Position numbers and translations under genes: made by a program
In this document: positions 1-64,000 of the stretch, piece by piece
Layout: every line of letters begins with the position of its first letter
Numbering within the stretch: the stretch's first letter is position 1
Origin: Limnohabitans sp.
GTDB lineage: Bacteria > Pseudomonadota > Gammaproteobacteria > Burkholderiales > Burkholderiaceae_C
Assembly: GCF_023910625.1 (NCBI RefSeq)
Contig: NZ_JAAVVW010000003.1
Span: 1,550,001 to 1,614,000 of the forward strand
Direction: 5' to 3'
Length of the DNA: 64,000 nt
The notes under the pieces: model-generated
The model's input: only the letters and a program-made list of their open reading frames with translations
What the model was told of the DNA's origin: nothing
Database searches by the model: none

Positions 1-626
1 TCGCAGGCCAATTCACGCCAAGCTTTCGCCCCTCGCCATCCCTTGGAAGCCATGAGGTCATAAAGTGCCTCCCCAACCGAAAGTACTGGCTGTAAATCGG
101 GTGTCGGCCAGTTAAAAAATCTGGATGCATCCGATTTCAAAGCAACAAAAACCACGCGAGGCCTGAGTTGAGGAACGCCAAAATCTCTGGCGTTAAGTAA
201 GCGCCATTCAGCTATGTAGCCTAATTTTTTAAGATCACTGATGATTTTGGCTCTGTATTCATCGAATACTGAATCAAGCAAGCCGCGAACGTTTTCTAGC
301 ATCACGGCTTGTGGTTTGCACTCAGACACCAAGCGCAGGGCTTCTGGAAACAAATCACGCTCATCATCGTTGCCTAGCTGTTTGCCTGCTTTGGAAAAGG
401 GTGGACAAGGTACACCTCCGGCCAGAAGCTCAAGCCCTTGCCACTTATCGGCTGAAAAATGGTGCAAATCGCCTTCCACCACATGCCATTGAGGGCGATT
501 GAAACGCAAAGTCTGACATGCCGGCGCCTCAATTTCGACCAAGCAAGAATGGTCAAACCCAGCCTGCTCTAATCCCAGCGCTTGACCGCCTGCACCTGCA
601 CAAATCTCGATGGAATTGAACGTCAT
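1..626 (-). CDS. DNA (cytosine-5-)-methyltransferase, partial (runs off the left edge)
   Basis: The frame is open from an ATG at 626 to the window edge, giving 208 codons of the N-terminal part. C5-methyltransferase motifs appear in order: motif I as CAGAGG near residue 10, the catalytic-loop motif IV PCPPFSKAG near residue 75, motif VI as LENVRG near residue 112, and motif VIII QLRPR near residue 155. The catalytic cysteine is the one in PCPPFS. The target-recognition domain and motifs IX-X lie outside the window, so specificity cannot be judged. It transfers a methyl group from SAM to cytosine C5 in duplex DNA. No restriction endonuclease is visible on this side. Base composition is lower in GC than purH next door, which hints at acquisition. 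A LexA-like operator lies 24 bp upstream. Confidence 0.9.
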   Translation of the reverse strand, partial: MTFNSIEICAGAGGQALGLEQAGFDHSCLVEIEAPACQTLRFNRPQWHVVEGDLHHFSADKWQGLELLAGGVPCPPFSKAGKQLGNDDERDLFPEALRLVSECKPQAVMLENVRGLLDSVFDEYRAKIISDLKKLGYIAEWRLLNARDFGVPQLRPRVVFVALKSDASRFFNWPTPDLQPVLSVGEALYDLMASKGWRGAKAWRELAC

Positions 627-650
627 AGATATACCCCAAAGAACAGCATT

Positions 651-670
651 AACTGTACAAGTATACAGTT
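651..670 (-). promoter_or_regulatory. LexA (SOS) box upstream of the cytosine methyltransferase
   Basis: The 20-mer AACTGTACAAGTATACAGTT is an inverted repeat with 7-bp arms and matches the LexA core CTGT-N8-ACAG exactly. It lies 24 bp before the methyltransferase ATG. On the minus strand a -10-like TATACT (660-665) is embedded in it, the usual geometry for repression by blocking RNA polymerase. purH is oriented away from it, so the methyltransferase is the only gene it can control here. The match is seen directly; SOS control is inferred. Confidence 0.7.
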
Positions 671-801
671 ATCAGCAGCAAATACCAGGAGGGCAGGCCG
701 CGTTGCTCAAAGTTTACGTTTCGGATTTCCATTCAGGTTGTCACCGCAAAAACGAAACGATTCATAGATTACATCGGTTCGCTCGCAATGACAGACCGGT
801 T

Positions 802-2388
802 TTAATGCCGAAAGTGCCGCACGCCGGTGAACACCATCGCCACGCCGCGTTCGTTGGCGGCGTCAATGACTTCCTGGTCTCGCATCGAGCCACCGGGCTG
901 GACCACGCAGGTGGCGCCCGCGTCCACCACCACATCGAGGCCGTCGCGGAAGGGGAAGAAGGCGTCGCTCGCCACCACGGTGTGTTGCAGGCTGAGCTTG
1001 GCCGCTTCGGCCTTGATGCTGGCGATGCGGGCCGAGTCGAGGCGGCTCATTTGGCCAGCGCCCACGCCCATGGTCATGCCGTTTTTGCAGAACACGATGG
1101 CGTTGGATTTGACGAACTTGGCCACTTTCCAAGCGAACAGCAGGTCGTGCAGTTCTTCAGGGGTGGGTTGTTTGACGGTGACGATCTTCAAGTCGGCCAA
1201 AGCCAACTCGTGGTTGTCGGCGCTTTGCAGCAACAGGCCCGAGCCCACGCGTTTGGTCTCTAACGCGTTGCGCACTTGGCCATAGTTCGCGGGCAGCGCG
1301 ATTTTCATCAAGCGCACATTCACTTTGCTCTTGAAAATTTCCAACGCTTCGGCGCTGAATTCGGGGGCCATGAGCACTTCGACGAATTGCTTGCTCACCG
1401 CTTCGGCAGCGGCTTTGTCCACAGGGCGGTTGAAGGCAATGATGCCGCCGAAGGCGCTGGTGGGGTCAGTTTGGAAAGCCTTGCTGTAGGCCTCGAGTGC
1501 GGTTGCGCCAACGGCCACGCCGCAGGGGTTGGCGTGTTTGACGATCACGCAGGCGGTGGCCTCGAAACTCTTCACACATTCCCACGCCGCATCGGCATCG
1601 GCGATGTTGTTGTAGCTCAGCTCTTTGCCTTGCAGCTGCACGCCGGTGGCGAGCGATCCGGCCGCAGGTGCCAAGTCGCGGTACCAAGCGGCTTGCTGGT
1701 GGCTGTTCTCGCCGTAGCGCAGGTCTTGCACCTTGACGTATTGCTCGTTGAATTGGCCTGAGAACTGGGCGCGTTCGGGCACGTAGGTTTCGCTCAGCTT
1801 CTCGGCTTCGAAGTTCACGCTCGACAAGTAGTTGCTGATCGCGCCGTCGTATTGGCTGATGCGGTTGAACGCAGCCACGGACAAAGCAAAGCGCAGTTTG
1901 TCGCTCAATTTCCCGCTGGCCCTCAGCTCGGCGATCACGTCGGCGTATTGGCTGGCGTCGGTCACGATGCCCACATCTTTCCAGTTCTTGGCAGCGCTGC
2001 GCACCATGGCGGGACCGCCGATGTCGATGTTTTCAATCGCGTCGGCCAGCGTGCAACCGGGCTTGGCCACGGTGTCTTCAAACGGGTAGAGGTTGACGAT
2101 CAACAAATCAATCGTGTCGATGTTATGCGCCTTCAAAGCCGCCATGTGCTCGGGCGAGTCGCGGCGCGCCAGCAGGCCGCCGTGCACTTTGGGGTGCAGG
2201 GTTTTGACACGGCCATCGAGCATTTCCGGGAAACCGGTGACTTGGGCCACCTCGGTCACGGGCAGGCCTTGCTCGGCCAGCAATTTGGCGGTGCCGCCGG
2301 TGGAAATCAGGCCGACGCCCAGGGCGTGCAGTGCTTTGGCCAGGTCGACGATGCCGGTTTTGTCAGAGACGGAAATGAGGGCGCGCAT
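802..2388 (-). CDS. purH: Bifunctional AICAR transformylase / IMP cyclohydrolase
   Basis: A full-length 528-residue PurH that catalyses the last two steps of de novo purine synthesis in the cytosol: formylation of AICAR with 10-formyl-THF, then ring closure to IMP. The N-terminal MGS-like cyclohydrolase domain (about residues 1-150) opens with [10 protein letters not shown] and contains STGGTAK. The transformylase domain follows, with the catalytic KHANPCG motif near residue 285 and the C-terminal [14 protein letters not shown] region. The ATG at 2388 fits the family start. It lies downstream of fis-dusB on the same strand after a 140-bp gap; purH is found beside fis in many betaproteobacteria. 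Confidence 0.97.
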
Positions 2389-2528
2389 AAGAGACTTTCT
2401 TCAACAGTGTTCAGGTCGGGTCCAAGCTGGGCTCAGGTTCAAGACGGGGTCAAGGGTTCCGGCTCGGCAGGCCAATAAGGGGCAAAACAACCAAACACTG
2501 TCCCCAGGACCTGGGCGCAGTGCGGGTT

Positions 2529-2768
2529 TCATTTCAGGAGATCGTGCTCCAGCAATTTTTTGCGCAGGGTATTGCGGTTCAAGCCCAACCACTCGGCAGC
2601 ACGCGACTGGTTTTGGCCCGAATGGGTCATCACCACATCCAGCAAGGGTTTTTCGACCAGCTTGACCAGCATGTCATACAGGGCAGTGGGATCGGTCCCG
2701 TCCAGGTCGCGGAAATAGATTTCCAGGTTGTCTCGGATGCAGTTTTCAATGGCTTGGGGTTCGCTCAT
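2529..2768 (-). CDS. fis: Fis family transcriptional regulator / nucleoid protein
   Basis: A 79-residue protein, slightly shorter than E. coli Fis (98 aa) but typical for betaproteobacteria. The C-terminal helix-turn-helix (about residues 52-79, reading SRAAEWLGLNRNTLRKKL) is the Fis/NtrC-type DNA-binding domain; the N-terminal half forms the dimer. Fis bends DNA and modulates rRNA and tRNA promoters and nucleoid structure. The start codon overlaps the dusB stop in an ATGA, indicating translational coupling in the conserved dusB-fis operon. Confidence 0.95.
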   Translation of the reverse strand: MSEPQAIENCIRDNLEIYFRDLDGTDPTALYDMLVKLVEKPLLDVVMTHSGQNQSRAAEWLGLNRNTLRKKLLEHDLLK

Positions 2769-3799
2769 GGCGTGGTCTCTAATTCGGTGCAGGCCTCACG
2801 GCGCTGGGGCAGGCGCTCCATCCGGTCGGCCAGGCCGTCCAGATAGGCGGCCACGGCGGCCAGTTGTTGCGTTGCAGTCTTCAGGGTGTTCATGTGCTCT
2901 CGAAAATCATCGCCACCGGGCAGCGGTCGCACATACCAACCAATGTGCTTGCGCGCCGAGCGCACACCGGTGTACTCGCCGTACAGGCTGTAATGGTCTT
3001 GCAGGTGCTCGAGCAGGGCACGGCGCACCTCGGCCACCAGCGGCGGGGCCAGGTGCATGCCCGTGGCCAAAAAGTGAGCGATCTCGCGGAAGATCCAGGG
3101 GCTGCCCTGTGCGGCGCGACCGACCATCACAGCATCTGCCCCGGTGAACTTCAGCACATCGCGGGCTTTCTCAGGCGAATTGATGTCGCCATTGGCCACC
3201 ACCGGGATGTTCAGCGCCGCCTTGACGGCGGCCACGGTATCGTATTCGGCCCAGCCTTTGTAACCTTGCTCACGGGTACGGCCGTGCACGGTGACCATTT
3301 GCACCCCCGCGCTTTCGGCGGCACGGGCCAGACTCAAGGCATTTTTTTCTGTGTCGCACCAGCCGGTTCGCATTTTGAGGGTCACAGGCACGCCGTGGGG
3401 CAAGGCGGCCTCGACCACGGCGCTGATGATCTCAAGCGCCAACGGCTCGTCTTGCATCAGGGCCGACCCAGCCCATTTGTTGCAGACTTTTTTGGCTGGA
3501 CAGCCCATGTTGATGTCGATGATCTGTGCGCCCCGGTCAATGTTGTAGCGCGTGGCGTCGGCCATCATTTGCGCCTCGGTACCAGCGATTTGGACCGCGA
3601 TCGGACCCGGCTCACCGTCGTGGTTGGCACGCCGCGAGGTCTTCAATGACGCCCAAAGGTCAGGGCGCGATGTCACCATTTCGCTCACTGCATACCCCGC
3701 CCCGAACTGTCGGCACAACTGGCGAAACGGTCGGTCTGTCACACCCGCCATGGGGGCGACAAACACATTGTTCGGCAATGGGTAGGGGCCGATCTGCAT
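2765..3799 (-). CDS. dusB: tRNA-dihydrouridine synthase B
   Basis: FMN-dependent reduction of uridine to dihydrouridine in the tRNA D-loop. The 344-residue product starts MQIGPYPLPNN, has the FMN-binding PMAGVTDRPFRQL near residue 17 and the catalytic-cysteine motif NMGCPAKKV near residue 100, then HGRTREQ and NGDI segments of the TIM barrel. A longer reading with 21 extra residues (ATG at 3862) is possible, but its extension does not resemble the family, so the ATG at 3799 was chosen. It is the first gene of dusB-fis. A -10-like TACAAT lies on the minus strand at 3847-3852. Confidence 0.95.
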   Translation of the reverse strand: MQIGPYPLPNNVFVAPMAGVTDRPFRQLCRQFGAGYAVSEMVTSRPDLWASLKTSRRANHDGEPGPIAVQIAGTEAQMMADATRYNIDRGAQIIDINMGCPAKKVCNKWAGSALMQDEPLALEIISAVVEAALPHGVPVTLKMRTGWCDTEKNALSLARAAESAGVQMVTVHGRTREQGYKGWAEYDTVAAVKAALNIPVVANGDINSPEKARDVLKFTGADAVMVGRAAQGSPWIFREIAHFLATGMHLAPPLVAEVRRALLEHLQDHYSLYGEYTGVRSARKHIGWYVRPLPGGDDFREHMNTLKTATQQLAAVAAYLDGLADRMERLPQRREACTELETTP

Positions 3800-3950
3800 G
3801 ACGGTTGGCGGTATGGGGTGGCTGATTTGATGAAAACGAAGGCACGATTGTAGTGGTCCCATGTTTCATCAGCTGACAGTTAGGGGTGACAGTCCAAAAT
3901 CACAGCACCGTGCTGCCCACATGTCCGGCACCTCGCAGCCTAGTTTAGGC

Positions 3951-4751
3951 TCAGGCGCGCGCGCCGCGCAACCATTTGCCCATCAAGGCCACGATTTGGC
4001 GGCGCATGAAGGGCTTGGTGAGGTAGTCGTCCATGCCAGCGGCCAGACAATTGGCCTTGTCATCGGTCAGCGCATTCGCTGTCAAGGCCAGGATGGGCTT
4101 GCGAGGCAAGCCCATGGACAACTCGCGGGCACGGATGAGGCGGGTGGCGGCGATGCCGTCGAGCTCGGGCATTTGCACGTCCATCAACACAATGTCATGG
4201 GCTTCGGTGGCGCTCAGGCGCACAACCTCTGCGCCATCGCGAGCCTGCACAACTTGGCAGCCTGCGGTCTGGAGCATGGTGACCAGGATTTCGCGGTTCA
4301 CATCGTTGTCTTCAGCGATCAGCACCGTGCAATTGAGGGTTTCAGGTGCAACATTGTCGCTGGTTGTTTTGTCCGTTGGCAGCTCTGTCCAGCGGTCACC
4401 ACACACCTCAAACCAAAAGCAAGAACCCTGGCCAGGTTCGCTGCTGAAACCCACTTGTCCACCCATCAGCGTCGCCAGCTCGCGTGAGATGACCAGACCC
4501 AAACCACTGCCGCCGTAACGGCGGGCCATGGACACGTCGGCCCGAGAAAACGCGCTGAACAAGCGCTGGCCTTCCGCTGCGCTGATACCGATGCCCGTGT
4601 CGCACACCGTGCACCGCACGCGCGCGCGACCGTCGGGGTCGGTGCTGGAGCTCAGGCGCACGCAGATTTGGCCCTGATTGGTGAATTTGACCGCGTTGGA
4701 GACAAAATTGCTGATCACCTGAATGAAGCGGTGCGGATCGCCCACCAGCAT
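3951..4751 (-). pseudogene. Hybrid histidine kinase, C-terminal remnant (HATPase + receiver)
   Basis: The remaining 266 codons hold the ATP-binding domain (N box NFVSNAVKFT, G1 DTGIGIS, F box FSAFSRAD, G2 GGSGLGL) and one receiver domain (acidic pair in LIAEDND, phospho-acceptor Asp in LMDVQMP, Lys in YLTKPF). The sensor region and the HisKA phosphorylation-site domain are missing. The open frame starts abruptly with MLVGDPHRF, which in intact kinases is internal, exactly where IS256-type end sequence begins. It therefore cannot autophosphorylate as a normal kinase and is most simply a truncated gene. Whether the fragment is still expressed is unknown. Confidence 0.85.
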
Positions 4752-4752
4752 C

Positions 4753-4972
4753 TAGGAATTTTGTGTAAACGGTCAAATGGCAGGAAACTGCCGAACATCC
4801 AGAAAGATGAACCATGACCCTCAGTAACGAATTGATCGACCAGCTACTGACTGGCTATAAAAAACCTGAAGCCCTCATTGGCGAGAACGGCCTGCTCAAG
4901 CAGCTGACCAAGCGCCTCGTCGAGCGCGCTTTGGAAGCGGAGTTGACCGAGCACTTGGGTCACACCAAAAAT
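4753..4972 (+). mobile_element. IS256-family insertion sequence remnant (left end and transposase N-terminus)
   Basis: The segment starts with an IS256-type end (GGAATTTTGTGTAAACGG) next to the broken kinase. The transposase ATG is at 4814, and about 53 codons of typical mutator-type N-terminus follow (MTLSNELIDQLL, GENGLLKQL, ALEAELTEHLGH). The similarity stops near 4972; the frame then runs through unrelated sequence to a stop at 5047. The DDE catalytic core and the right end are gone, so the element is immobile. The neighbouring kinase lost its 5' part at the same place, suggesting insertion followed by a deletion that removed most of the element and flanking DNA. Confidence 0.8.
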
Positions 4973-5039
4973 GCCAGCTTCCCAGCCCCACCGGTCTTTC
5001 TGCCCAAGGTTTTGAGGCACCCAGAACCAGAGGTCTCGT

Positions 5040-5045
5040 TACACT
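5040..5045 (+). promoter_or_regulatory. -10-like hexamer 6 nt before the yqaA-like start
   Basis: TACACT followed by six bases and then the ATG at 5052. If used, transcription would begin at or near the start codon, giving a leaderless mRNA. No convincing -35 was identified. The same spacing recurs at several genes in the window. Confidence 0.4.
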
Positions 5046-5051
5046 GAAGGC

Positions 5052-5528
5052 ATGGAAATCTGGCTCAACAACATCATGCAATGGCTGGCTTTGCCCGAGC
5101 ACGGCCTGAGCACCGTGTTTGTGGTGGCTTTTGTGTCGGCCACCTTGCTGCCGATGGGCTCTGAGCCTGCGGTGTTTGGTTTGGTCAAACTTAACTTGGG
5201 GCTTTTTTGGCCTGCCATTTTGGTGGCCACGGCGGGCAACACCTTGGGCGGGATGCTCAGTTGGTGGATGGGCTGGGGCACACGGCATGCAATCGGCCGT
5301 TGGCGCGATTCGAGCAGTCACGCCCGCGCACTGGTTTGGTTGGAAAAGTTGGGGCCCAAGGCCTGCTTGCTCAGCTGGCTGCCGGGTGTTGGCGATCCTC
5401 TGTGTGCGGTGGCGGGCTGGTTGAAACTGCCATTTTGGCCCTGCACGCTGTACATGGCCATTGGCAAATTCGGCCGCTACCTGTTCATGACATCAGCTTT
5501 GCTGTGGGTGTTTCCAGGGCAGTTTTGA
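5052..5528 (+). CDS. YqaA/DedA-like inner-membrane protein
   Basis: A 158-residue membrane protein with four to five hydrophobic segments, including one near residues 16-40 (VFVVAFVSATLLPMGSEPAV) and a helix-glycine stretch NTLGGMLSWWMGWG. The SATLLPMGSEP and SWLPGVGDPLCAVAGWL segments are typical of YqaA, the small branch of the SNARE-associated/DedA superfamily. That superfamily contains lipid-flipping and membrane-homeostasis proteins; the substrate of this one is unknown. The gene is free-standing between an IS remnant and a pseudogene on the opposite strand. Confidence 0.8.
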   Translation: MEIWLNNIMQWLALPEHGLSTVFVVAFVSATLLPMGSEPAVFGLVKLNLGLFWPAILVATAGNTLGGMLSWWMGWGTRHAIGRWRDSSSHARALVWLEKLGPKACLLSWLPGVGDPLCAVAGWLKLPFWPCTLYMAIGKFGRYLFMTSALLWVFPGQF

Positions 5529-5560
5529 TGCCGCCCCAACACCCCTGTAACAAACACGGC

Positions 5561-6287
5561 TCAGTCCACAAGGATTTTGCGGTCCCTGATGATTTGGGAA
5601 AAACGACGTGCATCGGCCTTGATGACCGCCCCAAATTCGGCTGGTGACATGGGCGTGGGCTCGGCACCGATGCTTCGAATGATCTCGACAGCACTGGGCA
5701 GCATCAAGGCCCGGTTGATCTCACGGTTCACACGGTCCACGATGGCCGATGGCGTGCCTGCTGGAGCCCAGAAACCATGCGTTGTGCCAGCATCAAAACC
5801 TTTGAGCCCCAACTCGATGAGCGTGGGCGATGAGCTCAGCATAAGTCTTGTAGGGGGCATCGCTGCGCACGACCAAAAACAATTCCAAGCGTGCGCCGGC
5901 CGCCACCGGGATGAGGTCCTTTTCGTGGTCAAAAGGCATCTTGGGTGTGATGTAAGGCACGATGGCTGCACCACTGCCCGAGCTGCACAAAAAAGTGTAA
6001 CCATCGGGTGCACTTTTGGCAGCCAAATCCGAACCGATGATCCCGCCGGCACCGCCCCGATTGTCCACCACGATTTGCTGCCCCAAGGCTTGTGCCACCG
6101 ATGTGGAGACGGCACGGGCCACCAAGTCTGGCGAGCCGCCCACAGGAAAATTCACAATCATGCGAATGGGTTTGGCTGTTGGCCAAGGCGCAGTTTGCGC
6201 CCTGGCTGTGCCAAAGGTCCCAAGCGCAAGGCCTGATAGGGTTGCCAAGCCTAATTGTCGGCGACGAGGGTCATGACGATGGTTCAT
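5561..6287 (-). pseudogene. Bug-family tripartite tricarboxylate receptor, internally deleted and frameshifted
   Basis: The 5' part (from the ATG at 6287) encodes a Tat/Sec-like leader (RRRQLGLATLSGLALGTFG) and the first half of a Bug periplasmic binding protein, with IRMIVNFPVGGSPD, VVDNRGGAGGIIGSDLAAKSAPDGYT and DAPYKTYAELIA. Near 5815-5835 the frame jumps to the C-terminal part (PTLIELGLKGFDAGTTHGF, ending KILVD). About 70-75 codons of the usual ~320 are missing, including the middle ligand-binding lobe. An 8-bp repeat CGATGAGC occurs at 5815-5822 and 5828-5835, at the junction. The gene followed a class II aldolase and a hydroxyacid dehydrogenase, so it probably imported the organic acid those enzymes use. 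It is non-functional as it stands. Confidence 0.85.
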
Positions 6288-6411
6288 ACAAAGCGCTCCG
6301 GATGAAGGAATCAAAAAACTGCCTTAGAAATTACCCGAAAGAATTATGTAAAAAATCAAACATCTCACTACTCGGGAAAACCTTGCCATGTCGCCTTGCC
6401 CATGCAAGCGG

Positions 6412-7428
6412 TCAAACCACCGAATTACACAGGGCAACGCCTTCATTCCAACAGCGCAAGTTATCCAGGAACATCTGACCGACTCGGGTTTCATTGCCAT
6501 CGGAGTGGCCTGCTGCGTGCGGCGTGATCATGACTTGTGGCATGGCCCACAAGGGAGAATCGGATGGCAAGGGTTCGTGCGCAAACACATCCAGAAAAGC
6601 GCCACTCAAGTGGCCGCTTTGCAACGCCGACACCAAAGCGGGTTCGTCCACCACTTCGCCTCGTGCCACATTGATCAAGTGAGCACCTTGGGGCAACACG
6701 GCCAGGGCAGAGGCATTGACCAATTGGCGGGTTTTGGAAGTCAAGGGGCAGGCCAGGATCAACCAGTCGGTTTTGGGCAGCACCTGGGTCCAAGACTCGA
6801 ACGTGACCATCTCAACGCCTTCGCACAACGGGTGGTGCGGTGCGGCCAATTGTTGGCGCACAACCACAACCTGCAGGCCCAAGGCCTGCAGCAAACTGCC
6901 CAGTTTTTGGCCAATAGGTCCCCAACCGACGATGGTCGCGGTTTGCCCCGGCAAGTCGCGGGGCATGCGCGCGCCCATCATTGGTATCCATTGGCGGTTT
7001 TGTTGTTCGGCCCAGAGCAAAGGGAAACGGCGCGCCAACGCCAGCATGCCCGCCAAGGCCACGGTGGCGACCACTTGCGCATTCGCGCCGGATGAGGTGG
7101 TTATCTGGACACCCCTGGCCAACAAATCCAGATAAATCTGACGGTCAGCGCCCGCTGAATGGATGTGCACCCACTGCAGATCTGGCGACTGGCGCAATAG
7201 CGCGTAAATCCGCTGCAAGGCCGGATGGATTTCATGTTTGGTGGAGGTGCCTGTGACCTCTCGCGAGATGAAAGCCACGTCGGCATCCGTGCGTTGTTCG
7301 GCTGTCGCCGCTTCCCAAGACATCAATTCATAAGGGCGCGGCCCCATCCGGGCCGCAAGCGATGCGCCCCAGCGGTCGATGGACTGCTGGGACATCAAGA
7401 TGCGCAGGGGGGCATGCGGATCGCTCAT
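6412..7428 (-). CDS. D-2-hydroxyacid dehydrogenase (NAD-dependent)
   Basis: A 338-residue member of the D-isomer-specific 2-hydroxyacid dehydrogenase family. The Rossmann motif GWGPIGQ lies near residue 170. The catalytic triad is visible as Arg in NVARGE (near 255), Glu in AHEPLPSDS (near 286) and His in TPHAAGH (near 306). It interconverts a 2-hydroxy and a 2-oxo acid with NAD(P)(H); the substrate cannot be read from the sequence. It sits between a class II aldolase gene and a decayed Bug receptor, all on the minus strand, consistent with a small catabolic operon. Confidence 0.9.
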   Translation of the reverse strand: MSDPHAPLRILMSQQSIDRWGASLAARMGPRPYELMSWEAATAEQRTDADVAFISREVTGTSTKHEIHPALQRIYALLRQSPDLQWVHIHSAGADRQIYLDLLARGVQITTSSGANAQVVATVALAGMLALARRFPLLWAEQQNRQWIPMMGARMPRDLPGQTATIVGWGPIGQKLGSLLQALGLQVVVVRQQLAAPHHPLCEGVEMVTFESWTQVLPKTDWLILACPLTSKTRQLVNASALAVLPQGAHLINVARGEVVDEPALVSALQSGHLSGAFLDVFAHEPLPSDSPLWAMPQVMITPHAAGHSDGNETRVGQMFLDNLRCWNEGVALCNSVV

Positions 7429-7479
7429 TCGGCTTTGGCCCCCGAATCGCGCACGATGACATCCCGGTTCATAAATGGC

Positions 7480-8268
7480 TCATGTTTTGTAACTCGGGTC
7501 CATGCGGTCGAGTTTGCGCAACAGGGCTGGCCACTCCATCAAGCCATAGGGCCTGCGCGTGCTGGGCTGGTAGTTGTTCCAGGTTTCCTCCAGCACATCG
7601 GGTGCGACTTTGACGAAAGGCGTGTGGCAGGCCATGGCCGCCAGTTGGGCATGGCACGCCAGCTCCAGGCGGTGCATCCAGTTGAACGCCTCGCCCACAC
7701 TGCGCCCCACGGTGAGGGCGCCATGGTTGCGCAAGATCAGCGCCTCACCCTGCCCCAGGTCTTTGACCAAAGAGGCCTGTTCGGTCAGATCGAGCACCAC
7801 GCCCTGGTAGTCGTGGTAGCCGATTTTCTGGAACCGCATCGCCGTTTGGGTGATGGGCAAAAGACCGCATTCGAGCGAAGACACCGCCATGGAGGCCCAG
7901 CTGTGGGTGTGGATGACGCAGTCCACCTCGGGGCGCGCTTCGTGCAACGCGCTGTGGATCACGTAGCCGGCTTTGTTGATGCCGTAGTTCAATTCGCCAA
8001 AGTCGGGTTTGGACAGGATGTTGCCATTGTGGTCAATTTTGATGAGGCTCGACGCCGTGATCTCTTCGTACATCATGCCGTAGGCGTTGATGAGAAAAGC
8101 ACCTTCTTCGCCGGGGACGCGCGAAGAGATGTGGTTGGCCATCATGTCGGACATGCCATAAATGTCCACCAGTCGGTAGCAAGCGGCCAGGTCCACCCGC
8201 GCTTGCCATTCAGCCTGGGTGCAATGGGAGCGCATCGACTTGATGTTCAAAATTCCGTTAGTGACCAT
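7480..8268 (-). CDS. Class II aldolase/adducin family protein
   Basis: A 262-residue protein of the zinc-dependent class II aldolase/adducin family (fuculose-phosphate-aldolase fold). The metal-binding histidines are in VIHTHSWASM (near residue 120) and LRNHGALTVG (near residue 185), with GMSDMMANHISSRVP near the N-terminus. Some members cleave sugar phosphates, while others act on 2-oxo acids or are decarboxylases; which applies is not readable. The start at 8268 has GAAGGAGA seven bases upstream. A longer frame to 8346 lacks such a site. It is the first gene of the aldolase/dehydrogenase/Bug set. Confidence 0.88.
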   Translation of the reverse strand: MVTNGILNIKSMRSHCTQAEWQARVDLAACYRLVDIYGMSDMMANHISSRVPGEEGAFLINAYGMMYEEITASSLIKIDHNGNILSKPDFGELNYGINKAGYVIHSALHEARPEVDCVIHTHSWASMAVSSLECGLLPITQTAMRFQKIGYHDYQGVVLDLTEQASLVKDLGQGEALILRNHGALTVGRSVGEAFNWMHRLELACHAQLAAMACHTPFVKVAPDVLEETWNNYQPSTRRPYGLMEWPALLRKLDRMDPSYKT

Positions 8269-8638
8269 GATGTCTCCTTCTTGAGCAATCAATTTTGACA
8301 CCTGCGCGCTTGAACAGGGTGTCCCTGAGTTGGCATCTTCATTCAAATGGTGTCCAATGGCTCGGGCGCTGATGAGCGCGAAACATTTGCGCCGTCACGA
8401 GCCAAGTCCCCATTGACAAAGGGCTGCGGCCAAGCAGCATGGGCAATACGGAAGGTGTCAGCTTGATCTCGCCGACCATCAGAGACAGGATCGCTCGTTG
8501 AGCTTGGCGTTCAGCGTGTCACGGCGAACGAAGCCACTGAGCTTGTCGTGGTGGCGTGTGTCAGTGACCCACTGCGCCGCATCCAGCAACAGGCCCTGCC
8601 CCGACACCAGACCGGGATTGACCTCAAAAGATGCAGAA
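8269..8638. other. Intergenic stretch with a possible coding remnant
   Basis: 370 bp between the aldolase start and the ychF stop. The part next to the aldolase holds its ribosome site and presumably its promoter. On the minus strand from about 8640 to 8478 one frame reads like decayed protein-coding sequence (for example LVSGQGLLLDAAQWV and KLSGFVRRDTLNAKL) without a start codon and ending at a stop. I do not recognise the family. No terminator hairpin stands out. Confidence 0.35.
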
Positions 8639-9730
8639 TCAAGGACTGAACAGGAAGTTCATCACATCGCCGTCTTTGACGACGTAGTCCTTGCCTTCGG
8701 CGCGCATCTTGCCGGCGTCTTTGGCACCCTGCTCGCCTTTGAAGGCGATGAAGTCGTCAAATGCGATGGTCTGGGCGCGGATATAGCCTTTTTCGAAATC
8801 GGTGTGGATCACGCCCGCAGCTTGGGGGCCGGTGGCCCCCACTTTAACGGTCCAGGCGCGCACTTCCTTCACCCCCGCTGTGAAATAGGTTTGCAAGCCC
8901 AAGAGCTTGTAGGCCGCGCGGATCAAGCGGTTGAGGCCTGGCTCGTCCTGACCGATTTCCTTCAAGAACTCCAAGCGGTCGGCATCTTCCATCTCGGACA
9001 GCTCGGCTTCGATCTTGGCACAAATGGCCACCACGGGCGCGTTTTGCGCTTGGGCAAAGGCCATGAGACGGTCCAGAAAGGGGTTGTGCTCAAAACCGTC
9101 TTCGGACACGTTGGCCACGAACATGGCGGGCTTGGCGGTGATGAGGAAAAACTGCTTGAGTTGCGCTTGCTCTTCTTTGCCGAAGTCGATGGTGCGCACG
9201 GGCTTGGCGTCATTGAGCGCGGCTTGGCACTTCTCCAGAATTGCCATTTGCTTGACAGCTTCTTTGTCGCCCGAGCGGGCAATTTTGCTCACGCGGTGGA
9301 TGGCTTTTTCGACAGCGGCCAGATCGGCCAGGCACAGCTCGGTCTGGATGACTTCGATGTCGGCAATCGGATCGACCTTGTTGGCGACGTGGATCACGTT
9401 GGGGTCTTCAAAACAACGCACCACGTTGACGATGGCGTCGGTTTCGCGGATGTGGGCCAAGAACTTGTTGCCCAAGCCTTCACCGGTGCTCGCGCCAGCG
9501 ACCAAGCCGGCGATGTCCACAAATTCCACGATCGCTGGCACCACGCGCTCGGGCTGCACGATCTCGGCGAGCTGCGCCAAACGCGTGTCGGGCACTTCGA
9601 CCACGCCGGTGTTGGGCTCGATCGTGCAGAAGGGGTAGTTTTCAGCGGCAATGCCGGCTTTGGTCAGGGCGTTGAAAAGGGTGGATTTGCCAACGTTGGG
9701 CAAACCCACGATGCCGCATTGGAGGCTCAT
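8639..9730 (-). CDS. ychF: Redox-regulated ribosome-binding ATPase YchF
   Basis: A full-length 363-residue YchF/OLA1 protein. The P-loop is GLPNVGKST (near residue 8), with the switch segment [11 protein letters not shown] near residue 68 and NVSEDG in place of the canonical NKxD, consistent with the family's ATP rather than GTP preference. The C-terminal TGS domain ends [13 protein letters not shown]. It binds ribosomes and is linked to translation fidelity and oxidative-stress responses in E. coli. It is monocistronic here and divergent from the ubiH-like gene. The common neighbour pth is not next to it. Confidence 0.97.
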
Positions 9731-9872
9731 GGAGGGCTTTCGGTGAGTCGGGAGACAGCCGGATATTTTACCGGGTCAGGTCCCGTCAAACCTACTCCAG
9801 CAGTCTTCTCGAACTGTCACCCGTTGTGCACGTTACAAAGTCCCGGCGCAAGGGTCGATTTGGGACGCCACC

Positions 9873-9878
9873 TACAAT
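9873..9878 (+). promoter_or_regulatory. -10-like hexamer 6 nt before the ubiH-like start
   Basis: TACAAT followed by GCGAAC and then the ATG at 9885. No Shine-Dalgarno sequence is present in the gap. This suggests a leaderless transcript. The -35 region is not recognisable. Confidence 0.45.
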
Positions 9879-9884
9879 GCGAAC

Positions 9885-11054
9885 ATGGCTCTAAACCCTG
9901 ACATTTGCATTCGTGGCGCCGGCATTGTGGGCCGCACTTTGGCTGTGTTGCTGGCCCGTGAGCAGTTGAATGTGACCTTGGTCGCTACACCTGACAAGCC
10001 CAATATGCCCGATGTGCGCGCCTATTCGCTCAACGGCGCGGCAAAAGCCTTGCTGCAAGATCTTCGCTGCTGGCCAAACGGCCCGGCCGTCACACCGGTC
10101 CACCAGATGCAAATTTGGGGCGACCAAGGGGGTCAATTGGACTTTGTTGCCAGCGAGATGGGCGTAGCCGAACTCAACTGGATGGTGGACGTCCCCGATC
10201 TCGAGGAGCGTTTGAATACGGCTGTGCAATTCCAGACCAAAATTGAAGTGGTCAATGCGCCTGTGGCAGCCCCACTGACGGTGGTGTGCGAAGGCCGCGC
10301 CAGCCAGACACGCACCGAGTTGGGTGTGGGCTTTGATATCACCCATTATGAACAACATGCCCTGGCGACTCGATTGGTCTGTGAGCATGCTCATCAATGT
10401 ATTGCCCGGCAATGGTTTGGTTGGAGCCGCGTACCCGGTCTGGCCCAGCCACAAGCCGAAATTTTGGCCCTGTTGCCCATGGGCGGAGAAGGTGGACGCG
10501 AAGTCGCCTTGGTGTGGTCGGTGCACCCGCTGCGGGCGCAAGAACTGATGGCCATGTCGGCCGAAGACTTTGCGGTGGCGCTGGCCTCGGCTTGCGAACT
10601 CCGCTTAGGGGGCATGCAGATGTCGGCCGAACGGGCAGTTTGGCCACTGCAACTGGCACGCGCCGAACGCTGGATCGGCCCGATACCAGGGACAAGCAAG
10701 CAATCTTTTGCGTTGGCAGGCGATGCGGCCCACAGCTTGCACCCCTTGGCAGGACAAGGCCTGAATGTGGGCTTGGCCGATGTGGCCGAGTTGGTGCAGG
10801 TGATCCGAGCCAAAGAGTTTTGGCGCCCCCTGCACGACATCAAATTGCTGCGCCGTTACGAGCGCGCCCGTCAGGCCGATGTGCAAGCCATGGGCCTGGT
10901 CACCGATGGTCTGCAGCGCCTGTTTGCCCAGCCCGGTCCGGTCTGGCAAAACCTGCGCAACTGGGGCATGCGCGGCTTTGACCGCAGCGGCCCCCTCAAG
11001 CACTGGATGACACAACGCGCGATGGGCCAAAGTGCCGATCGCGCTGACCGCTGA
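9885..11054 (+). CDS. UbiH/UbiF-family FAD-dependent hydroxylase (ubiquinone biosynthesis)
   Basis: A 389-residue flavoprotein monooxygenase. The N-terminal dinucleotide-binding motif reads IRGAGIVGRTLAVLLA (residues 8-23), and the second FAD motif GDAAHSLHPLAGQGLNVGL is near residue 280, a signature of the UbiH/COQ6 group. The family hydroxylates the aromatic ring of ubiquinone precursors using NAD(P)H and O2. Which ring position this member uses cannot be told, so no symbol is given. It is followed 45 bp later by dsbC on the same strand. Confidence 0.85.
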   Translation: MALNPDICIRGAGIVGRTLAVLLAREQLNVTLVATPDKPNMPDVRAYSLNGAAKALLQDLRCWPNGPAVTPVHQMQIWGDQGGQLDFVASEMGVAELNWMVDVPDLEERLNTAVQFQTKIEVVNAPVAAPLTVVCEGRASQTRTELGVGFDITHYEQHALATRLVCEHAHQCIARQWFGWSRVPGLAQPQAEILALLPMGGEGGREVALVWSVHPLRAQELMAMSAEDFAVALASACELRLGGMQMSAERAVWPLQLARAERWIGPIPGTSKQSFALAGDAAHSLHPLAGQGLNVGLADVAELVQVIRAKEFWRPLHDIKLLRRYERARQADVQAMGLVTDGLQRLFAQPGPVWQNLRNWGMRGFDRSGPLKHWMTQRAMGQSADRADR

Positions 11055-11099
11055 AGTGCCCGTGGCACACAGCCCCTTCCTTTTTTGAAAGCCCGTTCG

Positions 11100-11816
11100 A
11101 TGAAGTTTTCACCTCCCAAGTTGGCCCTGATGTTGGTCGCCGCTGCGCTGTCATGGGGCAGTGTGATGGCCCAGGAAGCCACGATTCGCAAAAACCTGAA
11201 CGAGCGCCTGCCCAATTTGCCCAAGATCGACGAGGTCAGCAAAACGCCGATGAATGGCCTGTTTGAAATCCGCATGGGCAATGAGGTGATGTACAGCGAC
11301 GCCGATGGCAACTTCCTGATCCAAGGCGCCTTGATCGACGTGCGGCAAAGGCGCAACCTGACCGAAGAGCGCGTGGACAAACTCACGGCCATCGGTTTTG
11401 ACCAACTGCCCCTCAAATCGGCCTTCACCCAAGTGCGCGGCAATGGCAAGCGCAAGCTGGCGGTTTTTGCAGACCCCAATTGCGGCTTTTGCAAACGGTT
11501 CGAAAAAGACCTGCAAAAACTGGACAACGTGACCATCTATCATTTTCTTTACCCCATCTTGGGCGAAGACTCGCGGACCAAATCCAAAAACGTCTGGTGC
11601 GCCAAAGACAAGGCCAAGGTCTGGAACGACTGGATGATCTGGGGCACGTTGCCTCCGAACGCCAACTGCGACACCTCGGCCATTGACACCATCGTGGCCT
11701 TTGGCCAAAAGAACCGCATCACCGGCACGCCTTTGTTGCTGTTTGCCGATGGCACTCGGGTTCCTGGTGCGGTGCCCATGGCTCAAGTCGAAAAAATCCT
11801 GGCAGACCTGAAATGA
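11100..11816 (+). CDS. dsbC: DsbC-family periplasmic disulfide isomerase
   Basis: A 238-residue secreted protein. It has a signal peptide (KFSPPKLALMLVAAALSWGSVMAQ), an N-terminal dimerisation domain to about residue 85, and a thioredoxin fold with the active site CGFC (near residue 127). The second cysteine pair (NVWCAKD, NANCDTS) and the cis-Pro loop ITGTPLLLFADG are present. It reshuffles wrong disulfides in the periplasm and is normally kept reduced by DsbD. The ATG at 11100 gives a clean signal peptide; a TTG five codons earlier is possible. The stop overlaps the next start. Confidence 0.93.
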   Translation: MKFSPPKLALMLVAAALSWGSVMAQEATIRKNLNERLPNLPKIDEVSKTPMNGLFEIRMGNEVMYSDADGNFLIQGALIDVRQRRNLTEERVDKLTAIGFDQLPLKSAFTQVRGNGKRKLAVFADPNCGFCKRFEKDLQKLDNVTIYHFLYPILGEDSRTKSKNVWCAKDKAKVWNDWMIWGTLPPNANCDTSAIDTIVAFGQKNRITGTPLLLFADGTRVPGAVPMAQVEKILADLK

Positions 11817-12268
11817 ACCTCTCGCCCTTGGAAGATCCAACTTGGCGCTTGGCACGCAGAATGGGCTATGCCGGACTGATTCCCTTCGTTTTTCTGGCCT
11901 CATGTTTGTGGTTGGTCGGCCCCGACCTGCACCCCTATGTGGCCCTGTCCATGCAAGGTTATGGCGCTGTGATCGTGTCGTTTTTAGGCGGCATCCATTG
12001 GGGGGTGGGCTTTCGCAACGCCTTGATCATGCCGAACGCACCCCGCATTCATTTCACCTGGGGCGTAGCCCCCTCGCTGCTGGCATGGGTGGCCGTGATG
12101 ATGCCCGCATTTGCCGGTCTTCCGCTGCTCGGTTTTGTGCTGATTGGCTGCTACCTGATGGACCGGCGCACCTTTCCTGCCGCAGGCCTGGCACCTTGGC
12201 TGCCGATGCGTTTGCAGCTGACTCTCGTGGCCTCGCTCAGTTGCTTTTTGGCTGCGGGCGCGACTTGA
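11813..12268 (+). CDS. DUF3429 domain-containing membrane protein
   Basis: A 151-residue inner-membrane protein with about four or five hydrophobic helices (residues 20-40, 48-66, 85-103, 105-120 and 130-148). Its FLGGIHWGVGF and WGVAPSLLAWVAVMMP segments are typical of DUF3429. Function is unknown. Its ATG overlaps the dsbC stop (ATGA), so it is translated in the ubiH-like/dsbC unit, but this says little about its role. Confidence 0.85.
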   Translation: MNLSPLEDPTWRLARRMGYAGLIPFVFLASCLWLVGPDLHPYVALSMQGYGAVIVSFLGGIHWGVGFRNALIMPNAPRIHFTWGVAPSLLAWVAVMMPAFAGLPLLGFVLIGCYLMDRRTFPAAGLAPWLPMRLQLTLVASLSCFLAAGAT

Positions 12269-12336
12269 AGCCCGCCAACAACCCATGCCTTGGGCTCTGA
12301 TGCCCTGCAAGGTCTATTTGCCTCAACCACTCCAAC

Positions 12337-14097
12337 ATGACCGCCATCCACTACACCGTTGAAGCTGCCAACCTGCATGCGCATTTGTTTCAGGTCACGC
12401 TGACCATCCCCGCACCGGCAGCGGAGCAAACGGTGTCGCTGCCGGTGTGGATTCCGGGCAGTTACCTGGTGCGCGAGTTCTCAAAGAACCTGCAAAACCT
12501 GTCAGCCCAACAAGGCCGCAAAAAAGTGGTGCTGGTGCAGCAGGACAAATGCACTTGGCGCATCGCTTGCCATGAAGGCCATCCGCTGGTGTTGCGCTAC
12601 CAGGTCTATGCTTTTGACAACTCGGTCCGCACGGCCTGGCTCGACAGCCAGCGGGGCTTCTTCAACGGCACCAGTCTTTACCTGCGTGTGCACGGACAAG
12701 AAAACCTGAAACACCAGCTTCAACTGCCTGCGGTCAAAGGCCAGCCGAACTGGCAAGCGGCCACAGGCCTGAGCCCGATCAAAACTGACAAACGCGGCTT
12801 TGGTCTGTATGGGGCCGAGAGCTACGACGAGCTGGTGGACTGCCCTGTGGAATTGGGGGCCTTCTGGTCAGGCCGTTTCATGGCCTGCGGCATACCACAT
12901 CGCTTTGTGGTGGTCGGTGCACTGCCCTCGTTCGACGGTGATCGCCTGTTGGCCGACACGCAAAAAATCTGCGAAACGGCCATCCGCTTCTGGCATGGCA
13001 AGGGCAAACAAGCTGGCGCGAGAGCGCCGCACAAAAACTACCTGTTCATGCTCAACGCCGTGCACGAGGGTTATGGCGGACTGGAGCACCGCAACAGCAC
13101 CGCCCTGATCTGCAACCGCTCCGACTTGCCACGCCAAACCAGCCCCCATCGCAACGAGGGTTACACCACGCTGTTGGGCCTGATCAGCCACGAGTACTTT
13201 CACACCTGGAACGTCAAGCAACTGCGACCCGACGCTTTTGCACGTTACGACTACACGCAGGAAAACTACACGCAGTTGCTGTGGTTTTTTGAGGGCTTCA
13301 CCAGTTATTACGATGACATCCTGTTGCGCCGCGCAGGGCTGATTGATGACAACACTTACATCAAGCTGCTGGGCAAAGCCATCGCCCAAGTGCAGCAAAC
13401 ACCAGGCCGCCATCTGCAGACCGTGGCGCAGGCCAGCTTTGACGCCTGGGTCAAGTACTACCGCCAAGACGAAAACACAGCCAACGCCACCGTGAGTTAC
13501 TACACCAAGGGTTCACTGGTGGCGCTGTGCCTGGACTTGTCATTGCGCCAGGAAAGCCAGACGCTGGACCAGGTGATGCGAGGCCTTTGGAGGCGATGCC
13601 AAGGTAGACCGATGTACGAACAAGACTTGTTGGACGAACTGCAAGCCCTCACGGGACGCAGTTGGCAAGCCGAAATTCAGGCCTGGGTGCACAGCACGCA
13701 AGACCTGCCCCTGCGTGAATGGTTGACTGCGCAATATATACGGATTGAGGCCGATACAACCACGATGGCCCAACGCTTGGGTTTGCGTGTGAGCGAAACT
13801 GGAGGCTTTGTCCAAGTCAAGACTGTGCTGCGCGGCAGCGCGGCCGAAACCGCTGGACTGGCTGCGGGGGATGAATGGCTGGGCCTGGAAGTCGGTGCCA
13901 AGGGCCTGGGCGGCAGCTGGAGATTGAACAAACTGGATGATTTGCCTGCCCTGCTGGGACGCGAACGCCAATTGATCGCGCTGATCTCTCGCGACAAAAG
14001 TCTGCTGCGCCTGCCCCTCACGGTGCCAGAACAAGCGAGCTTGTGGCAACTGAGTGTGCCTTCGGATCGCGCTAACTCGGGCTGGCCTGCCGTTTGA
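12337..14097 (+). CDS. M61-family glycyl aminopeptidase with PDZ domain
   Basis: A 586-residue M61 peptidase. The N-terminal beta-rich domain contains LPVWIPGSYLVREF (near residue 35). The gluzincin active site is HEYFHTWNVKQLRP (HExxH, near residue 285), with the third zinc ligand in WFFEGFTSYYDD about 30 residues later. A C-terminal PDZ domain (about residues 475-570) includes RGSAAETAGLAAGDEWLGLE. Family members remove N-terminal glycine or alanine. No signal peptide is evident, so it is probably cytosolic. It follows DUF3429 after 68 bp and ends facing the Smr gene. Confidence 0.92.
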   Translation: MTAIHYTVEAANLHAHLFQVTLTIPAPAAEQTVSLPVWIPGSYLVREFSKNLQNLSAQQGRKKVVLVQQDKCTWRIACHEGHPLVLRYQVYAFDNSVRTAWLDSQRGFFNGTSLYLRVHGQENLKHQLQLPAVKGQPNWQAATGLSPIKTDKRGFGLYGAESYDELVDCPVELGAFWSGRFMACGIPHRFVVVGALPSFDGDRLLADTQKICETAIRFWHGKGKQAGARAPHKNYLFMLNAVHEGYGGLEHRNSTALICNRSDLPRQTSPHRNEGYTTLLGLISHEYFHTWNVKQLRPDAFARYDYTQENYTQLLWFFEGFTSYYDDILLRRAGLIDDNTYIKLLGKAIAQVQQTPGRHLQTVAQASFDAWVKYYRQDENTANATVSYYTKGSLVALCLDLSLRQESQTLDQVMRGLWRRCQGRPMYEQDLLDELQALTGRSWQAEIQAWVHSTQDLPLREWLTAQYIRIEADTTTMAQRLGLRVSETGGFVQVKTVLRGSAAETAGLAAGDEWLGLEVGAKGLGGSWRLNKLDDLPALLGRERQLIALISRDKSLLRLPLTVPEQASLWQLSVPSDRANSGWPAV

Positions 14098-14114
14098 GCG
14101 CTAAGGCGCGTTGC

Positions 14115-14753
14115 TCAAGCGCCTGATTTGAGCAGCACCACCAAAGCACCGGCACCACCTTCAGAAGGTTTGGCCTGCACAAAGGCCAAGACCTGGTTTT
14201 TTTGTACCAGCCAGTCGTGCACCCTGGACTTGAGCACCGGCGTCTTGCCCGGTGAACCCAAGCCCTTGCCATGCACAACGCGCAAACATCGCAAACCCTG
14301 ACGATGCGCCAGGCGAATGAACTCGGCCAGGGCAACACGGGCTTCGTCGCTGCGCAGACCATGCAGATCAATTTCGCGCTGAATCGACCAGTCACCCTTG
14401 CGCAGCTTGTGAATCACATCGCGACCAATGCCGGGTCGGCGAAAACTCAAAGCATCGTCGGTATCGAGCAAGGTGCTGGCATCAAATTCATCGCTCAAGC
14501 AATCGCGCAGCACCGCCTGATTGTCTTTTTGGCGCTGGTGAGCAATCGGCGCAGGCGCGGGCCGCACCAAGTTGACCTGATCCTTGACAGGCAAACGTTG
14601 AACCTGGCCCACCGCACGGACGAACAAATTGCTTTCAAGCTCGCGTTGCCGCGCAGCAAAGGCTTGGGCAGCCGCAACCGCCTGAGCTTGTGACTGGGCT
14701 TCGGCCAATTTTTGGCGAACCTTTTTCAGATCTTGCAGCGCGTTGATTTTCAC
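14115..14753 (-). CDS. Smr (MutS-related) domain protein
   Basis: A 212-residue protein with an Ala/Gln-rich, probably coiled N-terminus and a C-terminal Smr domain from about residue 125: IDLHGLRSDEARVAL, RCLRVVHGKGLGSP and the closing GAGALVVLLK. The LDLHG- and HGKG-type motifs are the nuclease core of the family. E. coli SmrB cleaves mRNA at collided ribosomes, and this gene is the size of that subgroup. Translation starts at a GTG preceded by GGAGTT. Confidence 0.88.
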   Translation of the reverse strand: MKINALQDLKKVRQKLAEAQSQAQAVAAAQAFAARQRELESNLFVRAVGQVQRLPVKDQVNLVRPAPAPIAHQRQKDNQAVLRDCLSDEFDASTLLDTDDALSFRRPGIGRDVIHKLRKGDWSIQREIDLHGLRSDEARVALAEFIRLAHRQGLRCLRVVHGKGLGSPGKTPVLKSRVHDWLVQKNQVLAFVQAKPSEGGAGALVVLLKSGA

Positions 14754-14781
14754 GGTGAACTCCGGGTCGGGCCATCAGGCG

Positions 14782-15186
14782 TCAAGCGCCCCGGTTGCGC
14801 ATCCAGTCAGCGGTTTTGAAAAAACTGGCATTGAGCCGCTCACGCAAAACAGGGTCAAGCTGCAGCTCTGTCATCGCTTGGTCCATGCATGCCAGCCATT
14901 GGTCACGCTCCAACACGCCGATGGAAAAAGGCATGTGACGCATCCGCAAACGCGGATGACCAAAGCGTTCGGTGTAGTGCTCAGGCCCCCCAAGCCAACC
15001 ACACAGAAACCAAAACAATTTGTCTCGCGCATCCTGCAAAGTGCTTCCGTGAGCGTCTCTCAAGGCTTTGTAGCCAGGCTCCATGTCCATCAAGTCATAA
15101 AAGCGATCGGACAAAGCGCGCACAGTCGCTTCACCTCCGATCCAGGCAAATGGTGTATCGAAAGAGGGCTTGTCTTCACTGTTCAT
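14782..15186 (-). CDS. Group II truncated haemoglobin
   Basis: A 134-residue globin of the 2-on-2 group II type: the GGEATVRALSDRFYDLM start, the haem-proximal histidine in RFGHPRLRMRH, and the conserved Trp in ERDQWLACMDQAM. Such proteins bind O2 and NO and may protect against nitrosative stress or deliver oxygen. The function in this organism is not shown. It lies between the Smr gene and the FtsX-type permease on the minus strand. Confidence 0.92.
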   Translation of the reverse strand: MNSEDKPSFDTPFAWIGGEATVRALSDRFYDLMDMEPGYKALRDAHGSTLQDARDKLFWFLCGWLGGPEHYTERFGHPRLRMRHMPFSIGVLERDQWLACMDQAMTELQLDPVLRERLNASFFKTADWMRNRGA

Positions 15187-15231
15187 GGCAGCTCATTGTG
15201 CCGTGTTCCTCAGGGCCGATTCTGAATGGGC

Positions 15232-17808
15232 TCACTGCCCGGCCTGGCGCAGAGTCTGCACCACTGGTTGACGCAAAACACCGGCCAAGCTCAAGCTGCC
15301 CGCAACCCAAGCCATCAATGCGCCCGCCAAACCACCTATCAAAGGGGCCCATAAAGGGGGCTGCCAAGCAAACCCGAAGGCGTAACGCGCCAAGACCCAG
15401 CCCACCGCCAAGGCCATGGCACTCGACATGAAGCCTGCCAACCAGCCGATGCCAAGAAGCTCAGTGCGTTGCACCTGAGCCAGCAGACGGCTGCTGGCTC
15501 CCAGTGCACGCATGATCGCGTATTCGCGCTCACGCGCCTGACGACTTGCACCAACTGCAGCCAACAAGACCATCAGTCCGGCCGCCAGGGTAAAGACAAA
15601 CAGGAATTCAACCGCCCGGATGACTTGATCCATGACTCTCTGCACCTGAGTCAGTGTGCTGCGCATGTCCACACTGGTGATGTTGGGGAACTCGTTGACC
15701 ATCGTGTTTTCAAAACCCGGCACACCTTGAGGCGACTTGAAGGCAGCCATGTAAGTCATGGGCAATTCCGGCATTCGCGAAACAGGAAACAGCATGAAGA
15801 AGTTGGCCCGCATGGAGGACCAGTCCACCTTGCGCAAAGAGGTCACGCGCGCCTCATGGGACTGTCCGGCAATCTCAAAGCCTAGGCGATCACCCAGCTT
15901 CAAGCCCAAGGCCATGGCAATGCCCTCTTCCACGCTGACCCCATCGGCTTCTTCAGCTTGCCAACGCCCAGCCACCAGGGGGTTGTGGCCGGGCAGGATA
16001 GGGCTGTGCGACAGGTTGATTTCTCGGTCCAGAAACCGTTTGCCGCGATCGGCTTGCAAATCATCAGGGCCCAGGATGCGGCCATTGATGGCCACCAGAC
16101 GCCCCCGAATCATGGGGAACCAATCGGGCGATTGAACACCTGCTTTTTTCAGGTGCACCAGGAACTGATCGGCTTGTTCGGGCTGGACATTGATGACAAA
16201 TCGGTCAGGCGCATTCGCGGGTGTGGCCTGACGCCAGCTGGCAATCAGGTCTGTGCGCAACAAAATCAGCAAGGCCAGCGCCAGCAGTCCCACCGACAGT
16301 GCACTGATCTGCACCACCGCAAACACCGGACGCGCTGCCACCTGCCGAGTTGCCAAGCGCAAGGAGCGTGGAGCGGTATGTTCAGGCAACGCCCGGCGCA
16401 ATACCCACAATGCTGCAGCGGCCAATGACGCAAAAACCAGCAATGCCAGAGCAAAGCCACCCACGGTGATCAGGCCCAAAGTCAGGCTGCGGCTGACCAT
16501 CAGCAAGGTGAGCGCAAAACCGAACAAACCCATCACCAAGACCAGTCCGGAGCGCACCTGCAAGTTGCCCAATTCTCGGCGAATCACGCGCAAAGGCGGC
16601 ACTTGAGCAAGCTGCAAAACCGGAGGCAAGCCAAAAGCCACCAGCAAGGTCATCCCCATGGCCAGGCCCATGAGCGCGGGCTCAGCCGTGACGCCTGGTA
16701 AATTGGCATCCACCAAACCGGCCAACAAATGGACAAAGCCCAAGTGAACACCATAGCCTGCCAAGACCCCCATCACACTGGCCACCAAGCCAGCGCCCAG
16801 AAATTCCAGGCCATAACTCAATGCGAGTGTGCGCTGGCTTTGCCCCAAAACTCTCAGCAAGGCACAAGCATCGAGATATCGCTCGGCAAAACTGCGGGCC
16901 GCCAAGGCCACAGCCACTGAACACAAAAGGGCTGCCAACAAAGACACCAGATTCAAGAACTGCGAAGCCCTGTCCAAGGTCTGCCGCATCTCGGGCCGCC
17001 CGCTTTCAAGCGACTCGACTTTGACACCACGCACGTCGGGCTTGTCGGCCTCAGTCTGTGCCCAGGACAGGAAACGCGCCACCGCGGCGGTATCACCGGC
17101 GACCGCCATGCGCCAACTGACGCGACTGGCTGGCTGCAGCAGTCCTGTCGAGCCCAAGTCGGACATATTCATCATCACGCGAGGCGCAAACGTCATGAAT
17201 CCGCCCCCCCGATCAGGTTCACGGGTGATGGTGGCACCAATGCGCAAGCTGCGATCGCCAAGACCCAGCATCTGACCGACCTGGACATCCAAAGCTTCCA
17301 GCAAAGCTGCATCAACCCAGACCTCACCCAAGGGTGGCACACCAGCCACTGACTGGTTCTGACGAGTCAAAGTCGTGGCTGGTGGTGGTGAAGCCTCAGC
17401 TGGCACCGAAATGTCCAAACGACCACGCAATGGGTAACCTGGCTGCACCGCCTTGAGAGCCACCAAACGGGTAGCCGGCGCTGCCCCCGGCTCCAAGGGC
17501 TTCATGGCACGCGCCATGGTAGGAAAAGAAACGTTGGTATTGAGCGCCAGACCGGCCTCTTGGGCCTGCCGAACAAACCCTGCAGGCGTGCGCTGGTCAC
17601 TCACCACCACCGCGTCACCACCGAGCAGTTGACGGGCATCGCGCCAAAGGCCCGACTGCATCCGGTCAGCCAGAAAACCTATGGCCGTCAAAGCCGCCAC
17701 CGCCAAGGCGACAGACAGCATCAAGAGGCGCAATTCGCCAGCCCGCAGGTCCCGCCACAGCTGGCGCCCCCCCAGCTTCAAACCATGCATCCAAGATTGC
17801 TTGTTCAT
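15232..17808 (-). CDS. FtsX-type ABC transporter permease (YbbP-like)
   Basis: An 858-residue permease of the large YbbP type. A first TM helix near residue 25 (LLMLSVALAVAALTAIGFLAD) is followed by a long MacB-like periplasmic domain. A block of TM helices spans about residues 265-460, then a second periplasmic domain and three or four C-terminal helices ending LSLAGVLRQPVVQTLRQ. The start at 17808 (MNKQSW) was chosen over a 23-residue extension without family character. Such permeases normally work with a YbbA-type ATPase on lipoprotein or lipid extraction. No ATPase gene is adjacent here. Confidence 0.9.
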   Translation of the reverse strand: MNKQSWMHGLKLGGRQLWRDLRAGELRLLMLSVALAVAALTAIGFLADRMQSGLWRDARQLLGGDAVVVSDQRTPAGFVRQAQEAGLALNTNVSFPTMARAMKPLEPGAAPATRLVALKAVQPGYPLRGRLDISVPAEASPPPATTLTRQNQSVAGVPPLGEVWVDAALLEALDVQVGQMLGLGDRSLRIGATITREPDRGGGFMTFAPRVMMNMSDLGSTGLLQPASRVSWRMAVAGDTAAVARFLSWAQTEADKPDVRGVKVESLESGRPEMRQTLDRASQFLNLVSLLAALLCSVAVALAARSFAERYLDACALLRVLGQSQRTLALSYGLEFLGAGLVASVMGVLAGYGVHLGFVHLLAGLVDANLPGVTAEPALMGLAMGMTLLVAFGLPPVLQLAQVPPLRVIRRELGNLQVRSGLVLVMGLFGFALTLLMVSRSLTLGLITVGGFALALLVFASLAAAALWVLRRALPEHTAPRSLRLATRQVAARPVFAVVQISALSVGLLALALLILLRTDLIASWRQATPANAPDRFVINVQPEQADQFLVHLKKAGVQSPDWFPMIRGRLVAINGRILGPDDLQADRGKRFLDREINLSHSPILPGHNPLVAGRWQAEEADGVSVEEGIAMALGLKLGDRLGFEIAGQSHEARVTSLRKVDWSSMRANFFMLFPVSRMPELPMTYMAAFKSPQGVPGFENTMVNEFPNITSVDMRSTLTQVQRVMDQVIRAVEFLFVFTLAAGLMVLLAAVGASRQAREREYAIMRALGASSRLLAQVQRTELLGIGWLAGFMSSAMALAVGWVLARYAFGFAWQPPLWAPLIGGLAGALMAWVAGSLSLAGVLRQPVVQTLRQAGQ

Positions 17809-17880
17809 GTCTGAACCATACTCCAGTGACAGAGGTCTGGCAGGGCCAAGGCCTTGGTCAGATGCTGAAACACCCACCCA

Positions 17881-17915
17881 AAAACCAAAAAGCCCGCAGT
17901 CGTGAAACTGCGGGC
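17881..17915 (-). terminator. Rho-independent terminator of tRNA-Met
   Basis: A perfect 8-bp stem GCCCGCAG/CTGCGGGC with an 8-nt loop (17892-17915) is followed in minus-strand sense by TTTTTGGTTTT. It lies 10 bp beyond the tRNA 3' end. Confidence 0.85.
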
Positions 17916-17924
17916 CGAAAAATT

Positions 17925-18001
17925 TGGTGGTGATAGGTGGATTTGAACCACCGACATCAGCATTATGAATGCTGCGCTCTAACCAACTGAGCTATATCAC
18001 C
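17925..18001 (-). tRNA. tRNA-Met (CAT)
   Basis: A 77-nt cloverleaf read on the minus strand: acceptor GGTGATA/TATCACC, D-arm AGCTCAGTTGGTTAGAGC, anticodon loop TTCATAA on a GCAGCAT-type stem, T-arm with GGTTCAAATCC, and an encoded 3' CCA. CAT anticodons can also belong to tRNA-Ile2 or the initiator; the overall sequence looks like the elongator form. It is followed by its own terminator. Confidence 0.92.
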
Positions 18002-18084
18002 GATATTAGTTGGCATTGACCTTCAGGCCAAAATTATACACAAGACTCTTCGGCATCCGCAGCAGTTGAGGTAACAATTGAGAG

Positions 18085-18533
18085 ATGGATACACACACAC
18101 CATGGGACGCCCCAACGGCCCACCAAGCCGCGCAGATGTTCTGGGAACACTGGCGATCCGGTCGGGTCATCTCCAACCTGCCCCCGAATTGTCGGCCCCT
18201 GATGCCTGCACGCGCCATTTGGTCTTGGGGCCTCCCGCACCCAAGGCCTTGCGCGACCTCGAAATCAGCACCCATCCGGTGCGCGCCCATCTTGAACAGG
18301 GCTCTGGCATGAGATACACCAAAGACGGATCAGGCAGCAACGTGCTGGGCGACCCACGCATGGTGCTGACCTGGCCGGCCAATCACCTGTCCGCCTTGGG
18401 CATCATCCTAGAAAAGGGCCAGGTCATGGCGACCGGCACTTGCATGCCACCGCTCGAACTGCAAGCCGCTGACAGCGTTCTCGCCGATTTTGGCCACTTG
18501 GGTGACGTGCGGATGACTTTTTCGGAGACCTGA
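18085..18533 (+). pseudogene. 2-keto-4-pentenoate hydratase-like gene, internally deleted and frameshifted
   Basis: From the ATG at 18085 about 40 codons encode the start of a hydratase of the fumarylacetoacetate-hydrolase superfamily (HQAAQMFWEHWRSGRVI, LPPNCRPLMPA). The frame then shifts near 18200-18212 into the C-terminal third (CTRHLVLGPPAPKALRDLE, GSNVLGDPRMVLTW, VMATGTCMPPLEL). About 110-125 residues of a ~265-residue family are missing, including the metal-binding acidic residues. It lies 3 bp before the asparaginase start, so it may still serve as the leader of that transcript. Confidence 0.8.
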
Positions 18534-18536
18534 AAC

Positions 18537-19532
18537 ATGAAAAACCCTCGTTTAGCGCTCATCGGCACGGGCGGCACCATCGCTGGCGCTGCCAGCGCAG
18601 CCTCGGTCAGCACCGATTACAAGCCCGCCAGTTTGAGCCTGGTCGCCGTCGTGGACACGGTCCCTGAATTGCGCCAACGCTATGACATCGAGGTCACACA
18701 GCCTCTTCAATTGGCCAGTTATGACGTGCGGCCCGAACACTGGCTGGACCTGCACAAGGCCGTTATGCTGGCGGTGCACAACCCCGAGGTGAACGGCATT
18801 GTGGTGACTCACGGCACCGACACGCTGGAAGAAACCGCGACCTTTTTGCACCTGAGTGTCAACACCTCCAAACCGATTGTGTTGGTCGGAGCCATGCGCC
18901 CAGCCACAGCCTATTCAGCCGACGGACCAGCCAATTTGCTGGATGCCTGCACCGTCGCCGCCTGCGACACTGCACGCGAGCGCGGCACGCTGGTGGTGAT
19001 GAATGGACGCATTCATTCCGGTCTGTGGGTAGGCAAACGCCATGTCAGCAGCGTCGATGCATTTGACAGTCCGCTGGCCGGCGCTTTGGGCGAAGTGGCC
19101 GACCAAGCAGTGCAATGGTTCAGGGCGCCAAAGCGTGCGCCCAGCATCGCCTGGCAAGCACCTGTCACTTGGCCCAGGGTGGACATTGCTGTGGCCTATG
19201 CCGGCGTGGATGAAACCGCCATGCGCACTTTTGTGAGCGCCGGGGCACAGGGCATCGTGTATGCTGGTTTGGGCAACGCCAACATGCCTTCAGCCTACCG
19301 CACGTTTTTTCAATCACTGCCTGCCCAGGGCGTGCTGGTGGCACGCTGTGCCCGATTCATCACGGGCAGCGTGTCCCGGACCAGTGCGTATGCCGATGCA
19401 CAACACGGCATTTTGACTGCCGGCCCCTTGCCACCGCACAAAGTCCGCATCATTTTGCTGCTGGGCTTGGCCCATGGCATGGACGGCCCAGCAATTCAAC
19501 GTTGGATTGACCAGATTTTGTTGGCTGGCTGA
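18537..19532 (+). CDS. L-asparaginase (asparaginase/glutaminase family)
   Basis: A 331-residue asparaginase hydrolysing L-asparagine to aspartate and ammonia. The first catalytic threonine lies in LIGTGGTIAGAAS (near residue 12). The second is in VVTHGTDTLEETA (near residue 85), and the conserved lysine region reads VGAMRPATAYSADGPAN. There is no signal peptide, so it is probably cytosolic although it resembles type II enzymes in sequence. It starts 3 bp after the hydratase pseudogene stop. Confidence 0.92.
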   Translation: MKNPRLALIGTGGTIAGAASAASVSTDYKPASLSLVAVVDTVPELRQRYDIEVTQPLQLASYDVRPEHWLDLHKAVMLAVHNPEVNGIVVTHGTDTLEETATFLHLSVNTSKPIVLVGAMRPATAYSADGPANLLDACTVAACDTARERGTLVVMNGRIHSGLWVGKRHVSSVDAFDSPLAGALGEVADQAVQWFRAPKRAPSIAWQAPVTWPRVDIAVAYAGVDETAMRTFVSAGAQGIVYAGLGNANMPSAYRTFFQSLPAQGVLVARCARFITGSVSRTSAYADAQHGILTAGPLPPHKVRIILLLGLAHGMDGPAIQRWIDQILLAG

Positions 19533-19564
19533 TGCGGATGACGCACCGCGGCCACTGATTTTTG

Positions 19565-19759
19565 CTAGGCAGGCCTCACACCCGCATGCGCCAAACTGAC
19601 CATGGGCTCGTTGGCTTTGATATCTGCAGCAAATGCGTTCAGATTCTTGGCAGGAAAATCATGGTACGTCACGGTGACCATGGGGCCACTTGTGGCTCCG
19701 CCAAAAGTGAACTGGGGAAACAAGGTCTTATGGCTCATTTGAGGAAGTCTCTCATTCAT
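19565..19759 (-). pseudogene. Bug-family receptor fragment
   Basis: A 64-codon open frame whose middle part reads like the central segment of a Bug binding protein (SGPMVTVTYHDFPAKNLNAFAADIKANEP, then SLAHAGV). Intact proteins have about 320 residues, and both the leader and the C-terminal half are absent. There is no convincing ribosome site. It is best read as a leftover of a second receptor gene. Confidence 0.55.
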
Positions 19760-20070
19760 GGCGTGGACTGTAAATAATCGACCATGACACTTAGCCTTTC
19801 TTTCTGCAGTCGCTCAAATGCCGGCGCCATCTTCACCCTCTTCACGACTGGCTGAGCCCGGGGGGGGAGCCGGCCTCGACTTGCTGAAAAAAGGCTGTTC
19901 CTTGCACGGCCAAACTGTCTTCAAATAAGCAAAAAGCCGCTGCCTCTCGCGCCTTGCAGGGCATGTGGAGGGTGTTCTGGCTCTGTAACTGGGCGCGGCA
20001 ACAGCACATCCTGATCATTTGAATCAATCAATCCGCCGCAAGAACCCTTGCCGAGGTTTAAAGTTGAGGC
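19760..20070. other. Intergenic stretch with little recognisable content
   Basis: 311 bp between the Bug fragment and the next gene. It contains a run of eight G (about 19859-19866). On the minus strand (about 19850-19755) a short frame reads MAPAFERLQKERLSVMVDYL, possibly another decayed piece. The end near 20059-20064 holds a -10-like TAAAGT that belongs to the next gene. Confidence 0.35.
20059..20064 (+). promoter_or_regulatory. -10-like hexamer 6 nt before the 20071 start
   Basis: TAAAGT, then TGAGGC, then ATG at 20071. Part of the recurring leaderless-type arrangement. The -35 is unclear. Confidence 0.35.
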
Positions 20071-20832
20071 ATGAACTTGACGGGTGGATGGCATTGGCAT
20101 TGGCGCGCATGGCGGTCACAAGCTCGCTGGGCAGGCGCGTCTGCGCAAATAGCCGACTGGTTGATGGCACAAACCATGCCACGAAAACAACTCGTCTTGC
20201 TGGGGGCCAGCGCAGGCTGGATGCTGCCCACCTGCTGGTTGGCGCAGTTTGAAGAAATTCACGCCTGGGACATCGACCCATTGGCTTCACCCTTGTTTCG
20301 CTGGCGGCATGGTCGTCATTTACAAAGTCAGGGTATTCGCCTGCATCTCAACACCGCCGATGGCCTTGACCACTTGAACGAACGCACCCGGGAAATGCCC
20401 GGAGCTTTTTTCTGGTTTGACAACATGCTGGGGCAATTACGATTCACCAACGAACCACTGGATGCGTTGAGTCGCCGTTTGCAGGCGTTGCAAAAAAAAT
20501 TACAACATGTGGCTTGGGGCAGCGTACACGACCGCATGTCGGGTCGCACGACACTGGGCACCAGCTTACCTTTGTCACGTCTTGGCCTGTCCGGTGTGGC
20601 CATGGAAACGTCGGAAGGACAAGCCTGGTTACAGCAGATGGGGGCCATCAGCCCCTGGCTGGATCACCTGACCGAACATGTTTTACCCCCGGGTACCCCG
20701 GTGCAACACACAGCTTGGCCCTTCAAGCCAGGCTATGCCCACTGGCTTGAAATGGGCTGGCACCCCAAAGCCTCGTCCTCAAGAGCAGACGCTGAATGGT
20801 GTCCTGTCCATCCAGGGTTCGATGCGCGATGA
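20071..20832 (+). CDS. Uncharacterised protein, possible methyltransferase-like fold
   Basis: A 253-residue protein that I do not recognise as a named family. It is rich in Trp, His and Arg at the N-terminus (GGWHWHWRAWRSQARW). Residues 40-75 (QLVLLGASAGWMLP, then EIHAWDIDPLAS) look like a Rossmann beta-strand/glycine loop followed by an acidic strand end, as in class I SAM-dependent methyltransferases. FFWFDNMLGQLRF near residue 115 would fit the motif IV strand. No catalytic motif is diagnostic. No signal peptide or membrane helix. It stands alone between intergenic stretches. Confidence 0.65.
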   Translation: MNLTGGWHWHWRAWRSQARWAGASAQIADWLMAQTMPRKQLVLLGASAGWMLPTCWLAQFEEIHAWDIDPLASPLFRWRHGRHLQSQGIRLHLNTADGLDHLNERTREMPGAFFWFDNMLGQLRFTNEPLDALSRRLQALQKKLQHVAWGSVHDRMSGRTTLGTSLPLSRLGLSGVAMETSEGQAWLQQMGAISPWLDHLTEHVLPPGTPVQHTAWPFKPGYAHWLEMGWHPKASSSRADAEWCPVHPGFDAR

Positions 20833-21329
20833 TGATCGTCAAAAACCTTGGCGAGCCTTGATTCAGCAAGAACCAGTGTGTAGAACGCGGCCCAGCGCAT
20901 TAAGGCCATCGAAGTTCAGTTTTTTCTTGCTGGGGAGCGTCATGCAGCCACCCAAGCTTTGCCCAAGGGTCATTGGACAATGATTGTCCCCAAGTCCACG
21001 CAATGAAACCAGCACCGCGCAAGCCTGACAATGCAGCCTGCGGAAACTTTTGCCGTTTGATCTTACAGGGCCAATTCTGCTCTGACCCCCAAGCACAACG
21101 CAGTCGCAAATCGCGCTTGAGAGGTTTGCCTCTGAGGTTTTGGGGCCGCGTGTCAGGTCTGCGCATGCCCGTCACAATCCGGATTGCGTCTTCGCAAGTC
21201 AACCAGATGCACTGCTGAACTTGAATGACGCATTTCCCGGCGAAGGGCAGGGTGGGTGACGTTGCACATGTTCGGTGTTACTGCCTAGCTATGATTGGAA
21301 GATTCATCATCAGACCCGCGAGAATTCCA
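20833..21329. other. Intergenic stretch, nothing firmly identified
   Basis: About 500 bp without a gene I can support. The plus strand at about 21067-21090 carries GGCCAATTCTGCTCTGACCCC, which resembles terminal sequence seen near some transposon-associated repeats, but no second copy or element was found in this window. Confidence 0.3.
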
Positions 21330-21914
21330 TTGGCACTTCCACCCCCCTCCCCCCGAAAACTGTCACATACGCGAACCGTGGTGTACCAAGGCTATGACCG
21401 CGAAGACGGCCTGTGGGACATTGAAGCCCAACTGACCGATGTCAAAACCTTTGGTTTTGAAGTTTCCAACGAACGGCCTTTTCCGGCCAACGAGCCGATC
21501 CACAACCTGAAAATCCGCGTCACGCTCGACAACAAGATGGTCATCCAGGACATCGCCACCTCGATGGACGACACCCCCCACCCGGAATGCGTCGGCGCGC
21601 CACACGGCATGCACAAGCTCATCGGCTGCACCATGGGCCCGGGTTGGCGCAAGGTCATCAACCAACACGTAGGCGGCACCGACGGCTGCACACACCTGCG
21701 CGAGATGTTGTTCAACATGGCCACGGCCGCTTACCAGACACTGCCCTCAGGCCAATGGCAGCGCCGCGAACTGGCCGGCCAACCCCACCCCGAAATGACC
21801 CAAGCGCCCTATTTTCTGGGCCAATGCCACAGCTGGGCCCTTAACAGCCCAACGGTGGAAAGGGCTTATCCGATGTTTTTCAAGCCGAAGACAGCTGAGA
21901 ACACAGGGAACTGA
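21330..21914 (+). CDS. DUF2889 domain-containing protein
   Basis: A 194-residue cytosolic protein of the DUF2889 family: HTRTVVYQGYDREDGLWDIEA near the N-terminus, then TLDNKMVIQDI and GCTMGPGWRKVINQHVGGTDGCTHLREM in the middle. It ends with CHSWALNSPTVERAYP. Function is unknown. No ATG fits the family N-terminus. The TTG at 21330, preceded by GAGA, is the best start; an ATG at 21291 would add 13 residues of unrelated character. Confidence 0.8.
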   Translation: MALPPPSPRKLSHTRTVVYQGYDREDGLWDIEAQLTDVKTFGFEVSNERPFPANEPIHNLKIRVTLDNKMVIQDIATSMDDTPHPECVGAPHGMHKLIGCTMGPGWRKVINQHVGGTDGCTHLREMLFNMATAAYQTLPSGQWQRRELAGQPHPEMTQAPYFLGQCHSWALNSPTVERAYPMFFKPKTAENTGN

Positions 21915-21947
21915 GCCAACGCTCACCTGCGATAATCTGGCTATTCC

Positions 21948-21971
21948 AAAGCGCGTCAGCGCTTTTCTTTT
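21948..21971 (+). terminator. Terminator-like hairpin between DUF2889 and miaB
   Basis: Stem AAAGCGC/GCGCTTT (21948-21954 and 21959-21965) with a GTCA loop, followed by TTTTCTTTTTC. It most simply ends the DUF2889 transcript. A GATAAT hexamer at 21931-21936 lies just before it, so an attenuator for miaB is an alternative. Confidence 0.6.
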
Positions 21972-21993
21972 TCACAGCCTCTGGATCTACACC

Positions 21994-22080
21994 ATGAACC
22001 GCTGCACTCTGGCCCCTCGCGGGCGTACTTTGCTTTGCCTTGACTTGATCACCTCCATGAATTCCGTGGAGACCACATGA
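21994..22080 (+). CDS. Small ORF (28 aa) overlapping the miaB start
   Basis: ATG at 21994, 28 codons, stop at 22078-22080. The stop overlaps the miaB ATG in ATGA, which would couple the two translationally. The peptide starts [16 protein letters not shown], is Leu/Arg/Thr rich and has no recognised family. No strong Shine-Dalgarno sequence is visible. It could be a leader peptide controlling miaB or a chance ORF. Confidence 0.35.
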
Positions 22081-23414
22081 ACAAGAAGGTCTTCATCAAA
22101 ACCTTTGGCTGCCAGATGAACGAGTACGACTCGGACAAGATGGCCGATGTGCTGGGCGCAGCGCAGGGCTATGAGCCCACGCAGGACGTGGACGAGGCCG
22201 ATCTGATCTTGTTCAACACCTGCTCGGTGCGCGAGAAGGCGCAAGAAAAAGTCTTCAGCGATCTAGGCCGGGTGCAGCACCTCAAGGCCAAGGGCGTGCA
22301 GATTGGCGTGGGCGGCTGCGTGGCCAGCCAGGAAGGTGCCGAGATCATCAAGCGCGCCCCCTATGTGGACGTGGTGTTTGGCCCGCAGACCCTGCACCGC
22401 CTGCCCGAGTTGCTGAACGAGCGCGAGCGCAAGCAGCGCCCGCAGGTGGACATCAGCTTCCCCGAGATTGAAAAGTTCGACCACTTGCCCCCAGCCAAGG
22501 TGGACGGCGCCACCGCCTTTGTGTCGATCATGGAAGGCTGCAGCAAATACTGCAGCTACTGCGTGGTGCCTTATACCCGGGGCGAAGAGGTGTCGCGCCC
22601 GTTTGACGATGTGCTGGTCGAAATCGCCGGTCTGGCCGCGCAGGGCGTGAAAGAAATCACCCTGCTGGGCCAGAACGTGAACGCCTACCGGGGCAAGATG
22701 GGTGGCACCGCTGACATCGCCGACTTTGCGCTGCTGCTGGAGTACGTGGCCGACATGCCGGGCATCGAGCGCATCCGTTACGTGACCAGCCACCCGAACG
22801 AGTTCACGCAGCGCCTGATCGACGCTTACGAAAAGATCCCCAAACTGGTGAGCCACTTGCACCTGCCGGTGCAGCACGGCTCGGACCGCATCTTAATGGC
22901 CATGAAGCGCGGTTACACCTCCATGGAATACAAGAGCACGATCCGCAAGCTGCGGGCGATTCGCCCCGACATGTCGCTCAGCAGCGATTTCATCGTGGGC
23001 TTCCCCGGCGAGACCGAGGACGACTTCAACAAGATGATGAAGCTCATCACCGATGTGGGCTTTGACACGAGCTTCAGCTTCATCTTCAGCCCCCGCCCCG
23101 GCACGCCTGCAGCCAACCTGCACGACGACACGCCGCACGCCGAAAAACTGCGCCGCCTGCACCACCTGCAAGCGACCATCGAAGAGAACGTGCAGCTCAT
23201 CGGCGAGAGCCGTGTGGGCACAGTACAGCGCATTCTGGTGGAGCGCCCCTCACGCAAGGACGCGACCGAGCTGGCGGGTCGCACCGAGTGCAACCGGGTG
23301 GTCAACTTCCCCGGCGGCCCGAACATGGACCGCCTGATCGGTCAGATGGCGGATGTGCGCATCACCCAAGGTTTGTCCCACTCGCTGCGCGGCGAGTTGG
23401 TCATTCGCGATTGA
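22077..23414 (+). CDS. miaB: tRNA-2-methylthio-N6-dimethylallyladenosine synthase
   Basis: A 445-residue radical-SAM methylthiotransferase that adds the 2-methylthio group to i6A37 of tRNAs reading UNN codons. The N-terminal UPF0004 domain carries the cysteines of the auxiliary cluster ([29 protein letters not shown]). The radical-SAM motif CSKYCSYC is near residue 155 (CxxxCxxC), and a TRAM domain lies at the C-terminus ([14 protein letters not shown] to LRGELVIRD). The ATG at 22077 is preceded by GTGGAGACC. Confidence 0.97.
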
Positions 23415-23420
23415 TTTTGC

Positions 23421-23489
23421 AGGAGCCCACCCTGTGGGCGATCGCTTGCAGCGTTGCGGAAGGTTCATCGGCCACGGGGGTGGGCTCCT
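23421..23489. repeat. Inverted pair of REP-like palindromes (BIME-like)
   Basis: AGGAGCCCACCC at 23421-23432 and its exact complement GGGTGGGCTCCT at 23478-23489, 45 bp apart. Each arm is itself palindromic with a CCCAC...GTGGG core. This head-to-head pattern is what REP/BIME elements look like. It lies directly after miaB and could act as a transcript-stabilising or terminating structure. No other copy was noticed in the window. Confidence 0.6.
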
Positions 23490-23546
23490 ACGAAGAGATG
23501 CCCTGCCTTTTGTGGGGTCCAACCATTGGATAACAGCGCAATTCGC

Positions 23547-23948
23547 TCAGGATTCGCGCCCGACTTCGCGGATGTAGCGGCGGTAGTCACCATGTGGAAT
23601 GGGCGTGCAACCATCGGTCGGGCGGTTGTACACATAGGTCTGCACCTGCTGGCCTTGCAGCGGGCCGCTGAGCACCGTCACCACCTCCCGCCAATAGTGT
23701 GATTCGGCGCGGTCACCGGGCACCACACCTTCCACCCCATCCAGACGGGTCAGGTGCGCGTCATCCGCTTCATAGACTTCGCCGGTGACTTGCCCTTCCC
23801 CCGGCAATAAGCCCGGGTAGCTGCCCAAGTCGACCAAGCGGCCCTGCACTTGGGCGGGGCCCATGAAGCGGGCACCGTGCATTTCGGCCTCCAGTCGCAG
23901 GCCTGGCATGAGGGTTCCGTAGATAAAGATAATGTGTTTCATGGGCAT
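23547..23948 (-). CDS. Gamma-glutamylcyclotransferase (AIG2/GGACT-like) family protein
   Basis: A 133-residue protein with the family fold: the YGTLMPG substrate-loop motif at residues 10-16, GRLVDLGSYPGLLPG in the middle, and LDGVEGVVPG containing the expected catalytic glutamate, followed by YWREVV. Family members cyclise gamma-glutamyl-amino acids or gamma-glutamyl-amines to 5-oxoproline, releasing the free amine. It is transcribed divergently from the Rieske/GS-like/ferredoxin operon across 186 bp. That context, next to a ligase that probably makes gamma-glutamyl amides, favours a gamma-glutamylamine substrate. An alternative start two codons downstream is possible. Confidence 0.85.
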   Translation of the reverse strand: MPMKHIIFIYGTLMPGLRLEAEMHGARFMGPAQVQGRLVDLGSYPGLLPGEGQVTGEVYEADDAHLTRLDGVEGVVPGDRAESHYWREVVTVLSGPLQGQQVQTYVYNRPTDGCTPIPHGDYRRYIREVGRES

Positions 23949-24134
23949 GATTTTGCGTCAATTCGGTCCCTATGGTCAGCCCAAAATTGACACGCATCAA
24001 GCCCCACCCACCGTGTCGCCTGTAGGCAGGACCCAGCCTCGCAGCCGTTTAAACTGATCGGTAAGGAATATGCGCGGCCCCACACCAAAGGGTACACGCC
24101 AACGGCAGATACACGGCGCAAGCCAGAGGCCTCC

Positions 24135-25526
24135 ATGAAAGCTGAACAGAACGAACTCATCACCCGCATTGGCCCAGGCACGCCGTGCGGTGCGGTGATG
24201 CGCCACTATTGGCAGCCCGTCGCCCTGGTGGACGAATTCAACCCCGCGCTCGACCCGCGGATGGCGATTCGCCCCGTGAAAGCCGTGCGCATTCTGGGCC
24301 AAGACCTGGTGTTGTTTCGCAACGCGCAGGGCGACTATGGTTTGCTGGACCGTGACTGCCCGCACCGTGGGGCCGACCTGGCCTTTGGCCGCAACGAAGG
24401 CGATGGCCTGCGTTGCCCTTTTCATGGCTGGAAGTTTGACGTCACGGGCCAGTGCATCGAAACACCTGCCGAGCCCTCCGGCAGCACGCTGTGCAAGCGT
24501 GTGCGCCAGCGCAGCTATCCGCTGATCGAGCGCAGCGGCATTGTGTTTGGCTGGTTCGGCCCCGAAGGCCAGACACCGCCGCCGCTCCCTGGTATTGATG
24601 CTTTCAGCGCCCCGGCCACCCACACCTTCGCCTTCAAAGGGCTGTGGCATTGCAACTGGTTGCAGGCGTTTGAGGTGGGCATTGACCCGGCACACGCGTC
24701 GTACCTGCACCGCTTTTTCAATGATGAGTCGCTCGAAGGCAGCTATGGTCGCCAATTCCGTGGTGCGAGCGCGGGCGATGTGCAAGGCGAGCGCTGGCCC
24801 ATGACGCGGGTGATGCGCGAACTGGACCAGCCCGAGATTTCATTCGAGCCCACCGATGCCGGCCTGCGCCTGACGGCCCTGCGCCCGATCAACGAGGCGC
24901 TCACGCATGTGCGGGTGACGAATGCGCTGTTCCCGCACACCTTTGTGATTCCGCTGTCGGAGACCATGACCATCACGCAGATGCATGTGCCGGTGGACGA
25001 CACCCACACCTATTGGTATTCGGTGTTCACCAGCTTTGCCGGGCCGGTGGACAAAGAGGCCATGCGCAACCAGCGCCTGCCCTCGGTCACCTTGCCCGAC
25101 TACATCCCCAAAGCGGGCAAGCACAACCACTGGGGCTTCAACCCCGAAGAACAAGTCTCGCGCACCTACTTGGGCATGGGCGAAGACGACATCAACGTGC
25201 ACGACCAGTGGGCCTGCGAGAGCATGGGCGCGATACAAGACCGCACCCGCGAGCACCTGGGCACCAGCGACAAGGTCATCATGGCCAACCGCCGCATCTT
25301 GCTCAAAGCCATCGAGACGGTGCAGGCCGGGGGCTCGCCGCCCGGCTTTGCGCAGGGCGCCGTGGCCGGCCAGCGCATCGGGCCGGACACTGTGGACGGC
25401 ATCGCTCCCAGCGGGCAATGGCCGCAGTGGTGGCGCGAGGCCTGCGCTGCCAAACGCAGCGGTGCGCCGTGGGATGCCGCCCTGCCGGGCCATGCGCCCA
25501 CCCCAGCCGACTCGAGCGCAGCATGA
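24135..25526 (+). CDS. Rieske non-haem iron oxygenase, alpha subunit (phthalate-dioxygenase-like)
   Basis: A 463-residue oxygenase. The Rieske [2Fe-2S] ligands are CPHRGADL and CPFHGWKF (near residues 75 and 95). The mononuclear iron site is DPAHASYLHRF near residue 185, giving D-x2-H-x4-H, with the third carboxylate further on. The opening GTPCGAVMRHYWQPVALVDE is typical of one-component-alpha enzymes related to phthalate dioxygenase and vanillate demethylase. It uses O2 and electrons from a ferredoxin to oxidise an aromatic or related substrate, not predictable here. Its stop overlaps the start of the glutamine-synthetase-like gene, so the two are translationally coupled. No reductase gene is present in the cluster. 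Confidence 0.92.
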   Translation: MKAEQNELITRIGPGTPCGAVMRHYWQPVALVDEFNPALDPRMAIRPVKAVRILGQDLVLFRNAQGDYGLLDRDCPHRGADLAFGRNEGDGLRCPFHGWKFDVTGQCIETPAEPSGSTLCKRVRQRSYPLIERSGIVFGWFGPEGQTPPPLPGIDAFSAPATHTFAFKGLWHCNWLQAFEVGIDPAHASYLHRFFNDESLEGSYGRQFRGASAGDVQGERWPMTRVMRELDQPEISFEPTDAGLRLTALRPINEALTHVRVTNALFPHTFVIPLSETMTITQMHVPVDDTHTYWYSVFTSFAGPVDKEAMRNQRLPSVTLPDYIPKAGKHNHWGFNPEEQVSRTYLGMGEDDINVHDQWACESMGAIQDRTREHLGTSDKVIMANRRILLKAIETVQAGGSPPGFAQGAVAGQRIGPDTVDGIAPSGQWPQWWREACAAKRSGAPWDAALPGHAPTPADSSAA

Positions 25527-27004
25527 GCTTCGCTGAACGCTGCGGCCTACACAGCCGCAAACGCCAGGCGGCTTGTGAGCAATTGGTGCGGCAGGTGGAG
25601 GCCTCTGGTATCGACCTGATCCGCTTGGGCTGGTGCGACCTGCATGGCGTGGTGCGCGGCAAGACCCTCGTGGCCTCGCAACTGCGCCAAGCGCTGGCCA
25701 ACGGCATCGGCATGGTCAGCACCTTGCTGCTCAAAGACAGTTCGGACCGCACCGCCTTCAAAGTGTTCGAGTCGGGCATTGAAGACACCCTGCCTGGCTT
25801 TGCCGGGGCCAGCAATTTCACCCTCATGCCCGACCCGGCCAGCTGGCAGGTGCTGCCTTGGACCGACAAGACCGGTTGGCTCCAGTGCCAGCCCTACTTG
25901 GCCGACGGGCGCATCGTGCCGCTCGATTCGCGCCATGTGCTGCAGCAAGCCGTGCAGCGCCTGGCCGAACGCGGCTGGCAGATGCGCTGCGGGCTCGAAG
26001 TCGAATTCCACATCTACCGCCTCAAAGACCCGCTGCACGGGCCAGACCTGGACCCGGATCGCGCCGCATGGCCCGGTCCCGCGCCCGAAGTCAGCCTGAT
26101 CCACCCTGGCTACAACCTGCTGACCGAAGGCTGGATGGACCGGGCCGAAGAGCCGCTGCGCATCGTGCAGCGCACCGCGCAGGCGCTGGGCCTGCCGCTG
26201 ATCTCGCTCGAAATCGAACTCGGCCCCAGCCAGGTCGAAGCGGTGTTTGATGTGAGCGATGCGCTCACGGCCGCCGACCAGATGGTGCTGTTTCGCAACG
26301 CCACACGCCAAGCCCTGCGCCGCGCCGGTTACCACGCCACCTTCATGTGCCGACCGCCGTTTGAACACATCATGTCGAGCGGCTGGCACCTTCACCAATC
26401 GGTTTGTGAATTGGCCACAGGGCGCAACGTGTTCATGCGCGAAGATCTGGCCCCCGGCAGCAGTTCACGCGAAGCCCGGCAAGTGCTGAGCGATGCGGGC
26501 GCGCTCTGGCTGGCCGGACTGCTGGCGCACGCCCCGGCGCTCACCGCCTTGTGCACCAGCACCACCAATGGCTATGGGCGCTTTCGGCCCAACGCGATGG
26601 CACCGCAGTCGATTTTGTGGGGCCGTGACAACCGGGGCGCGATGCTGCGCGTCATCGGCGCGCCGGGTGACAGCGCCACCCGCATTGAAAACCGCCTGGG
26701 CGAGCCTGCGGCCAACCCTTATCTCTACATGGCCTCGCAAATTCACGCTGGGCTTGACGGGGCGGACGCACAGCTGCAAGCGCCGCCAGCCACCGAAACA
26801 CCTTATGCCCCAGGGGCTGTATCCATCCCAACGTCTTTGGCCGATGCGGTGCAGGCGTTGCAAGCCGATAGCGCTTTGAGCCAGGCCATGGGGCAGCCCT
26901 TGGTGGATTACTACAGCACCATCAAACTGGCCGAGCACCGGCGCTTGACCCAGGCCGAAGATGCGACGGAGTTTCACAAGCGCGAATACTTCGGCCGAAT
27001 TTAA
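25523..27004 (+). CDS. Glutamine-synthetase-like gamma-glutamylamide ligase
   Basis: A 493-residue type I glutamine synthetase homologue. The beta-grasp N-domain contains RLGWCDLHGVVRGKTL. The catalytic domain has LEVEFHIYR, EIELGPSQVEAVF (metal/ATP glutamates), SGWHLHQSV, NGYGRFRPN and ENRLGEPAANPYLYMASQ. True GlnA hallmarks such as the adenylylation loop are not evident, and the genetic setting is not nitrogen assimilation. Related ligases (AtdA1/TdnQ with aniline, IpuC with isopropylamine, PuuA with putrescine) ligate glutamate to an amine at the expense of ATP. Because it overlaps the Rieske gene by 4 bp, I infer that it activates the amine substrate of that oxygenase. Confidence 0.88.
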   Translation: MSFAERCGLHSRKRQAACEQLVRQVEASGIDLIRLGWCDLHGVVRGKTLVASQLRQALANGIGMVSTLLLKDSSDRTAFKVFESGIEDTLPGFAGASNFTLMPDPASWQVLPWTDKTGWLQCQPYLADGRIVPLDSRHVLQQAVQRLAERGWQMRCGLEVEFHIYRLKDPLHGPDLDPDRAAWPGPAPEVSLIHPGYNLLTEGWMDRAEEPLRIVQRTAQALGLPLISLEIELGPSQVEAVFDVSDALTAADQMVLFRNATRQALRRAGYHATFMCRPPFEHIMSSGWHLHQSVCELATGRNVFMREDLAPGSSSREARQVLSDAGALWLAGLLAHAPALTALCTSTTNGYGRFRPNAMAPQSILWGRDNRGAMLRVIGAPGDSATRIENRLGEPAANPYLYMASQIHAGLDGADAQLQAPPATETPYAPGAVSIPTSLADAVQALQADSALSQAMGQPLVDYYSTIKLAEHRRLTQAEDATEFHKREYFGRI

Positions 27005-27045
27005 CAACCCATTGAAAGCCCGCGTTTGAGCGCGCTGCATTGAAG

Positions 27046-27375
27046 ATGATCACGATCCACCTGCAAGCCCACGACCCCGCACAAGCCCCGATCACACTGC
27101 AAGCCCATTCTGGGCAAAGCCTGATGCAAGCCGCTGTCGACACCAATGTGTCAGGTATCCAGGCCGATTGCGGCGGGCTGTTGACCTGCGCCACCTGCCA
27201 TGTGGTGGTGCATGAAGATTGGGTGAAGCAGCTGCCGCCGATGGGTAGCGATGAAGACGGCATGTTGACCTTCACCGCCCAAGCGCGTGAGCCGGGCAGT
27301 CGCCTGTCGTGCCAGATCGTGCTGACCCCAGAGCTGGACGGTCTGCAGGTCACGCTGCCCGAGAGCCAGTATTGA
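27046..27375 (+). CDS. [2Fe-2S] ferredoxin (adrenodoxin-like)
   Basis: A 109-residue plant/adrenodoxin-type ferredoxin. Cluster ligands are in DCGGLLTCATCH and LSCQIV, the C-x5-C-x2-C-xn-C pattern. It probably donates electrons to the Rieske oxygenase two genes upstream. A separate NAD(P)H-ferredoxin reductase would have to be encoded elsewhere. The ATG at 27046 is preferred to an upstream TTG (27040). It lies 41 bp after the ligase on the same strand. Confidence 0.88.
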   Translation: MITIHLQAHDPAQAPITLQAHSGQSLMQAAVDTNVSGIQADCGGLLTCATCHVVVHEDWVKQLPPMGSDEDGMLTFTAQAREPGSRLSCQIVLTPELDGLQVTLPESQY

Positions 27376-27469
27376 AAAGGTTTTGAGCAGGTCGGCGGCT
27401 TGAGCCCCGACATGAAACCTGCACCAAACCCACCATGTCGGACCTGAAGGCCAGACCTGCAAGAGAAGT

Positions 27470-28855
27470 TCAGCGCGGCATACCAGGAAAGCCACCGCCG
27501 CCGCCCATCATGCCTTTCATGGCCCCCATGCGCTTCATCATTTTCATCATGCCGCCGCCGGACATTTTTTTCATCATGTCCTGCATCTGCTCGAACTCCT
27601 TGAGCATGCGATTGACGTCTTGCACCTGAACGCCCGCGCCCGCTGCGATGCGGCGCTTGCGCGTGGCCTTGATCAATTCAGGCTTGCTGCGCTCTTTGGG
27701 CGTCATGCTGTGAATGATGCCCTGCTTGCGGCCGATGTCTTTTTCGACCTTGTCCATGTCCATGGACGCTGCCTTGGCGGTCATCTGGCTGGGCAACTTG
27801 TCCATCAGGCTTGACAGCCCGCCCATTTGCTTCATCTGCTGGATCTGCGCCAAAAAGTCGTTCAGATCAAAGCCGCCACCGCTCTTGACCTTGGCGGCCA
27901 ATTTTTGCGCGGCTTCCATGTCCACACCTGCAGTGACCTGCTCGACCAGGGCCACGATGTCGCCCATGCCCAGCACCCGGCCCGCGTGGCGCTCGGCATC
28001 GAACACTTCCAGACCATCGATTTTTTCACTGGTACCGGCAAACTTGATCGGCACGCCCGTGATCTGGCGCACCGACAGGGCCGCGCCACCGCGTGAGTCG
28101 CCGTCCAGTTTTGTGAGCACAATGCCCGTCAAAGGCAAAGCCTCGCTGAACGCCTTGGCGGTATTGGCCGCGTCCTGGCCTTGCATGGCATCCACCACGA
28201 ACAGGGTTTCAACAGGCTTCAATTCGGCGTGCAAGGCCTTGATTTCGGCCATCAGGGCTTCGTCAATCGCCAAGCGACCCGCGGTGTCGACGAGCAACAC
28301 GTCAAAGAAATGTTTGCGGGCGTAGTCGATGGCGGCACGCGCGATGTCGATGGGCTTTTGGTCGGGCGAGCTGGGAAACCATTCGGCACCAGCTTGCGCG
28401 GTCACCGTCTTGAGCTGCTCAATCGCCGCAGGGCGGTACACGTCACCCGAGACGGTGAGCACTTTCTTTTTGCGCTTTTCGATCAGGTGTTTGGCCAGCT
28501 TGGCGGTGGTGGTGGTTTTACCGGCCCCTTGCAAACCGGCCATCAAGATCACAGCAGGCGGCTGCGCCGCCAGGTTGATGTCCGACACGCCCTCGCCCAT
28601 GGTGGCCGCCAACTCGCGGTTGACCACACCCACCAAGGCCTGTCCGGGCTTCAAAGAACCCATGACTTCTTGGCCCAAGGCTTTTTCTTTCACCCGGGCA
28701 ATGAAATCGCGCACCACAGGCAAAGCCACGTCGGCTTCGAGCAAGGCCATGCGCACCTCGCGCAGCATGTCGGCCACGTTCGACTCGGTGATGCGGGCCT
28801 GCCCGCTGAGGGTCTTGACGAGGCGTGAGAGTTTGTCGGTCAGGGCGGAGGCCAT
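27470..28855 (-). CDS. ffh: Signal recognition particle protein Ffh (SRP54)
   Basis: A full-length 461-residue Ffh. The N domain is followed by the G domain with P-loop GLQGAGKTTT (near residue 108), DVYRPAAIEQL, DTAGRLAIDE, TKLDGDSRGGAAL and GTSEKIDGLEVFD. The methionine-rich M domain from about residue 330 ends in a GGMMKMMKRMGAMKGMMGG tail. Together with 4.5S RNA it targets nascent membrane proteins to FtsY. It is divergent from ypjD and convergent with the ferredoxin gene. Confidence 0.97.
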   Translation of the reverse strand: MASALTDKLSRLVKTLSGQARITESNVADMLREVRMALLEADVALPVVRDFIARVKEKALGQEVMGSLKPGQALVGVVNRELAATMGEGVSDINLAAQPPAVILMAGLQGAGKTTTTAKLAKHLIEKRKKKVLTVSGDVYRPAAIEQLKTVTAQAGAEWFPSSPDQKPIDIARAAIDYARKHFFDVLLVDTAGRLAIDEALMAEIKALHAELKPVETLFVVDAMQGQDAANTAKAFSEALPLTGIVLTKLDGDSRGGAALSVRQITGVPIKFAGTSEKIDGLEVFDAERHAGRVLGMGDIVALVEQVTAGVDMEAAQKLAAKVKSGGGFDLNDFLAQIQQMKQMGGLSSLMDKLPSQMTAKAASMDMDKVEKDIGRKQGIIHSMTPKERSKPELIKATRKRRIAAGAGVQVQDVNRMLKEFEQMQDMMKKMSGGGMMKMMKRMGAMKGMMGGGGGFPGMPR

Positions 28856-28920
28856 GGGGGAAATCCAGAAAAAACCGTGAGAGCTTGATGGCGAAGCCCC
28901 AGCGGCAGCGCCTGAAAGGC

Positions 28921-28926
28921 TAAACT
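28921..28926 (+). promoter_or_regulatory. -10-like hexamer 7 nt before the ypjD-like start
   Basis: TAAACT, then seven bases, then ATG at 28934. A leaderless-type arrangement. No Shine-Dalgarno sequence fits in between. Confidence 0.4.
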
Positions 28927-28933
28927 CGGTACC

Positions 28934-29737
28934 ATGATTTTAGCGAGTGCACCTTTGTGGACGTTGCCCTTCTCGGCATTGGCAGCCCTGGCCTATGCCT
29001 TGCCCGCTCTGGTGCCCCGCCACCTGAGTGTTGTGAACGCACGCCGCCTGCTTTGGCTGGCTTGGGTTTTACACGCCATCAGCTTGCTGGTGCTGCTGAT
29101 GGGGCCGGCGCGCTTCGGTTTTGCCCCGGCTTTGTCGGTCACCGCCTGGCTGGTGGTGTTGGCTTACATGATCGAGACCCAGTTTTTCCCCAAACTCAGG
29201 GCCCGCTGGGCCGTGGGCGGCCTGGGGGCGGTCACCGTGGTGCTGGCCTGGGTGTTTCCAGGAGCCTTGCTCACCACCCAGGCATCGGCCTGGTTGCCCC
29301 TTCACTTTGCCCTGGGTTTGTCGGCTTATGGCATGTTTGCCGCTGCGGTGGTGCACGCCTGGATGATGACCCGCACGGAACATGACATTCGCCAGGCTCA
29401 AGAAGGCTCGAGCGGTCTGCCGCTGTTGACACTGGAGCGCCTGACCTTCCGCTTTGTGACCGCTGGCTTTTTCCTGTTAACCGCGACTTTGGTGGCTGGG
29501 GCCTTGTTTGGCGAAGTACTTTATGGTCAGAACCACACCGAATGGCGCTGGGATCACAAACGGGTGTTTGCAGTGTTGTCTTGGATCACCTTTGCCACTT
29601 TGTTGGTTGGACGCAGCCAATGGGGTTGGCGCGGTCGCAGGGCTGTGCGCGTGCTTTATATTGGCGCTGGCCTGCTGCTGCTGTCCTACGCTGGCTCACG
29701 GTTTGTCATGGAAGTCTTAATTGGGCGGGCCGGATGA
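28934..29737 (+). CDS. CcsA/YpjD-family inner-membrane protein
   Basis: A 267-residue protein with about eight transmembrane helices, of the cytochrome c assembly (CcsA/HemX-like) superfamily. The conserved periplasmic segment HTEWRWDHKRVFAVLSWITF near residue 200 corresponds to the family's tryptophan/histidine region. In E. coli the homologue YpjD (CorB-associated) lies beside ffh, as here on the opposite strand. A role in haem handling or ion homeostasis is suggested by family only. Its stop overlaps the next start. Confidence 0.88.
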   Translation: MILASAPLWTLPFSALAALAYALPALVPRHLSVVNARRLLWLAWVLHAISLLVLLMGPARFGFAPALSVTAWLVVLAYMIETQFFPKLRARWAVGGLGAVTVVLAWVFPGALLTTQASAWLPLHFALGLSAYGMFAAAVVHAWMMTRTEHDIRQAQEGSSGLPLLTLERLTFRFVTAGFFLLTATLVAGALFGEVLYGQNHTEWRWDHKRVFAVLSWITFATLLVGRSQWGWRGRRAVRVLYIGAGLLLLSYAGSRFVMEVLIGRAG

Positions 29738-29970
29738 AATACCTGATCTGGCTACTGGTTGTTTTGGTGGCCGTCTGGGCATTCAAACGAAGTCGCAAGG
29801 CCAAAGACGCCAGTGCAAGCCCCGCAAAACCATCCAAGCGCCCCTCAAACATGGTGAGTTGCGCCCACTGTGGATTGCACTTGCCTCAGGATGAGGCCGT
29901 GATTGGCGAAAAAGACGTTTACTGCAGCACTGAACACCGCACTGCCGCCGAGGACCGCAACCCGGCTTAA
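29734..29970 (+). CDS. PP0621-like small membrane-anchored protein with zinc-ribbon-like cysteines
   Basis: A 78-residue protein with one N-terminal TM helix (YLIWLLVVLVAVWAF), a basic Lys/Ser/Pro linker, and a C-terminal MVSCAHCGLHLPQDEAV...YCS segment with three cysteines and a histidine, suggesting a metal-binding knuckle. This matches the small PP0621 family; no function is known. Its ATG overlaps the ypjD stop (ATGA). Confidence 0.8.
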   Translation: MKYLIWLLVVLVAVWAFKRSRKAKDASASPAKPSKRPSNMVSCAHCGLHLPQDEAVIGEKDVYCSTEHRTAAEDRNPA

Positions 29971-30049
29971 GTCCTCAACCCCTTGCCAATGCTTGGCTTG
30001 AGCCATTTTTTCCAAGTCGATCACACAACCACCCCACCTTCTATGATCC

Positions 30050-30631
30050 ATGTCAAACCGACCCGCTGAATGCACAGATTTATGGCAAGAGGGCTGGTAC
30101 TCGCCCGCCCTAAGATGGGACTCCCCCAATTTTGGACCCAGACCTCAAGGTGCATGCATTGACTTGCTGGTGCTTCACTCGATCAGCCTGCCGCCAGGCC
30201 AATATGGCGGGCCAGAGGTGCAGGCACTCTTCACTAACCAACTGGATTGGGATGCTCACCCATATTTCAAGCAAATCAGGGGGGCGCAGGTGTCAGCACA
30301 CTTTTTTATACGGCGCGATGGCGCATTGCTTCAATTTGTCAGTGCCGACGACAGGGCTTGGCACGCAGGACAGTCAATGTACCGTGGCCGCTCACAATGC
30401 AATGACGACTCTGTCGGTATTGAGCTGGAAGGGTTGGAAGGCGATGTATTCGAAAATGCCCAATATGTGCAACTGGCCAGTCTTTGCCATGACTTGCGCA
30501 AACGTTACCCGATTGCCCATTTGGCGGGGCACGAACACATTGCCCCAGACCGCAAGCAAGATCCTGGGCCGGGTTTTTCGTGGGGACGGTTGAGACAACT
30601 GCTGGATTGGCCTGCCTCGTACTTTCCCTAG
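30050..30631 (+). CDS. ampD: 1,6-anhydro-N-acetylmuramyl-L-alanine amidase AmpD
   Basis: A 193-residue cytosolic zinc amidase of the N-acetylmuramoyl-L-alanine amidase type 2 family. Zinc ligands are in LLVLHSISLPPG (His near 42) and LAGHEHIAPDRKQDPG (His and Asp near 160-170). VSAHFFIRRDG and AWHAGQS are conserved substrate-site segments. It removes the peptide from recycled anhydro-muropeptides; in enterics its loss derepresses AmpC via AmpR. Neither ampE nor ampR is adjacent here. Confidence 0.93.
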   Translation: MSNRPAECTDLWQEGWYSPALRWDSPNFGPRPQGACIDLLVLHSISLPPGQYGGPEVQALFTNQLDWDAHPYFKQIRGAQVSAHFFIRRDGALLQFVSADDRAWHAGQSMYRGRSQCNDDSVGIELEGLEGDVFENAQYVQLASLCHDLRKRYPIAHLAGHEHIAPDRKQDPGPGFSWGRLRQLLDWPASYFP

Positions 30632-30884
30632 GAATATAAAACGACAATCAGAGAAATTTCTGGTTTCCAGGTGGCTTCCTCAATTTAAATCACTGTCCAG
30701 AAATCCAAATCGCAAGCCAGCTAGGTCTTCAAGGGCAAAACCCCTCAAACAACGCATGGCTCTTGGATCTGAATCCCAAAAGGCTGTTTCCAATTCGCCT
30801 CCAAACGGTCTTTTCAGCGTTTCAGAACAGCACATTGATGACGTTGTTGCGAAACTTTAAGCATTGAGGTCAAAAACCACCAGT

Positions 30885-30900
30885 ACACTACCTGTAGTGG
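30885..30900 (+). promoter_or_regulatory. NrdR box 1
   Basis: ACACTACCTGTAGTGG is an imperfect palindrome matching the NrdR consensus ACACWATATATWGTGT at its outer bases. It lies just upstream of the -35 and 32 bp (about three helical turns) from box 2. Confidence 0.65.
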
Positions 30901-30901
30901 C

Positions 30902-30930
30902 TTGCAAGGGTCGCAGACACCAGATATAGT
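30902..30930 (+). promoter_or_regulatory. Sigma-70 promoter of nrdAB
   Basis: -35 TTGCAA (30902-30907), 17-bp spacer, -10 TATAGT (30925-30930). The -10 lies inside NrdR box 2, so bound NrdR would exclude polymerase. Confidence 0.6.
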
Positions 30931-30932
30931 GT
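30917..30932 (+). promoter_or_regulatory. NrdR box 2
   Basis: ACACCAGATATAGTGT, 14 of 16 positions agreeing with the consensus palindrome. It overlaps the -10. Paired boxes about 31-32 bp apart before nrd operons are the established NrdR pattern. Confidence 0.75.
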
Positions 30933-31017
30933 CTTTCAGAAATCTGCAGAGTTGAACGAATCCAAATTGCAAGCACCCGTTACCCCACCACTACACACCA
31001 CAAATTAGAAGAAAACC

Positions 31018-33945
31018 ATGCACACAGACCTCAACGCCCCCTCCGCTTCCACCGGCCTGATGCCTACCCCCTTCTCCGACCGGACTGGCCAACCGTCTGC
31101 TCACCACCTCAATCAGTACCAAATCATTCGCCGTAACGGCGCCGTTGTGCCTTTTCAGCCCAACAAAATTGCAGTCGCTTTGATGAAAGCATTTCTGGCT
31201 GTCCATGGCACCCAAGGTGCTGCGTCTGCCAGCGTACGGGAAGTGGTGGAAGAATTGACGCAAAACGTGGTGCGGGCACTGATGCGCTCACGTCCGGGCG
31301 GTGGCACCTTCCACATTGAAGATGTGCAGGACCAGGTTGAGCTGGGCTTGATGCGCAGCAGCAACCACGAAGTCGCACGTGCTTATGTGCTTTACCGCGA
31401 GCGCCGCACCCAAGAACGCGCCCAGCAAACTCAGCAATTTGCAGCCGCGACTTCAGAGCCTGCATTGCACGTAATAGACCAAGGTCAACGCGTAGCTCTG
31501 GACCTGAATCACCTCAAGTCATTGATGGTGAAAGCTTGTGCCGGCCTGGGTCAAGACGTGAGTCCAGACCCCATCGTCACCGAGACCATGCGCAACCTTT
31601 ACGACGGTGTGCCGATGGAGGAGGTTTACAAAGCATCCATACTGGCATCGCGTACGCTGATCGAAAAAGATCCAGATTACACCTATGTGACCGCCCGTTT
31701 GTTGATGCACACAATTGCCAAGGAAATCTTGGGCAAAGAAGTGTCGCAAGAACAAATGGCCGAGGAATACATCAACTACTTCCCTCGCTTCATCAAAAAA
31801 GGTGTGGACAACGACCTGCTGGATGAAAAACTCCTTCAGTTTGACCTCAGAAAGCTGGCCACCGCACTCAAGCCTGAGCGCGATTTGCAATTTGATTATC
31901 TGGGCCTGCAAACGCTTTACGACCGCTACTTTTTACACGTCCGCAAGACCCGCATCGAGATGCCCCAGGCCTTCTTCATGCGTGTGGCCATGGGTCTGTC
32001 GCTCAATGAAATCGACCGCGAAGCCCGGGCTATCGAGTTTTACGAGATCCTGTCGTCTTTTGACTTCATGTCCTCCACGCCCACGCTGTTCAACAGCGGC
32101 ACTTTGCGTTCACAGCTCTCGAGCTGCTACCTGACCACTGTGCCCGATGACTTGGATGGCATTTACGAGTCCATCAAGGAAAACGCCTTGCTGTCCAAGT
32201 TTGCCGGCGGTTTGGGCAACGATTGGACCCGCGTACGTGCCATGGGTTCACACATCAAAGGCACCAACGGTGAGTCGCAAGGTGTAGTGCCCTTCCTCAA
32301 GGTGGTGAACGATACGGCCGTTGCAGTCAACCAAGGTGGCAAGCGTAAAGGTGCGGTCTGCACCTACTTGGAAACTTGGCACTTGGACATCGAAGAATTC
32401 CTGGATCTGCGCAAGAATACCGGCGATGACCGCCGCCGCACGCACGACATGAATACGGCCAACTGGATTCCCGATCTGTTCATGCGCCGCGTGATGGAAA
32501 AAGGCAACTGGACCCTCTTCTCCCCTTCCGATGTGCCTGACTTGCACGACCTGTTCGGTCTGGCCTTCGAAAAAGCTTATGTCACTTACGAGCAAAAAGC
32601 CCAGCGTGGCGAGATCAAGCCCAGTAAAACTGTTCCAGCTACCGACCTGTGGCGCAAGATGCTGTCCATGCTGTTTGAAACCGGTCACCCCTGGATCACT
32701 TTCAAGGACCCTTGCAATGTGCGCTCTCCTCAGCAGCATGTCGGCGTGGTGCACTCGTCCAACCTGTGCACCGAAATCACGCTCAACACCAGCGACACCG
32801 AAACCGCTGTCTGCAACCTGGGCTCGGTCAACCTGTTACGCCATATCAAAGAAGGCGCCAATGGCAAAGTCATCGACCATGAGAAGTTGAAAAAAACCAT
32901 CACGATCGCCATGCGCATGCTGGACAACGTGATCGACATCAACTACTACGCCGTCAAAAAGGCCCGTGACTCCAATATGCGCCACCGTCCTGTTGGTCTG
33001 GGCCTGATGGGCTTCCAGGATTCGTTGTACGAAATGCGCATTCCTTACGCCTCACAAGCGGCAGTGGAGTTTGCTGACCAATCCATGGAAGCCATTTGCT
33101 ACTACGCTTATTGGGCATCCACTGAACTGGCCAAAGAGCGTGGCCAATACGCCACTTACAAAGGCTCGCTGTGGGATCAAGGCATCCTGCCTCTGGATAC
33201 TCTTCATCTTCTGGAGCGCGAGCGCGGTGGTTATGTCGAAGTGGATCGTTCAGCCACTCTCGATTGGGATGCTCTGCGCCAGAAAATCAAAGCGGACGGC
33301 ATGCGCAACTCCAACTGCGTGGCGATTGCGCCCACCGCCACCATCTCCAACATCATTGGCGTGGATGCATCAATTGAGCCTTGCTTTGGCAACCTGTCGG
33401 TCAAGTCCAATCTGTCTGGTGAGTTCACCGTGATCAACGGCTATCTGGTGCGTGACTTGAAGCGCCTGGGTCTATGGGATGATGTGATGGTCATGGACCT
33501 GAAGCACTTCGATGGCTCGTTGCGCCCGATCGACCGCGTGCCACAAGAAATCAAGGCGCTTTACGCCACAGCCTTTGAAGTCGAGACCACCTGGTTGGTG
33601 GAGGCAGCTGCACGTCGCCAGAAATGGATTGACCAAGCCCAGTCGCTCAACATCTACATGGCCGGGGCATCGGGCAAAAAATTGGATGACACCTACAAAC
33701 TGGCCTGGTTACGTGGACTGAAAACCACATACTACTTGCGCACATCCAGCGCTACACAAGTCGAAAAATCGACTGTGAATGCTGGCTCACACAATGCTGT
33801 GTCCGCATCCGGTACGCCCACTGCCGCAAGTGTCAGCGCCATTGAAGCCGCGGCAGCGTCCGCACAGGCACAAATGAATGCAGTGCCAGCCACGGACATC
33901 AAGTTTTGCGCCATTGACGATCCTGGTTGTGAGGCGTGTCAATAA
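31018..33945 (+). CDS. nrdA: Class Ia ribonucleoside-diphosphate reductase, alpha subunit
   Basis: A 975-residue large subunit that reduces NDPs to dNDPs. An N-terminal ATP-cone (about residues 35-150, opening IIRRNGAVVPFQPNKIAVAL) provides allosteric activity control. The catalytic barrel has the redox cysteine in SQLSSCYLTTVP, the radical-site loop NLCTEITLNTSDTETAVCNLGSVNL with its cysteine, and MRNSNCVAIAPTATISNI. The C-terminal tail CAIDDPGCEACQ carries the thioredoxin/glutaredoxin-reducible pair. A low-complexity Ala/Ser linker precedes the tail. The operon continues with nrdB and is preceded by two NrdR boxes. Confidence 0.97.
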   Translation: MHTDLNAPSASTGLMPTPFSDRTGQPSAHHLNQYQIIRRNGAVVPFQPNKIAVALMKAFLAVHGTQGAASASVREVVEELTQNVVRALMRSRPGGGTFHIEDVQDQVELGLMRSSNHEVARAYVLYRERRTQERAQQTQQFAAATSEPALHVIDQGQRVALDLNHLKSLMVKACAGLGQDVSPDPIVTETMRNLYDGVPMEEVYKASILASRTLIEKDPDYTYVTARLLMHTIAKEILGKEVSQEQMAEEYINYFPRFIKKGVDNDLLDEKLLQFDLRKLATALKPERDLQFDYLGLQTLYDRYFLHVRKTRIEMPQAFFMRVAMGLSLNEIDREARAIEFYEILSSFDFMSSTPTLFNSGTLRSQLSSCYLTTVPDDLDGIYESIKENALLSKFAGGLGNDWTRVRAMGSHIKGTNGESQGVVPFLKVVNDTAVAVNQGGKRKGAVCTYLETWHLDIEEFLDLRKNTGDDRRRTHDMNTANWIPDLFMRRVMEKGNWTLFSPSDVPDLHDLFGLAFEKAYVTYEQKAQRGEIKPSKTVPATDLWRKMLSMLFETGHPWITFKDPCNVRSPQQHVGVVHSSNLCTEITLNTSDTETAVCNLGSVNLLRHIKEGANGKVIDHEKLKKTITIAMRMLDNVIDINYYAVKKARDSNMRHRPVGLGLMGFQDSLYEMRIPYASQAAVEFADQSMEAICYYAYWASTELAKERGQYATYKGSLWDQGILPLDTLHLLERERGGYVEVDRSATLDWDALRQKIKADGMRNSNCVAIAPTATISNIIGVDASIEPCFGNLSVKSNLSGEFTVINGYLVRDLKRLGLWDDVMVMDLKHFDGSLRPIDRVPQEIKALYATAFEVETTWLVEAAARRQKWIDQAQSLNIYMAGASGKKLDDTYKLAWLRGLKTTYYLRTSSATQVEKSTVNAGSHNAVSASGTPTAASVSAIEAAAASAQAQMNAVPATDIKFCAIDDPGCEACQ

Positions 33946-33958
33946 AACTGCGCATCAC

Positions 33959-33987
33959 GCATCGCGGTTTATTACTTTGTGCGATGC
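33959..33987 (+). other. Hairpin in the nrdA-nrdB spacer
   Basis: GCATCGC (33959-33965) and GCGATGC (33981-33987) form a 7-bp stem with a 15-nt A/T-rich loop in the 138-bp gap between nrdA and nrdB. No U tract follows. It might be a processing or stabilising element; function not shown. Confidence 0.4.
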
Positions 33988-34083
33988 AATTGAACAACAC
34001 TTCACACGAGATGTTCGTCATAAAGTGATTCACTGCTTTGCATTTTGTTGGCATGCTTTCATAATTTGAGAATTGGAATTTTT

Positions 34084-35226
34084 ATGTTGTCTTGGGACGA
34101 TCAATTCAAACCCGCTTTGCAACCTGCAATGCCCCCATTGTCTGGCGCACAAACCTCTGCCGGCATTGCATCTGCGTCTTCAGTATCTGGCAATGCTCCA
34201 GCTGCGCCTCATCGCATGAATGCTGCAGACAAGCGGATCATCAACGGTCAAACCGACGTCAACCAGTTGGTGCCGTTCAAATACAAATGGGCTTGGGAAA
34301 AATACCTTGCCACTTGCGCCAATCACTGGATGCCGCAAGAAGTGAACATGAACCGCGACATCGCTTTGTGGAAAGACCCCAATGGACTGACCGAAGATGA
34401 GCGTCGGATGGTCAAACGGAACCTCGGTTTTTTTGTCACCGCTGACTCTCTGGCGGCTAACAACATCACGCTGGGAACGTACCGCCACATCACAGCTCCC
34501 GAGTGCCGTCAGTTCTTGCTGCGGCAAGCCTTTGAAGAAGCCATTCACACACACGCTTACCAGTACATCGTGGAATCGCTGGGCTTGGATGAAAGTGAAA
34601 TCTTCAACGCTTACAACGAAATCAAATCGATTCGCGACAAGGATGAGTTTCTGATCCCATTCATCAACGTGATCATGGATCCGAACTTCAAGACTGGTAC
34701 TCAGCAAACTGACCAAACATTACTCAAGTCGCTCATTGTTTTTGCCTGCCTGATGGAAGGTCTGTTCTTTTATGTCGGTTTCACGCAGATTTTGGCATTG
34801 GGTCGCCAAAACAAAATGACCGGTGCTGCCGAGCAATATCAGTACATCTTGCGTGATGAGTCCATGCATTGCAATTTCGGTATTGATCTCATCAACACCA
34901 TCAAGCACGAAAACCCTCAGCTTTGGACACCTGAGTTCAGGGCGGAAATCAAGGAATTGTTCTTGCACGCCGTTGAATTGGAGTACCGTTATGCTGAAGA
35001 CACCATGCCACGTGGTGTGCTGGGCATGAACGCATCGATGTTCAAAGGTTATTTGCGATACATCGCTAACCGCCGAGCCACACAAATCGGATTGGAGGCA
35101 CTTTTCCCCAACGAGGAGAATCCTTTCCCGTGGATGAGTGAGATGATTGACCTGAAAAAAGAACGTAATTTCTTTGAAACGCGGGTCATTGAGTACCAAA
35201 CTGGCGGCGCCCTGTCTTGGGACTGA
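34084..35226 (+). CDS. nrdB: Class Ia ribonucleotide reductase, beta subunit
   Basis: A 380-residue ferritin-like R2 subunit that holds the diiron-tyrosyl radical. Iron ligands are visible in [12 protein letters not shown] (Asp), the [12 protein letters not shown] helix (Glu, His), GLFFYVGF (Glu just before), and [10 protein letters not shown] (Glu, His). [14 protein letters not shown] and the C-terminal acidic/aromatic tail bind NrdA. The ATG at 34084 starts MLSWDDQF. The upstream 39 nt are in frame but without family character. Confidence 0.96.
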
Positions 35227-35260
35227 TCTTCTGAATATCTCGACAATGTCACCCCTCTTC

Positions 35261-35307
35261 AAGCCACACGCAACATTTCCTACTGGTGATGGGCCGTGTG
35301 GCTTTTC
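35261..35307 (+). terminator. Rho-independent terminator of nrdAB
   Basis: Perfect 10-bp stem AAGCCACACG (35261-35270) and CGTGTGGCTT (35295-35304), continuing into a short T run (CTTTTC). It lies 34 bp after the nrdB stop. Confidence 0.75.
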
Positions 35308-35418
35308 TGTGTTCATGGTGTTGAGTTATGACTCAGCGCCATGGATCGTTTTGTGCATTCCAACAGGCACCAAGCGTTCCCTTTCCGTTGAGTTCTCAAC
35401 TTGATCAAGGAGAAAATC

Positions 35419-35919
35419 ATGGCAACTGCAAAAAAAGTAGCAGCTAAAAAAGCTGCCCCAGCAAAGAAGGCCGTTGCGGCGAAGAAACCTGCCGCTAAAA
35501 AAGTAACGGCTAAAAAGCCAGCAGCTAAAAAGCCAGCAGCTAAAAAGCCAGCAGCCAAAAAGCCAGCAGCTAAAAAGCCAGCAGCTAAAAAGCCAGCAGC
35601 CAAAAAGCCAGCAGCCAAAAAGCCAGCAGCCAAAAAGCCAGCAGCCAAAAAGCCAGCAGCTAAAAAGCCAGCAGCCAAAAAGCCAGCAGCCAAAAAGCCA
35701 GCAGCTAAAAAGCCAGCAGCTAAAAAAGCGGCACCCGCTAAGAAAGCAGCAGCCAAGAAAACTGCTGCCAAAAAGCCAGCAGCCAAAAAAGCTGTCGTAA
35801 AAAAGGCTGCCAAAAAACCAGCTGCAAAGAAGGCATCCAAAGCACCCGCTGCCCCTGCTGCACAAACGACTCTGAATCCTCAAGCTGCATGGCCGTTTCC
35901 TTCGGCCGCCAAGCCCTGA
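35419..35919 (+). CDS. Histone H1-like DNA-binding protein (Lys/Ala/Pro repeat)
   Basis: A 166-residue, extremely basic protein composed almost wholly of AAKKP pentapeptides, ending in a non-repetitive tail ([17 protein letters not shown]). Such proteins (HctB/H1-like, common in Burkholderiales) bind DNA without sequence specificity and may compact the nucleoid. The start at 35419 has AAGGAG seven bases upstream. The gene has its own strong terminator. A perfect 15-bp tandem array in the middle can expand or contract in frame, so length should vary between strains. Confidence 0.9.
35521..35715 (+). repeat. 15-bp tandem array within the histone-like gene (13 units)
   Basis: Thirteen consecutive units of GCAGCYAAAAAGCCA, differing only by C or T at one synonymous position, flanked by degenerate units on both sides. 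Each unit adds AAKKP. Because units are 15 bp, copy-number change keeps the frame. Confidence 0.95.
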
Positions 35920-35948
35920 TTCATCTGTCTGACGTTAGCACCACAAAG

Positions 35949-35979
35949 CCCGTCACTGTCTACAGTGACGGGTTTTTTT
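35949..35979 (+). terminator. Rho-independent terminator of the histone-like gene
   Basis: Perfect 10-bp stem CCCGTCACTG/CAGTGACGGG with a 4-nt loop, followed by seven T (35973-35979). Confidence 0.92.
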
Positions 35980-36002
35980 ATGCCTCGGGTCGCCGGGGAT
36001 AC

Positions 36003-36848
36003 TCAAGGGTAAAAGCTCAAGAGGCGATACTGACTAAACACAATACCTCGGTCTACCAAAAGAGGCAACGATCCTGACCAGACTTGACCTGGTGCCAAAA
36101 CTGCTGGTGCCTTCATCTCGGTAGAAGAAAAGACACGTCGTACGATGGGATTGTTGAACTCATCCAGCAGTGAAAGCTCCAAAGAAGTTGTGCCCACTTC
36201 GATGGGTCGCGTGTTACGAAGCGACCAACTCAAAACGTATACGTCGCCGCTTTGTTCAAAACTATCGCCTTCCATGACAATCGCCTGCGGATCCAGCAAT
36301 GGCTTCACCTCACAATTGAACGGCCGGCACAAGTGCTGCAAAACAATCCGGTTTTGAGGCCACAAGGCTGCGATGACGTGGCGCTGAATGAGAAACAGTT
36401 GGCCCAGCAGCAAGAAACCTGTGAAAACCATAGCGGCATAAAGAAAAAATCGCGATGGGACTTTGGCCTTATCCATATCAGGCCGCACGGCCGAGTCAAG
36501 GTGGCGCACATCCGGCTTGAAAGTCGCCAGTGCGTCCGAAAACGCCATCAGTTCAGCACTGGCACCATGCGCGGAGATTGGTTCAATACTGGACCGGTCC
36601 TCTTGCAAAAGCAAGTCTTCTAAATCAACACGTGGAGTCGATTTTTCAGAAATTGCTTCACCAGATGGTAACGCCACATCCTCTGCGTCTCTGAAGAAAG
36701 GGGCAGATGGCGCAGGCACATCCAGACCCGCACCATTGAATGTTTCCAGGCATTTTCCACAGCGAAGCCATCCGTAAGCAGCCTGAAGTTGCTGGACTTC
36801 AATCTTAAAGACGGCAACACAAGAGGGACAACGTATGATCCTGGACAT
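36003..36848 (-). CDS. Zinc-ribbon and DUF3426 domain membrane protein
   Basis: A 281-residue protein with an N-terminal zinc ribbon (CPSCVAVF at residues 8-15 and LRCGKCLETF at 29-38). An acidic/variable linker, one TM helix near residues 135-155 (FFLYAAMVFTGFLLLGQLFLI), and a C-terminal DUF3426 domain (VYVLSWSLRNTRPIEVGTTSLELSLLDEFNNPIVRR) follow. The domain would be periplasmic. Function is unknown; the gene usually follows prmA in betaproteobacteria, as here. A TACAAT six bases before its ATG may give it a separate leaderless transcript. Confidence 0.85.
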   Translation of the reverse strand: MSRIIRCPSCVAVFKIEVQQLQAAYGWLRCGKCLETFNGAGLDVPAPSAPFFRDAEDVALPSGEAISEKSTPRVDLEDLLLQEDRSSIEPISAHGASAELMAFSDALATFKPDVRHLDSAVRPDMDKAKVPSRFFLYAAMVFTGFLLLGQLFLIQRHVIAALWPQNRIVLQHLCRPFNCEVKPLLDPQAIVMEGDSFEQSGDVYVLSWSLRNTRPIEVGTTSLELSLLDEFNNPIVRRVFSSTEMKAPAVLAPGQVWSGSLPLLVDRGIVFSQYRLLSFYP

Positions 36849-36854
36849 ATCCCG

Positions 36855-36860
36855 ATTGTA
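36855..36860 (-). promoter_or_regulatory. -10-like hexamer 6 nt before the DUF3426 start
   Basis: TACAAT on the minus strand, then CGGGAT, then ATG at 36848. Leaderless-type spacing. It lies in the 30-bp gap after prmA. Confidence 0.4.
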
Positions 36861-36878
36861 GTCAGACCCGCGCCCTGC

Positions 36879-37769
36879 TCATGGGGCAGATAGGACGCCT
36901 GTCATCAAGATCCACCCATCTTGGGTATCGCTCACTTCAAGACGGATCCACGGCGAGTAAGCGGCTACCAATTCATCGGCTTGCCGCTCAAGGATGCCAG
37001 CCAATACCAGATATCCACTCGAAGCAACGTGAGCGCACAACAATGGGGCCAGTACCCTGAGAGGAGTAGCGAGAATATTCGCAAAAACAGTCTGGTAATG
37101 ACCTTGCGCCTGATCGGGAAGACCGGCACGTAAAACCACACCATTGGCCAGCGCATTCAATTGCGTGGCATTCACAGCGGCTTCATCAATATCAACTGCA
37201 TCGATGTCCAACGCTCCAAATTTGGCGGCACCTATTGCCAAGATGCCCGATCCACAACCATAGTCCAAGACACGCTGTCCTTGCAGATTGTGACGAGCAA
37301 TCCAGCGTAAACACATGCGCGTGGTCGGATGGGTCCCCGTACCAAAGGCAAGCCCGGGATCCAAACGGATGATCTGCCGAGCTTGCGCTGGCGGCTCATG
37401 CCATGTCGGGACGATCCAGAAATCGGACAAAACTTCAACGGGCGCAAACTGAGACTGGGTTAAGCGGACCCAGTCGTGGTCTTCCAGTGCTTGGATACCC
37501 TGAATTTCGCAATGCTCAAAGAAATCCTGAGCAGTGAGCAAAACAGCGGCTTCTTTAGCTACGGTCTCTTGAGCAAACAACGCCACCATGCGCGAGCATT
37601 GCCAACCCTCCTTTGGAGGTGGCATTCCAGGCTCACCAAACAAGGCCTGCTCGGCTGGTGTTTGTGCATCTGCATCTTCCACTGACACGCTCAATGCATC
37701 GAGAGCACCCAAGGCTTCGCTCACGATATCCACCCTGTTTTCGGGGCAAAGCAGGCTCAACTCAAACAT
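36879..37769 (-). CDS. prmA: Ribosomal protein L11 methyltransferase
   Basis: A 296-residue SAM-dependent methyltransferase that trimethylates ribosomal protein L11. The N-terminal L11-recognition domain is followed by RLDPGLAFGTGTHPTTRMCL and motif I VLDYGCGSGILAIGAAKFGA near residue 165, then VDIDEAAVNAT and FANILATPL (the NPP-like motif IV). The 6-bp gap to accC indicates one operon, accB-accC-prmA-DUF3426. Confidence 0.95.
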   Translation of the reverse strand: MFELSLLCPENRVDIVSEALGALDALSVSVEDADAQTPAEQALFGEPGMPPPKEGWQCSRMVALFAQETVAKEAAVLLTAQDFFEHCEIQGIQALEDHDWVRLTQSQFAPVEVLSDFWIVPTWHEPPAQARQIIRLDPGLAFGTGTHPTTRMCLRWIARHNLQGQRVLDYGCGSGILAIGAAKFGALDIDAVDIDEAAVNATQLNALANGVVLRAGLPDQAQGHYQTVFANILATPLRVLAPLLCAHVASSGYLVLAGILERQADELVAAYSPWIRLEVSDTQDGWILMTGVLSAP

Positions 37770-37775
37770 GGGTTC

Positions 37776-39125
37776 TCAGCGTTTATGTTGGCTCAGCCAG
37801 TGTTCCAAATAATGGATGTTGGTGCCGCCTTGCATGAACTTGGCATCCACCATCAGTTCGCGATGCAGCGGAATATTGGTCTGAATCCCCTCAATCACGG
37901 TCTCATTCAGAGCCGTCTGCATTCGCGCCAAAGCTTGCTCTCGGGTATCGCCATGGACAATCAGCTTGCCGATCATCGAATCGTAATTGGGCGGCACAAA
38001 GTAATTGTTGTACACATGCGAATCGACGCGAACGCCAGGACCACCGGGCATATGCCAAGAGGTGACGCGCCCTGGGGAAGGGGTAAATTTGAAGGGGTCT
38101 TCTGCATTGATTCGACATTCGATGGCATGGCCACGAATCTCAATTTGACGTTGCGTGAAGGGCAGTTTTTCACCCGCAGCCACCATGATCTGGGTCTTCA
38201 CGATGTCCACGCCTGTTACCCACTCGGTGACCGGATGTTCGACCTGAACACGGGTATTCATTTCAATGAAATAAAACTCACCATTTTCGTAAAGGAACTC
38301 AAACGTTCCCGCACCACGGTAGTTGATTTTTTTGCACGCGGCAACACAGCGGTCACCAATCTTGTCAATCAATTTTCGAGCGATGCCAGGGGCAGGCGCT
38401 TCTTCGATCACCTTTTGGTGACGACGCTGCATCGAGCAATCACGCTCACCCAGGTAAACCGCATTGCGGTGCTTATCAGCAATGATCTGAATTTCAACGT
38501 GACGCGGGTTTTGCAGGAATTTTTCCAAGTAAACCGCTGGATTGCCAAAGGCCGCGCCAGCTTCCGCTTTTGTCATCTGAACCGCATTGATCAGCGCTGC
38601 CTCGGTGTGAACGACCCGCATACCTCGTCCACCTCCACCCCCTGCAGCTTTGATGATGACGGGGTACCCCACCGACTTGGCAATGCGACGCACCTGCACG
38701 GGATCATCAGGCAACTCACCATCGGAGCCCGGCACGCAAGGCACGCCAGCACGAATCATGGCTTGTTTCGCAGAGACCTTATCCCCCATGATGCGGATGG
38801 ATTCGGGGGTTGGCCCAATGAACTGGAAACCACTTTTCTCAACACGCTCAGCAAAATCGGCGTTTTCACTCAAGAAACCATAGCCGGGGTGAATCGCCTC
38901 TGCATCCGTGACTTCGGCAGCAGAAATGATGGCTGGCATGTTCAGATAGCTCAATGACGAAGCTGCGGGCCCGATACAGACGGCCTCTTCAGCCAGCTTC
39001 ACGTACTTGGCCTCTTTGTCGGCTTCGGAATAAACCATCACAGCCTTGACGCCCAGCTCGCGACAAGCACGCTGGATACGCAGGGCAATCTCGCCTCGGT
39101 TGGCGATCAGGATTTTCTTGAACAT
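37776..39125 (-). CDS. accC: Acetyl-CoA carboxylase biotin carboxylase subunit
   Basis: A full-length 449-residue biotin carboxylase that carboxylates the biotin of AccB with bicarbonate and ATP, the first step of fatty-acid synthesis. It opens [17 protein letters not shown]. The glycine-rich ATP loop is [13 protein letters not shown] (near residue 163), and the active-site segment [18 protein letters not shown] is near residue 288. It follows accB by 15 bp. Confidence 0.98.
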
Positions 39126-39140
39126 GAAATCCTCGTGGTT

Positions 39141-39596
39141 TTATTCGACGATGAACAATGGCTGACCGTATTCAACCGCTTGCCCGTTCTCACACAAAAT
39201 CTGCGTGACAGTGCCGGCCTTGTCGGACTCGATCTCGTTGAGGATCTTCATGGCCTCGATGATGCAAAGGGTGTCACCCTCCTTGACCACCGAGCCGATC
39301 TGGATGAAAGGGGCCGAGCCGGGGCTGGAAGAGCGGTAAAAAGTGCCGACCATGGGCGATTTGACGGCATGACCGATGGCCGTCTCAGCGACCGGTGGTA
39401 CTTCAACTGCAGGGGCTGTTGGTGCCGCCACATTGGGAGGCGCTACAACGGGCAAAGCTGGCTGCACCACCACTGGCGCAGTCACCCCTATGCTTTTAAC
39501 AATACGCACCTTGCCTTCGGCTTCGGTGATTTCCAGCTCGGAAACGTTCGAATCGGACACCAGGTCAATCAGTGTTTTGAGTTTGCGCAAATCCAT
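39141..39596 (-). CDS. accB: Acetyl-CoA carboxylase biotin carboxyl carrier protein
   Basis: A 151-residue BCCP: N-terminal dimerisation region (MDLRKLKTLIDLVSDSNVSELEI), a Pro/Ala/Val-rich flexible linker (about residues 38-75), and the biotinyl domain with the biotinylated lysine in CIIEAMKILNEIESD. The start has a strong GGAGGATCT ribosome site. Upstream lies a 157-bp A/T-rich gap with TAAATT as a possible -10. Confidence 0.96.
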   Translation of the reverse strand: MDLRKLKTLIDLVSDSNVSELEITEAEGKVRIVKSIGVTAPVVVQPALPVVAPPNVAAPTAPAVEVPPVAETAIGHAVKSPMVGTFYRSSSPGSAPFIQIGSVVKEGDTLCIIEAMKILNEIESDKAGTVTQILCENGQAVEYGQPLFIVE

Positions 39597-39753
39597 AGAT
39601 CCTCCAATGCTTTGAGCACGTGTAATTGATCGAATTTACACTAATTTTCCGCAAAACCTTCGATTTTGGCTTTTCTTGTTTTCATCGAACTTGAAAGAAA
39701 TGCAAACGACAAAAAACAAGGTACAAAAGAAAGAAAAGCGTTGGAAAATCGAT

Positions 39754-40314
39754 TCAGGTCGCTGATTGACGCCACTGAGTCAAGTCTTCAGCAGTGATTT
39801 GCCCCATCTTTTGTCGCCAAATGCTCCCATCTGGCCTGAAAAACACTGTAAAAGGCAAACCACCAACAGTATTCCCCAAAGACTTTGCCAAACTCGTCCC
39901 CTCCAAGCCGGCCAAACCCACAGGGAACGCCAAGGGATGTCGAGCCAGGAAACGACGCACAGCACTGGGCTGGTCTATCGCCAAAGCAAGAACTTGATAA
40001 CCGATTCGGTTGTTCTCACGCCAAAAGGCGTCAATCATCGGCAATTCTTCAATGCAAGGAGGACACCATGTGGCCCAGAAATTGAGCAACAGCCGTTGGC
40101 CTTTAAACTGCGTCATGCTCAGACTCCCCCCCCCAGTCGTTTCAAACTGTTGCTCCCAGAAAGAGTGACTCACGACATCGTTCAGCTCTTCTGGTTCAAA
40201 ACGCCGAAGGGCCAGACCCACACCTGCCACAGTCGCAGCCGCACCGGCCCCCAATAAAAGATTGCGGCGCCCAGGGTCATGGCTTGAAGTAGTCATCCCA
40301 GCATTGTCTTTCAT
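39754..40314 (-). CDS. TlpA/ResA-like thioredoxin-fold protein
   Basis: A 186-residue envelope thiol-disulfide protein. The N-terminus has a twin-Arg-like, signal-like segment (GRRNLLLGAGAAATVAGVGLAL). The thioredoxin fold carries the active site WATWCPPCIEELP (near residue 83) and the cis-Pro region VGGLPFTVFFRPDG. Likely roles are cytochrome c thiol reduction or general periplasmic reduction. Its ATG overlaps the stop of the preceding conserved gene (ATGA). Confidence 0.88.
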   Translation of the reverse strand: MKDNAGMTTSSHDPGRRNLLLGAGAAATVAGVGLALRRFEPEELNDVVSHSFWEQQFETTGGGSLSMTQFKGQRLLLNFWATWCPPCIEELPMIDAFWRENNRIGYQVLALAIDQPSAVRRFLARHPLAFPVGLAGLEGTSLAKSLGNTVGGLPFTVFFRPDGSIWRQKMGQITAEDLTQWRQSAT

Positions 40315-40895
40315 GCCGCCAGCAGGCGCTCCAAGGCCGCCAAATCCCCCCGCGGCGAGCGGCCTTGCGTGTCGGGCAGCAAGGCCCCACGCAGATCGTC
40401 CAGATCATAAATGCGCAGGTGCACCCCCACATCTTCGCTCAACGCTTCACAAAAAATGTGAACGCTCAGCACATCCACAGCGTCCCCGTGCAGCCCCCGC
40501 GCAGTTTGCACGTCGTAGCGTTGGTTCTGGTTGATCAAGGCGATCTCGGCCGATTTGGGGTCATCGCAAAACAAAGCCAGGTCCACATCGCACAGGCGCG
40601 TGGCCCAACCTTGCCAAACCGCACCACCCAAGTGCGGGCGAAATTCGGCCAAGCGTTGCATCCAGACCCTTGCCAAATCACGCAAAGCCAGCAACTCGCC
40701 GGGCTGGGTGTCGGCGCAAAACAAGGCGATGTAGTCGCGCACCTCGGTCTCGACCACGTCGTTGGCGGGCAATGCGGTACGGCTGGGCAGGCCCAGTTCT
40801 TTGAGGGCGCGGTGCTTGGCCGGACCAAAAGCCAGGCCTTCTTCCACCACCAAACGGGCGGCGGTGGCGGCAATTTCAAGGGCAAGGTCGTTCAT
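40311..40895 (-). CDS. Conserved hypothetical protein (possible nucleotidyltransferase-like fold)
   Basis: A 194-residue cytosolic protein without a recognised named family. Residues around 95-115 (LGGAVWQGWATRLCDVDLALFCDD) look like the Gly-rich loop and acidic pair of minimal nucleotidyltransferases; VDVLSVHIFCEALSEDVGVHLRIYDLDDLRGAL follows. That similarity is by eye and tentative. Translation probably starts at the ATG at 40895. It is divergent from mpl by 59 bp and coupled to the TlpA-like gene downstream. Confidence 0.7.
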   Translation of the reverse strand: MNDLALEIAATAARLVVEEGLAFGPAKHRALKELGLPSRTALPANDVVETEVRDYIALFCADTQPGELLALRDLARVWMQRLAEFRPHLGGAVWQGWATRLCDVDLALFCDDPKSAEIALINQNQRYDVQTARGLHGDAVDVLSVHIFCEALSEDVGVHLRIYDLDDLRGALLPDTQGRSPRGDLAALERLLAA

Positions 40896-40942
40896 GGGCA
40901 CCGATTGTGACCCGGCCAAGGCGAGACCGAGCCGCTGCCCCC

Positions 40943-40948
40943 TAAAAT
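40943..40948 (+). promoter_or_regulatory. -10-like hexamer 6 nt before mpl
   Basis: TAAAAT, then CCGGGC, then ATG at 40955, with no room for a ribosome site. One of the clearest leaderless-type starts in the window. Confidence 0.5.
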
Positions 40949-40954
40949 CCGGGC

Positions 40955-42322
40955 ATGCATATTCATATTTTGGGCATTTGTGGCACCTTCATGGGTGGAT
41001 TGGCGGCACTGGCGCGAGAAGCCGGGCATCGGGTCACCGGATGTGATGCAGGCGTTTACCCGCCGATGAGCGACCAATTGCGCGCATTGGGCATCGAGCT
41101 GATCGAAGGCTTTGACACCGAACAAATGGCCTTGAAACCCGATGTGTTCGTGATCGGGAACGTGGTCAGCCGCGCACGACTGCCCGACGGCAACCCCAAA
41201 TTTCCGTTAATGGAAGCGATTTTGGAAGCCGGCGCGCCCTACACCAGCGGCCCGCAATGGCTGTTGGAGCATGTATTGCACGGCCAGCATGTGCTGGCTG
41301 TGGCGGGCACCCACGGCAAAACCACCACCACGTCCATGCTGGCCTGGGTGCTGGAACGGGCCGGACGCGCACCCGGCTTTTTGGTAGGCGGCGTGCCGCT
41401 GAACTTTGGCGTTTCGGCCCGCCTGGGGGGTGGCCAATACTTTGTCATCGAGGCCGACGAATACGACACCGCCTTTTTTGACAAGCGCAGCAAATTTGTC
41501 CACTACCGCCCGCGCACCGCCATCCTGAACAACCTGGAATTCGACCACGCCGACATTTTTGACGACCTGGCGGCCATCGAGCGCCAGTTCCATCACCTGG
41601 TGCGCACCGTCCCGGGCTCGGGTCGTGTGGTGGTCAATGGCCTGGAAGAGAGCCTGACGCGCGTGCTGGGCCAAGGCTGCTGGAGCGAAGTGCGCACGTT
41701 TGGTGCTGCCGTGAGCGACTTCGTGGCCGAGGGCGAGCCAGCGCAATTCAAGGTCTTGCAAGCAGGCAAAGCGGTGGCCGAGGTGCAGTGGGGCATTGGG
41801 GGCGTACACAACCAGCTCAATGCGCTGGCGACCATCGCTGCCGCCGAACATGTGGGGGTGAACCCAGCCTTGGCCGCACAGGCGCTGGCCAGTTTTGAAA
41901 ACGTCAAGCGCCGCATGGAAGTGCGCGGCCAAGTCAGGGGCGTGACTGTCTATGACGACTTTGCCCACCACCCCACGGCGATCCGCACCACCGTCAACGG
42001 CCTGCGCCGTCAGGTGGGCGGTGGCCGCATCCTTGCGATTTTTGAGCCGCGCAGCAACACCATGAAGCTGGGCAGCATGAAAGCGCAACTGCCTTGGAGC
42101 CTGGAAGAAGCCGATCTGGCCTTTTGCCACGCAGGGGGCCTGGGCTGGGACGCCACAGCAGCGCTCGAACCCATGGGAACGCGTGCGCAAGTGGGTGCCA
42201 ACATAGACGAAGTCATTGCACAAGTGCTGGCCCAGGCAAGGCCAGGCGATCACCTGCTGTGCATGAGCAACGGCGGCTTTGGCGGGATTCACGACCGACT
42301 TTTGCGGGCGCTGGCCGCCTGA
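40955..42322 (+). CDS. mpl: UDP-N-acetylmuramate:L-Ala-gamma-D-Glu-meso-DAP ligase
   Basis: A 455-residue Mur ligase-family enzyme that reattaches recycled murein tripeptide to UDP-MurNAc. N-terminal UDP-binding motif HILGICGTFMGGLA (residues 3-16), ATP loop VAGTHGKTTTTSMLAWVLE (near 115), metal-site EADEYDTAFFD, and C-terminal YDDFAHHPTAIRTT and EPRSNTM. This motif set distinguishes Mpl from MurC. It acts in the same recycling route as ampD, encoded 10 kb away. Confidence 0.96.
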   Translation: MHIHILGICGTFMGGLAALAREAGHRVTGCDAGVYPPMSDQLRALGIELIEGFDTEQMALKPDVFVIGNVVSRARLPDGNPKFPLMEAILEAGAPYTSGPQWLLEHVLHGQHVLAVAGTHGKTTTTSMLAWVLERAGRAPGFLVGGVPLNFGVSARLGGGQYFVIEADEYDTAFFDKRSKFVHYRPRTAILNNLEFDHADIFDDLAAIERQFHHLVRTVPGSGRVVVNGLEESLTRVLGQGCWSEVRTFGAAVSDFVAEGEPAQFKVLQAGKAVAEVQWGIGGVHNQLNALATIAAAEHVGVNPALAAQALASFENVKRRMEVRGQVRGVTVYDDFAHHPTAIRTTVNGLRRQVGGGRILAIFEPRSNTMKLGSMKAQLPWSLEEADLAFCHAGGLGWDATAALEPMGTRAQVGANIDEVIAQVLAQARPGDHLLCMSNGGFGGIHDRLLRALAA

Positions 42323-42331
42323 GCCTTTCTC

Positions 42332-43453
42332 TCAGCGGGCGCGACGCGCCTTCACCGCATCCGACAGCACCCGCAACACGCCTTCGCTGTCGCCCCAGCC
42401 GATGCAGGCGTCGGTGATGCTCTGGCCGTAGGTCAGCTTCGCCACATCGTGCTGACCGGGCGTGAACTTTTGGGCTCCGTCCACAATGTGGCTTTCGACC
42501 ATGACGCCAAACACCTGGCGTGAGCCGCCGCTGATCTGCGCTGCAATGTCTTTGGCCACATCGATCTGACGCTCGTGCTTTTTGCTGCTGTTGGCATGGC
42601 TACAGTCCACCATCAGGGTGGCGGGCAACTTGGCGGCCTCCAGTTCTTTGCAAGCCGCAGCCACGCTGTCGGCGTCGTAGTTAGGGGCTTTGCCGCCGCG
42701 CAAAATCACATGGCAATCCTGGTTGCCCTGGGTCTGCACGATGGCGACTTGGCCGTTTTTGTGGACCGACAAAAAGTGGTGGCCCCGGGCTGCGGCCTGG
42801 ATCGCGTCGGTTGCGATTTTGATGTTGCCATCGGTGCCATTCTTGAAACCGATGGGTGCCGACAGGCCCGAAGCCAGTTCGCGGTGCACTTGGCTCTCGG
42901 TGGTGCGCGCGCCAATGGCACCCCAGCTGATCAGGTCACCAATGTATTGGGGCGAAATTACGTCCAGGAACTCGCTGCCTGCGGGCACGCCCTGGCGGTT
43001 GATTTCAATCAGCAATTGGCGGGCGATGCGCAAACCTTCGTCGATGCGAAAACTCTCGTCCAGGTAAGGGTCGTTGATCAGACCCTTCCAACCCACGGTG
43101 GTGCGGGGTTTTTCGAAGTACACACGCATCACGATCTCGAGTGTGTCGGCGTATTTTTCGCGCAAAGGCTTCAAGCGGCGGGCGTAATCCAGCGCCGCGG
43201 CCGGGTCGTGGATCGAGCAAGGGCCAATGATGACCAGCAAACGGTCGTCTTTGCCGTGCACGATTTTTTGAATGGCTTTGCGGGTTTGGGCGATCAGGGT
43301 TTCCGTTGCCGTGCCGGCAATGGGAAAGAATCGGATCAAATGTTCTGGCGGTGGGAGCACGGTGATGTCCTTGATGCGTTCGTCGTCGGTCTGGCCTGTA
43401 CGGTCGGCGGCATTCGGATACCAGCTCTCAGGGGCAGTGGTTTTGGCGTTCAT
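42332..43453 (-). CDS. aroG: 3-deoxy-7-phosphoheptulonate (DAHP) synthase, class I
   Basis: A 373-residue AroF/AroG/AroH-type DAHP synthase that condenses PEP and erythrose-4-phosphate, the entry to aromatic amino-acid synthesis. Seen are VIIGPCSIHDPAAALDYA, MRVYFEKPRTTVGWKGLINDP, GARTTESQVHRELASGLS, GFKNGTDGN and the metal-site segment VDCSHANSSK. Feedback specificity (Phe, Tyr or Trp) cannot be read with certainty, so the symbol names the enzyme type. It is preceded by an attenuator with an aromatic-rich leader peptide and ends 9 bp from the convergent mpl stop. Confidence 0.93.
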   Translation of the reverse strand: MNAKTTAPESWYPNAADRTGQTDDERIKDITVLPPPEHLIRFFPIAGTATETLIAQTRKAIQKIVHGKDDRLLVIIGPCSIHDPAAALDYARRLKPLREKYADTLEIVMRVYFEKPRTTVGWKGLINDPYLDESFRIDEGLRIARQLLIEINRQGVPAGSEFLDVISPQYIGDLISWGAIGARTTESQVHRELASGLSAPIGFKNGTDGNIKIATDAIQAAARGHHFLSVHKNGQVAIVQTQGNQDCHVILRGGKAPNYDADSVAAACKELEAAKLPATLMVDCSHANSSKKHERQIDVAKDIAAQISGGSRQVFGVMVESHIVDGAQKFTPGQHDVAKLTYGQSITDACIGWGDSEGVLRVLSDAVKARRAR

Positions 43454-43481
43454 CGTGGACTCCTCGGATTGAAAAAAGGTG

Positions 43482-43515
43482 AAAAAAAACCGCCGGGCTT
43501 TGGGGCTCCGGCGGT
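43482..43515 (-). terminator. Attenuator terminator upstream of aroG
   Basis: In minus-strand sense ACCGCCGG, an 11-nt loop (AGCCCCAAAGC), CCGGCGGT and then a run of T. It lies between the leader peptide stop and the aroG start. The same CCGGCGG also occurs in the leader-peptide codons just after the aromatic run (about 43554-43562) and could pair with the first stem arm as an antiterminator. Confidence 0.85.
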
Positions 43516-43537
43516 GTGTGTCGAGATGTTCGGGTGC

Positions 43538-43612
43538 TTATGCGCTCGCCTCTCGTCCGCCGGGGACTGAGAACCAAAAATAAAAAAAGTAAAAAGCGAT
43601 GCGCGAGGACAT
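43538..43612 (-). CDS. Aromatic-rich leader peptide of the aroG attenuator
   Basis: A 24-codon ORF starting at the ATG at 43612. Residues 7-14 read FYFFYFWF: five Phe, two Tyr and one Trp in succession, followed by SVPGGREASA and a stop. Ribosome stalling at these codons when aromatic aminoacyl-tRNAs are scarce would favour the antiterminator over the downstream terminator and so raise DAHP synthase. There is no Shine-Dalgarno sequence; a TACATT on the minus strand (43620-43625) lies seven bases before the ATG, so the peptide may be translated from a leaderless 5' end. Confidence 0.85.
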   Translation of the reverse strand: MSSRIAFYFFYFWFSVPGGREASA

Positions 43613-43683
43613 GGGGTTCAATGTATCACAGCTGGATGACGGTTCCTGACAGGCCAGCTCAAGGGCAAACCCTTGGGCATTGC

Positions 43684-45144
43684 TCACGCGGTCCCGCCCA
43701 CCGTCAGGCCGTCGATGCGCAAGGTCGGCTGACCAACGCCCACCGGCACGCTCTGGCCTTCTTTGCCGCAGGTGCCCACACCCGAGTCGAGCTTCATGTC
43801 GTTGCCGATCATGCTGATCTTCTTGAGCGACTCGGGGCCACTGCCGATCAAGGTCGCGCCTTTGACGGGGTATTGGATCTTGCCGTTTTCCACCCAATAA
43901 GCCTGGCTGGCCGAGAACACGAACTTGCCGCTGGTGATGTCAACCTGTCCACCCGCGAAGTTGGTCGCGTATAGACCTTTTTTGATGCTGGCCACGATTT
44001 CTTCGGCGCTCTTGTCGCCGCCCAACATGTAGGTGTTGGTCATGCGCGGCATGGGCACATGGGCGTAGCTTTCTCGTCGGCCATTACCCGTGGGCTTGAC
44101 ACCCATCAGGCGAGCATTCATCGAATCTTGGATGTAGCCGCGCAAAATGCCGTCTTCGATCAAGACATTCTTTTGGCTGGCGTGGCCTTCGTCGTCCACA
44201 TTCAGCGAGCCCCGGCGGTCGGCCATGGTGCCATCATCCAGCACGGTGACGCCCTTGGCGGCCACGCGCTGACCGATGCGCCCGCTGAAAGCGCTCGAGC
44301 CCTTGCGGTTGAAGTCGCCCTCCAGCCCATGGCCCACGGCCTCGTGCAGCAACACGCCAGGCCAACCATTGCCCAACACCACGGTCATCTCGCCTGCAGG
44401 CGCAGGGCGAGCTTCGAGGTTGATGAGCGCGGCCGACACGGCTTCTTGCACATAGCTTTCGACCATGGCGTCGTCAAAATAGGCCAGGCCAAAGCGGCCA
44501 CCGCCGCCGGCGCTGCCCACTTCGCGGCGGCCATTTTGCTCGGCGATCACGGTGACCGACAGGCGGATCAGGGGGCGCACATCGGCCGCCAGCGTGCCAT
44601 CGGCACGGGCCACCATGACCACGTCGTATTCGGTGGCCAGCCCTGCCATGACTTGCACCACGCGGGGGTCTTTGGCACGGGCGATTTTTTCGACATGGCC
44701 CAACAAGCTCACTTTGGCCGTGCTGTCCAGCGTGGACATCGGGTCCAGCGCGGGGTAGAGCGAACGGCTGGCAGAAATCTTGCGCGCTGGTACCTTGATG
44801 CGCTTGTTTTGCGCGGCAGACGCAATGGAACGCACCGTCATGGCCGCGTCCATCAAGGAAGCTTCGGAAATGTCATCTGAGTAGGCAAAGGCGGTTTTCT
44901 CGCCCGACACAGCCCGCACGCCCACGCCCTGGTCGATGCTGAAGCTGCCGGTCTTGACGATGCCCTCTTCCAGACTCCAGCCTTCAGAGCGGGTGTACTG
45001 GAAGTACAGATCGGCGTCATCGACCGCGTGCGCCTTGATGGCGTTCAGGGCCTGAGTCAGATGGGATTCGTCGAGACCAAACGGGTCAAGCAACAGGGAC
45101 TTGGCCGTGGCCAAGCGTTCAATGGTGGGTTCGCGTGAAATCAT
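43684..45144 (-). CDS. tldD: Metalloprotease TldD
   Basis: A 486-residue TldD, which with TldE (PmbA) forms a zinc protease that processes peptides such as microcin B17 and CcdA. The metal-site HEAVGHGLEGDFN (HExxxH) is near residue 255, with GSAGGGGRFGLAYF before it. The C-terminal GTCGKEGQSVPVGVGQPTLRIDGLTVGGT is typical. The ATG at 45144 is chosen because a TACAAT (45152-45157) ends seven bases upstream and the family begins MISREP; a start at 45162 would include that hexamer. pmbA is not in this window. Confidence 0.95.
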   Translation of the reverse strand: MISREPTIERLATAKSLLLDPFGLDESHLTQALNAIKAHAVDDADLYFQYTRSEGWSLEEGIVKTGSFSIDQGVGVRAVSGEKTAFAYSDDISEASLMDAAMTVRSIASAAQNKRIKVPARKISASRSLYPALDPMSTLDSTAKVSLLGHVEKIARAKDPRVVQVMAGLATEYDVVMVARADGTLAADVRPLIRLSVTVIAEQNGRREVGSAGGGGRFGLAYFDDAMVESYVQEAVSAALINLEARPAPAGEMTVVLGNGWPGVLLHEAVGHGLEGDFNRKGSSAFSGRIGQRVAAKGVTVLDDGTMADRRGSLNVDDEGHASQKNVLIEDGILRGYIQDSMNARLMGVKPTGNGRRESYAHVPMPRMTNTYMLGGDKSAEEIVASIKKGLYATNFAGGQVDITSGKFVFSASQAYWVENGKIQYPVKGATLIGSGPESLKKISMIGNDMKLDSGVGTCGKEGQSVPVGVGQPTLRIDGLTVGGTA

Positions 45145-45151
45145 GAGGCCC

Positions 45152-45157
45152 ATTGTA
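45152..45157 (-). promoter_or_regulatory. -10-like hexamer 7 nt before tldD
   Basis: TACAAT on the minus strand, then GGGCCTC, then ATG at 45144. It supports both a leaderless transcript and the choice of start. Confidence 0.45.
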
Positions 45158-45219
45158 GGCACGGATCAAGACCCTTGCCCACACCGGACAGCCCCCGATG
45201 TCTGCGGCAAGCCGCGGCT

Positions 45220-46107
45220 TCAGCGCTGGCGCATGAGTTTGAGCAAGGCCGCATCGTCCAGATCGGCCCAACCCTGCCCAAGGGCTTGTGCAAACAAGTC
45301 TCGCGCCAAACGACCCAAAGGGGGATCAAAAGCCACATCGTCAGCGGCCTGCACCGCCAAGCCCGTGTCTTTGGCCAGCAACGTGACGTGGGCACGGGGC
45401 TCGAAATCCCCCGCCAAAGCCCGGCGCATCCGGTCCGAGCCAATCCAGCTTTGGCCACTAGAGGCTTCAATGACCGACAACGTGGCGGCAGGGTCCAGCC
45501 CCAGACGCTCGGCCAAGGCCATGGCTTCGGCAGCGCCCGCCAGATTCACCGAAGCCAGCAAATTGTTGACCAGCTTGGTGCGGGCGCCGTCTCCTGCGCG
45601 GGGTCCCACGCGAAAAACTTGCTGGCTCAAGGCGGTCAACAGCTTCTGGCTGCGCTGCCACACCGCATCGGAGCACGCCACCATCAAACTCATGGTGCCC
45701 TCTTGGGCCCGCACAGGCCCCCCGGACATGGGGGCATCGATGCACTCGACCCCACACTGCATCAGGCGTTCGGCCTGGTCTTGAACCGTTTTCGGACCCA
45801 AGGTGGAACACAACATCACGGTTTGACCCGGTTTGAGTTCCGGCCCTGCGCCTTCACTGCCCCACAAAACTGTTTGGGTTTGCGCGGCATCCACCACCGC
45901 TGTCAGGAACATGCCATCGGTTGACAACATGCTGGCTGCATGGCGAGGAGACAAAGAAGGCACAGCCCCACAAGCCACCGCCTGCGACTGCGCCGACTTA
46001 TCGATGTCACGGACACCAACCGCCCATCCCAATTCCAACAAACGGGACACCATGGCACCCCCCATATTGCCCACCCCCACGATCACCACCGGCAACAGCC
46101 CCTTCAT
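45220..46107 (-). CDS. NAD(P)-dependent beta-hydroxyacid dehydrogenase (HIBADH family)
   Basis: A 295-residue enzyme of the 3-hydroxyisobutyrate/tartronate-semialdehyde/6-phosphogluconate dehydrogenase superfamily. N-terminal Rossmann motif VVIVGVGNMGGAMVSRL (residues 6-22), substrate motif DAPMSGGPVRAQEGTMSLMV near residue 120, and the catalytic lysine in TKLVNNLLASVNLAGAAEAM near residue 170. The substrate is unknown. The ATG at 46107 overlaps the rodA stop (ATGA), an unusual partner for rodA. Confidence 0.88.
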   Translation of the reverse strand: MKGLLPVVIVGVGNMGGAMVSRLLELGWAVGVRDIDKSAQSQAVACGAVPSLSPRHAASMLSTDGMFLTAVVDAAQTQTVLWGSEGAGPELKPGQTVMLCSTLGPKTVQDQAERLMQCGVECIDAPMSGGPVRAQEGTMSLMVACSDAVWQRSQKLLTALSQQVFRVGPRAGDGARTKLVNNLLASVNLAGAAEAMALAERLGLDPAATLSVIEASSGQSWIGSDRMRRALAGDFEPRAHVTLLAKDTGLAVQAADDVAFDPPLGRLARDLFAQALGQGWADLDDAALLKLMRQR

Positions 46108-47285
46108 GTTTGCACCAGTTGTTTGGACTTGGCAATCGACATCAAAATCCCCAATGCCAAACCCAAGGTGACCATGGCTGTACCCCCATAACTGATGAAA
46201 GGCAAGGGCACGCCAACCACAGGCAAGATTCCGCTGACCATCCCCATGTTGACAAATGCATAGGTGAAAAAGATGGTGGCCATGCTGCCCGCCAACAATC
46301 GGCTGAACAAGGTGGGGGCTTGCATGGCAATGACCAGAGCTCGGTAAATCAGAAAGAAAAAGCATGCCAACAACACCAAGCCCCCCACCAGCCCGAACTC
46401 CTCCCCAAAAGCCGCAAAAATGAAATCCGTGGTTCGCTCAGGAATGAACTCAAGGTGAGTTTGCGTCCCTTGCATGAAGCCCTTACCCCAAAGGCCCCCA
46501 GAACCTATTGCAATGATGCCCTGAATGATGTGGAAGCCCTTGCCAAGCGGATCCCGACCAGGATCTAGCAAAGTACAAACCCTTTGTCGCTGGTATTCGT
46601 GCAAAACATGCCAATCCACTCCGGGCTGGCACAAGCTGGGCTCCATGATCACCAAAACCACAATGCCGCCCAAACCCAAAATCAAAGGGGGCAAAATCCA
46701 GCGCCATCTCAAACCCGCAAAAAAAATCACGGCCAAACCTGACGCCATCACCAGCAAAGAGGTACCCAGATCAGGCTGCCTCAAGATCAAGCCGACAGGG
46801 ACGAGCAAAATCAAGTACGCCACTGCAAAATCAAAAGCTCGCAACTGCCCCTCGCGTTTTTGAAACCAGGCAGCCAGCATCAAGGGCAGAGCAATCTTGA
46901 GAATCTCACTGGGCTGAATCACCACACCCAGGTTGACCCAACGGGTCGCACCCTTTTTGGTGATGCCAAAAAGCGCCACCGCCACCAGCAATAACACGCC
47001 CACGGCATAAATCGGCAATGCCCACGCCATCATTTTTGATGGTGGAACTTGCGCCACCAGCACCATGATCACGCTGGCGATCAGCATGTTGCGGCCATGG
47101 TCCACAAACCGCGTACCATGGTCAAAACCTGCGGAATACATGACCAACAGGCCCAATCCGACCAACAAGGCCACCCCCACAGCCAAGGGGCCATCGAAAC
47201 CCGCAAACCAACGCCACAGCTGCTGAGCCAAGGCAGGCCTCTGGAAAACAAGACCTTTGGACAGAGGTGGTTGACGAGCAGTCAT
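46104..47285 (-). CDS. rodA: Rod-shape SEDS peptidoglycan glycosyltransferase RodA
   Basis: A 393-residue SEDS-family polymerase with about ten TM helices that builds lateral-wall peptidoglycan with PBP2. Characteristic segments are GATRWVNLGVVIQPSEILKIALPLMLA (near residue 100), RQPDLGTSLLV, GSGGLWGKGFMQGTQTHLEFIPERTTDFIFA, and FVNMGMVSGILPVVGVPLPFISYGGT. It is not beside mrdA or mreBCD here but lies in a gpsA-rodA arrangement with a dehydrogenase gene. Confidence 0.95.
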   Translation of the reverse strand: MTARQPPLSKGLVFQRPALAQQLWRWFAGFDGPLAVGVALLVGLGLLVMYSAGFDHGTRFVDHGRNMLIASVIMVLVAQVPPSKMMAWALPIYAVGVLLLVAVALFGITKKGATRWVNLGVVIQPSEILKIALPLMLAAWFQKREGQLRAFDFAVAYLILLVPVGLILRQPDLGTSLLVMASGLAVIFFAGLRWRWILPPLILGLGGIVVLVIMEPSLCQPGVDWHVLHEYQRQRVCTLLDPGRDPLGKGFHIIQGIIAIGSGGLWGKGFMQGTQTHLEFIPERTTDFIFAAFGEEFGLVGGLVLLACFFFLIYRALVIAMQAPTLFSRLLAGSMATIFFTYAFVNMGMVSGILPVVGVPLPFISYGGTAMVTLGLALGILMSIAKSKQLVQT

Positions 47286-47297
47286 GTGCGCGAAAGT

Positions 47298-48302
47298 TCA
47301 GGCGAACTCGCCTTTGGGTCCCCGCCCCATCAAGGCCTGCACCGCTTGTTGAGCGGTCCACGCCCCATCGAGCAGAGCCACCACGGCTGCAGTGATAGGC
47401 ATGTCCACACCCAGCTGACAGGCCCTTTGCATGACGGTTCGAGCACTGTAGACACCCTCGGCCACATGCCCCAAAGATGCAACGGCTTGCTCCAGAGTCT
47501 GGCCCTGGGCCAACAACCAACCAACTCTGCGGTTACGGCTCAAATCGCCAGTTGCCGTCAGAACCAAATCACCCAGTCCAGACAAGCCCATGAACGTATC
47601 GCTTTTCGCCCCCAAAGCTGCGCCCAAACGGGTCATCTCAGCCAGTCCACGCGTGATCAAGGCAGCCCGCGCATTCAGGCCAAGGTTCAAGCCGTCACAC
47701 AAACCTGTAGCAATCGCCAAGACATTTTTGATCGCTCCCCCCACCTCCACACCGACCATGTCCTGGTTGGCATAAATCCGCAAAGAAGGACTGTGAAATG
47801 CTCGCACCATGGCATCGCGCACCATGGCATGGGGACTGGCCGCAACCAATGCGGTTGCCTGCTCGCGGGCAACCTCCAAGGCGAAACTGGGACCACTCAG
47901 GACACCCGCCTTAAGCCCGGGAGCCACTTGATTCTGGACTTCATGCGGCATCAAACCCGTGCCAGCCTCAAATCCCTTGCAAAGCCAGACTAGAGGCGCA
48001 TCCACATCCGCCAGAAAAGTCAAGACAGACCTCAAACCTGCCATGGGCGTGGCCACCACAAACAACCGGTCCTTGCCATCCGCGTACAACAATTCGGACA
48101 AGGGCTCGGATGAAATACGCAGAGATTTCGGCAACTCAATGCCGGGCAAATACCGGGCGTTCATTCCCGTCTGTTGCATGGAGGCTGCTTGCGAAAGGTC
48201 CCGAACATGCAGCGTCACTTGGTGACTCGCAGGATGACGGCACGCTGCCATAGCCATAGCCGTTCCCCAAGCACCGGCACCGATCAATAGGGTGTGCATC
48301 AC
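47298..48302 (-). CDS. gpsA: NAD(P)-dependent glycerol-3-phosphate dehydrogenase
   Basis: A 334-residue GpsA that reduces dihydroxyacetone phosphate to sn-glycerol-3-phosphate for phospholipid synthesis. It has the Rossmann motif [15 protein letters not shown] (residues 4-18), [25 protein letters not shown], the catalytic Lys in [18 protein letters not shown], and [18 protein letters not shown]. It is 24 bp downstream of secB, the conserved grxC-secB-gpsA order. Confidence 0.96.
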
Positions 48303-48326
48303 GGGTTTCGGTCCACTTCTGTGGAC

Positions 48327-48812
48327 TTACTGAGACAGCGAAGAGGCTTGTTGTGCTTGTTGCAATTGCTGCTGCTCGTACATGGCCTGGAAATTGATTT
48401 CTGTCAAATGCACGGGCGGAAAGCCAGCACGGGTGATCAAATCTGCCACGCTGCCACGCAAATAGGGGTAAACGATTTGCGGGCAGGCAATGCCCATCAC
48501 AGGGCCCATCTGGTCATCGGGCAAATGGCGGATTTCAAAGATTCCACCTTGTTTGCACTCAACCAAAAAAACAGTTTTGTCTGCAATTTTGGTGTGCACT
48601 GTGGCGGTGACACACACTTCAAAAACACCATCAGCCAAAGGCATAGCCTCAACACCCAACTGAATATCCACGTTGGGCTGCTGCTGATCGAGCATGATGG
48701 CGGGTGAATTAGGCTGCTCCAAAGAGGCTTCCTTGAGGTACACGCGCTGGATCTGGAAAACAGGCGCTGGGGTTTCGCTGTTTTGAGCTACTGAGGTGTC
48801 GGTCATGGTCAA
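48327..48812 (-). CDS. secB: Protein-export chaperone SecB
   Basis: A 161-residue SecB, which holds preproteins unfolded for SecA. Family segments are [24 protein letters not shown] (residues 17-40), [60 protein letters not shown], and a Gln-rich tail. The acidic C-terminus normally contacts SecA. It lies in a rhodanese-grxC-secB-gpsA series on the minus strand. Confidence 0.97.
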
Positions 48813-48935
48813 TCTTTATAAAAGTAAAAGGAGCTGCGGACAAATGCCGAGTCAAATGAAACAGTGATTATGGGGGCAAGGCGATCCCGATTCACGTCCA
48901 ATGAAACCGGCTCAGGCGGGTAAAACAGGCTTCTC

Positions 48936-49196
48936 TCAGGCCGCCTGAAGCAGGTTTTGCAAACCTCCTTGAGCATCAAGCGCCATCAAATCATCGCAGC
49001 CACCCACGTGGGTGGATCCAATGAAAATCTGGGGCACCGTCCGGCGACCCGTGACTTGCATCATGTACTCGCGCTGGACAGGATCGGTGTCGATGCGAAT
49101 TTCTTCGATGCGCTCAACCCCTTTGGCCTTGAGAATTTGCTTGGCACGTGTGCAATAAGGGCAAACGGCTGTGGTGTACATCTTGACGGTTTGCAT
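48936..49196 (-). CDS. grxC: Glutaredoxin 3
   Basis: An 86-residue dithiol glutaredoxin with active site CPYCTRAK (residues 12-19), RTVPQIFIG (cis-Pro) and VGGCDDLMALDAQG (glutathione site). It uses glutathione to reduce protein disulfides and can feed class Ia ribonucleotide reductase. It is located between the rhodanese gene and secB. Confidence 0.95.
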   Translation of the reverse strand: MQTVKMYTTAVCPYCTRAKQILKAKGVERIEEIRIDTDPVQREYMMQVTGRRTVPQIFIGSTHVGGCDDLMALDAQGGLQNLLQAA

Positions 49197-49231
49197 GTCA
49201 GAACCTCAGGTGATGGAAAACATGGGAAGAA

Positions 49232-49633
49232 TCAGGCTTTTTCTGTGGGCATGCTGGCTGCCACCCAGGCTCGAAGGCCGCCAGACAAGGAGTGGGCGTT
49301 TTCATAACCCAGTTTGCGCGCCACTGCAGCAGCACGAGAAGAACGCGCACCCACTTGACAAACCATGATCACAGGCGTGGATTTGTTTTTCACCCATTGG
49401 GGCAATTTATCATTGACTTGGGCCAAAGGCAGATTTTTGGCACCAATGACATGTCCACGGCTGAATTCATCGGGTTCACACACATCGATCACCACCGCCT
49501 TTTCACGGTTCATCAGTTGCACCATGGCCTGCGGATCCAGACCGCCACCCTTCTTCAACACAGGCATCAACAATGCCAAACCCGAGGCCAATGTCATGGC
49601 CAGCAACATCCAGTTTTCTAGGAGAAAGTTCAC
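49232..49633 (-). CDS. Membrane-anchored rhodanese-like protein (YibN-like)
   Basis: A 133-residue protein: one N-terminal TM helix (WMLLAMTLASGLALLMPVL), then a rhodanese domain with the active-site loop VMVCQVGARSSRAA whose cysteine is the expected sulfur acceptor. The E. coli homologue YibN also precedes grxC and secB. The substrate is unknown. Confidence 0.9.
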   Translation of the reverse strand: MNFLLENWMLLAMTLASGLALLMPVLKKGGGLDPQAMVQLMNREKAVVIDVCEPDEFSRGHVIGAKNLPLAQVNDKLPQWVKNKSTPVIMVCQVGARSSRAAAVARKLGYENAHSLSGGLRAWVAASMPTEKA

Positions 49634-49749
49634 GAATCAGCCCTTTTTTGAGGCAAAAAAACAAAGGCCTGATCAAAGGCCTGCCAACACGGATTCTAAA
49701 ATGACGGGCATAACCCTTGTTACAACCCCCTTCAGTGCCCACTTTCCCC

Positions 49750-50487
49750 ATGTATAAATTCGTTCTGATCCGCCATGGTGAATCCACCTGGAACCTGGAA
49801 AACCGCTTCACTGGCTGGACCGATGTGGACTTGACTCCAACCGGAGTGAGTCAGGCCATGTCGGCAGGCAAACTGCTCAAAGCTGAAGGCTGGGACTTTG
49901 ACCTGTGTTACACCTCGGTGCTCAAGCGCGCCATCCACACCCTCTGGTACACCCTGGACGAAATGGACCGCACCTGGCTGCCCGTGGTGAAAGACTACCG
50001 CCTCAACGAGCGCCACTATGGCGCTCTGCAAGGCCTGAACAAAGCCGACATGGCCAAGCAATACGGTGACGAGCAAGTGCTGGTCTGGCGTCGCAGCTAC
50101 GACACACCCCCACCCGCGATGGAAGCGACCGACCCCCGCTGCGAACGCAGCGACCGCCGCTACCCCGATCCAGCATTGGTGCCCCTGACCGAATGCCTGA
50201 AAGACACCGTGGCGCGCGTGCTGCCAGCGTGGAACGACAGCATTGCCCCCAGCATCCGTGCGGGCAAGCGTGTCCTGATCACCGCGCACGGCAACTCGAT
50301 CCGCGCCCTGATCAAGTACCTGGACGGCATTTCCGAGACCGACATCGTGCACCTGAACATCCCCAACGGCATCCCCTTGGTGTACGAGCTGGACGCCGAC
50401 CTCAAGCCCATTCGCCACTACTACCTGGGCGACGCCGAAGCCGCCGCCCAAGCCGCTGCTGCCGTGGCCAGCCAAGGTAAAACCTGA
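49750..50487 (+). CDS. gpmA: 2,3-bisphosphoglycerate-dependent phosphoglycerate mutase
   Basis: A 245-residue glycolytic mutase interconverting 3- and 2-phosphoglycerate. Phospho-histidine motif [20 protein letters not shown] (residues 5-24), [19 protein letters not shown], and the second histidine in [18 protein letters not shown]. The ATG at 49750 gives the standard [10 protein letters not shown] start. It is divergent from the rhodanese gene. Confidence 0.97.
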
Positions 50488-50586
50488 CCGCACAAGGCCC
50501 TTTACAGGAAATTACACACCCAGCCCCACGGCGCGGGACTTGCGGGTGTATATTGGCTCGAACTTCACTGCACACGCACTCGCAAA

Positions 50587-52035
50587 ATGGGACACAAACT
50601 CAAGATCGCCGGTTGGCTCAGCGTGGGCGCATTGGCTGGTGCCCTCACCACCATGTCGCTGCAAACTGTGGCGCGCGGCAACATGGCCCCCCTTCCCCTT
50701 GAAGAACTGCAGCAGCTGGCCGCCGTATTTGGCATGGTCAAAAGCGACTACGTCGAACCGGTTGACGAGAAAAAACTGATCACTGAAGCCATCTCCGGCA
50801 TGGTGGCCAGCTTGGACCCCCACTCTCAGTACTTTGACAAAAAAACCTTCAAAGAATTTTCTGAAGGCACCTCGGGTCGCTTTGTCGGCGTGGGCATCGA
50901 AATCAGCCAAGAAGACGGCGTCGTCAAGATCGTTTCGCCCATCGAAGGCTCACCCGCCGACCGTGCAGGCCTCAAACCCAACGACCTGATCACCAAAGTC
51001 GACGACACCCCGCTCAAAGGCCTGCCGCTCAGCGAAGCGGTCAAGCGCATGCGCGGCGAGCCCAAAACCAAAGTGGTGCTCACCGTTTTCCGCAAAGACG
51101 AAAACCGCACCTTCCCGGTCACCATCATCCGTGAAGAGATCAAGACCCAATCGGTCAAGTCCAAGTTAATCGAGCCCGGCTACGGCTGGATCCGCGTCTC
51201 GCAATTCCAGGAACGCACCGTCGAAGACTTCGCCCGCAAGATCGAAGAGATGTACAAGCAAGACCCCCAGCTCAAGGGCTTGGTGCTCGATTTGCGCAAC
51301 GACCCGGGTGGCCTGCTGGATGCTGCGGTGGCCCTGTCGGCCGCCTTTCTGCCCGACAACGTCACGGTGGTCACCACCAACGGCCAGTTGGCCGAAAGCA
51401 AGTTCACCTACAAGGCATCACCTCAGTTTTGGCGTCGCAACAACAACAACGACCCCATCACCCGCATGACGCAGGCCACGGGCGGTGCCCTGAAAAAAGT
51501 GCCCTTGGTGGTGTTGGTCAACGAAGGCTCGGCCTCGGCCAGCGAAATCGTGGCCGGTGCCCTGCAAGACTACAAACGCGCCACCCTCATGGGCAGCCAG
51601 ACCTTTGGCAAAGGCTCGGTGCAAACCGTGCGCCAGTTGGGCCCTGACACCGCCCTCAAAATCACCACCGCCCGCTACTACACGCCCAATGGCCGCGCCA
51701 TCCAGGCCAAGGGCATCGTGCCCGACGTGATGCTCGACGAGACCGAAACAGGCAACGTCTTTGCCGCCCTGCGCACCCGCGAAGCCGACCTGGGCAAACA
51801 CCTGTTGAACGGCAAAGAAGCCGAAGAAGCCAAAGACCCCGCCCGCGAAAAAGCCCGTGAAGAGGCCATGAAAAAGCTGGAAGAAGACGCCAAAAAACCG
51901 GTCGCCGAACGTCGCCTGCCTGAATTCGGCTCGGACAAAGACTTCCAACTGGCCCAGGCCCTCAAACAACTCAAAGGCCAGCCCGTCAAAGCCAGCACCA
52001 CACTGGCCGAACGCAAAGTCGAGAAGAAAGACTGA
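50587..52035 (+). CDS. S41-family C-terminal processing protease (CtpA/Prc)
   Basis: A 482-residue periplasmic protease. It has a signal/anchor (LKIAGWLSVGALAGALTTMSLQTVA) and a PDZ domain (about residues 95-180, with GVGIEISQEDGVVKIVSPIEGSPADRAGL). The Ser-Lys catalytic core has GSASASEIVAGALQDYKRATLMGSQTFGKGSVQT, where the serine is in EGSASASE and the lysine in FGKGS. A Lys/Glu-rich tail follows. Such proteases trim C-termini of periplasmic proteins and regulate peptidoglycan hydrolases. It lies between gpmA and a moeB-like gene, a common arrangement in Burkholderiales. Confidence 0.93.
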   Translation: MGHKLKIAGWLSVGALAGALTTMSLQTVARGNMAPLPLEELQQLAAVFGMVKSDYVEPVDEKKLITEAISGMVASLDPHSQYFDKKTFKEFSEGTSGRFVGVGIEISQEDGVVKIVSPIEGSPADRAGLKPNDLITKVDDTPLKGLPLSEAVKRMRGEPKTKVVLTVFRKDENRTFPVTIIREEIKTQSVKSKLIEPGYGWIRVSQFQERTVEDFARKIEEMYKQDPQLKGLVLDLRNDPGGLLDAAVALSAAFLPDNVTVVTTNGQLAESKFTYKASPQFWRRNNNNDPITRMTQATGGALKKVPLVVLVNEGSASASEIVAGALQDYKRATLMGSQTFGKGSVQTVRQLGPDTALKITTARYYTPNGRAIQAKGIVPDVMLDETETGNVFAALRTREADLGKHLLNGKEAEEAKDPAREKAREEAMKKLEEDAKKPVAERRLPEFGSDKDFQLAQALKQLKGQPVKASTTLAERKVEKKD

Positions 52036-52061
52036 TCGCCAGCAACTGACGGACGCCGCCC

Positions 52062-52820
52062 ATGGATGACACGCAACTGCTGCGCTATTCGCGGCACATC
52101 CTGCTCAACGAACTGGGCATCGACGGGCAGGAAAAACTGCTGGCTTCACACGCCCTCATCATCGGCGCAGGCGGCCTGGGCTCACCGGTCAGCCTCTACC
52201 TGGGCAGTGCAGGCGTAGGCCACATCACCGTGGTCGACCACGACCACGTCGACGCCACCAACTTGCAGCGCCAAATTGCCCACACGCTGGATCGGGTGGG
52301 TCAATTCAAAGCCGATTCGGTGCGCACGGCGATTGCGCAAATCAACCCCGATGTGCGCGTCACCCCCATCACCCACCGTGCCGATGCGGCCTTGCTGGAC
52401 ACCCTGGTGGCCCAGGCCGATGTGGTGCTGGACTGCAGCGACAACTTTGAAACCCGCCAGGCCGTGAACCTGGCCTGTGTGCTGCACCGCAAACCGCTGG
52501 TCTCGGGCGCAGCCATCCGCATGGACGGGCAGGTCTCGGTATTTGACAGCACGCAGCCCGATGCGCCCTGCTACGCCTGCATCTTCCCCCCCGAGCACCA
52601 GCCCGAAGAAACCCGCTGCGCCACCCTGGGCGTTTTCGCTCCATTGGTAGGCATCATTGGCTCTGTGCAAGCGGCCGAGGCCCTGAAGATTCTGAGCGGC
52701 ATGGGCAGCCATATGGCTGGACGTTTGCTCATGCTCGACGGGCGCGAACTGTCGTGGACCGACATCCGCATGCAGCGCAACGCGGCATGTCCGGTGTGCG
52801 CGGCGCACCGCCAGGCTTGA
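52062..52820 (+). CDS. HesA/MoeB/ThiF-family adenylyltransferase
   Basis: A 252-residue E1-like enzyme that adenylates the C-terminus of a small ubiquitin-like sulfur carrier (MoaD or ThiS). It opens RYSRHILLNELGIDGQEKLLASHALIIGAGGLGSPVSLYL (ATP-binding GxGGxG), then DHVDATNLQRQ, DCSDNFETRQAVNLAC, and the zinc cysteines CYACIFPP and CPVCAAH. Whether it serves molybdopterin or thiamine synthesis is not decidable here. It is 26 bp downstream of the S41 protease. Confidence 0.9.
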   Translation: MDDTQLLRYSRHILLNELGIDGQEKLLASHALIIGAGGLGSPVSLYLGSAGVGHITVVDHDHVDATNLQRQIAHTLDRVGQFKADSVRTAIAQINPDVRVTPITHRADAALLDTLVAQADVVLDCSDNFETRQAVNLACVLHRKPLVSGAAIRMDGQVSVFDSTQPDAPCYACIFPPEHQPEETRCATLGVFAPLVGIIGSVQAAEALKILSGMGSHMAGRLLMLDGRELSWTDIRMQRNAACPVCAAHRQA

Positions 52821-52923
52821 TCGAATTTGCTGAACCGACCATTCGCCCCCGGTGGCCGCCTCTCACAAGGGAGCTTACCAGCGTCTTTGGACGCCCCTCC
52901 CGCTTTCGAGTCCCTGCAAACTG

Positions 52924-53448
52924 TCAAGCGCCATGGCAAGTGCCGTTGAATTTCCTGAAAACGGGTGGTGGCATGGCAGCCCCAGGAGCTGCAAAAACCC
53001 CTATTTTTTGTTTTTGTGCCTGGCGCTGCAAGCCTGCATAAAGGCCTTTGCCGGTGTGGAACTTGTAGGCCCAAGCCATACCCGAGCGCACCATCTCGGC
53101 CCCCAAGTCCACGCCGTCCACCGACAAACGCCCAATCTGTCGACCATAGCTATCCTGGCCATGATCCAGCACCTGCACCGACTTGCGCAGCGCCAGTTGA
53201 ATCATCGCGCTGCGCGCTTCGGCCCCACCGGGCTGGCAAGGCTCAGGGGCATCAATGCCTTGAATTCGCAACTTGACGGGCTCGTGATGGCCTTCTCGCA
53301 CCAGGAGCACCGTGTCGCCGTCCATGACCCAACTCACCCAAGCCGTCCAGACCTCAGCAGCCTGCCCTCCACATGGCAGTGCCAAAGTCAGCGTCAAGCT
53401 GAACAAACGACCCAACCTGTACAAAAAAAGCTCGTCAATCGAAGTCAT
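52924..53448 (-). CDS. Thermonuclease-family (SNase) secreted nuclease
   Basis: A 174-residue protein with a signal-like N-terminus (FLYRLGRLFSLTLTLALPCGGQAA) and an SNase domain: VSWVMDGDTVLLV, KLRIQGIDAPEP (catalytic Arg and metal Asp), ARSAMIQLAL, DSYGRQIGRLSVDGVDLGAEMVRSGMAWAY. It cleaves DNA or RNA in a Ca-dependent way in characterised members. The start is uncertain: the ATG at 53448 is chosen because it begins just before the signal segment. Confidence 0.85.
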   Translation of the reverse strand: MTSIDELFLYRLGRLFSLTLTLALPCGGQAAEVWTAWVSWVMDGDTVLLVREGHHEPVKLRIQGIDAPEPCQPGGAEARSAMIQLALRKSVQVLDHGQDSYGRQIGRLSVDGVDLGAEMVRSGMAWAYKFHTGKGLYAGLQRQAQKQKIGVFAAPGAAMPPPVFRKFNGTCHGA

Positions 53449-53681
53449 ACGCTGGAATATAGACAAGGGCATTACGGTATTACGCGGGGATGATTGATGA
53501 CATACATTGTCAGTCAAGCCACTGCATTGTGGCTTGACTTTCGCTTTCAGCAAGAGCCTTTGAGTCCTGCACCAAAGACACGCACACGTCTTCGATCCAA
53601 AGCAACTCCAGAAACAGCTTCCGCCACTTCTGCCTGGACTACCCTGCCCAAGACATGTCTCAGTGCTGAAGCCCCGGCGGC

Positions 53682-53687
53682 TAAGAT
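53682..53687 (+). promoter_or_regulatory. -10-like hexamer 5 nt before the SulP gene
   Basis: TAAGAT, then CGGGC, then ATG at 53693. It fits the leaderless-type pattern and supports the start chosen for the transporter. Confidence 0.4.
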
Positions 53688-53692
53688 CGGGC

Positions 53693-55378
53693 ATGCCTGA
53701 TATGCAACGATTTTTGACATTCCGCCAATGGCCGCGGTTGACCGCAACTCTGGCCCGCACCGAAGTGGTGGCGGGTTTGACGGTGGCGCTGGTGATGATT
53801 CCCCAAGCCGTGGCCTATGCGGGCCTGGCGGGCATGCCGCTGGTCACCGGGCTTTACACCTGCTTGATCCCGGCGCTGTTGGCCGTGCTGTTTGGCAGCG
53901 CCAACCGCTTGTCGGTGGGCCCGGCAGCGCTCACGTGTGTGCTGATTGGTGCGTCTCTCACGGGCATGGCAGAGCCTGGCTCCGCCGAATGGGTGGCGTT
54001 GGCGGTGTGGTTGTCACTGCTGTCGGGGGCCATTCAGCTGCTGCTGGGATTGGGCCACTACGGTTGGTTGATCAATCTGGTCAGCGCCCCGGTGATGATG
54101 GGTTTCACCCAAGCCGCGTCTTTGCTCATCATGGCGTCGCAAGTGCCTGGCTTGCTGGGCGTCAAAACCTGGAGCTGGGATGTGCAAAGCTGGCCTGTTT
54201 GGCTCAGCGGCTGGCCGGCGTGGTTTGGGCTGGGCAGTCTGGCCATCTTGCTGCTGCTGCGCCACTTCAGGCCGCGATGGCCTGGCATCATGATCGTGAT
54301 GGGCATGGCGTCGGCATTGGCCTATGCCACCAATTACCAGGAGCACGGCGCGGTGGTGGGTTTGCTGCCCTCGGGCCTGCCTGACTTTTACTGGCCCGAG
54401 TGGCCGGGGCTGGACACCCTCAACCAACTTTGGGTGCCCGCCATGGTGATTGCACTGGTGAGCTTTCTGGAGACGGCGTCCAGTGCCCGCATCGAATGCC
54501 GCCGCGATGGCAAGCGCTGGGACGACAGCACCGAGCTCTTCAGCCAAGGGTTGGCCAAGCTGGCCTCGGCTTTTTCGGGCAGCTTTGCCACCAGCACTTC
54601 GTTTTCACGCTCGGCCCTCATGCTCTATTCCGGCGCACGCTCAGGCTGGGCAGTGGTGGCTTCGGTAGGTTTTGTGCTGTTGGCTTTGCTGATCCTCATG
54701 CCCGCGCTGCAATTTGTGCCGCGCTCGGTGATGTCGGCTGCCGTGATCGTGGCCGTGCTCAACCTGTTGCAGCCCCGCCAGTTTTTCAACCTCTGGCGTG
54801 TGGGCCGCATCGAGACCATGACAGCAGGCATTACCTTTGCCATGACCCTGCTCACGGCACCACGCATTTACTGGGGCGTGATGACCGGCGTGCTGGTGGG
54901 CCTGAGCCACTTTTTGCACACCCGCTTGCACCCGCGCATCATAGAAGTGGGCCTGCACCCCGATGGCAGCCTGCGCGACCGGCATCTGTGGAAACTGCCG
55001 CCCTTGGCTCCCCAGTTGTACGCGCTGCGCATGGACGCCGAACTGGACTTTGCCGCGGCCCGTGACTTCGACCGTGCCATCACCGACCACTTGGCCCAGC
55101 ACCCCGATGTGAAACATGTGGCCCTGTTTGCCCAGCCGATCAACCGGATCGACGTGACCGGAGTGGAAACCTTTGGCCAATTGCACCGTCAGTTGGCCAG
55201 CAGGGGCATCAGCTTGCACATCAGTGGGATGAAGCTGCCGGTGGAGACGACTTTGCGACGGGCGGGCGAGCTGCGCGAGAGCCCGCACATCAACCTCTAC
55301 CGCACCGACGCAGAAGCCCTGCAGGCACTCAAAGCGCTGGAACCGCTTCCAGCCGACATCGCCGCAGCCGCTATCTGA
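53693..55378 (+). CDS. SulP-family inorganic anion transporter with STAS domain
   Basis: A 561-residue SLC26/SulP transporter: 10-14 TM helices over about residues 25-430, including the family signature VALVMIPQAVAYAGLAGMPLVTGLY near residue 35 and SFLETASSARIECRRDGKRWDDSTELFSQGLAKLAS near residue 260. A cytosolic STAS domain (about residues 450-545) carries FDRAITDHLAQHPDVKHVALFAQPINRIDVTGVETF. Sulfate, bicarbonate or dicarboxylates are all possible substrates. No sulfate-assimilation gene is near. Confidence 0.92.
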   Translation: MPDMQRFLTFRQWPRLTATLARTEVVAGLTVALVMIPQAVAYAGLAGMPLVTGLYTCLIPALLAVLFGSANRLSVGPAALTCVLIGASLTGMAEPGSAEWVALAVWLSLLSGAIQLLLGLGHYGWLINLVSAPVMMGFTQAASLLIMASQVPGLLGVKTWSWDVQSWPVWLSGWPAWFGLGSLAILLLLRHFRPRWPGIMIVMGMASALAYATNYQEHGAVVGLLPSGLPDFYWPEWPGLDTLNQLWVPAMVIALVSFLETASSARIECRRDGKRWDDSTELFSQGLAKLASAFSGSFATSTSFSRSALMLYSGARSGWAVVASVGFVLLALLILMPALQFVPRSVMSAAVIVAVLNLLQPRQFFNLWRVGRIETMTAGITFAMTLLTAPRIYWGVMTGVLVGLSHFLHTRLHPRIIEVGLHPDGSLRDRHLWKLPPLAPQLYALRMDAELDFAAARDFDRAITDHLAQHPDVKHVALFAQPINRIDVTGVETFGQLHRQLASRGISLHISGMKLPVETTLRRAGELRESPHINLYRTDAEALQALKALEPLPADIAAAAI

Positions 55379-55399
55379 TCGACCACGCAGGTCCGGGCC

Positions 55400-56356
55400 T
55401 CAGGCCAGCGCTTTTTCAAACTCCGACAAGCGTTTGTAGATGGATCTCAGCTCGGTGATGTCGGTCCAACGCTCAATCAGGTAAGAAAAGGCGTCGTTCA
55501 CTTTGTTGAAGGCATTGCTCACCTGCTGGATTACCCCCAAAGTGATCAAGCCGGTGAACAGCGATGGCCCCATCAAGAGGAATGGAAAGATCACCATCAT
55601 CTGGCTGTACAAATTGCTCCACAGGTGAAAGTAGGCGTAGTGGTTGAACAACCTGAAATTGTTCAGCCGCACCCCGGTGAACAACTCCAGCACCGTGGGC
55701 AAATGCATGCGGCTGCGATCATCTTCGGCAAACACCAGGTCCTTGCGCAGTGCGGCCTCGGTCCTTTGGTTGTTGTACTCCAGCCCTGGCAGGCGTATGC
55801 CCACAAACCACGAAATGACGGTGCCGCCCAGCGCCGTGATCAGCGCCACCCAAAACAGCGAACCCTCAAACTGCAACCAGGCAATCGCCATGCCCGCGGA
55901 CAAGGCCCACAAAATCGGAATGAAGGACAACAGCGTGAGCAGCGCACGAACCAAGCCCAGTCCCAGGTTTTCGGTCTGGCGGGCAAAGCGCATGCAGTCT
56001 TCCTGAATCCGCTGCGAAGCGCCCTCTACGCTGGCATCGGTGCCCTGCCAGCGCGGCAGGTACGCCTCGGTCATGGCCTGACGCCATCGAAAAGCGAAGT
56101 GGGACGCCAAATACGTCTCGAGGCTGCGCAGCAACATGAACGGAAAAGCAATCCACGCAAACTGCCACATGAAGCCCCAGAACTTCTCCAGCCCGCCGGC
56201 CTGCTCGGGCTTTTGCAACAGGTCATAAAACTCGCCGTACCAGGCGTTGAGCTTGACGGTCTGCTGCACCGTGATGAACACCAGCGCCACCAAGACCAAC
56301 AAGCCACCCCAAGCCCACAAGGCCCAGCGGCGTGAAAGAAAAAAACTGCGGAACAT
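55400..56356 (-). CDS. SbmA/BacA-like peptide transporter
   Basis: A 318-residue membrane protein of the SbmA/BacA group: KLNAWYGEFYDLLQKPEQ, SHFAFRWRQAMTEAYLPRW, EGASQRIQEDCMRFARQTENLGLGLVRALLTLL, GIRLPGLEYNNQRTEAALRKDLVFAEDD, and FRLFNHYAYFHLW. SbmA imports peptides and peptide antibiotics using the proton gradient and lacks the nucleotide-binding domain. This copy is about 80-90 residues shorter than E. coli SbmA (406), lacking its extra N-terminal helices. It overlaps no neighbour and is followed upstream by a cupin gene. Confidence 0.88.
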   Translation of the reverse strand: MFRSFFLSRRWALWAWGGLLVLVALVFITVQQTVKLNAWYGEFYDLLQKPEQAGGLEKFWGFMWQFAWIAFPFMLLRSLETYLASHFAFRWRQAMTEAYLPRWQGTDASVEGASQRIQEDCMRFARQTENLGLGLVRALLTLLSFIPILWALSAGMAIAWLQFEGSLFWVALITALGGTVISWFVGIRLPGLEYNNQRTEAALRKDLVFAEDDRSRMHLPTVLELFTGVRLNNFRLFNHYAYFHLWSNLYSQMMVIFPFLLMGPSLFTGLITLGVIQQVSNAFNKVNDAFSYLIERWTDITELRSIYKRLSEFEKALA

Positions 56357-56368
56357 GGGCTCTTTCGT

Positions 56369-56758
56369 TCAGGGGTTGACGCTGTCGACCGTCTCGGTCT
56401 TGAAGTCGGCGGGCAGCACCACTTCGAGCAATTCCAGGTCTTCGCTGTGCCCCAGTTCGCGATGCCGGATGCCTGGCGGCTGGTGCGCACACGAGCCCGC
56501 TTCCAGCCGTACCGCGCCCTGCCCTTCGTATTCAAACTCGATCCAGCCCTTGAGCACATAGACCAGCTGGAACTCGGTGTGGTGCAAATGCGGCTGGCTG
56601 GAAAAATCATGCCCTCCGGCGGCGCGGATCACGCTGGCCGTGACACGCCCCTGCGTGGCCTGGTTGAGCCCCAAATCACGGTACTCAAAAAACGAGCGCA
56701 GACCGCGCTCGAACTGCGCATCTTTGGCGTGCGTCACCACAAAACCTTGCGTTGTCAT
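56369..56758 (-). CDS. Cupin-domain protein
   Basis: A 129-residue single-domain cupin. Metal-ligand histidines lie in QPHLHHTEFQLVYVLKGWIEFEYEG (motif 1), and the second motif is CAHQPPGIRHRELGHSEDLELLEVV. Function cannot be assigned; small cupins of this kind often bind or isomerise small acids. The start at 56758 (MTTQGF) is preceded by AGGTG. It lies 12 bp upstream of the SbmA-like gene, so the two may be co-transcribed. Confidence 0.8.
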   Translation of the reverse strand: MTTQGFVVTHAKDAQFERGLRSFFEYRDLGLNQATQGRVTASVIRAAGGHDFSSQPHLHHTEFQLVYVLKGWIEFEYEGQGAVRLEAGSCAHQPPGIRHRELGHSEDLELLEVVLPADFKTETVDSVNP

Positions 56759-56858
56759 GGGCATCACCTGTGAACTTGGCCGAATTGATTTGAACAATCA
56801 TGTCCATCCTAAGGCCAAGTGACCTTGATTCACTGCACGGGCGAAACCTTTGTCTGTC

Positions 56859-56880
56859 ACCCCGGGCGAAGACCCGGGGT
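56859..56880. repeat. GC-rich intergenic palindrome
   Basis: ACCCCGGG, six bases, CCCGGGGT: a perfect 8-bp inverted repeat between the cupin and acetyltransferase genes. The context TGTCACCCCGGGCGAAGACC resembles dispersed intergenic palindromes known from several proteobacteria. It could also end the acetyltransferase transcript, although no U run follows. Confidence 0.5.
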
Positions 56881-56941
56881 CCATCACCCTTGCAGGCATG
56901 GCAACGCGTGCCGATGGGCATCTTCCCAGATCACCTGGCCC

Positions 56942-57397
56942 TTACGAATTCAAGCTCAAGTGGTATGCGTAGTACTTTTGATCACGCGCCCAGCCCATGG
57001 ACTCGTACAAGGCTTGTGCAGGCAAGTTCTGCACATCCGTGTTCAAGGACAAGCGCACAGCGCCCAGTTGGCGCGCATGGTCGGCAGCGGCTGCCAACAA
57101 AGCCTCGCCCACGCCCAAGCGCCTGGCCGTAGGTGCCACGAACAGATCATTGAGCACAAACACCCGCGCCATCGACACGGAAGAAAAGCTCGGGTAAAGC
57201 TGGGTGAAACCCACAGCTTGGCCTTGTACTTCAGCCAACAGCACCACCGATTGCCCATGCTCAAAGCGCGCCTGCAGAAAAGTCCTTGCAGCCACGCCAT
57301 CGCTGGGCTGTCCATAAAACTGGCGATAGCCATCAAACAGGGTGACCACGGCATCGAGGTCGGCCAACACCGCTTGACGGATGGTGATTGAAATCAT
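56942..57397 (-). CDS. GNAT-family N-acetyltransferase
   Basis: A 151-residue GNAT enzyme: ITIRQAVLADLDAVVTLFDGYRQFYG at the N-terminus, VFVLNDLFVAPTARRLGVGEALLAAA (acetyl-CoA pyrophosphate loop RRLGVGEAL near residue 95), and NLPAQALYESMGWARDQKYYAYHLSL. The substrate is unknown. The ATG overlaps the stop of the oxidase-like gene by 4 bp. Confidence 0.9.
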   Translation of the reverse strand: MISITIRQAVLADLDAVVTLFDGYRQFYGQPSDGVAARTFLQARFEHGQSVVLLAEVQGQAVGFTQLYPSFSSVSMARVFVLNDLFVAPTARRLGVGEALLAAAADHARQLGAVRLSLNTDVQNLPAQALYESMGWARDQKYYAYHLSLNS

Positions 57398-57888
57398 GTT
57401 TTTTCCTTTTCTACAGATTGGACGTTGTAGGCTCGCATGGCTGAAGCCACCTGCGAAGCCTCGGTGGTGTCATCGGGGTAAAAGCGGTAACTGGGCGCCA
57501 CGATGGCGATGACGGATTTCACATGAACCACCAACACGCTTTGGATGGTGAAGCGCTGGCCCACCATGGCCAGCAGCGGCTTGGCCCAGGTCGAAAATTC
57601 GGCGTCGGTTGCACGCACCTCGCGCGCAGTACCCAAAAGTTTGAAGCCCTTTTGCACGAACACATCCACAAAGCTCAAACACACCTGCGGGTGCTGCGCG
57701 ATGTTGCGCGCACTGATGGGCGAAGCGATGTGCGCCACCACCACATGCTGGTCGTCGGCAATCGCCCAGACTTCTTTGGGCGAGACGTTGGGTTGACCCT
57801 CGGCATCCACCGTGGCCAGCCAGCACAGCACACTGCGGTGAGCGGCTTCGCGAACGGCGTCCGTCAAAGTAGCCTGCAGAGGACTCAT
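57394..57888 (-). CDS. Pyridoxamine 5'-phosphate oxidase-family protein
   Basis: A 164-residue split-barrel flavin-binding protein: SVLCWLATVDAEGQPNVSPKEVWAIADDQHVVVAHIASPISARNI near the N-terminus, then VCLSFVDVFVQKGFKLLGTARE. The size and motifs fit the small FMN/F420/haem-binding branch, not PdxH itself. It is translationally coupled to the acetyltransferase gene. Confidence 0.88.
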   Translation of the reverse strand: MSPLQATLTDAVREAAHRSVLCWLATVDAEGQPNVSPKEVWAIADDQHVVVAHIASPISARNIAQHPQVCLSFVDVFVQKGFKLLGTAREVRATDAEFSTWAKPLLAMVGQRFTIQSVLVVHVKSVIAIVAPSYRFYPDDTTEASQVASAMRAYNVQSVEKEKT

Positions 57889-57930
57889 AGACAGTCCACC
57901 TTCACTGTGATCACTACATCACGCAGCAGG

Positions 57931-58470
57931 TCAGACTTCAAAGTAGACCTCGCTGTGAGCCACGGCCGTGACCCTGGGGCCGAAACTGGAGATGTTGGTG
58001 AGCGTGGCGTTGTGGTGCGCAATGACCTGCTGAGCACTGATGGCGGCATTGCCAGACGAGGTGTGCGCATCGGCCACCAGCACCACTGGATAACCCAAGG
58101 CCAAGGCTTTGCGCGTGGTGGTGTCTACACAAAACTCGGTGTGCATGCCGCACACCACCAAGTCCTTGACACCCAAGGCCTGCAACGCTTCATGAAGTCC
58201 TGTGCGCAAGAAAGAGTCTGGCGTGGTTTTGCGAATGCGCCGATCACCGGCCTGTACCTGCAAGCCCGTTGCCAATTGCCACTCAGGGCTGCCGTACTCC
58301 AGGTAGCCGGCACTGGACTCGTGTTGAACGAAAAACACCGGCACGCCTGCAACGCGTGCACGGTGTGTGACCGCGTTGATGCGCTCTATGGTGCCGGGAC
58401 AATCGTGCGCGGCATCAGGGCCTTCGCACAGGCCTTGTTGAACATCGATGACGAGGATGGCGGTTTGCAT
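57931..58470 (-). CDS. Isochorismatase-family cysteine hydrolase
   Basis: A 179-residue hydrolase: LVIDVQQGLCEG (catalytic Asp), the lysine in IRKTTPDSFLRTGL, and the nucleophile cysteine in VVCGMHTEFCVDTTTRKAL. Such enzymes act on isochorismate, nicotinamide or related amides; no specific substrate is indicated. The ATG at 58470 (MQTAILVIDV) fits the family start. Confidence 0.9.
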   Translation of the reverse strand: MQTAILVIDVQQGLCEGPDAAHDCPGTIERINAVTHRARVAGVPVFFVQHESSAGYLEYGSPEWQLATGLQVQAGDRRIRKTTPDSFLRTGLHEALQALGVKDLVVCGMHTEFCVDTTTRKALALGYPVVLVADAHTSSGNAAISAQQVIAHHNATLTNISSFGPRVTAVAHSEVYFEV

Positions 58471-58559
58471 AAGTAATTTGGTAGAGGTCAAAAGGGAAAA
58501 AGCAGATGGCCTGAAAAAAAGGGAAGCCCAAAAGGCGGGCCAAAATATGCCCGCTGAAG

Positions 58560-58769
58560 TCAAGCCTGCGTATGCGTCTTCAACCAATCCCGCAAGGCAG
58601 CGTCAACACGGGTTTGCAAGCCTTGGCCCGTTGCACGAAAGGCACCAACGACATCAGGCGACAAGCGAATGGTGATGCGCTCTTTGGTGCTGGCAGTTTT
58701 AGGACAGCCGCGCAGTTTGGCCTGCAATGTTTGTGGCAACGCATCAAAACGAACTGGCTGCTTGAACAT
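58560..58769 (-). CDS. BrnA-like antitoxin, orphan
   Basis: 69 residues from the ATG at 58769, with the BrnA C-terminal ribbon-helix-helix-like domain ERITIRLSPDVVGAF...RVDAALRDWLKTH. Upstream, the same frame continues for 20 more codons (to 58829) and encodes DQDNPEWTSDM, which belongs to the conserved BrnA N-terminus. There is no ATG, GTG or TTG there, only a CTG at 58827-58829 where the natural start is expected. No BrnT toxin gene is adjacent; the next gene upstream is a DinB-type gene. It is either an antitoxin started at CTG or a shortened relic of a lost toxin-antitoxin pair. Confidence 0.75.
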   Translation of the reverse strand: MFKQPVRFDALPQTLQAKLRGCPKTASTKERITIRLSPDVVGAFRATGQGLQTRVDAALRDWLKTHTQA

Positions 58770-58847
58770 GTCGGATGTCCACTCGGGATTGTCTTGGTCT
58801 GACTTTTGAGGATTTGGTTTCTTTTTCAGCGCTTTATGGCGGTGGCC

Positions 58848-59351
58848 TCAAAGCCGTCCGGCGCGGCGGGCTGGTTCATGCACATGCAGAAACTTCGTGT
58901 ACAGGTCACGCGGCGGTGCGACCGAGATCGACTTGAGCACTTGACCCACATTGCCCCGGTGGTAAGCGCCGTGGGTGATGATGTGCAAGAGCATTTCTTC
59001 CCGCGTCATCAGGCCAGCGTCACCGTCGGTGAATTGAAATGCCAAGGACTCGGCCGCTTGCTGGGCCGTCAAGCCAGCGGCATAGGCCTCGAACCAGGCA
59101 TCGGTTTGCGCCACTTTGAAGTGAAGTTCGGCCAATGCGGGCGTGGCGTCGGTGTTGGTAGCGCTGAATCCATGGGCTTGGCCCCTCAAATGCGCTTGGA
59201 AAATGCTGTCCACCACATAGATGTGGTTCAGGGTGCGAATCGCCGTATGCAGGGCGACAGTGTGGCTTGGCGTGTCCACATCGGCCAACACATTGAACAA
59301 CTCGTTGTTGGCCCAGGTCTTGTGGGCAAAAAGCGATTGGAGGGTTTTCAC
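58848..59351 (-). CDS. DinB-family protein
   Basis: A 167-residue four-helix DinB/YfiT-type protein. The metal-binding histidine positions are suggested by TLNHIYVVDSIFQAHL (near residue 45) and LLHIITHGAYHRGNVGQVL (near residue 130). Some members are thiol-dependent S-transferases; the role here is unknown. It is not related to DNA polymerase IV despite the name. Confidence 0.88.
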   Translation of the reverse strand: MKTLQSLFAHKTWANNELFNVLADVDTPSHTVALHTAIRTLNHIYVVDSIFQAHLRGQAHGFSATNTDATPALAELHFKVAQTDAWFEAYAAGLTAQQAAESLAFQFTDGDAGLMTREEMLLHIITHGAYHRGNVGQVLKSISVAPPRDLYTKFLHVHEPARRAGRL

Positions 59352-59477
59352 GACTACAAGTCTCCACTTTGTGATGCCATTTCATTGGGGTCTGAGCACA
59401 TTGGCCAGTCCAAAATAGGAATCACATTGTATTGCTTTCAACCCTTGGCGACGCCCAAGGCGGCGTTCTAAGCCGCC

Positions 59478-60293
59478 TCATGCCGTCACGATCCACCCCT
59501 CCAGCGGATCACACGGCGGCAAGCCGTATTGCGGGTGCCCGGCTTCGTGCTGCTGCTGCGCCCAGGCCGCTTGCATCAGGCACAGGGTGGCATCCAGCGC
59601 GTCGCCGCTGGCGTCGTCGGCCAGACGGCCCAGCAGCGCGTTGCTAGCCACCAGGCGCAGGCCCAGTCGGGTCTGGCCGCGCTCCAGTGCGCCCAGCAAT
59701 TCGCGCCGGGCCAACAGACGTTCCGGCGTTTGTTTGGCTTTGTCGTCGCTCTTGTAGCTGCGGTTGCCCAGCACCTCGCGCGCCAGCAGGCCAGGGTAAG
59801 CCTCCAGCGCCACGCGGCGGGCGTCGCCTGCGTGCAAGCCGGGCAGGTGCACACCCGCTTGGCGCAAAAGCGGCACACCCGCGTGCAGCATGTAGGCCAC
59901 GGGCGGGTTGACCCATTTCATGGAGGGGCTGGAGCCGGCGGGCCGGTCGGCGGCGCGGTGGGCAAACTTGCCGCCCAAGGGGCGGGCGTTGCAAAAGGCT
60001 GCAAACTGCTCGCGAATTTGGGCGCGCTCCAAGGCGTAGTAATGGTCCATGCAGGCGGCCCAGTCGGTGGGCCAGCCCAGGGTTTCGACCAGCTCTCGCG
60101 GCAGGCCAAAGGGCAAATCAAAGCCGCCCACCCAGTCGGCAGGCTGCGCCAGCCATTCGCCAAAGGCGGTCAGCGTGTCAAAGGTTTGCAGGCCTTGCAG
60201 TAGCACCCTGCCCTGCCGGGCTTGGCCCAGCGCCAGCACGATGGGTTTGCGTTTGCTGGGGCTGCCGGAGAAGTCGCAGCCAATGAGCTGCAT
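59478..60293 (-). CDS. DUF429 domain-containing protein
   Basis: A 271-residue protein of the DUF429 family: IGCDFSGSPSKRKPIVLALG (acidic residue in the first strand), WVGGFDLPFGLPRELVETLGW, ALEAYPGLLAREVLGNRSYKSDDK and DALDATLCLMQAAW. DUF429 belongs to the RNase H-like fold and is uncharacterised. It begins 4 bp after the BLUF gene stop on the same strand, so the two are probably co-transcribed. Confidence 0.85.
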   Translation of the reverse strand: MQLIGCDFSGSPSKRKPIVLALGQARQGRVLLQGLQTFDTLTAFGEWLAQPADWVGGFDLPFGLPRELVETLGWPTDWAACMDHYYALERAQIREQFAAFCNARPLGGKFAHRAADRPAGSSPSMKWVNPPVAYMLHAGVPLLRQAGVHLPGLHAGDARRVALEAYPGLLAREVLGNRSYKSDDKAKQTPERLLARRELLGALERGQTRLGLRLVASNALLGRLADDASGDALDATLCLMQAAWAQQQHEAGHPQYGLPPCDPLEGWIVTA

Positions 60294-60297
60294 GCTT

Positions 60298-60720
60298 TCA
60301 GGCGCGCCCGATGATGGACGCGGTGGCCATCAGCTCTTCGAGCAAGGCCAGTGAAACTTTGCCCGACACGTTATACGGGTCCAGCTCGGCCCGCTCGGAA
60401 TATTTGAGCAAGATGTTGGTGTTCACGCGCGAGGCGTCGACCTGGCCCATGGTCCAACCACCGAAGCGGCGCTCAGAGATTTCTTCGTAGTGCAACAGCA
60501 CCACATCCTTGTGACGCGCATCTTTCTGGATGTGACCATACAGATCGCTCACCGCATTGCGCCCACCTTCGATGGCCTGCAAAAAGATGCCGCCGCCATA
60601 ACACAGGATGCCGGTGATCCCGCTGCTCGGGTTGAATTGACGAGATTGAGCCAGGATGGCATCGATGGTCTCAGGACAAGGATCGACGGTGCGGCTGGCG
60701 TAAAGCAAACGGACCAACAT
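60298..60720 (-). CDS. BLUF-domain blue-light photoreceptor
   Basis: A 140-residue stand-alone BLUF protein. The FAD-binding signatures are all present: the photoactive Tyr in LLYASRT (residue 7), FNPSSGITGILCY with the conserved Asn, and the Gln in FLQAIEGG (near residue 52). It has no fused output domain, so signalling would require a partner protein. It lies 4 bp downstream of folE and 4 bp upstream of a DUF429 gene, which suggests that it is made together with GTP cyclohydrolase I. Confidence 0.9.
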   Translation of the reverse strand: MLVRLLYASRTVDPCPETIDAILAQSRQFNPSSGITGILCYGGGIFLQAIEGGRNAVSDLYGHIQKDARHKDVVLLHYEEISERRFGGWTMGQVDASRVNTNILLKYSERAELDPYNVSGKVSLALLEELMATASIIGRA

Positions 60721-60724
60721 GGTG

Positions 60725-61453
60725 TCAACTCCTTCCGGGAATCAATGACAAGAATTCACGGCGCAGGTTCGCGTCTTTGAGGAAAGCACCGCGCATGACC
60801 GAGTTGATCATCTTGCTGTCCATGTCCTTCACCCCGCGCCAGCCCATGCAGTAGTGGCTCGCTTCCATGACGATGGCCAGACCATCGGGCTGGGTTTTGC
60901 GCTGGATCAGGTCAGCCAGTTGCACCACGGCTTCTTCCTGAATCTGCGGGCGGCCCATGATCCACTCGGCTAGGCGAGCGTACTTGGACAGGCCAATCAC
61001 ATTGGTGTGCTCATTGGGCATCACACCGATCCAGATCTTGCCGATCACAGGGCAAAAGTGGTGGCTGCAAGCGCTGCGCACGGTGATGGGGCCAACGATC
61101 ATCAGCTCATTGAGGTGCTCGGCGTTGGGAAATTCGGTGATCTCGGGGCCTTCAACATAGCGGCCCTTGAAGACTTCTTTCAGATACATCTTGGCCACCC
61201 GGCGGGCGGTGTCGCCGGTGTTGTGGTCGTTGACGGTGTCGATCACCAAGCTGTCGAGCACGCCCGACATTTTGGCGGCGACCTCGTCGAGCAGTTTTTC
61301 CAGCTCGCCGGGTTCAATGAATTCAGCAATGTTGTCGTTGGCGTGGAAGCGCTTGCGGGCAGCCTGGATGCGCTCGCGGATCTTGACGGAAACGGGTACG
61401 CCTTCGTCTTCGGGTGGGGCGGCAGAAGCAGTCATGGCGTCTGGGGCTTTCAT
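60725..61453 (-). CDS. folE: GTP cyclohydrolase I
   Basis: A 242-residue GTP cyclohydrolase I that converts GTP to 7,8-dihydroneopterin triphosphate, the first step of folate synthesis. The zinc and catalytic residues lie in TVRSACSHHFCPVIGKIWIGVMP (Cys, His) and ASHYCMGWRGVKD (Cys). The N-terminal ~50 residues are variable. The start at 61453 is a choice among three close ATGs. nudB, which acts on its product, is encoded 2 kb upstream on the same strand. Confidence 0.95.
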   Translation of the reverse strand: MKAPDAMTASAAPPEDEGVPVSVKIRERIQAARKRFHANDNIAEFIEPGELEKLLDEVAAKMSGVLDSLVIDTVNDHNTGDTARRVAKMYLKEVFKGRYVEGPEITEFPNAEHLNELMIVGPITVRSACSHHFCPVIGKIWIGVMPNEHTNVIGLSKYARLAEWIMGRPQIQEEAVVQLADLIQRKTQPDGLAIVMEASHYCMGWRGVKDMDSKMINSVMRGAFLKDANLRREFLSLIPGRS

Positions 61454-61537
61454 TAACATATCAATGATCGTAACAGTGATTGGCAAGCACCCCCACATGG
61501 ACATGAAACGCCCATGATGAGCTTGGGTGACTTCTGG

Positions 61538-62764
61538 TCAGTACCGATTTCCGCTCAAGAACAAGGCCAAACGCATCAAGCCAAACGCAAACCGGTCGAG
61601 CAGCCTTTGGTGCCAAGGCCTTTGGACATAGCCCGCAGCCAGTACCGGCTTGCTTTGTTGCTCGATGGCCCAATTCAGGCGCTGGTACAACTGCTGTGCA
61701 AAGGCTTTGTCGACCACCACCACATTGGCTTCCCGCGCCAATAACAAGCTCAGCGGATCAAGGTTAGACGAACCCACCGTGGCCCAGGGCCTGTCGCTGT
61801 CCGGGTCCACCACGGCCACCTTGGCATGCAAAAAGCTGGCGGTGTACTCGTGAATGTCGATACCTGCATCCAGCAAAACTCCATAAACCGGACGTGCTGC
61901 ATGGTATTGCATGAAATATTCATAGCGCCCCTGCAACAGCAAGCGCACCCGTACACCCCTTTGTGCCGCATGCATCAGGGCCTTGCGCAAGCGCCGACCA
62001 GGCAAAAAATAAGCATTGGCGATCACGATTTCATGCCGCGCCGCACCGATGGCCTTCAGGTAAGCGCGTTCAATTTGACTGCGATTGCGGACATTGTCAC
62101 GCAGCAAAAGCCCCGCTTTGGTCACCCGCAGTTCTTTGGGCGGCTCGGCGCTTTGCCCCCAGGGCGAATGCAGTCCCGCAGCCCGAAACGAGCTGAAAGC
62201 CTCCGGAAAATGTTGCTGCCGAACATGCCGCACTCCCTCAATTCGCCACCACAGTTGTGACATGGTCTCTTGTATTTGCTGCACCAAGGTGCCTTTGGCA
62301 CAAACGGCAAAGTCCAGTCGGGGTTGAACCAGGGGGCCGTGGTGCGGGTCGTACCAATCGTCAAGCATGTTGATGCCCCCGCAAAAGGCCAGATGCCCAT
62401 CGATCACGCACAGCTTTCGGTGTAGCCGCCGCCAACGGCTGGGGATCAACAAGCCCCAAGTGCCCAAGGGAGAATACACGCGCCAGTCCACCCCGGCACG
62501 CGCAAAACGCGCCCGCCACTCGGGCGGCAGACCCGATGTGCCCACACCATCAACCACCACCCGCACGCGGACTCCACGCGAGGCTGCTCGCTCCAGGGCC
62601 TCAGCCACCAGGGTTGCAGCACCATGGAAGTCAAAAATATAGGTTTCAATGTGGACTTGCGACTTGGCCTGCCCCAAAGCCGAAATCAACGCTTCAAAAT
62701 AGGCTTGGCCACCTTCAATCAGGTGAATCTGATGACCGTCTCGCAAGGGCGGGCTATTGCGCAT
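61538..62764 (-). CDS. clsB: Cardiolipin synthase B
   Basis: A 408-residue phospholipase D-superfamily enzyme with two HKD motifs: HRKLCVIDGHLAFCGGINMLDD (near residue 115) and FLHAKVAVVDPDSDRPWATVGSSNLDP (near residue 300). It makes cardiolipin from phosphatidylglycerol (or with PE in ClsC-type enzymes). The start at 62764 (MRNSPPLRDG) gives the normal length; a further 58 in-frame codons upstream lack family character. It follows an endonuclease-fold gene as in E. coli ybhP-clsB. Confidence 0.9.
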   Translation of the reverse strand: MRNSPPLRDGHQIHLIEGGQAYFEALISALGQAKSQVHIETYIFDFHGAATLVAEALERAASRGVRVRVVVDGVGTSGLPPEWRARFARAGVDWRVYSPLGTWGLLIPSRWRRLHRKLCVIDGHLAFCGGINMLDDWYDPHHGPLVQPRLDFAVCAKGTLVQQIQETMSQLWWRIEGVRHVRQQHFPEAFSSFRAAGLHSPWGQSAEPPKELRVTKAGLLLRDNVRNRSQIERAYLKAIGAARHEIVIANAYFLPGRRLRKALMHAAQRGVRVRLLLQGRYEYFMQYHAARPVYGVLLDAGIDIHEYTASFLHAKVAVVDPDSDRPWATVGSSNLDPLSLLLAREANVVVVDKAFAQQLYQRLNWAIEQQSKPVLAAGYVQRPWHQRLLDRFAFGLMRLALFLSGNRY

Positions 62765-62766
62765 GC

Positions 62767-63519
62767 TCAGTCCGTCCAGGCGAAATCGGCGACCAAAGGC
62801 AGGTGGTCCGACATACGCTGCCAGATTCGCCCTGAAGGAGCCATGGCATGAACCGGCATCAAGCCACGCGCATAAACATGGTCGAGTTGGTTGAGCGGAA
62901 AACGCGAGGGATAGGTGGGCGTGGGTCGTTCGCGCCACTCGTGAAAGCCCGCGCCCGCCATGCGTCGCCCGAGTCCAGTACCCCAGTCATTGAAGTCACC
63001 CGCCACCAGCACTGGCGCATGGAGCGGGATGGTTTGCTCAATAAAAGCCAACAATTGCACCACCTGGCGCAAGCGGCTGGCAGGCATCAGTCCCAGATGC
63101 ACCACGATCACATGCACCACGCGGTCAACCACTTGTACTTCGGTGTGCAACAAGCCACGCTGCTCGAAACGGTGGTCCGACATGTCCTGGTGCTGGTGTG
63201 ACAGCACGGGCCAACGTGAGAGCAAGGCATTGCCATGCTCGCCATGGCGGGTGATGGCGTTGGTGCGATAGACCGACTCATAACCTTCAGGTGCCAGGTA
63301 CTCGGCTTGCGGCTGGCTGGGCCAGTGCGAAAAGTAGCGCTCTTCGCGGCGGTGCATGCGCCGCACCTCTTGCAGGCACACGATGTCTGCATCGAGCTGC
63401 TCAACCGCATGGCCCAGATTATGGATTTCCAGACGCCGCACTGGCCCAAGCCCCTGCACACCCTTGTGGATGTTGTAGGTGGCCACGCGCAAAATAGGGT
63501 GTTCGTTCCGCTTAGGCAT
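62767..63519 (-). CDS. Endonuclease/exonuclease/phosphatase-family protein (YbhP-like)
   Basis: A 250-residue EEP-fold protein: LRVATYNIHKGVQGLG, DIVCLQEVRRM (metal Glu), HGNALLSRWPV, VLVAGDFNDW (Asp/Asn), LDHVYARGL, and SDHLPLVADFAW (catalytic His). Such enzymes hydrolyse phosphodiesters in DNA, lipids or small molecules. Its position directly before clsB suggests a lipid-related role; this is inference. The ATG at 63519 overlaps the nudB stop by one base. Confidence 0.9.
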   Translation of the reverse strand: MPKRNEHPILRVATYNIHKGVQGLGPVRRLEIHNLGHAVEQLDADIVCLQEVRRMHRREERYFSHWPSQPQAEYLAPEGYESVYRTNAITRHGEHGNALLSRWPVLSHQHQDMSDHRFEQRGLLHTEVQVVDRVVHVIVVHLGLMPASRLRQVVQLLAFIEQTIPLHAPVLVAGDFNDWGTGLGRRMAGAGFHEWRERPTPTYPSRFPLNQLDHVYARGLMPVHAMAPSGRIWQRMSDHLPLVADFAWTD

Positions 63520-63995
63520 CACAGGCCAATCTGGTTCTCGAAATGCGGCAGCATGAGGATGGCCTCGGCATTGGAGGCCGAAAAACAATGGTTTGCTGCG
63601 ACCTGCCAAGGCAGCCATTGCCATTCGGTGTGCTCGGTCGAGCTCAAGGTGATGGGAGTTTGATCAGGCACGCTCAGTCCGAACAGCCGTTCCGTATTGC
63701 GGCTCACCTGTGGGTGGTAACGCCAGCGCCAAGCGGGGTAAATGTCATAAACGTTTTCCAGATGCCAGTCTTGCAAATGGTAAGGAGGATGCCGCGCATC
63801 GATGCCTGTTTCTTCGAGCACCTCTCGCATCGCCGTGTCGGCCCAGTTTTCTTCCGGGGAATCCTTGCTGCCCGTGACCGACTGCCAAGTGCCCGCATCG
63901 GCCCGGCGAATGAGCAAGACTTGACCGCTGGGGGTATAGATCACCACCAACACAGATTCGGGAATTTTGTAGGTCATGGAAGTCACAGCAGCCAT
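63519..63995 (-). CDS. nudB: Dihydroneopterin triphosphate diphosphatase (Nudix)
   Basis: A 158-residue Nudix hydrolase. The Nudix box runs over GSKDSPEENWADTAMREVLEETGI (about residues 42-65, GX5EX7REVXEEXGI pattern), preceded by YTPSGQVLLIRRADAGTWQSVTG, typical of NudB. It removes pyrophosphate from dihydroneopterin triphosphate, the FolE product, so both ends of this locus serve folate synthesis. The start at 63995 is 5 bp from the window edge; an ATG six codons later is also possible. Confidence 0.9.
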   Translation of the reverse strand: MAAVTSMTYKIPESVLVVIYTPSGQVLLIRRADAGTWQSVTGSKDSPEENWADTAMREVLEETGIDARHPPYHLQDWHLENVYDIYPAWRWRYHPQVSRNTERLFGLSVPDQTPITLSSTEHTEWQWLPWQVAANHCFSASNAEAILMLPHFENQIGL

Positions 63996-64000
63996 TCTAG

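Follow-up and report, generated by a model that had tools for sequence, protein, structure and literature searches.

A glutamine-synthetase-like gene that overlaps the gene of a Rieske oxygenase raises two questions: whether the two enzymes act together on an amine, and which of the surrounding genes belong with them. We examined such a locus in a Limnohabitans genome (Comamonadaceae, 3.17-Mb assembly; GCF_023910625.1), within a window of 64,000 nucleotides (contig NZ_JAAVVW010000003.1, positions 1,550,001 to 1,614,000), to which all coordinates refer unless another contig or locus is named. The original prediction had joined four genes into a single route, in which an amine is glutamylated, oxidised and finally freed through cyclisation by a gamma-glutamylcyclotransferase-like (GGACT) enzyme.

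Gene content of the locus

All four genes are open frames lying where they had been placed, with the predicted overlap and spacing. A sadA-type Rieske oxygenase alpha subunit of 463 aa and of the phthalate/LigXa type (24135-25526, + strand; PF00355 and PF19301) shares 4 bp (ATGA) with the next gene, which encodes a sadB-type glutamine-synthetase-like (GS-like) ligase of 493 aa, an arylamine gamma-glutamyl synthetase by assignment (25523-27004, + strand; Gln-synt_C PF00120, 233 bits). The third gene encodes a [2Fe-2S] ferredoxin of 109 aa (27046-27375, + strand; Fer2 PF00111), the proposed electron donor of the oxygenase. The GGACT-family gene (23547-23948, - strand; PF06094, 82 bits against a cut-off of 22.8) lies 186 bp from the Rieske gene. 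Two housekeeping genes flank the whole, miaB upstream (22077-23414, + strand; TIGR01574, 575 bits against a cut-off of 355) and ffh (SRP54) downstream (27470-28855, - strand; PF00448, PF02978 and PF02881), and a ccsB-like gene and ampD also lie downstream.

The oxygenase carries a LigXa_C domain and has neither a small subunit nor a reductase among its immediate neighbours, which bears out the earlier description of it as phthalate-type and alpha only; family scans of the interval between miaB and ffh found no beta subunit, amidotransferase-like gene or reductase. Its Rieske ligands (C75, H77, C94, H97) and its mononuclear-iron motif (D184-x2-H187-x4-H192) do not vary across 12 aligned orthologues. 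The ferredoxin shows the pattern Cys42-x5-Cys48-x2-Cys51-x37-Cys89, with the spacing of adrenodoxin and putidaredoxin. Elsewhere in the window, a 253-aa frame between asparaginase and DUF2889 genes (20071-20832, + strand) gave no Pfam or NCBIfam match.

A conserved operon of the sad type

The Rieske-GS pairing is well above chance. Among 80 named loci, which were gathered via the oxygenase, the ligase gene directly follows the SadA-type oxygenase gene in every one, with a median gap of 33 bases, and the ferredoxin gene comes next after sadB in 54 of the 71 loci whose sequence extends far enough to tell. Close relatives of the ligase were found in 18 of 300 Burkholderiales genomes. Seventeen neighbourhoods with a ligase identity of at least about 40% were read, and in 16 of them the oxygenase directly adjoins the ligase. 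This conserved association of ligase, Rieske oxygenase and ferredoxin indicates a joint function. The conserved four-gene neighbourhood that had been foreseen therefore holds for three of its members (80/80 and 54/71) and fails for the GGACT gene, which is missing from all 54 sad operons that do not lie beside miaB.

The loci belong to Limnohabitans, Hydrogenophaga, Polaromonas, Ramlibacter, Caenimonas, Rubrivivax, Ideonella and other genera, and SadA identity to the window protein is 92-98% in other Limnohabitans and 60-80% in other Burkholderiales. Within Limnohabitans, sadA or a fragment of it occurs in 51 of 90 species genomes. Two of the orthologues (G412:C4:115698-117074 and G476:C115:5219-6601) each contain one internal TGA, perhaps through decay or sequencing error. 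Plasmids of alpha- and betaproteobacteria hold more distant relatives, and these usually come with a FAD-dependent ferredoxin reductase. One sad operon (L144, RFXW01000010.1) lies on a contig assigned to the alphaproteobacterium Candidatus Fonsibacter lacus; its nearest relatives are betaproteobacterial, and the contig is perhaps mis-binned.

The gene order Rieske alpha, GS-like ligase and [2Fe-2S] ferredoxin on one strand is that of the sadABD type. In Hydrogenophaga intermedia PBC the sad operon comprises a dioxygenase (sadA), a glutamine synthetase (sadB) and a ferredoxin, is credited with the conversion of 4-aminobenzenesulfonate to 4-sulfocatechol (4-aminobenzenesulfonate 3,4-dioxygenase), and is kept across the Hydrogenophaga genomes examined (PMC5632844). 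We tie the window operon to the PBC operon via Hydrogenophaga orthologues and this published description: the Hydrogenophaga loci L078, L088, L090 and L025 (PBL-H3) hold orthologues in sad gene order, and the window proteins share 72-78% (SadA) and 61-68% (SadB) identity with the named Hydrogenophaga loci. Gan et al. (2012) reportedly cloned sadABD and found a separate reductase, sadC; without sadB, activity is said to have been abolished in E. coli.

The ligase itself is a relative of amine gamma-glutamyl ligases and not of GlnA, as had been supposed. Its best solved relative is 8wwu (E 1e-99), the 1-naphthylamine gamma-glutamyl synthetase NpaA1 (PMC11335346). In a maximum-likelihood tree it falls within a 31-row clade holding NpaA1 and the Dca/TdnQ-type ligases (support 96/97), outside of which lie E. 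coli GlnA and the genome's own GlnA; PuuA and the genome's second GS have long branches and an unsure placement, with PuuA outside the arylamine clade. The metal ligands E159, E161, E232, E239, H289 and E389 and the nucleotide-site residues are kept, and the Asp50 and Glu327 of GlnA are replaced by Glu (E83) and Met (M359). Taken together, these data make it likely that the segment 24135-27375 is a chromosomal sadABD-type operon for a gamma-glutamylation-dependent aromatic-amine dioxygenase.

Substrate and proposed mechanism

The amine tunnel of NpaA1 is lined by F75, and the F75A exchange almost abolishes its activity on aniline (PMC11335346). The corresponding residue, located between subunits, is Lys71 in the window ligase and is followed by Arg76; the codons of this K71-D-x3-R76 segment (25733-25750, + strand) would encode an acid-substrate signature. 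The alignment block is ungapped and an independent alignment to 8wwu agrees with it. This lysine is shared by every one of 77 chromosomal sad-type ligases and of eight aligned plasmid sad-like ligases; in the four ligases of the aniline/naphthylamine type the position is held by Phe or Val. From the replacement of the tunnel Phe by Lys we infer a preference for acidic arylamines, and the alignment suggests an anionic amine substrate such as an aminobenzoate or an aminobenzenesulfonate. Since all sad-type ligases share this lysine in place of phenylalanine, the substitution amounts to a concrete substrate prediction.

The reaction sequence that we propose begins with the SadB-like ligase. In an ATP-dependent reaction this enzyme would couple glutamate, through its gamma-carboxyl, to the amino group of an aromatic amine that probably also carries an acid group and is of the aminobenzoate or aminobenzenesulfonate class. 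The ferredoxin would be reduced by an NAD(P)H-dependent FAD reductase whose gene lies elsewhere and would pass electrons to the Rieske oxygenase, and the latter would dihydroxylate the ring at the amide-bearing carbon and the neighbouring carbon. The unstable product would then lose its glutamylated nitrogen as glutamine and yield a catechol, so that a separate amide-releasing enzyme would be unnecessary. In the aniline system as published, the action of the dioxygenase on gamma-glutamylanilide gives catechol directly, and NpaA1A3A4A5 converts 1-naphthylamine to a diol without the amidotransferase-like (GAT-like) NpaA2 (PMC11335346). The original prediction was mistaken in having the aniline-system hydrolase free the product; that enzyme hydrolyses gamma-glutamylanilide in excess, a toxic compound, back to aniline (PMC11335346).

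As for the reductase, the best homologue in the window genome has 33% identity and lies in a P450/GS cluster. The genome holds a second gamma-glutamylation cluster (L178, C3:397000-416900, at 5996-14135 of that locus), which consists of a GATase, a cytochrome P450, a GS-like ligase, a ferredoxin reductase, a ferredoxin, an amino-acid permease and a PuuC-like aldehyde dehydrogenase, and whose GS is present in 34 of 90 Limnohabitans genomes.

A narrower version of this explanation, which we put forward tentatively, is that 4-aminobenzoate is converted to protocatechuate and that the latter undergoes 4,5-cleavage. In the window genome TIGR02792 and PRK13366 score above cut-off and mark genes for protocatechuate 4,5-dioxygenase, and a product such as protocatechuate could feed this pathway. 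The genome has no intradiol dioxygenase, and the published 4-sulfocatechol route (pcaH2G2) is therefore missing. Further indications come from plasmids: two sad-like loci, on Methylobacterium and Caballeronia plasmids, lie near genes for a nitroreductase and for PnbB (4-hydroxylaminobenzoate lyase, PF16155; L045 12111-13392, L052 4666-5354 and 14429-14983), which suggests 4-nitrobenzoate/4-aminobenzoate catabolism, and a third has pcaGH, pcaC and pcaD nearby (L048). These neighbours favour 4-aminobenzoate, but the ligases of these plasmid loci are relatives at about 43-48% identity, and a search for PnbB in Limnohabitans gave no match, with control searches equally silent.

The neighbours in Comamonadaceae point elsewhere. 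The commonest catabolic ones there are a fumarylacetoacetate-type (FAA-type) hydrolase, gentisate 1,2-dioxygenase and 3-hydroxybenzoate 6-monooxygenase. Gentisate-type neighbours were seen in Polaromonas, Ramlibacter and Caenimonas; seven loci (L097, L098, L103, L114, L115, L116 and L122) carry gentisate-pathway genes downstream of sad, most of them with all three of the genes just named and a TRAP transporter, and in two others (L033 and L039) the 5' end of sadA overlaps a gentisate-dioxygenase-like gene. Such neighbours favour another acid. Since the protocatechuate and gentisate signals conflict, the class of acidic arylamines is a likelier answer than any single compound. The spread of sad within Limnohabitans makes the question of the natural substrate testable.

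The GGACT gene

The product of the fourth gene is a plain member of the GGACT/YtfP family (PF06094), in which the YGTL motif (Y10-G-T-L13) is kept and E73 aligns with the DxxE glutamate of 1vkb. At the level of the neighbourhood, 44 Limnohabitans genomes possess both this gene and sad, and in 42 of them the two are divergent neighbours; the gene is also present at 10 of the 12 sad operons beside miaB. It also occurs in 44 of 51 sadA-bearing against 19 of 39 other Limnohabitans genomes, a correlation (Fisher p 1.7e-4) that ignores relatedness, would follow from common inheritance of one locus within clades and is not counted toward function.

The genomes without sad reveal where the gene belongs. 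In sad-less Limnohabitans that possess it, miaB adjoins the GGACT gene in 16 of 16 loci read, and in the 15 loci whose contig continues ffh runs in the direction of the GGACT gene at a distance of about 16-32 bases; one further sad-less genome (G234) has the same miaB/GGACT/ffh order with a wider gap, and in another genus (L146) ffh, GGACT and miaB stand together without sad. Conversely, the interval between miaB and ffh holds sadAB but no GGACT in one genome (G412), and in another (G475) sad is present and GGACT was not found in the genome. Because the gene is kept at this place in sad-less genomes and is absent from all 54 sad loci elsewhere, it is a resident of the miaB-ffh locus, co-directional with ffh in the window as well. 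Its neighbourhood with sad is real, yet it is a bystander outside the sad unit, and these loci speak against its membership in the operon or in the pathway, as originally predicted.

A related side observation concerns two Limnohabitans genomes, G464 (L199/L202) and G467 (L203), in which a GGACT homologue is the first gene, on the same strand, of a GAT-P450-GS-ferredoxin-ALDH cluster. This arrangement was seen in only 2 of the 34 Limnohabitans genomes with that GS, and the window genome has the GAT-P450-GS cluster without it, but on its account GGACT may have a general link to gamma-glutamylation.

It could be supposed that the Limnohabitans GGACT was recruited as a cyclising safety valve for surplus gamma-glutamyl arylamide, the job done by AtdA2 in the aniline system. 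We regard this as improbable; if true, the independently placed GGACT homologue that heads the GAT-P450-GS cluster in two relatives would count as another instance of such recruitment. The full four-gene route, in which GGACT takes over from the amidotransferase-like hydrolase and releases, as 5-oxoproline, either the amine or gamma-glutamyl amide in excess, appears a shade less probable still. It would agree with the divergent adjacency, the correlation within the genus, the homologues that head the two P450 clusters and the conserved family residues; however, it leaves unexplained the sad operons away from miaB, the sad-less genomes and the two genomes with sad and no GGACT beside it, and the release step that it supplies is superfluous to the chemistry (PMC11335346).

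Other readings of the oxygenase and the ligase

An aniline-dioxygenase type (AtdA/TdnQTA1A2B) acting on neutral anilines would accord with the position of the ligase in the same larger clade. It is nevertheless very improbable, because the beta subunit, the amidotransferase-like gene and the reductase are all missing alongside, the oxygenase is of the phthalate/LigXa type, and K71 stands in place of the tunnel phenylalanine; the defining features of such an operon are thus lacking at the window locus.

There is a negligible chance that the GS-like protein is a glutamine synthetase of the ordinary or nitrogen-regulatory kind and lies next to the oxygenase by accident, given that, for all its Gln-synt_C domain and the generic product names in public records, it scores 188 bits with the NCBIfam GlnA model (cut-off 429), is invariably paired, falls in the arylamine clade, has lost D50 and E327, and coexists with a true GlnA encoded elsewhere in the genome (C3:17889).

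Comparison with known systems

Among the known systems, PuuA and IpuC also gamma-glutamylate amines with a GS fold, but they act on aliphatic amines and have no Rieske partner. AtdA1-A5, TdnQTA1A2B and Dca resemble the window operon in that gamma-glutamylation precedes ring dihydroxylation; their operons have an alpha-beta oxygenase, an amidotransferase-like gene and a reductase, whereas the window operon is without these. The npa cluster of Pseudomonas sp. JS3066 likewise couples a GS-like arylamine ligase, NpaA1, with 35% identity to that of the window, to a Rieske dioxygenase. It differs in its two-subunit oxygenase and its amidotransferase-like gene, and the tunnel of NpaA1 is hydrophobic (F75, W235) where the window ligase has K71 and L233.

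Novosphingobium resinovorum SA1, which is known to degrade sulfanilate, also has a sad-like Rieske-GS pair on its plasmid pSA3 (L049), where the pair is accompanied by a maleylacetate reductase, a ferredoxin and a FAD reductase.

The sad operon of strain PBC agrees with the window operon in gene content, gene order and family (Comamonadaceae). Its reductase is said to be encoded away from the operon (Gan et al. 2012), as we infer for the window operon. The latter differs from the PBC type in sitting between GGACT/miaB and ffh, while many Hydrogenophaga sad operons are flanked by GntR regulator, hydrolase and TRAP-transporter genes that do not flank it here, and, unlike in the published sad route, the genome offers no intradiol dioxygenase for 4-sulfocatechol. 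The phthalate-type, alpha-only assembly, which the original prediction took to be new, had thus already been described as the sad operon (PMC5632844); what is added here is the removal of GGACT by locus evidence, the signature at Lys71 and the distribution of the operon among freshwater Limnohabitans. Oxidation of amines by sad-type enzymes, which is known from a degrader of a dye chemical, would accordingly be an ordinary chromosomal trait of these freshwater bacteria.
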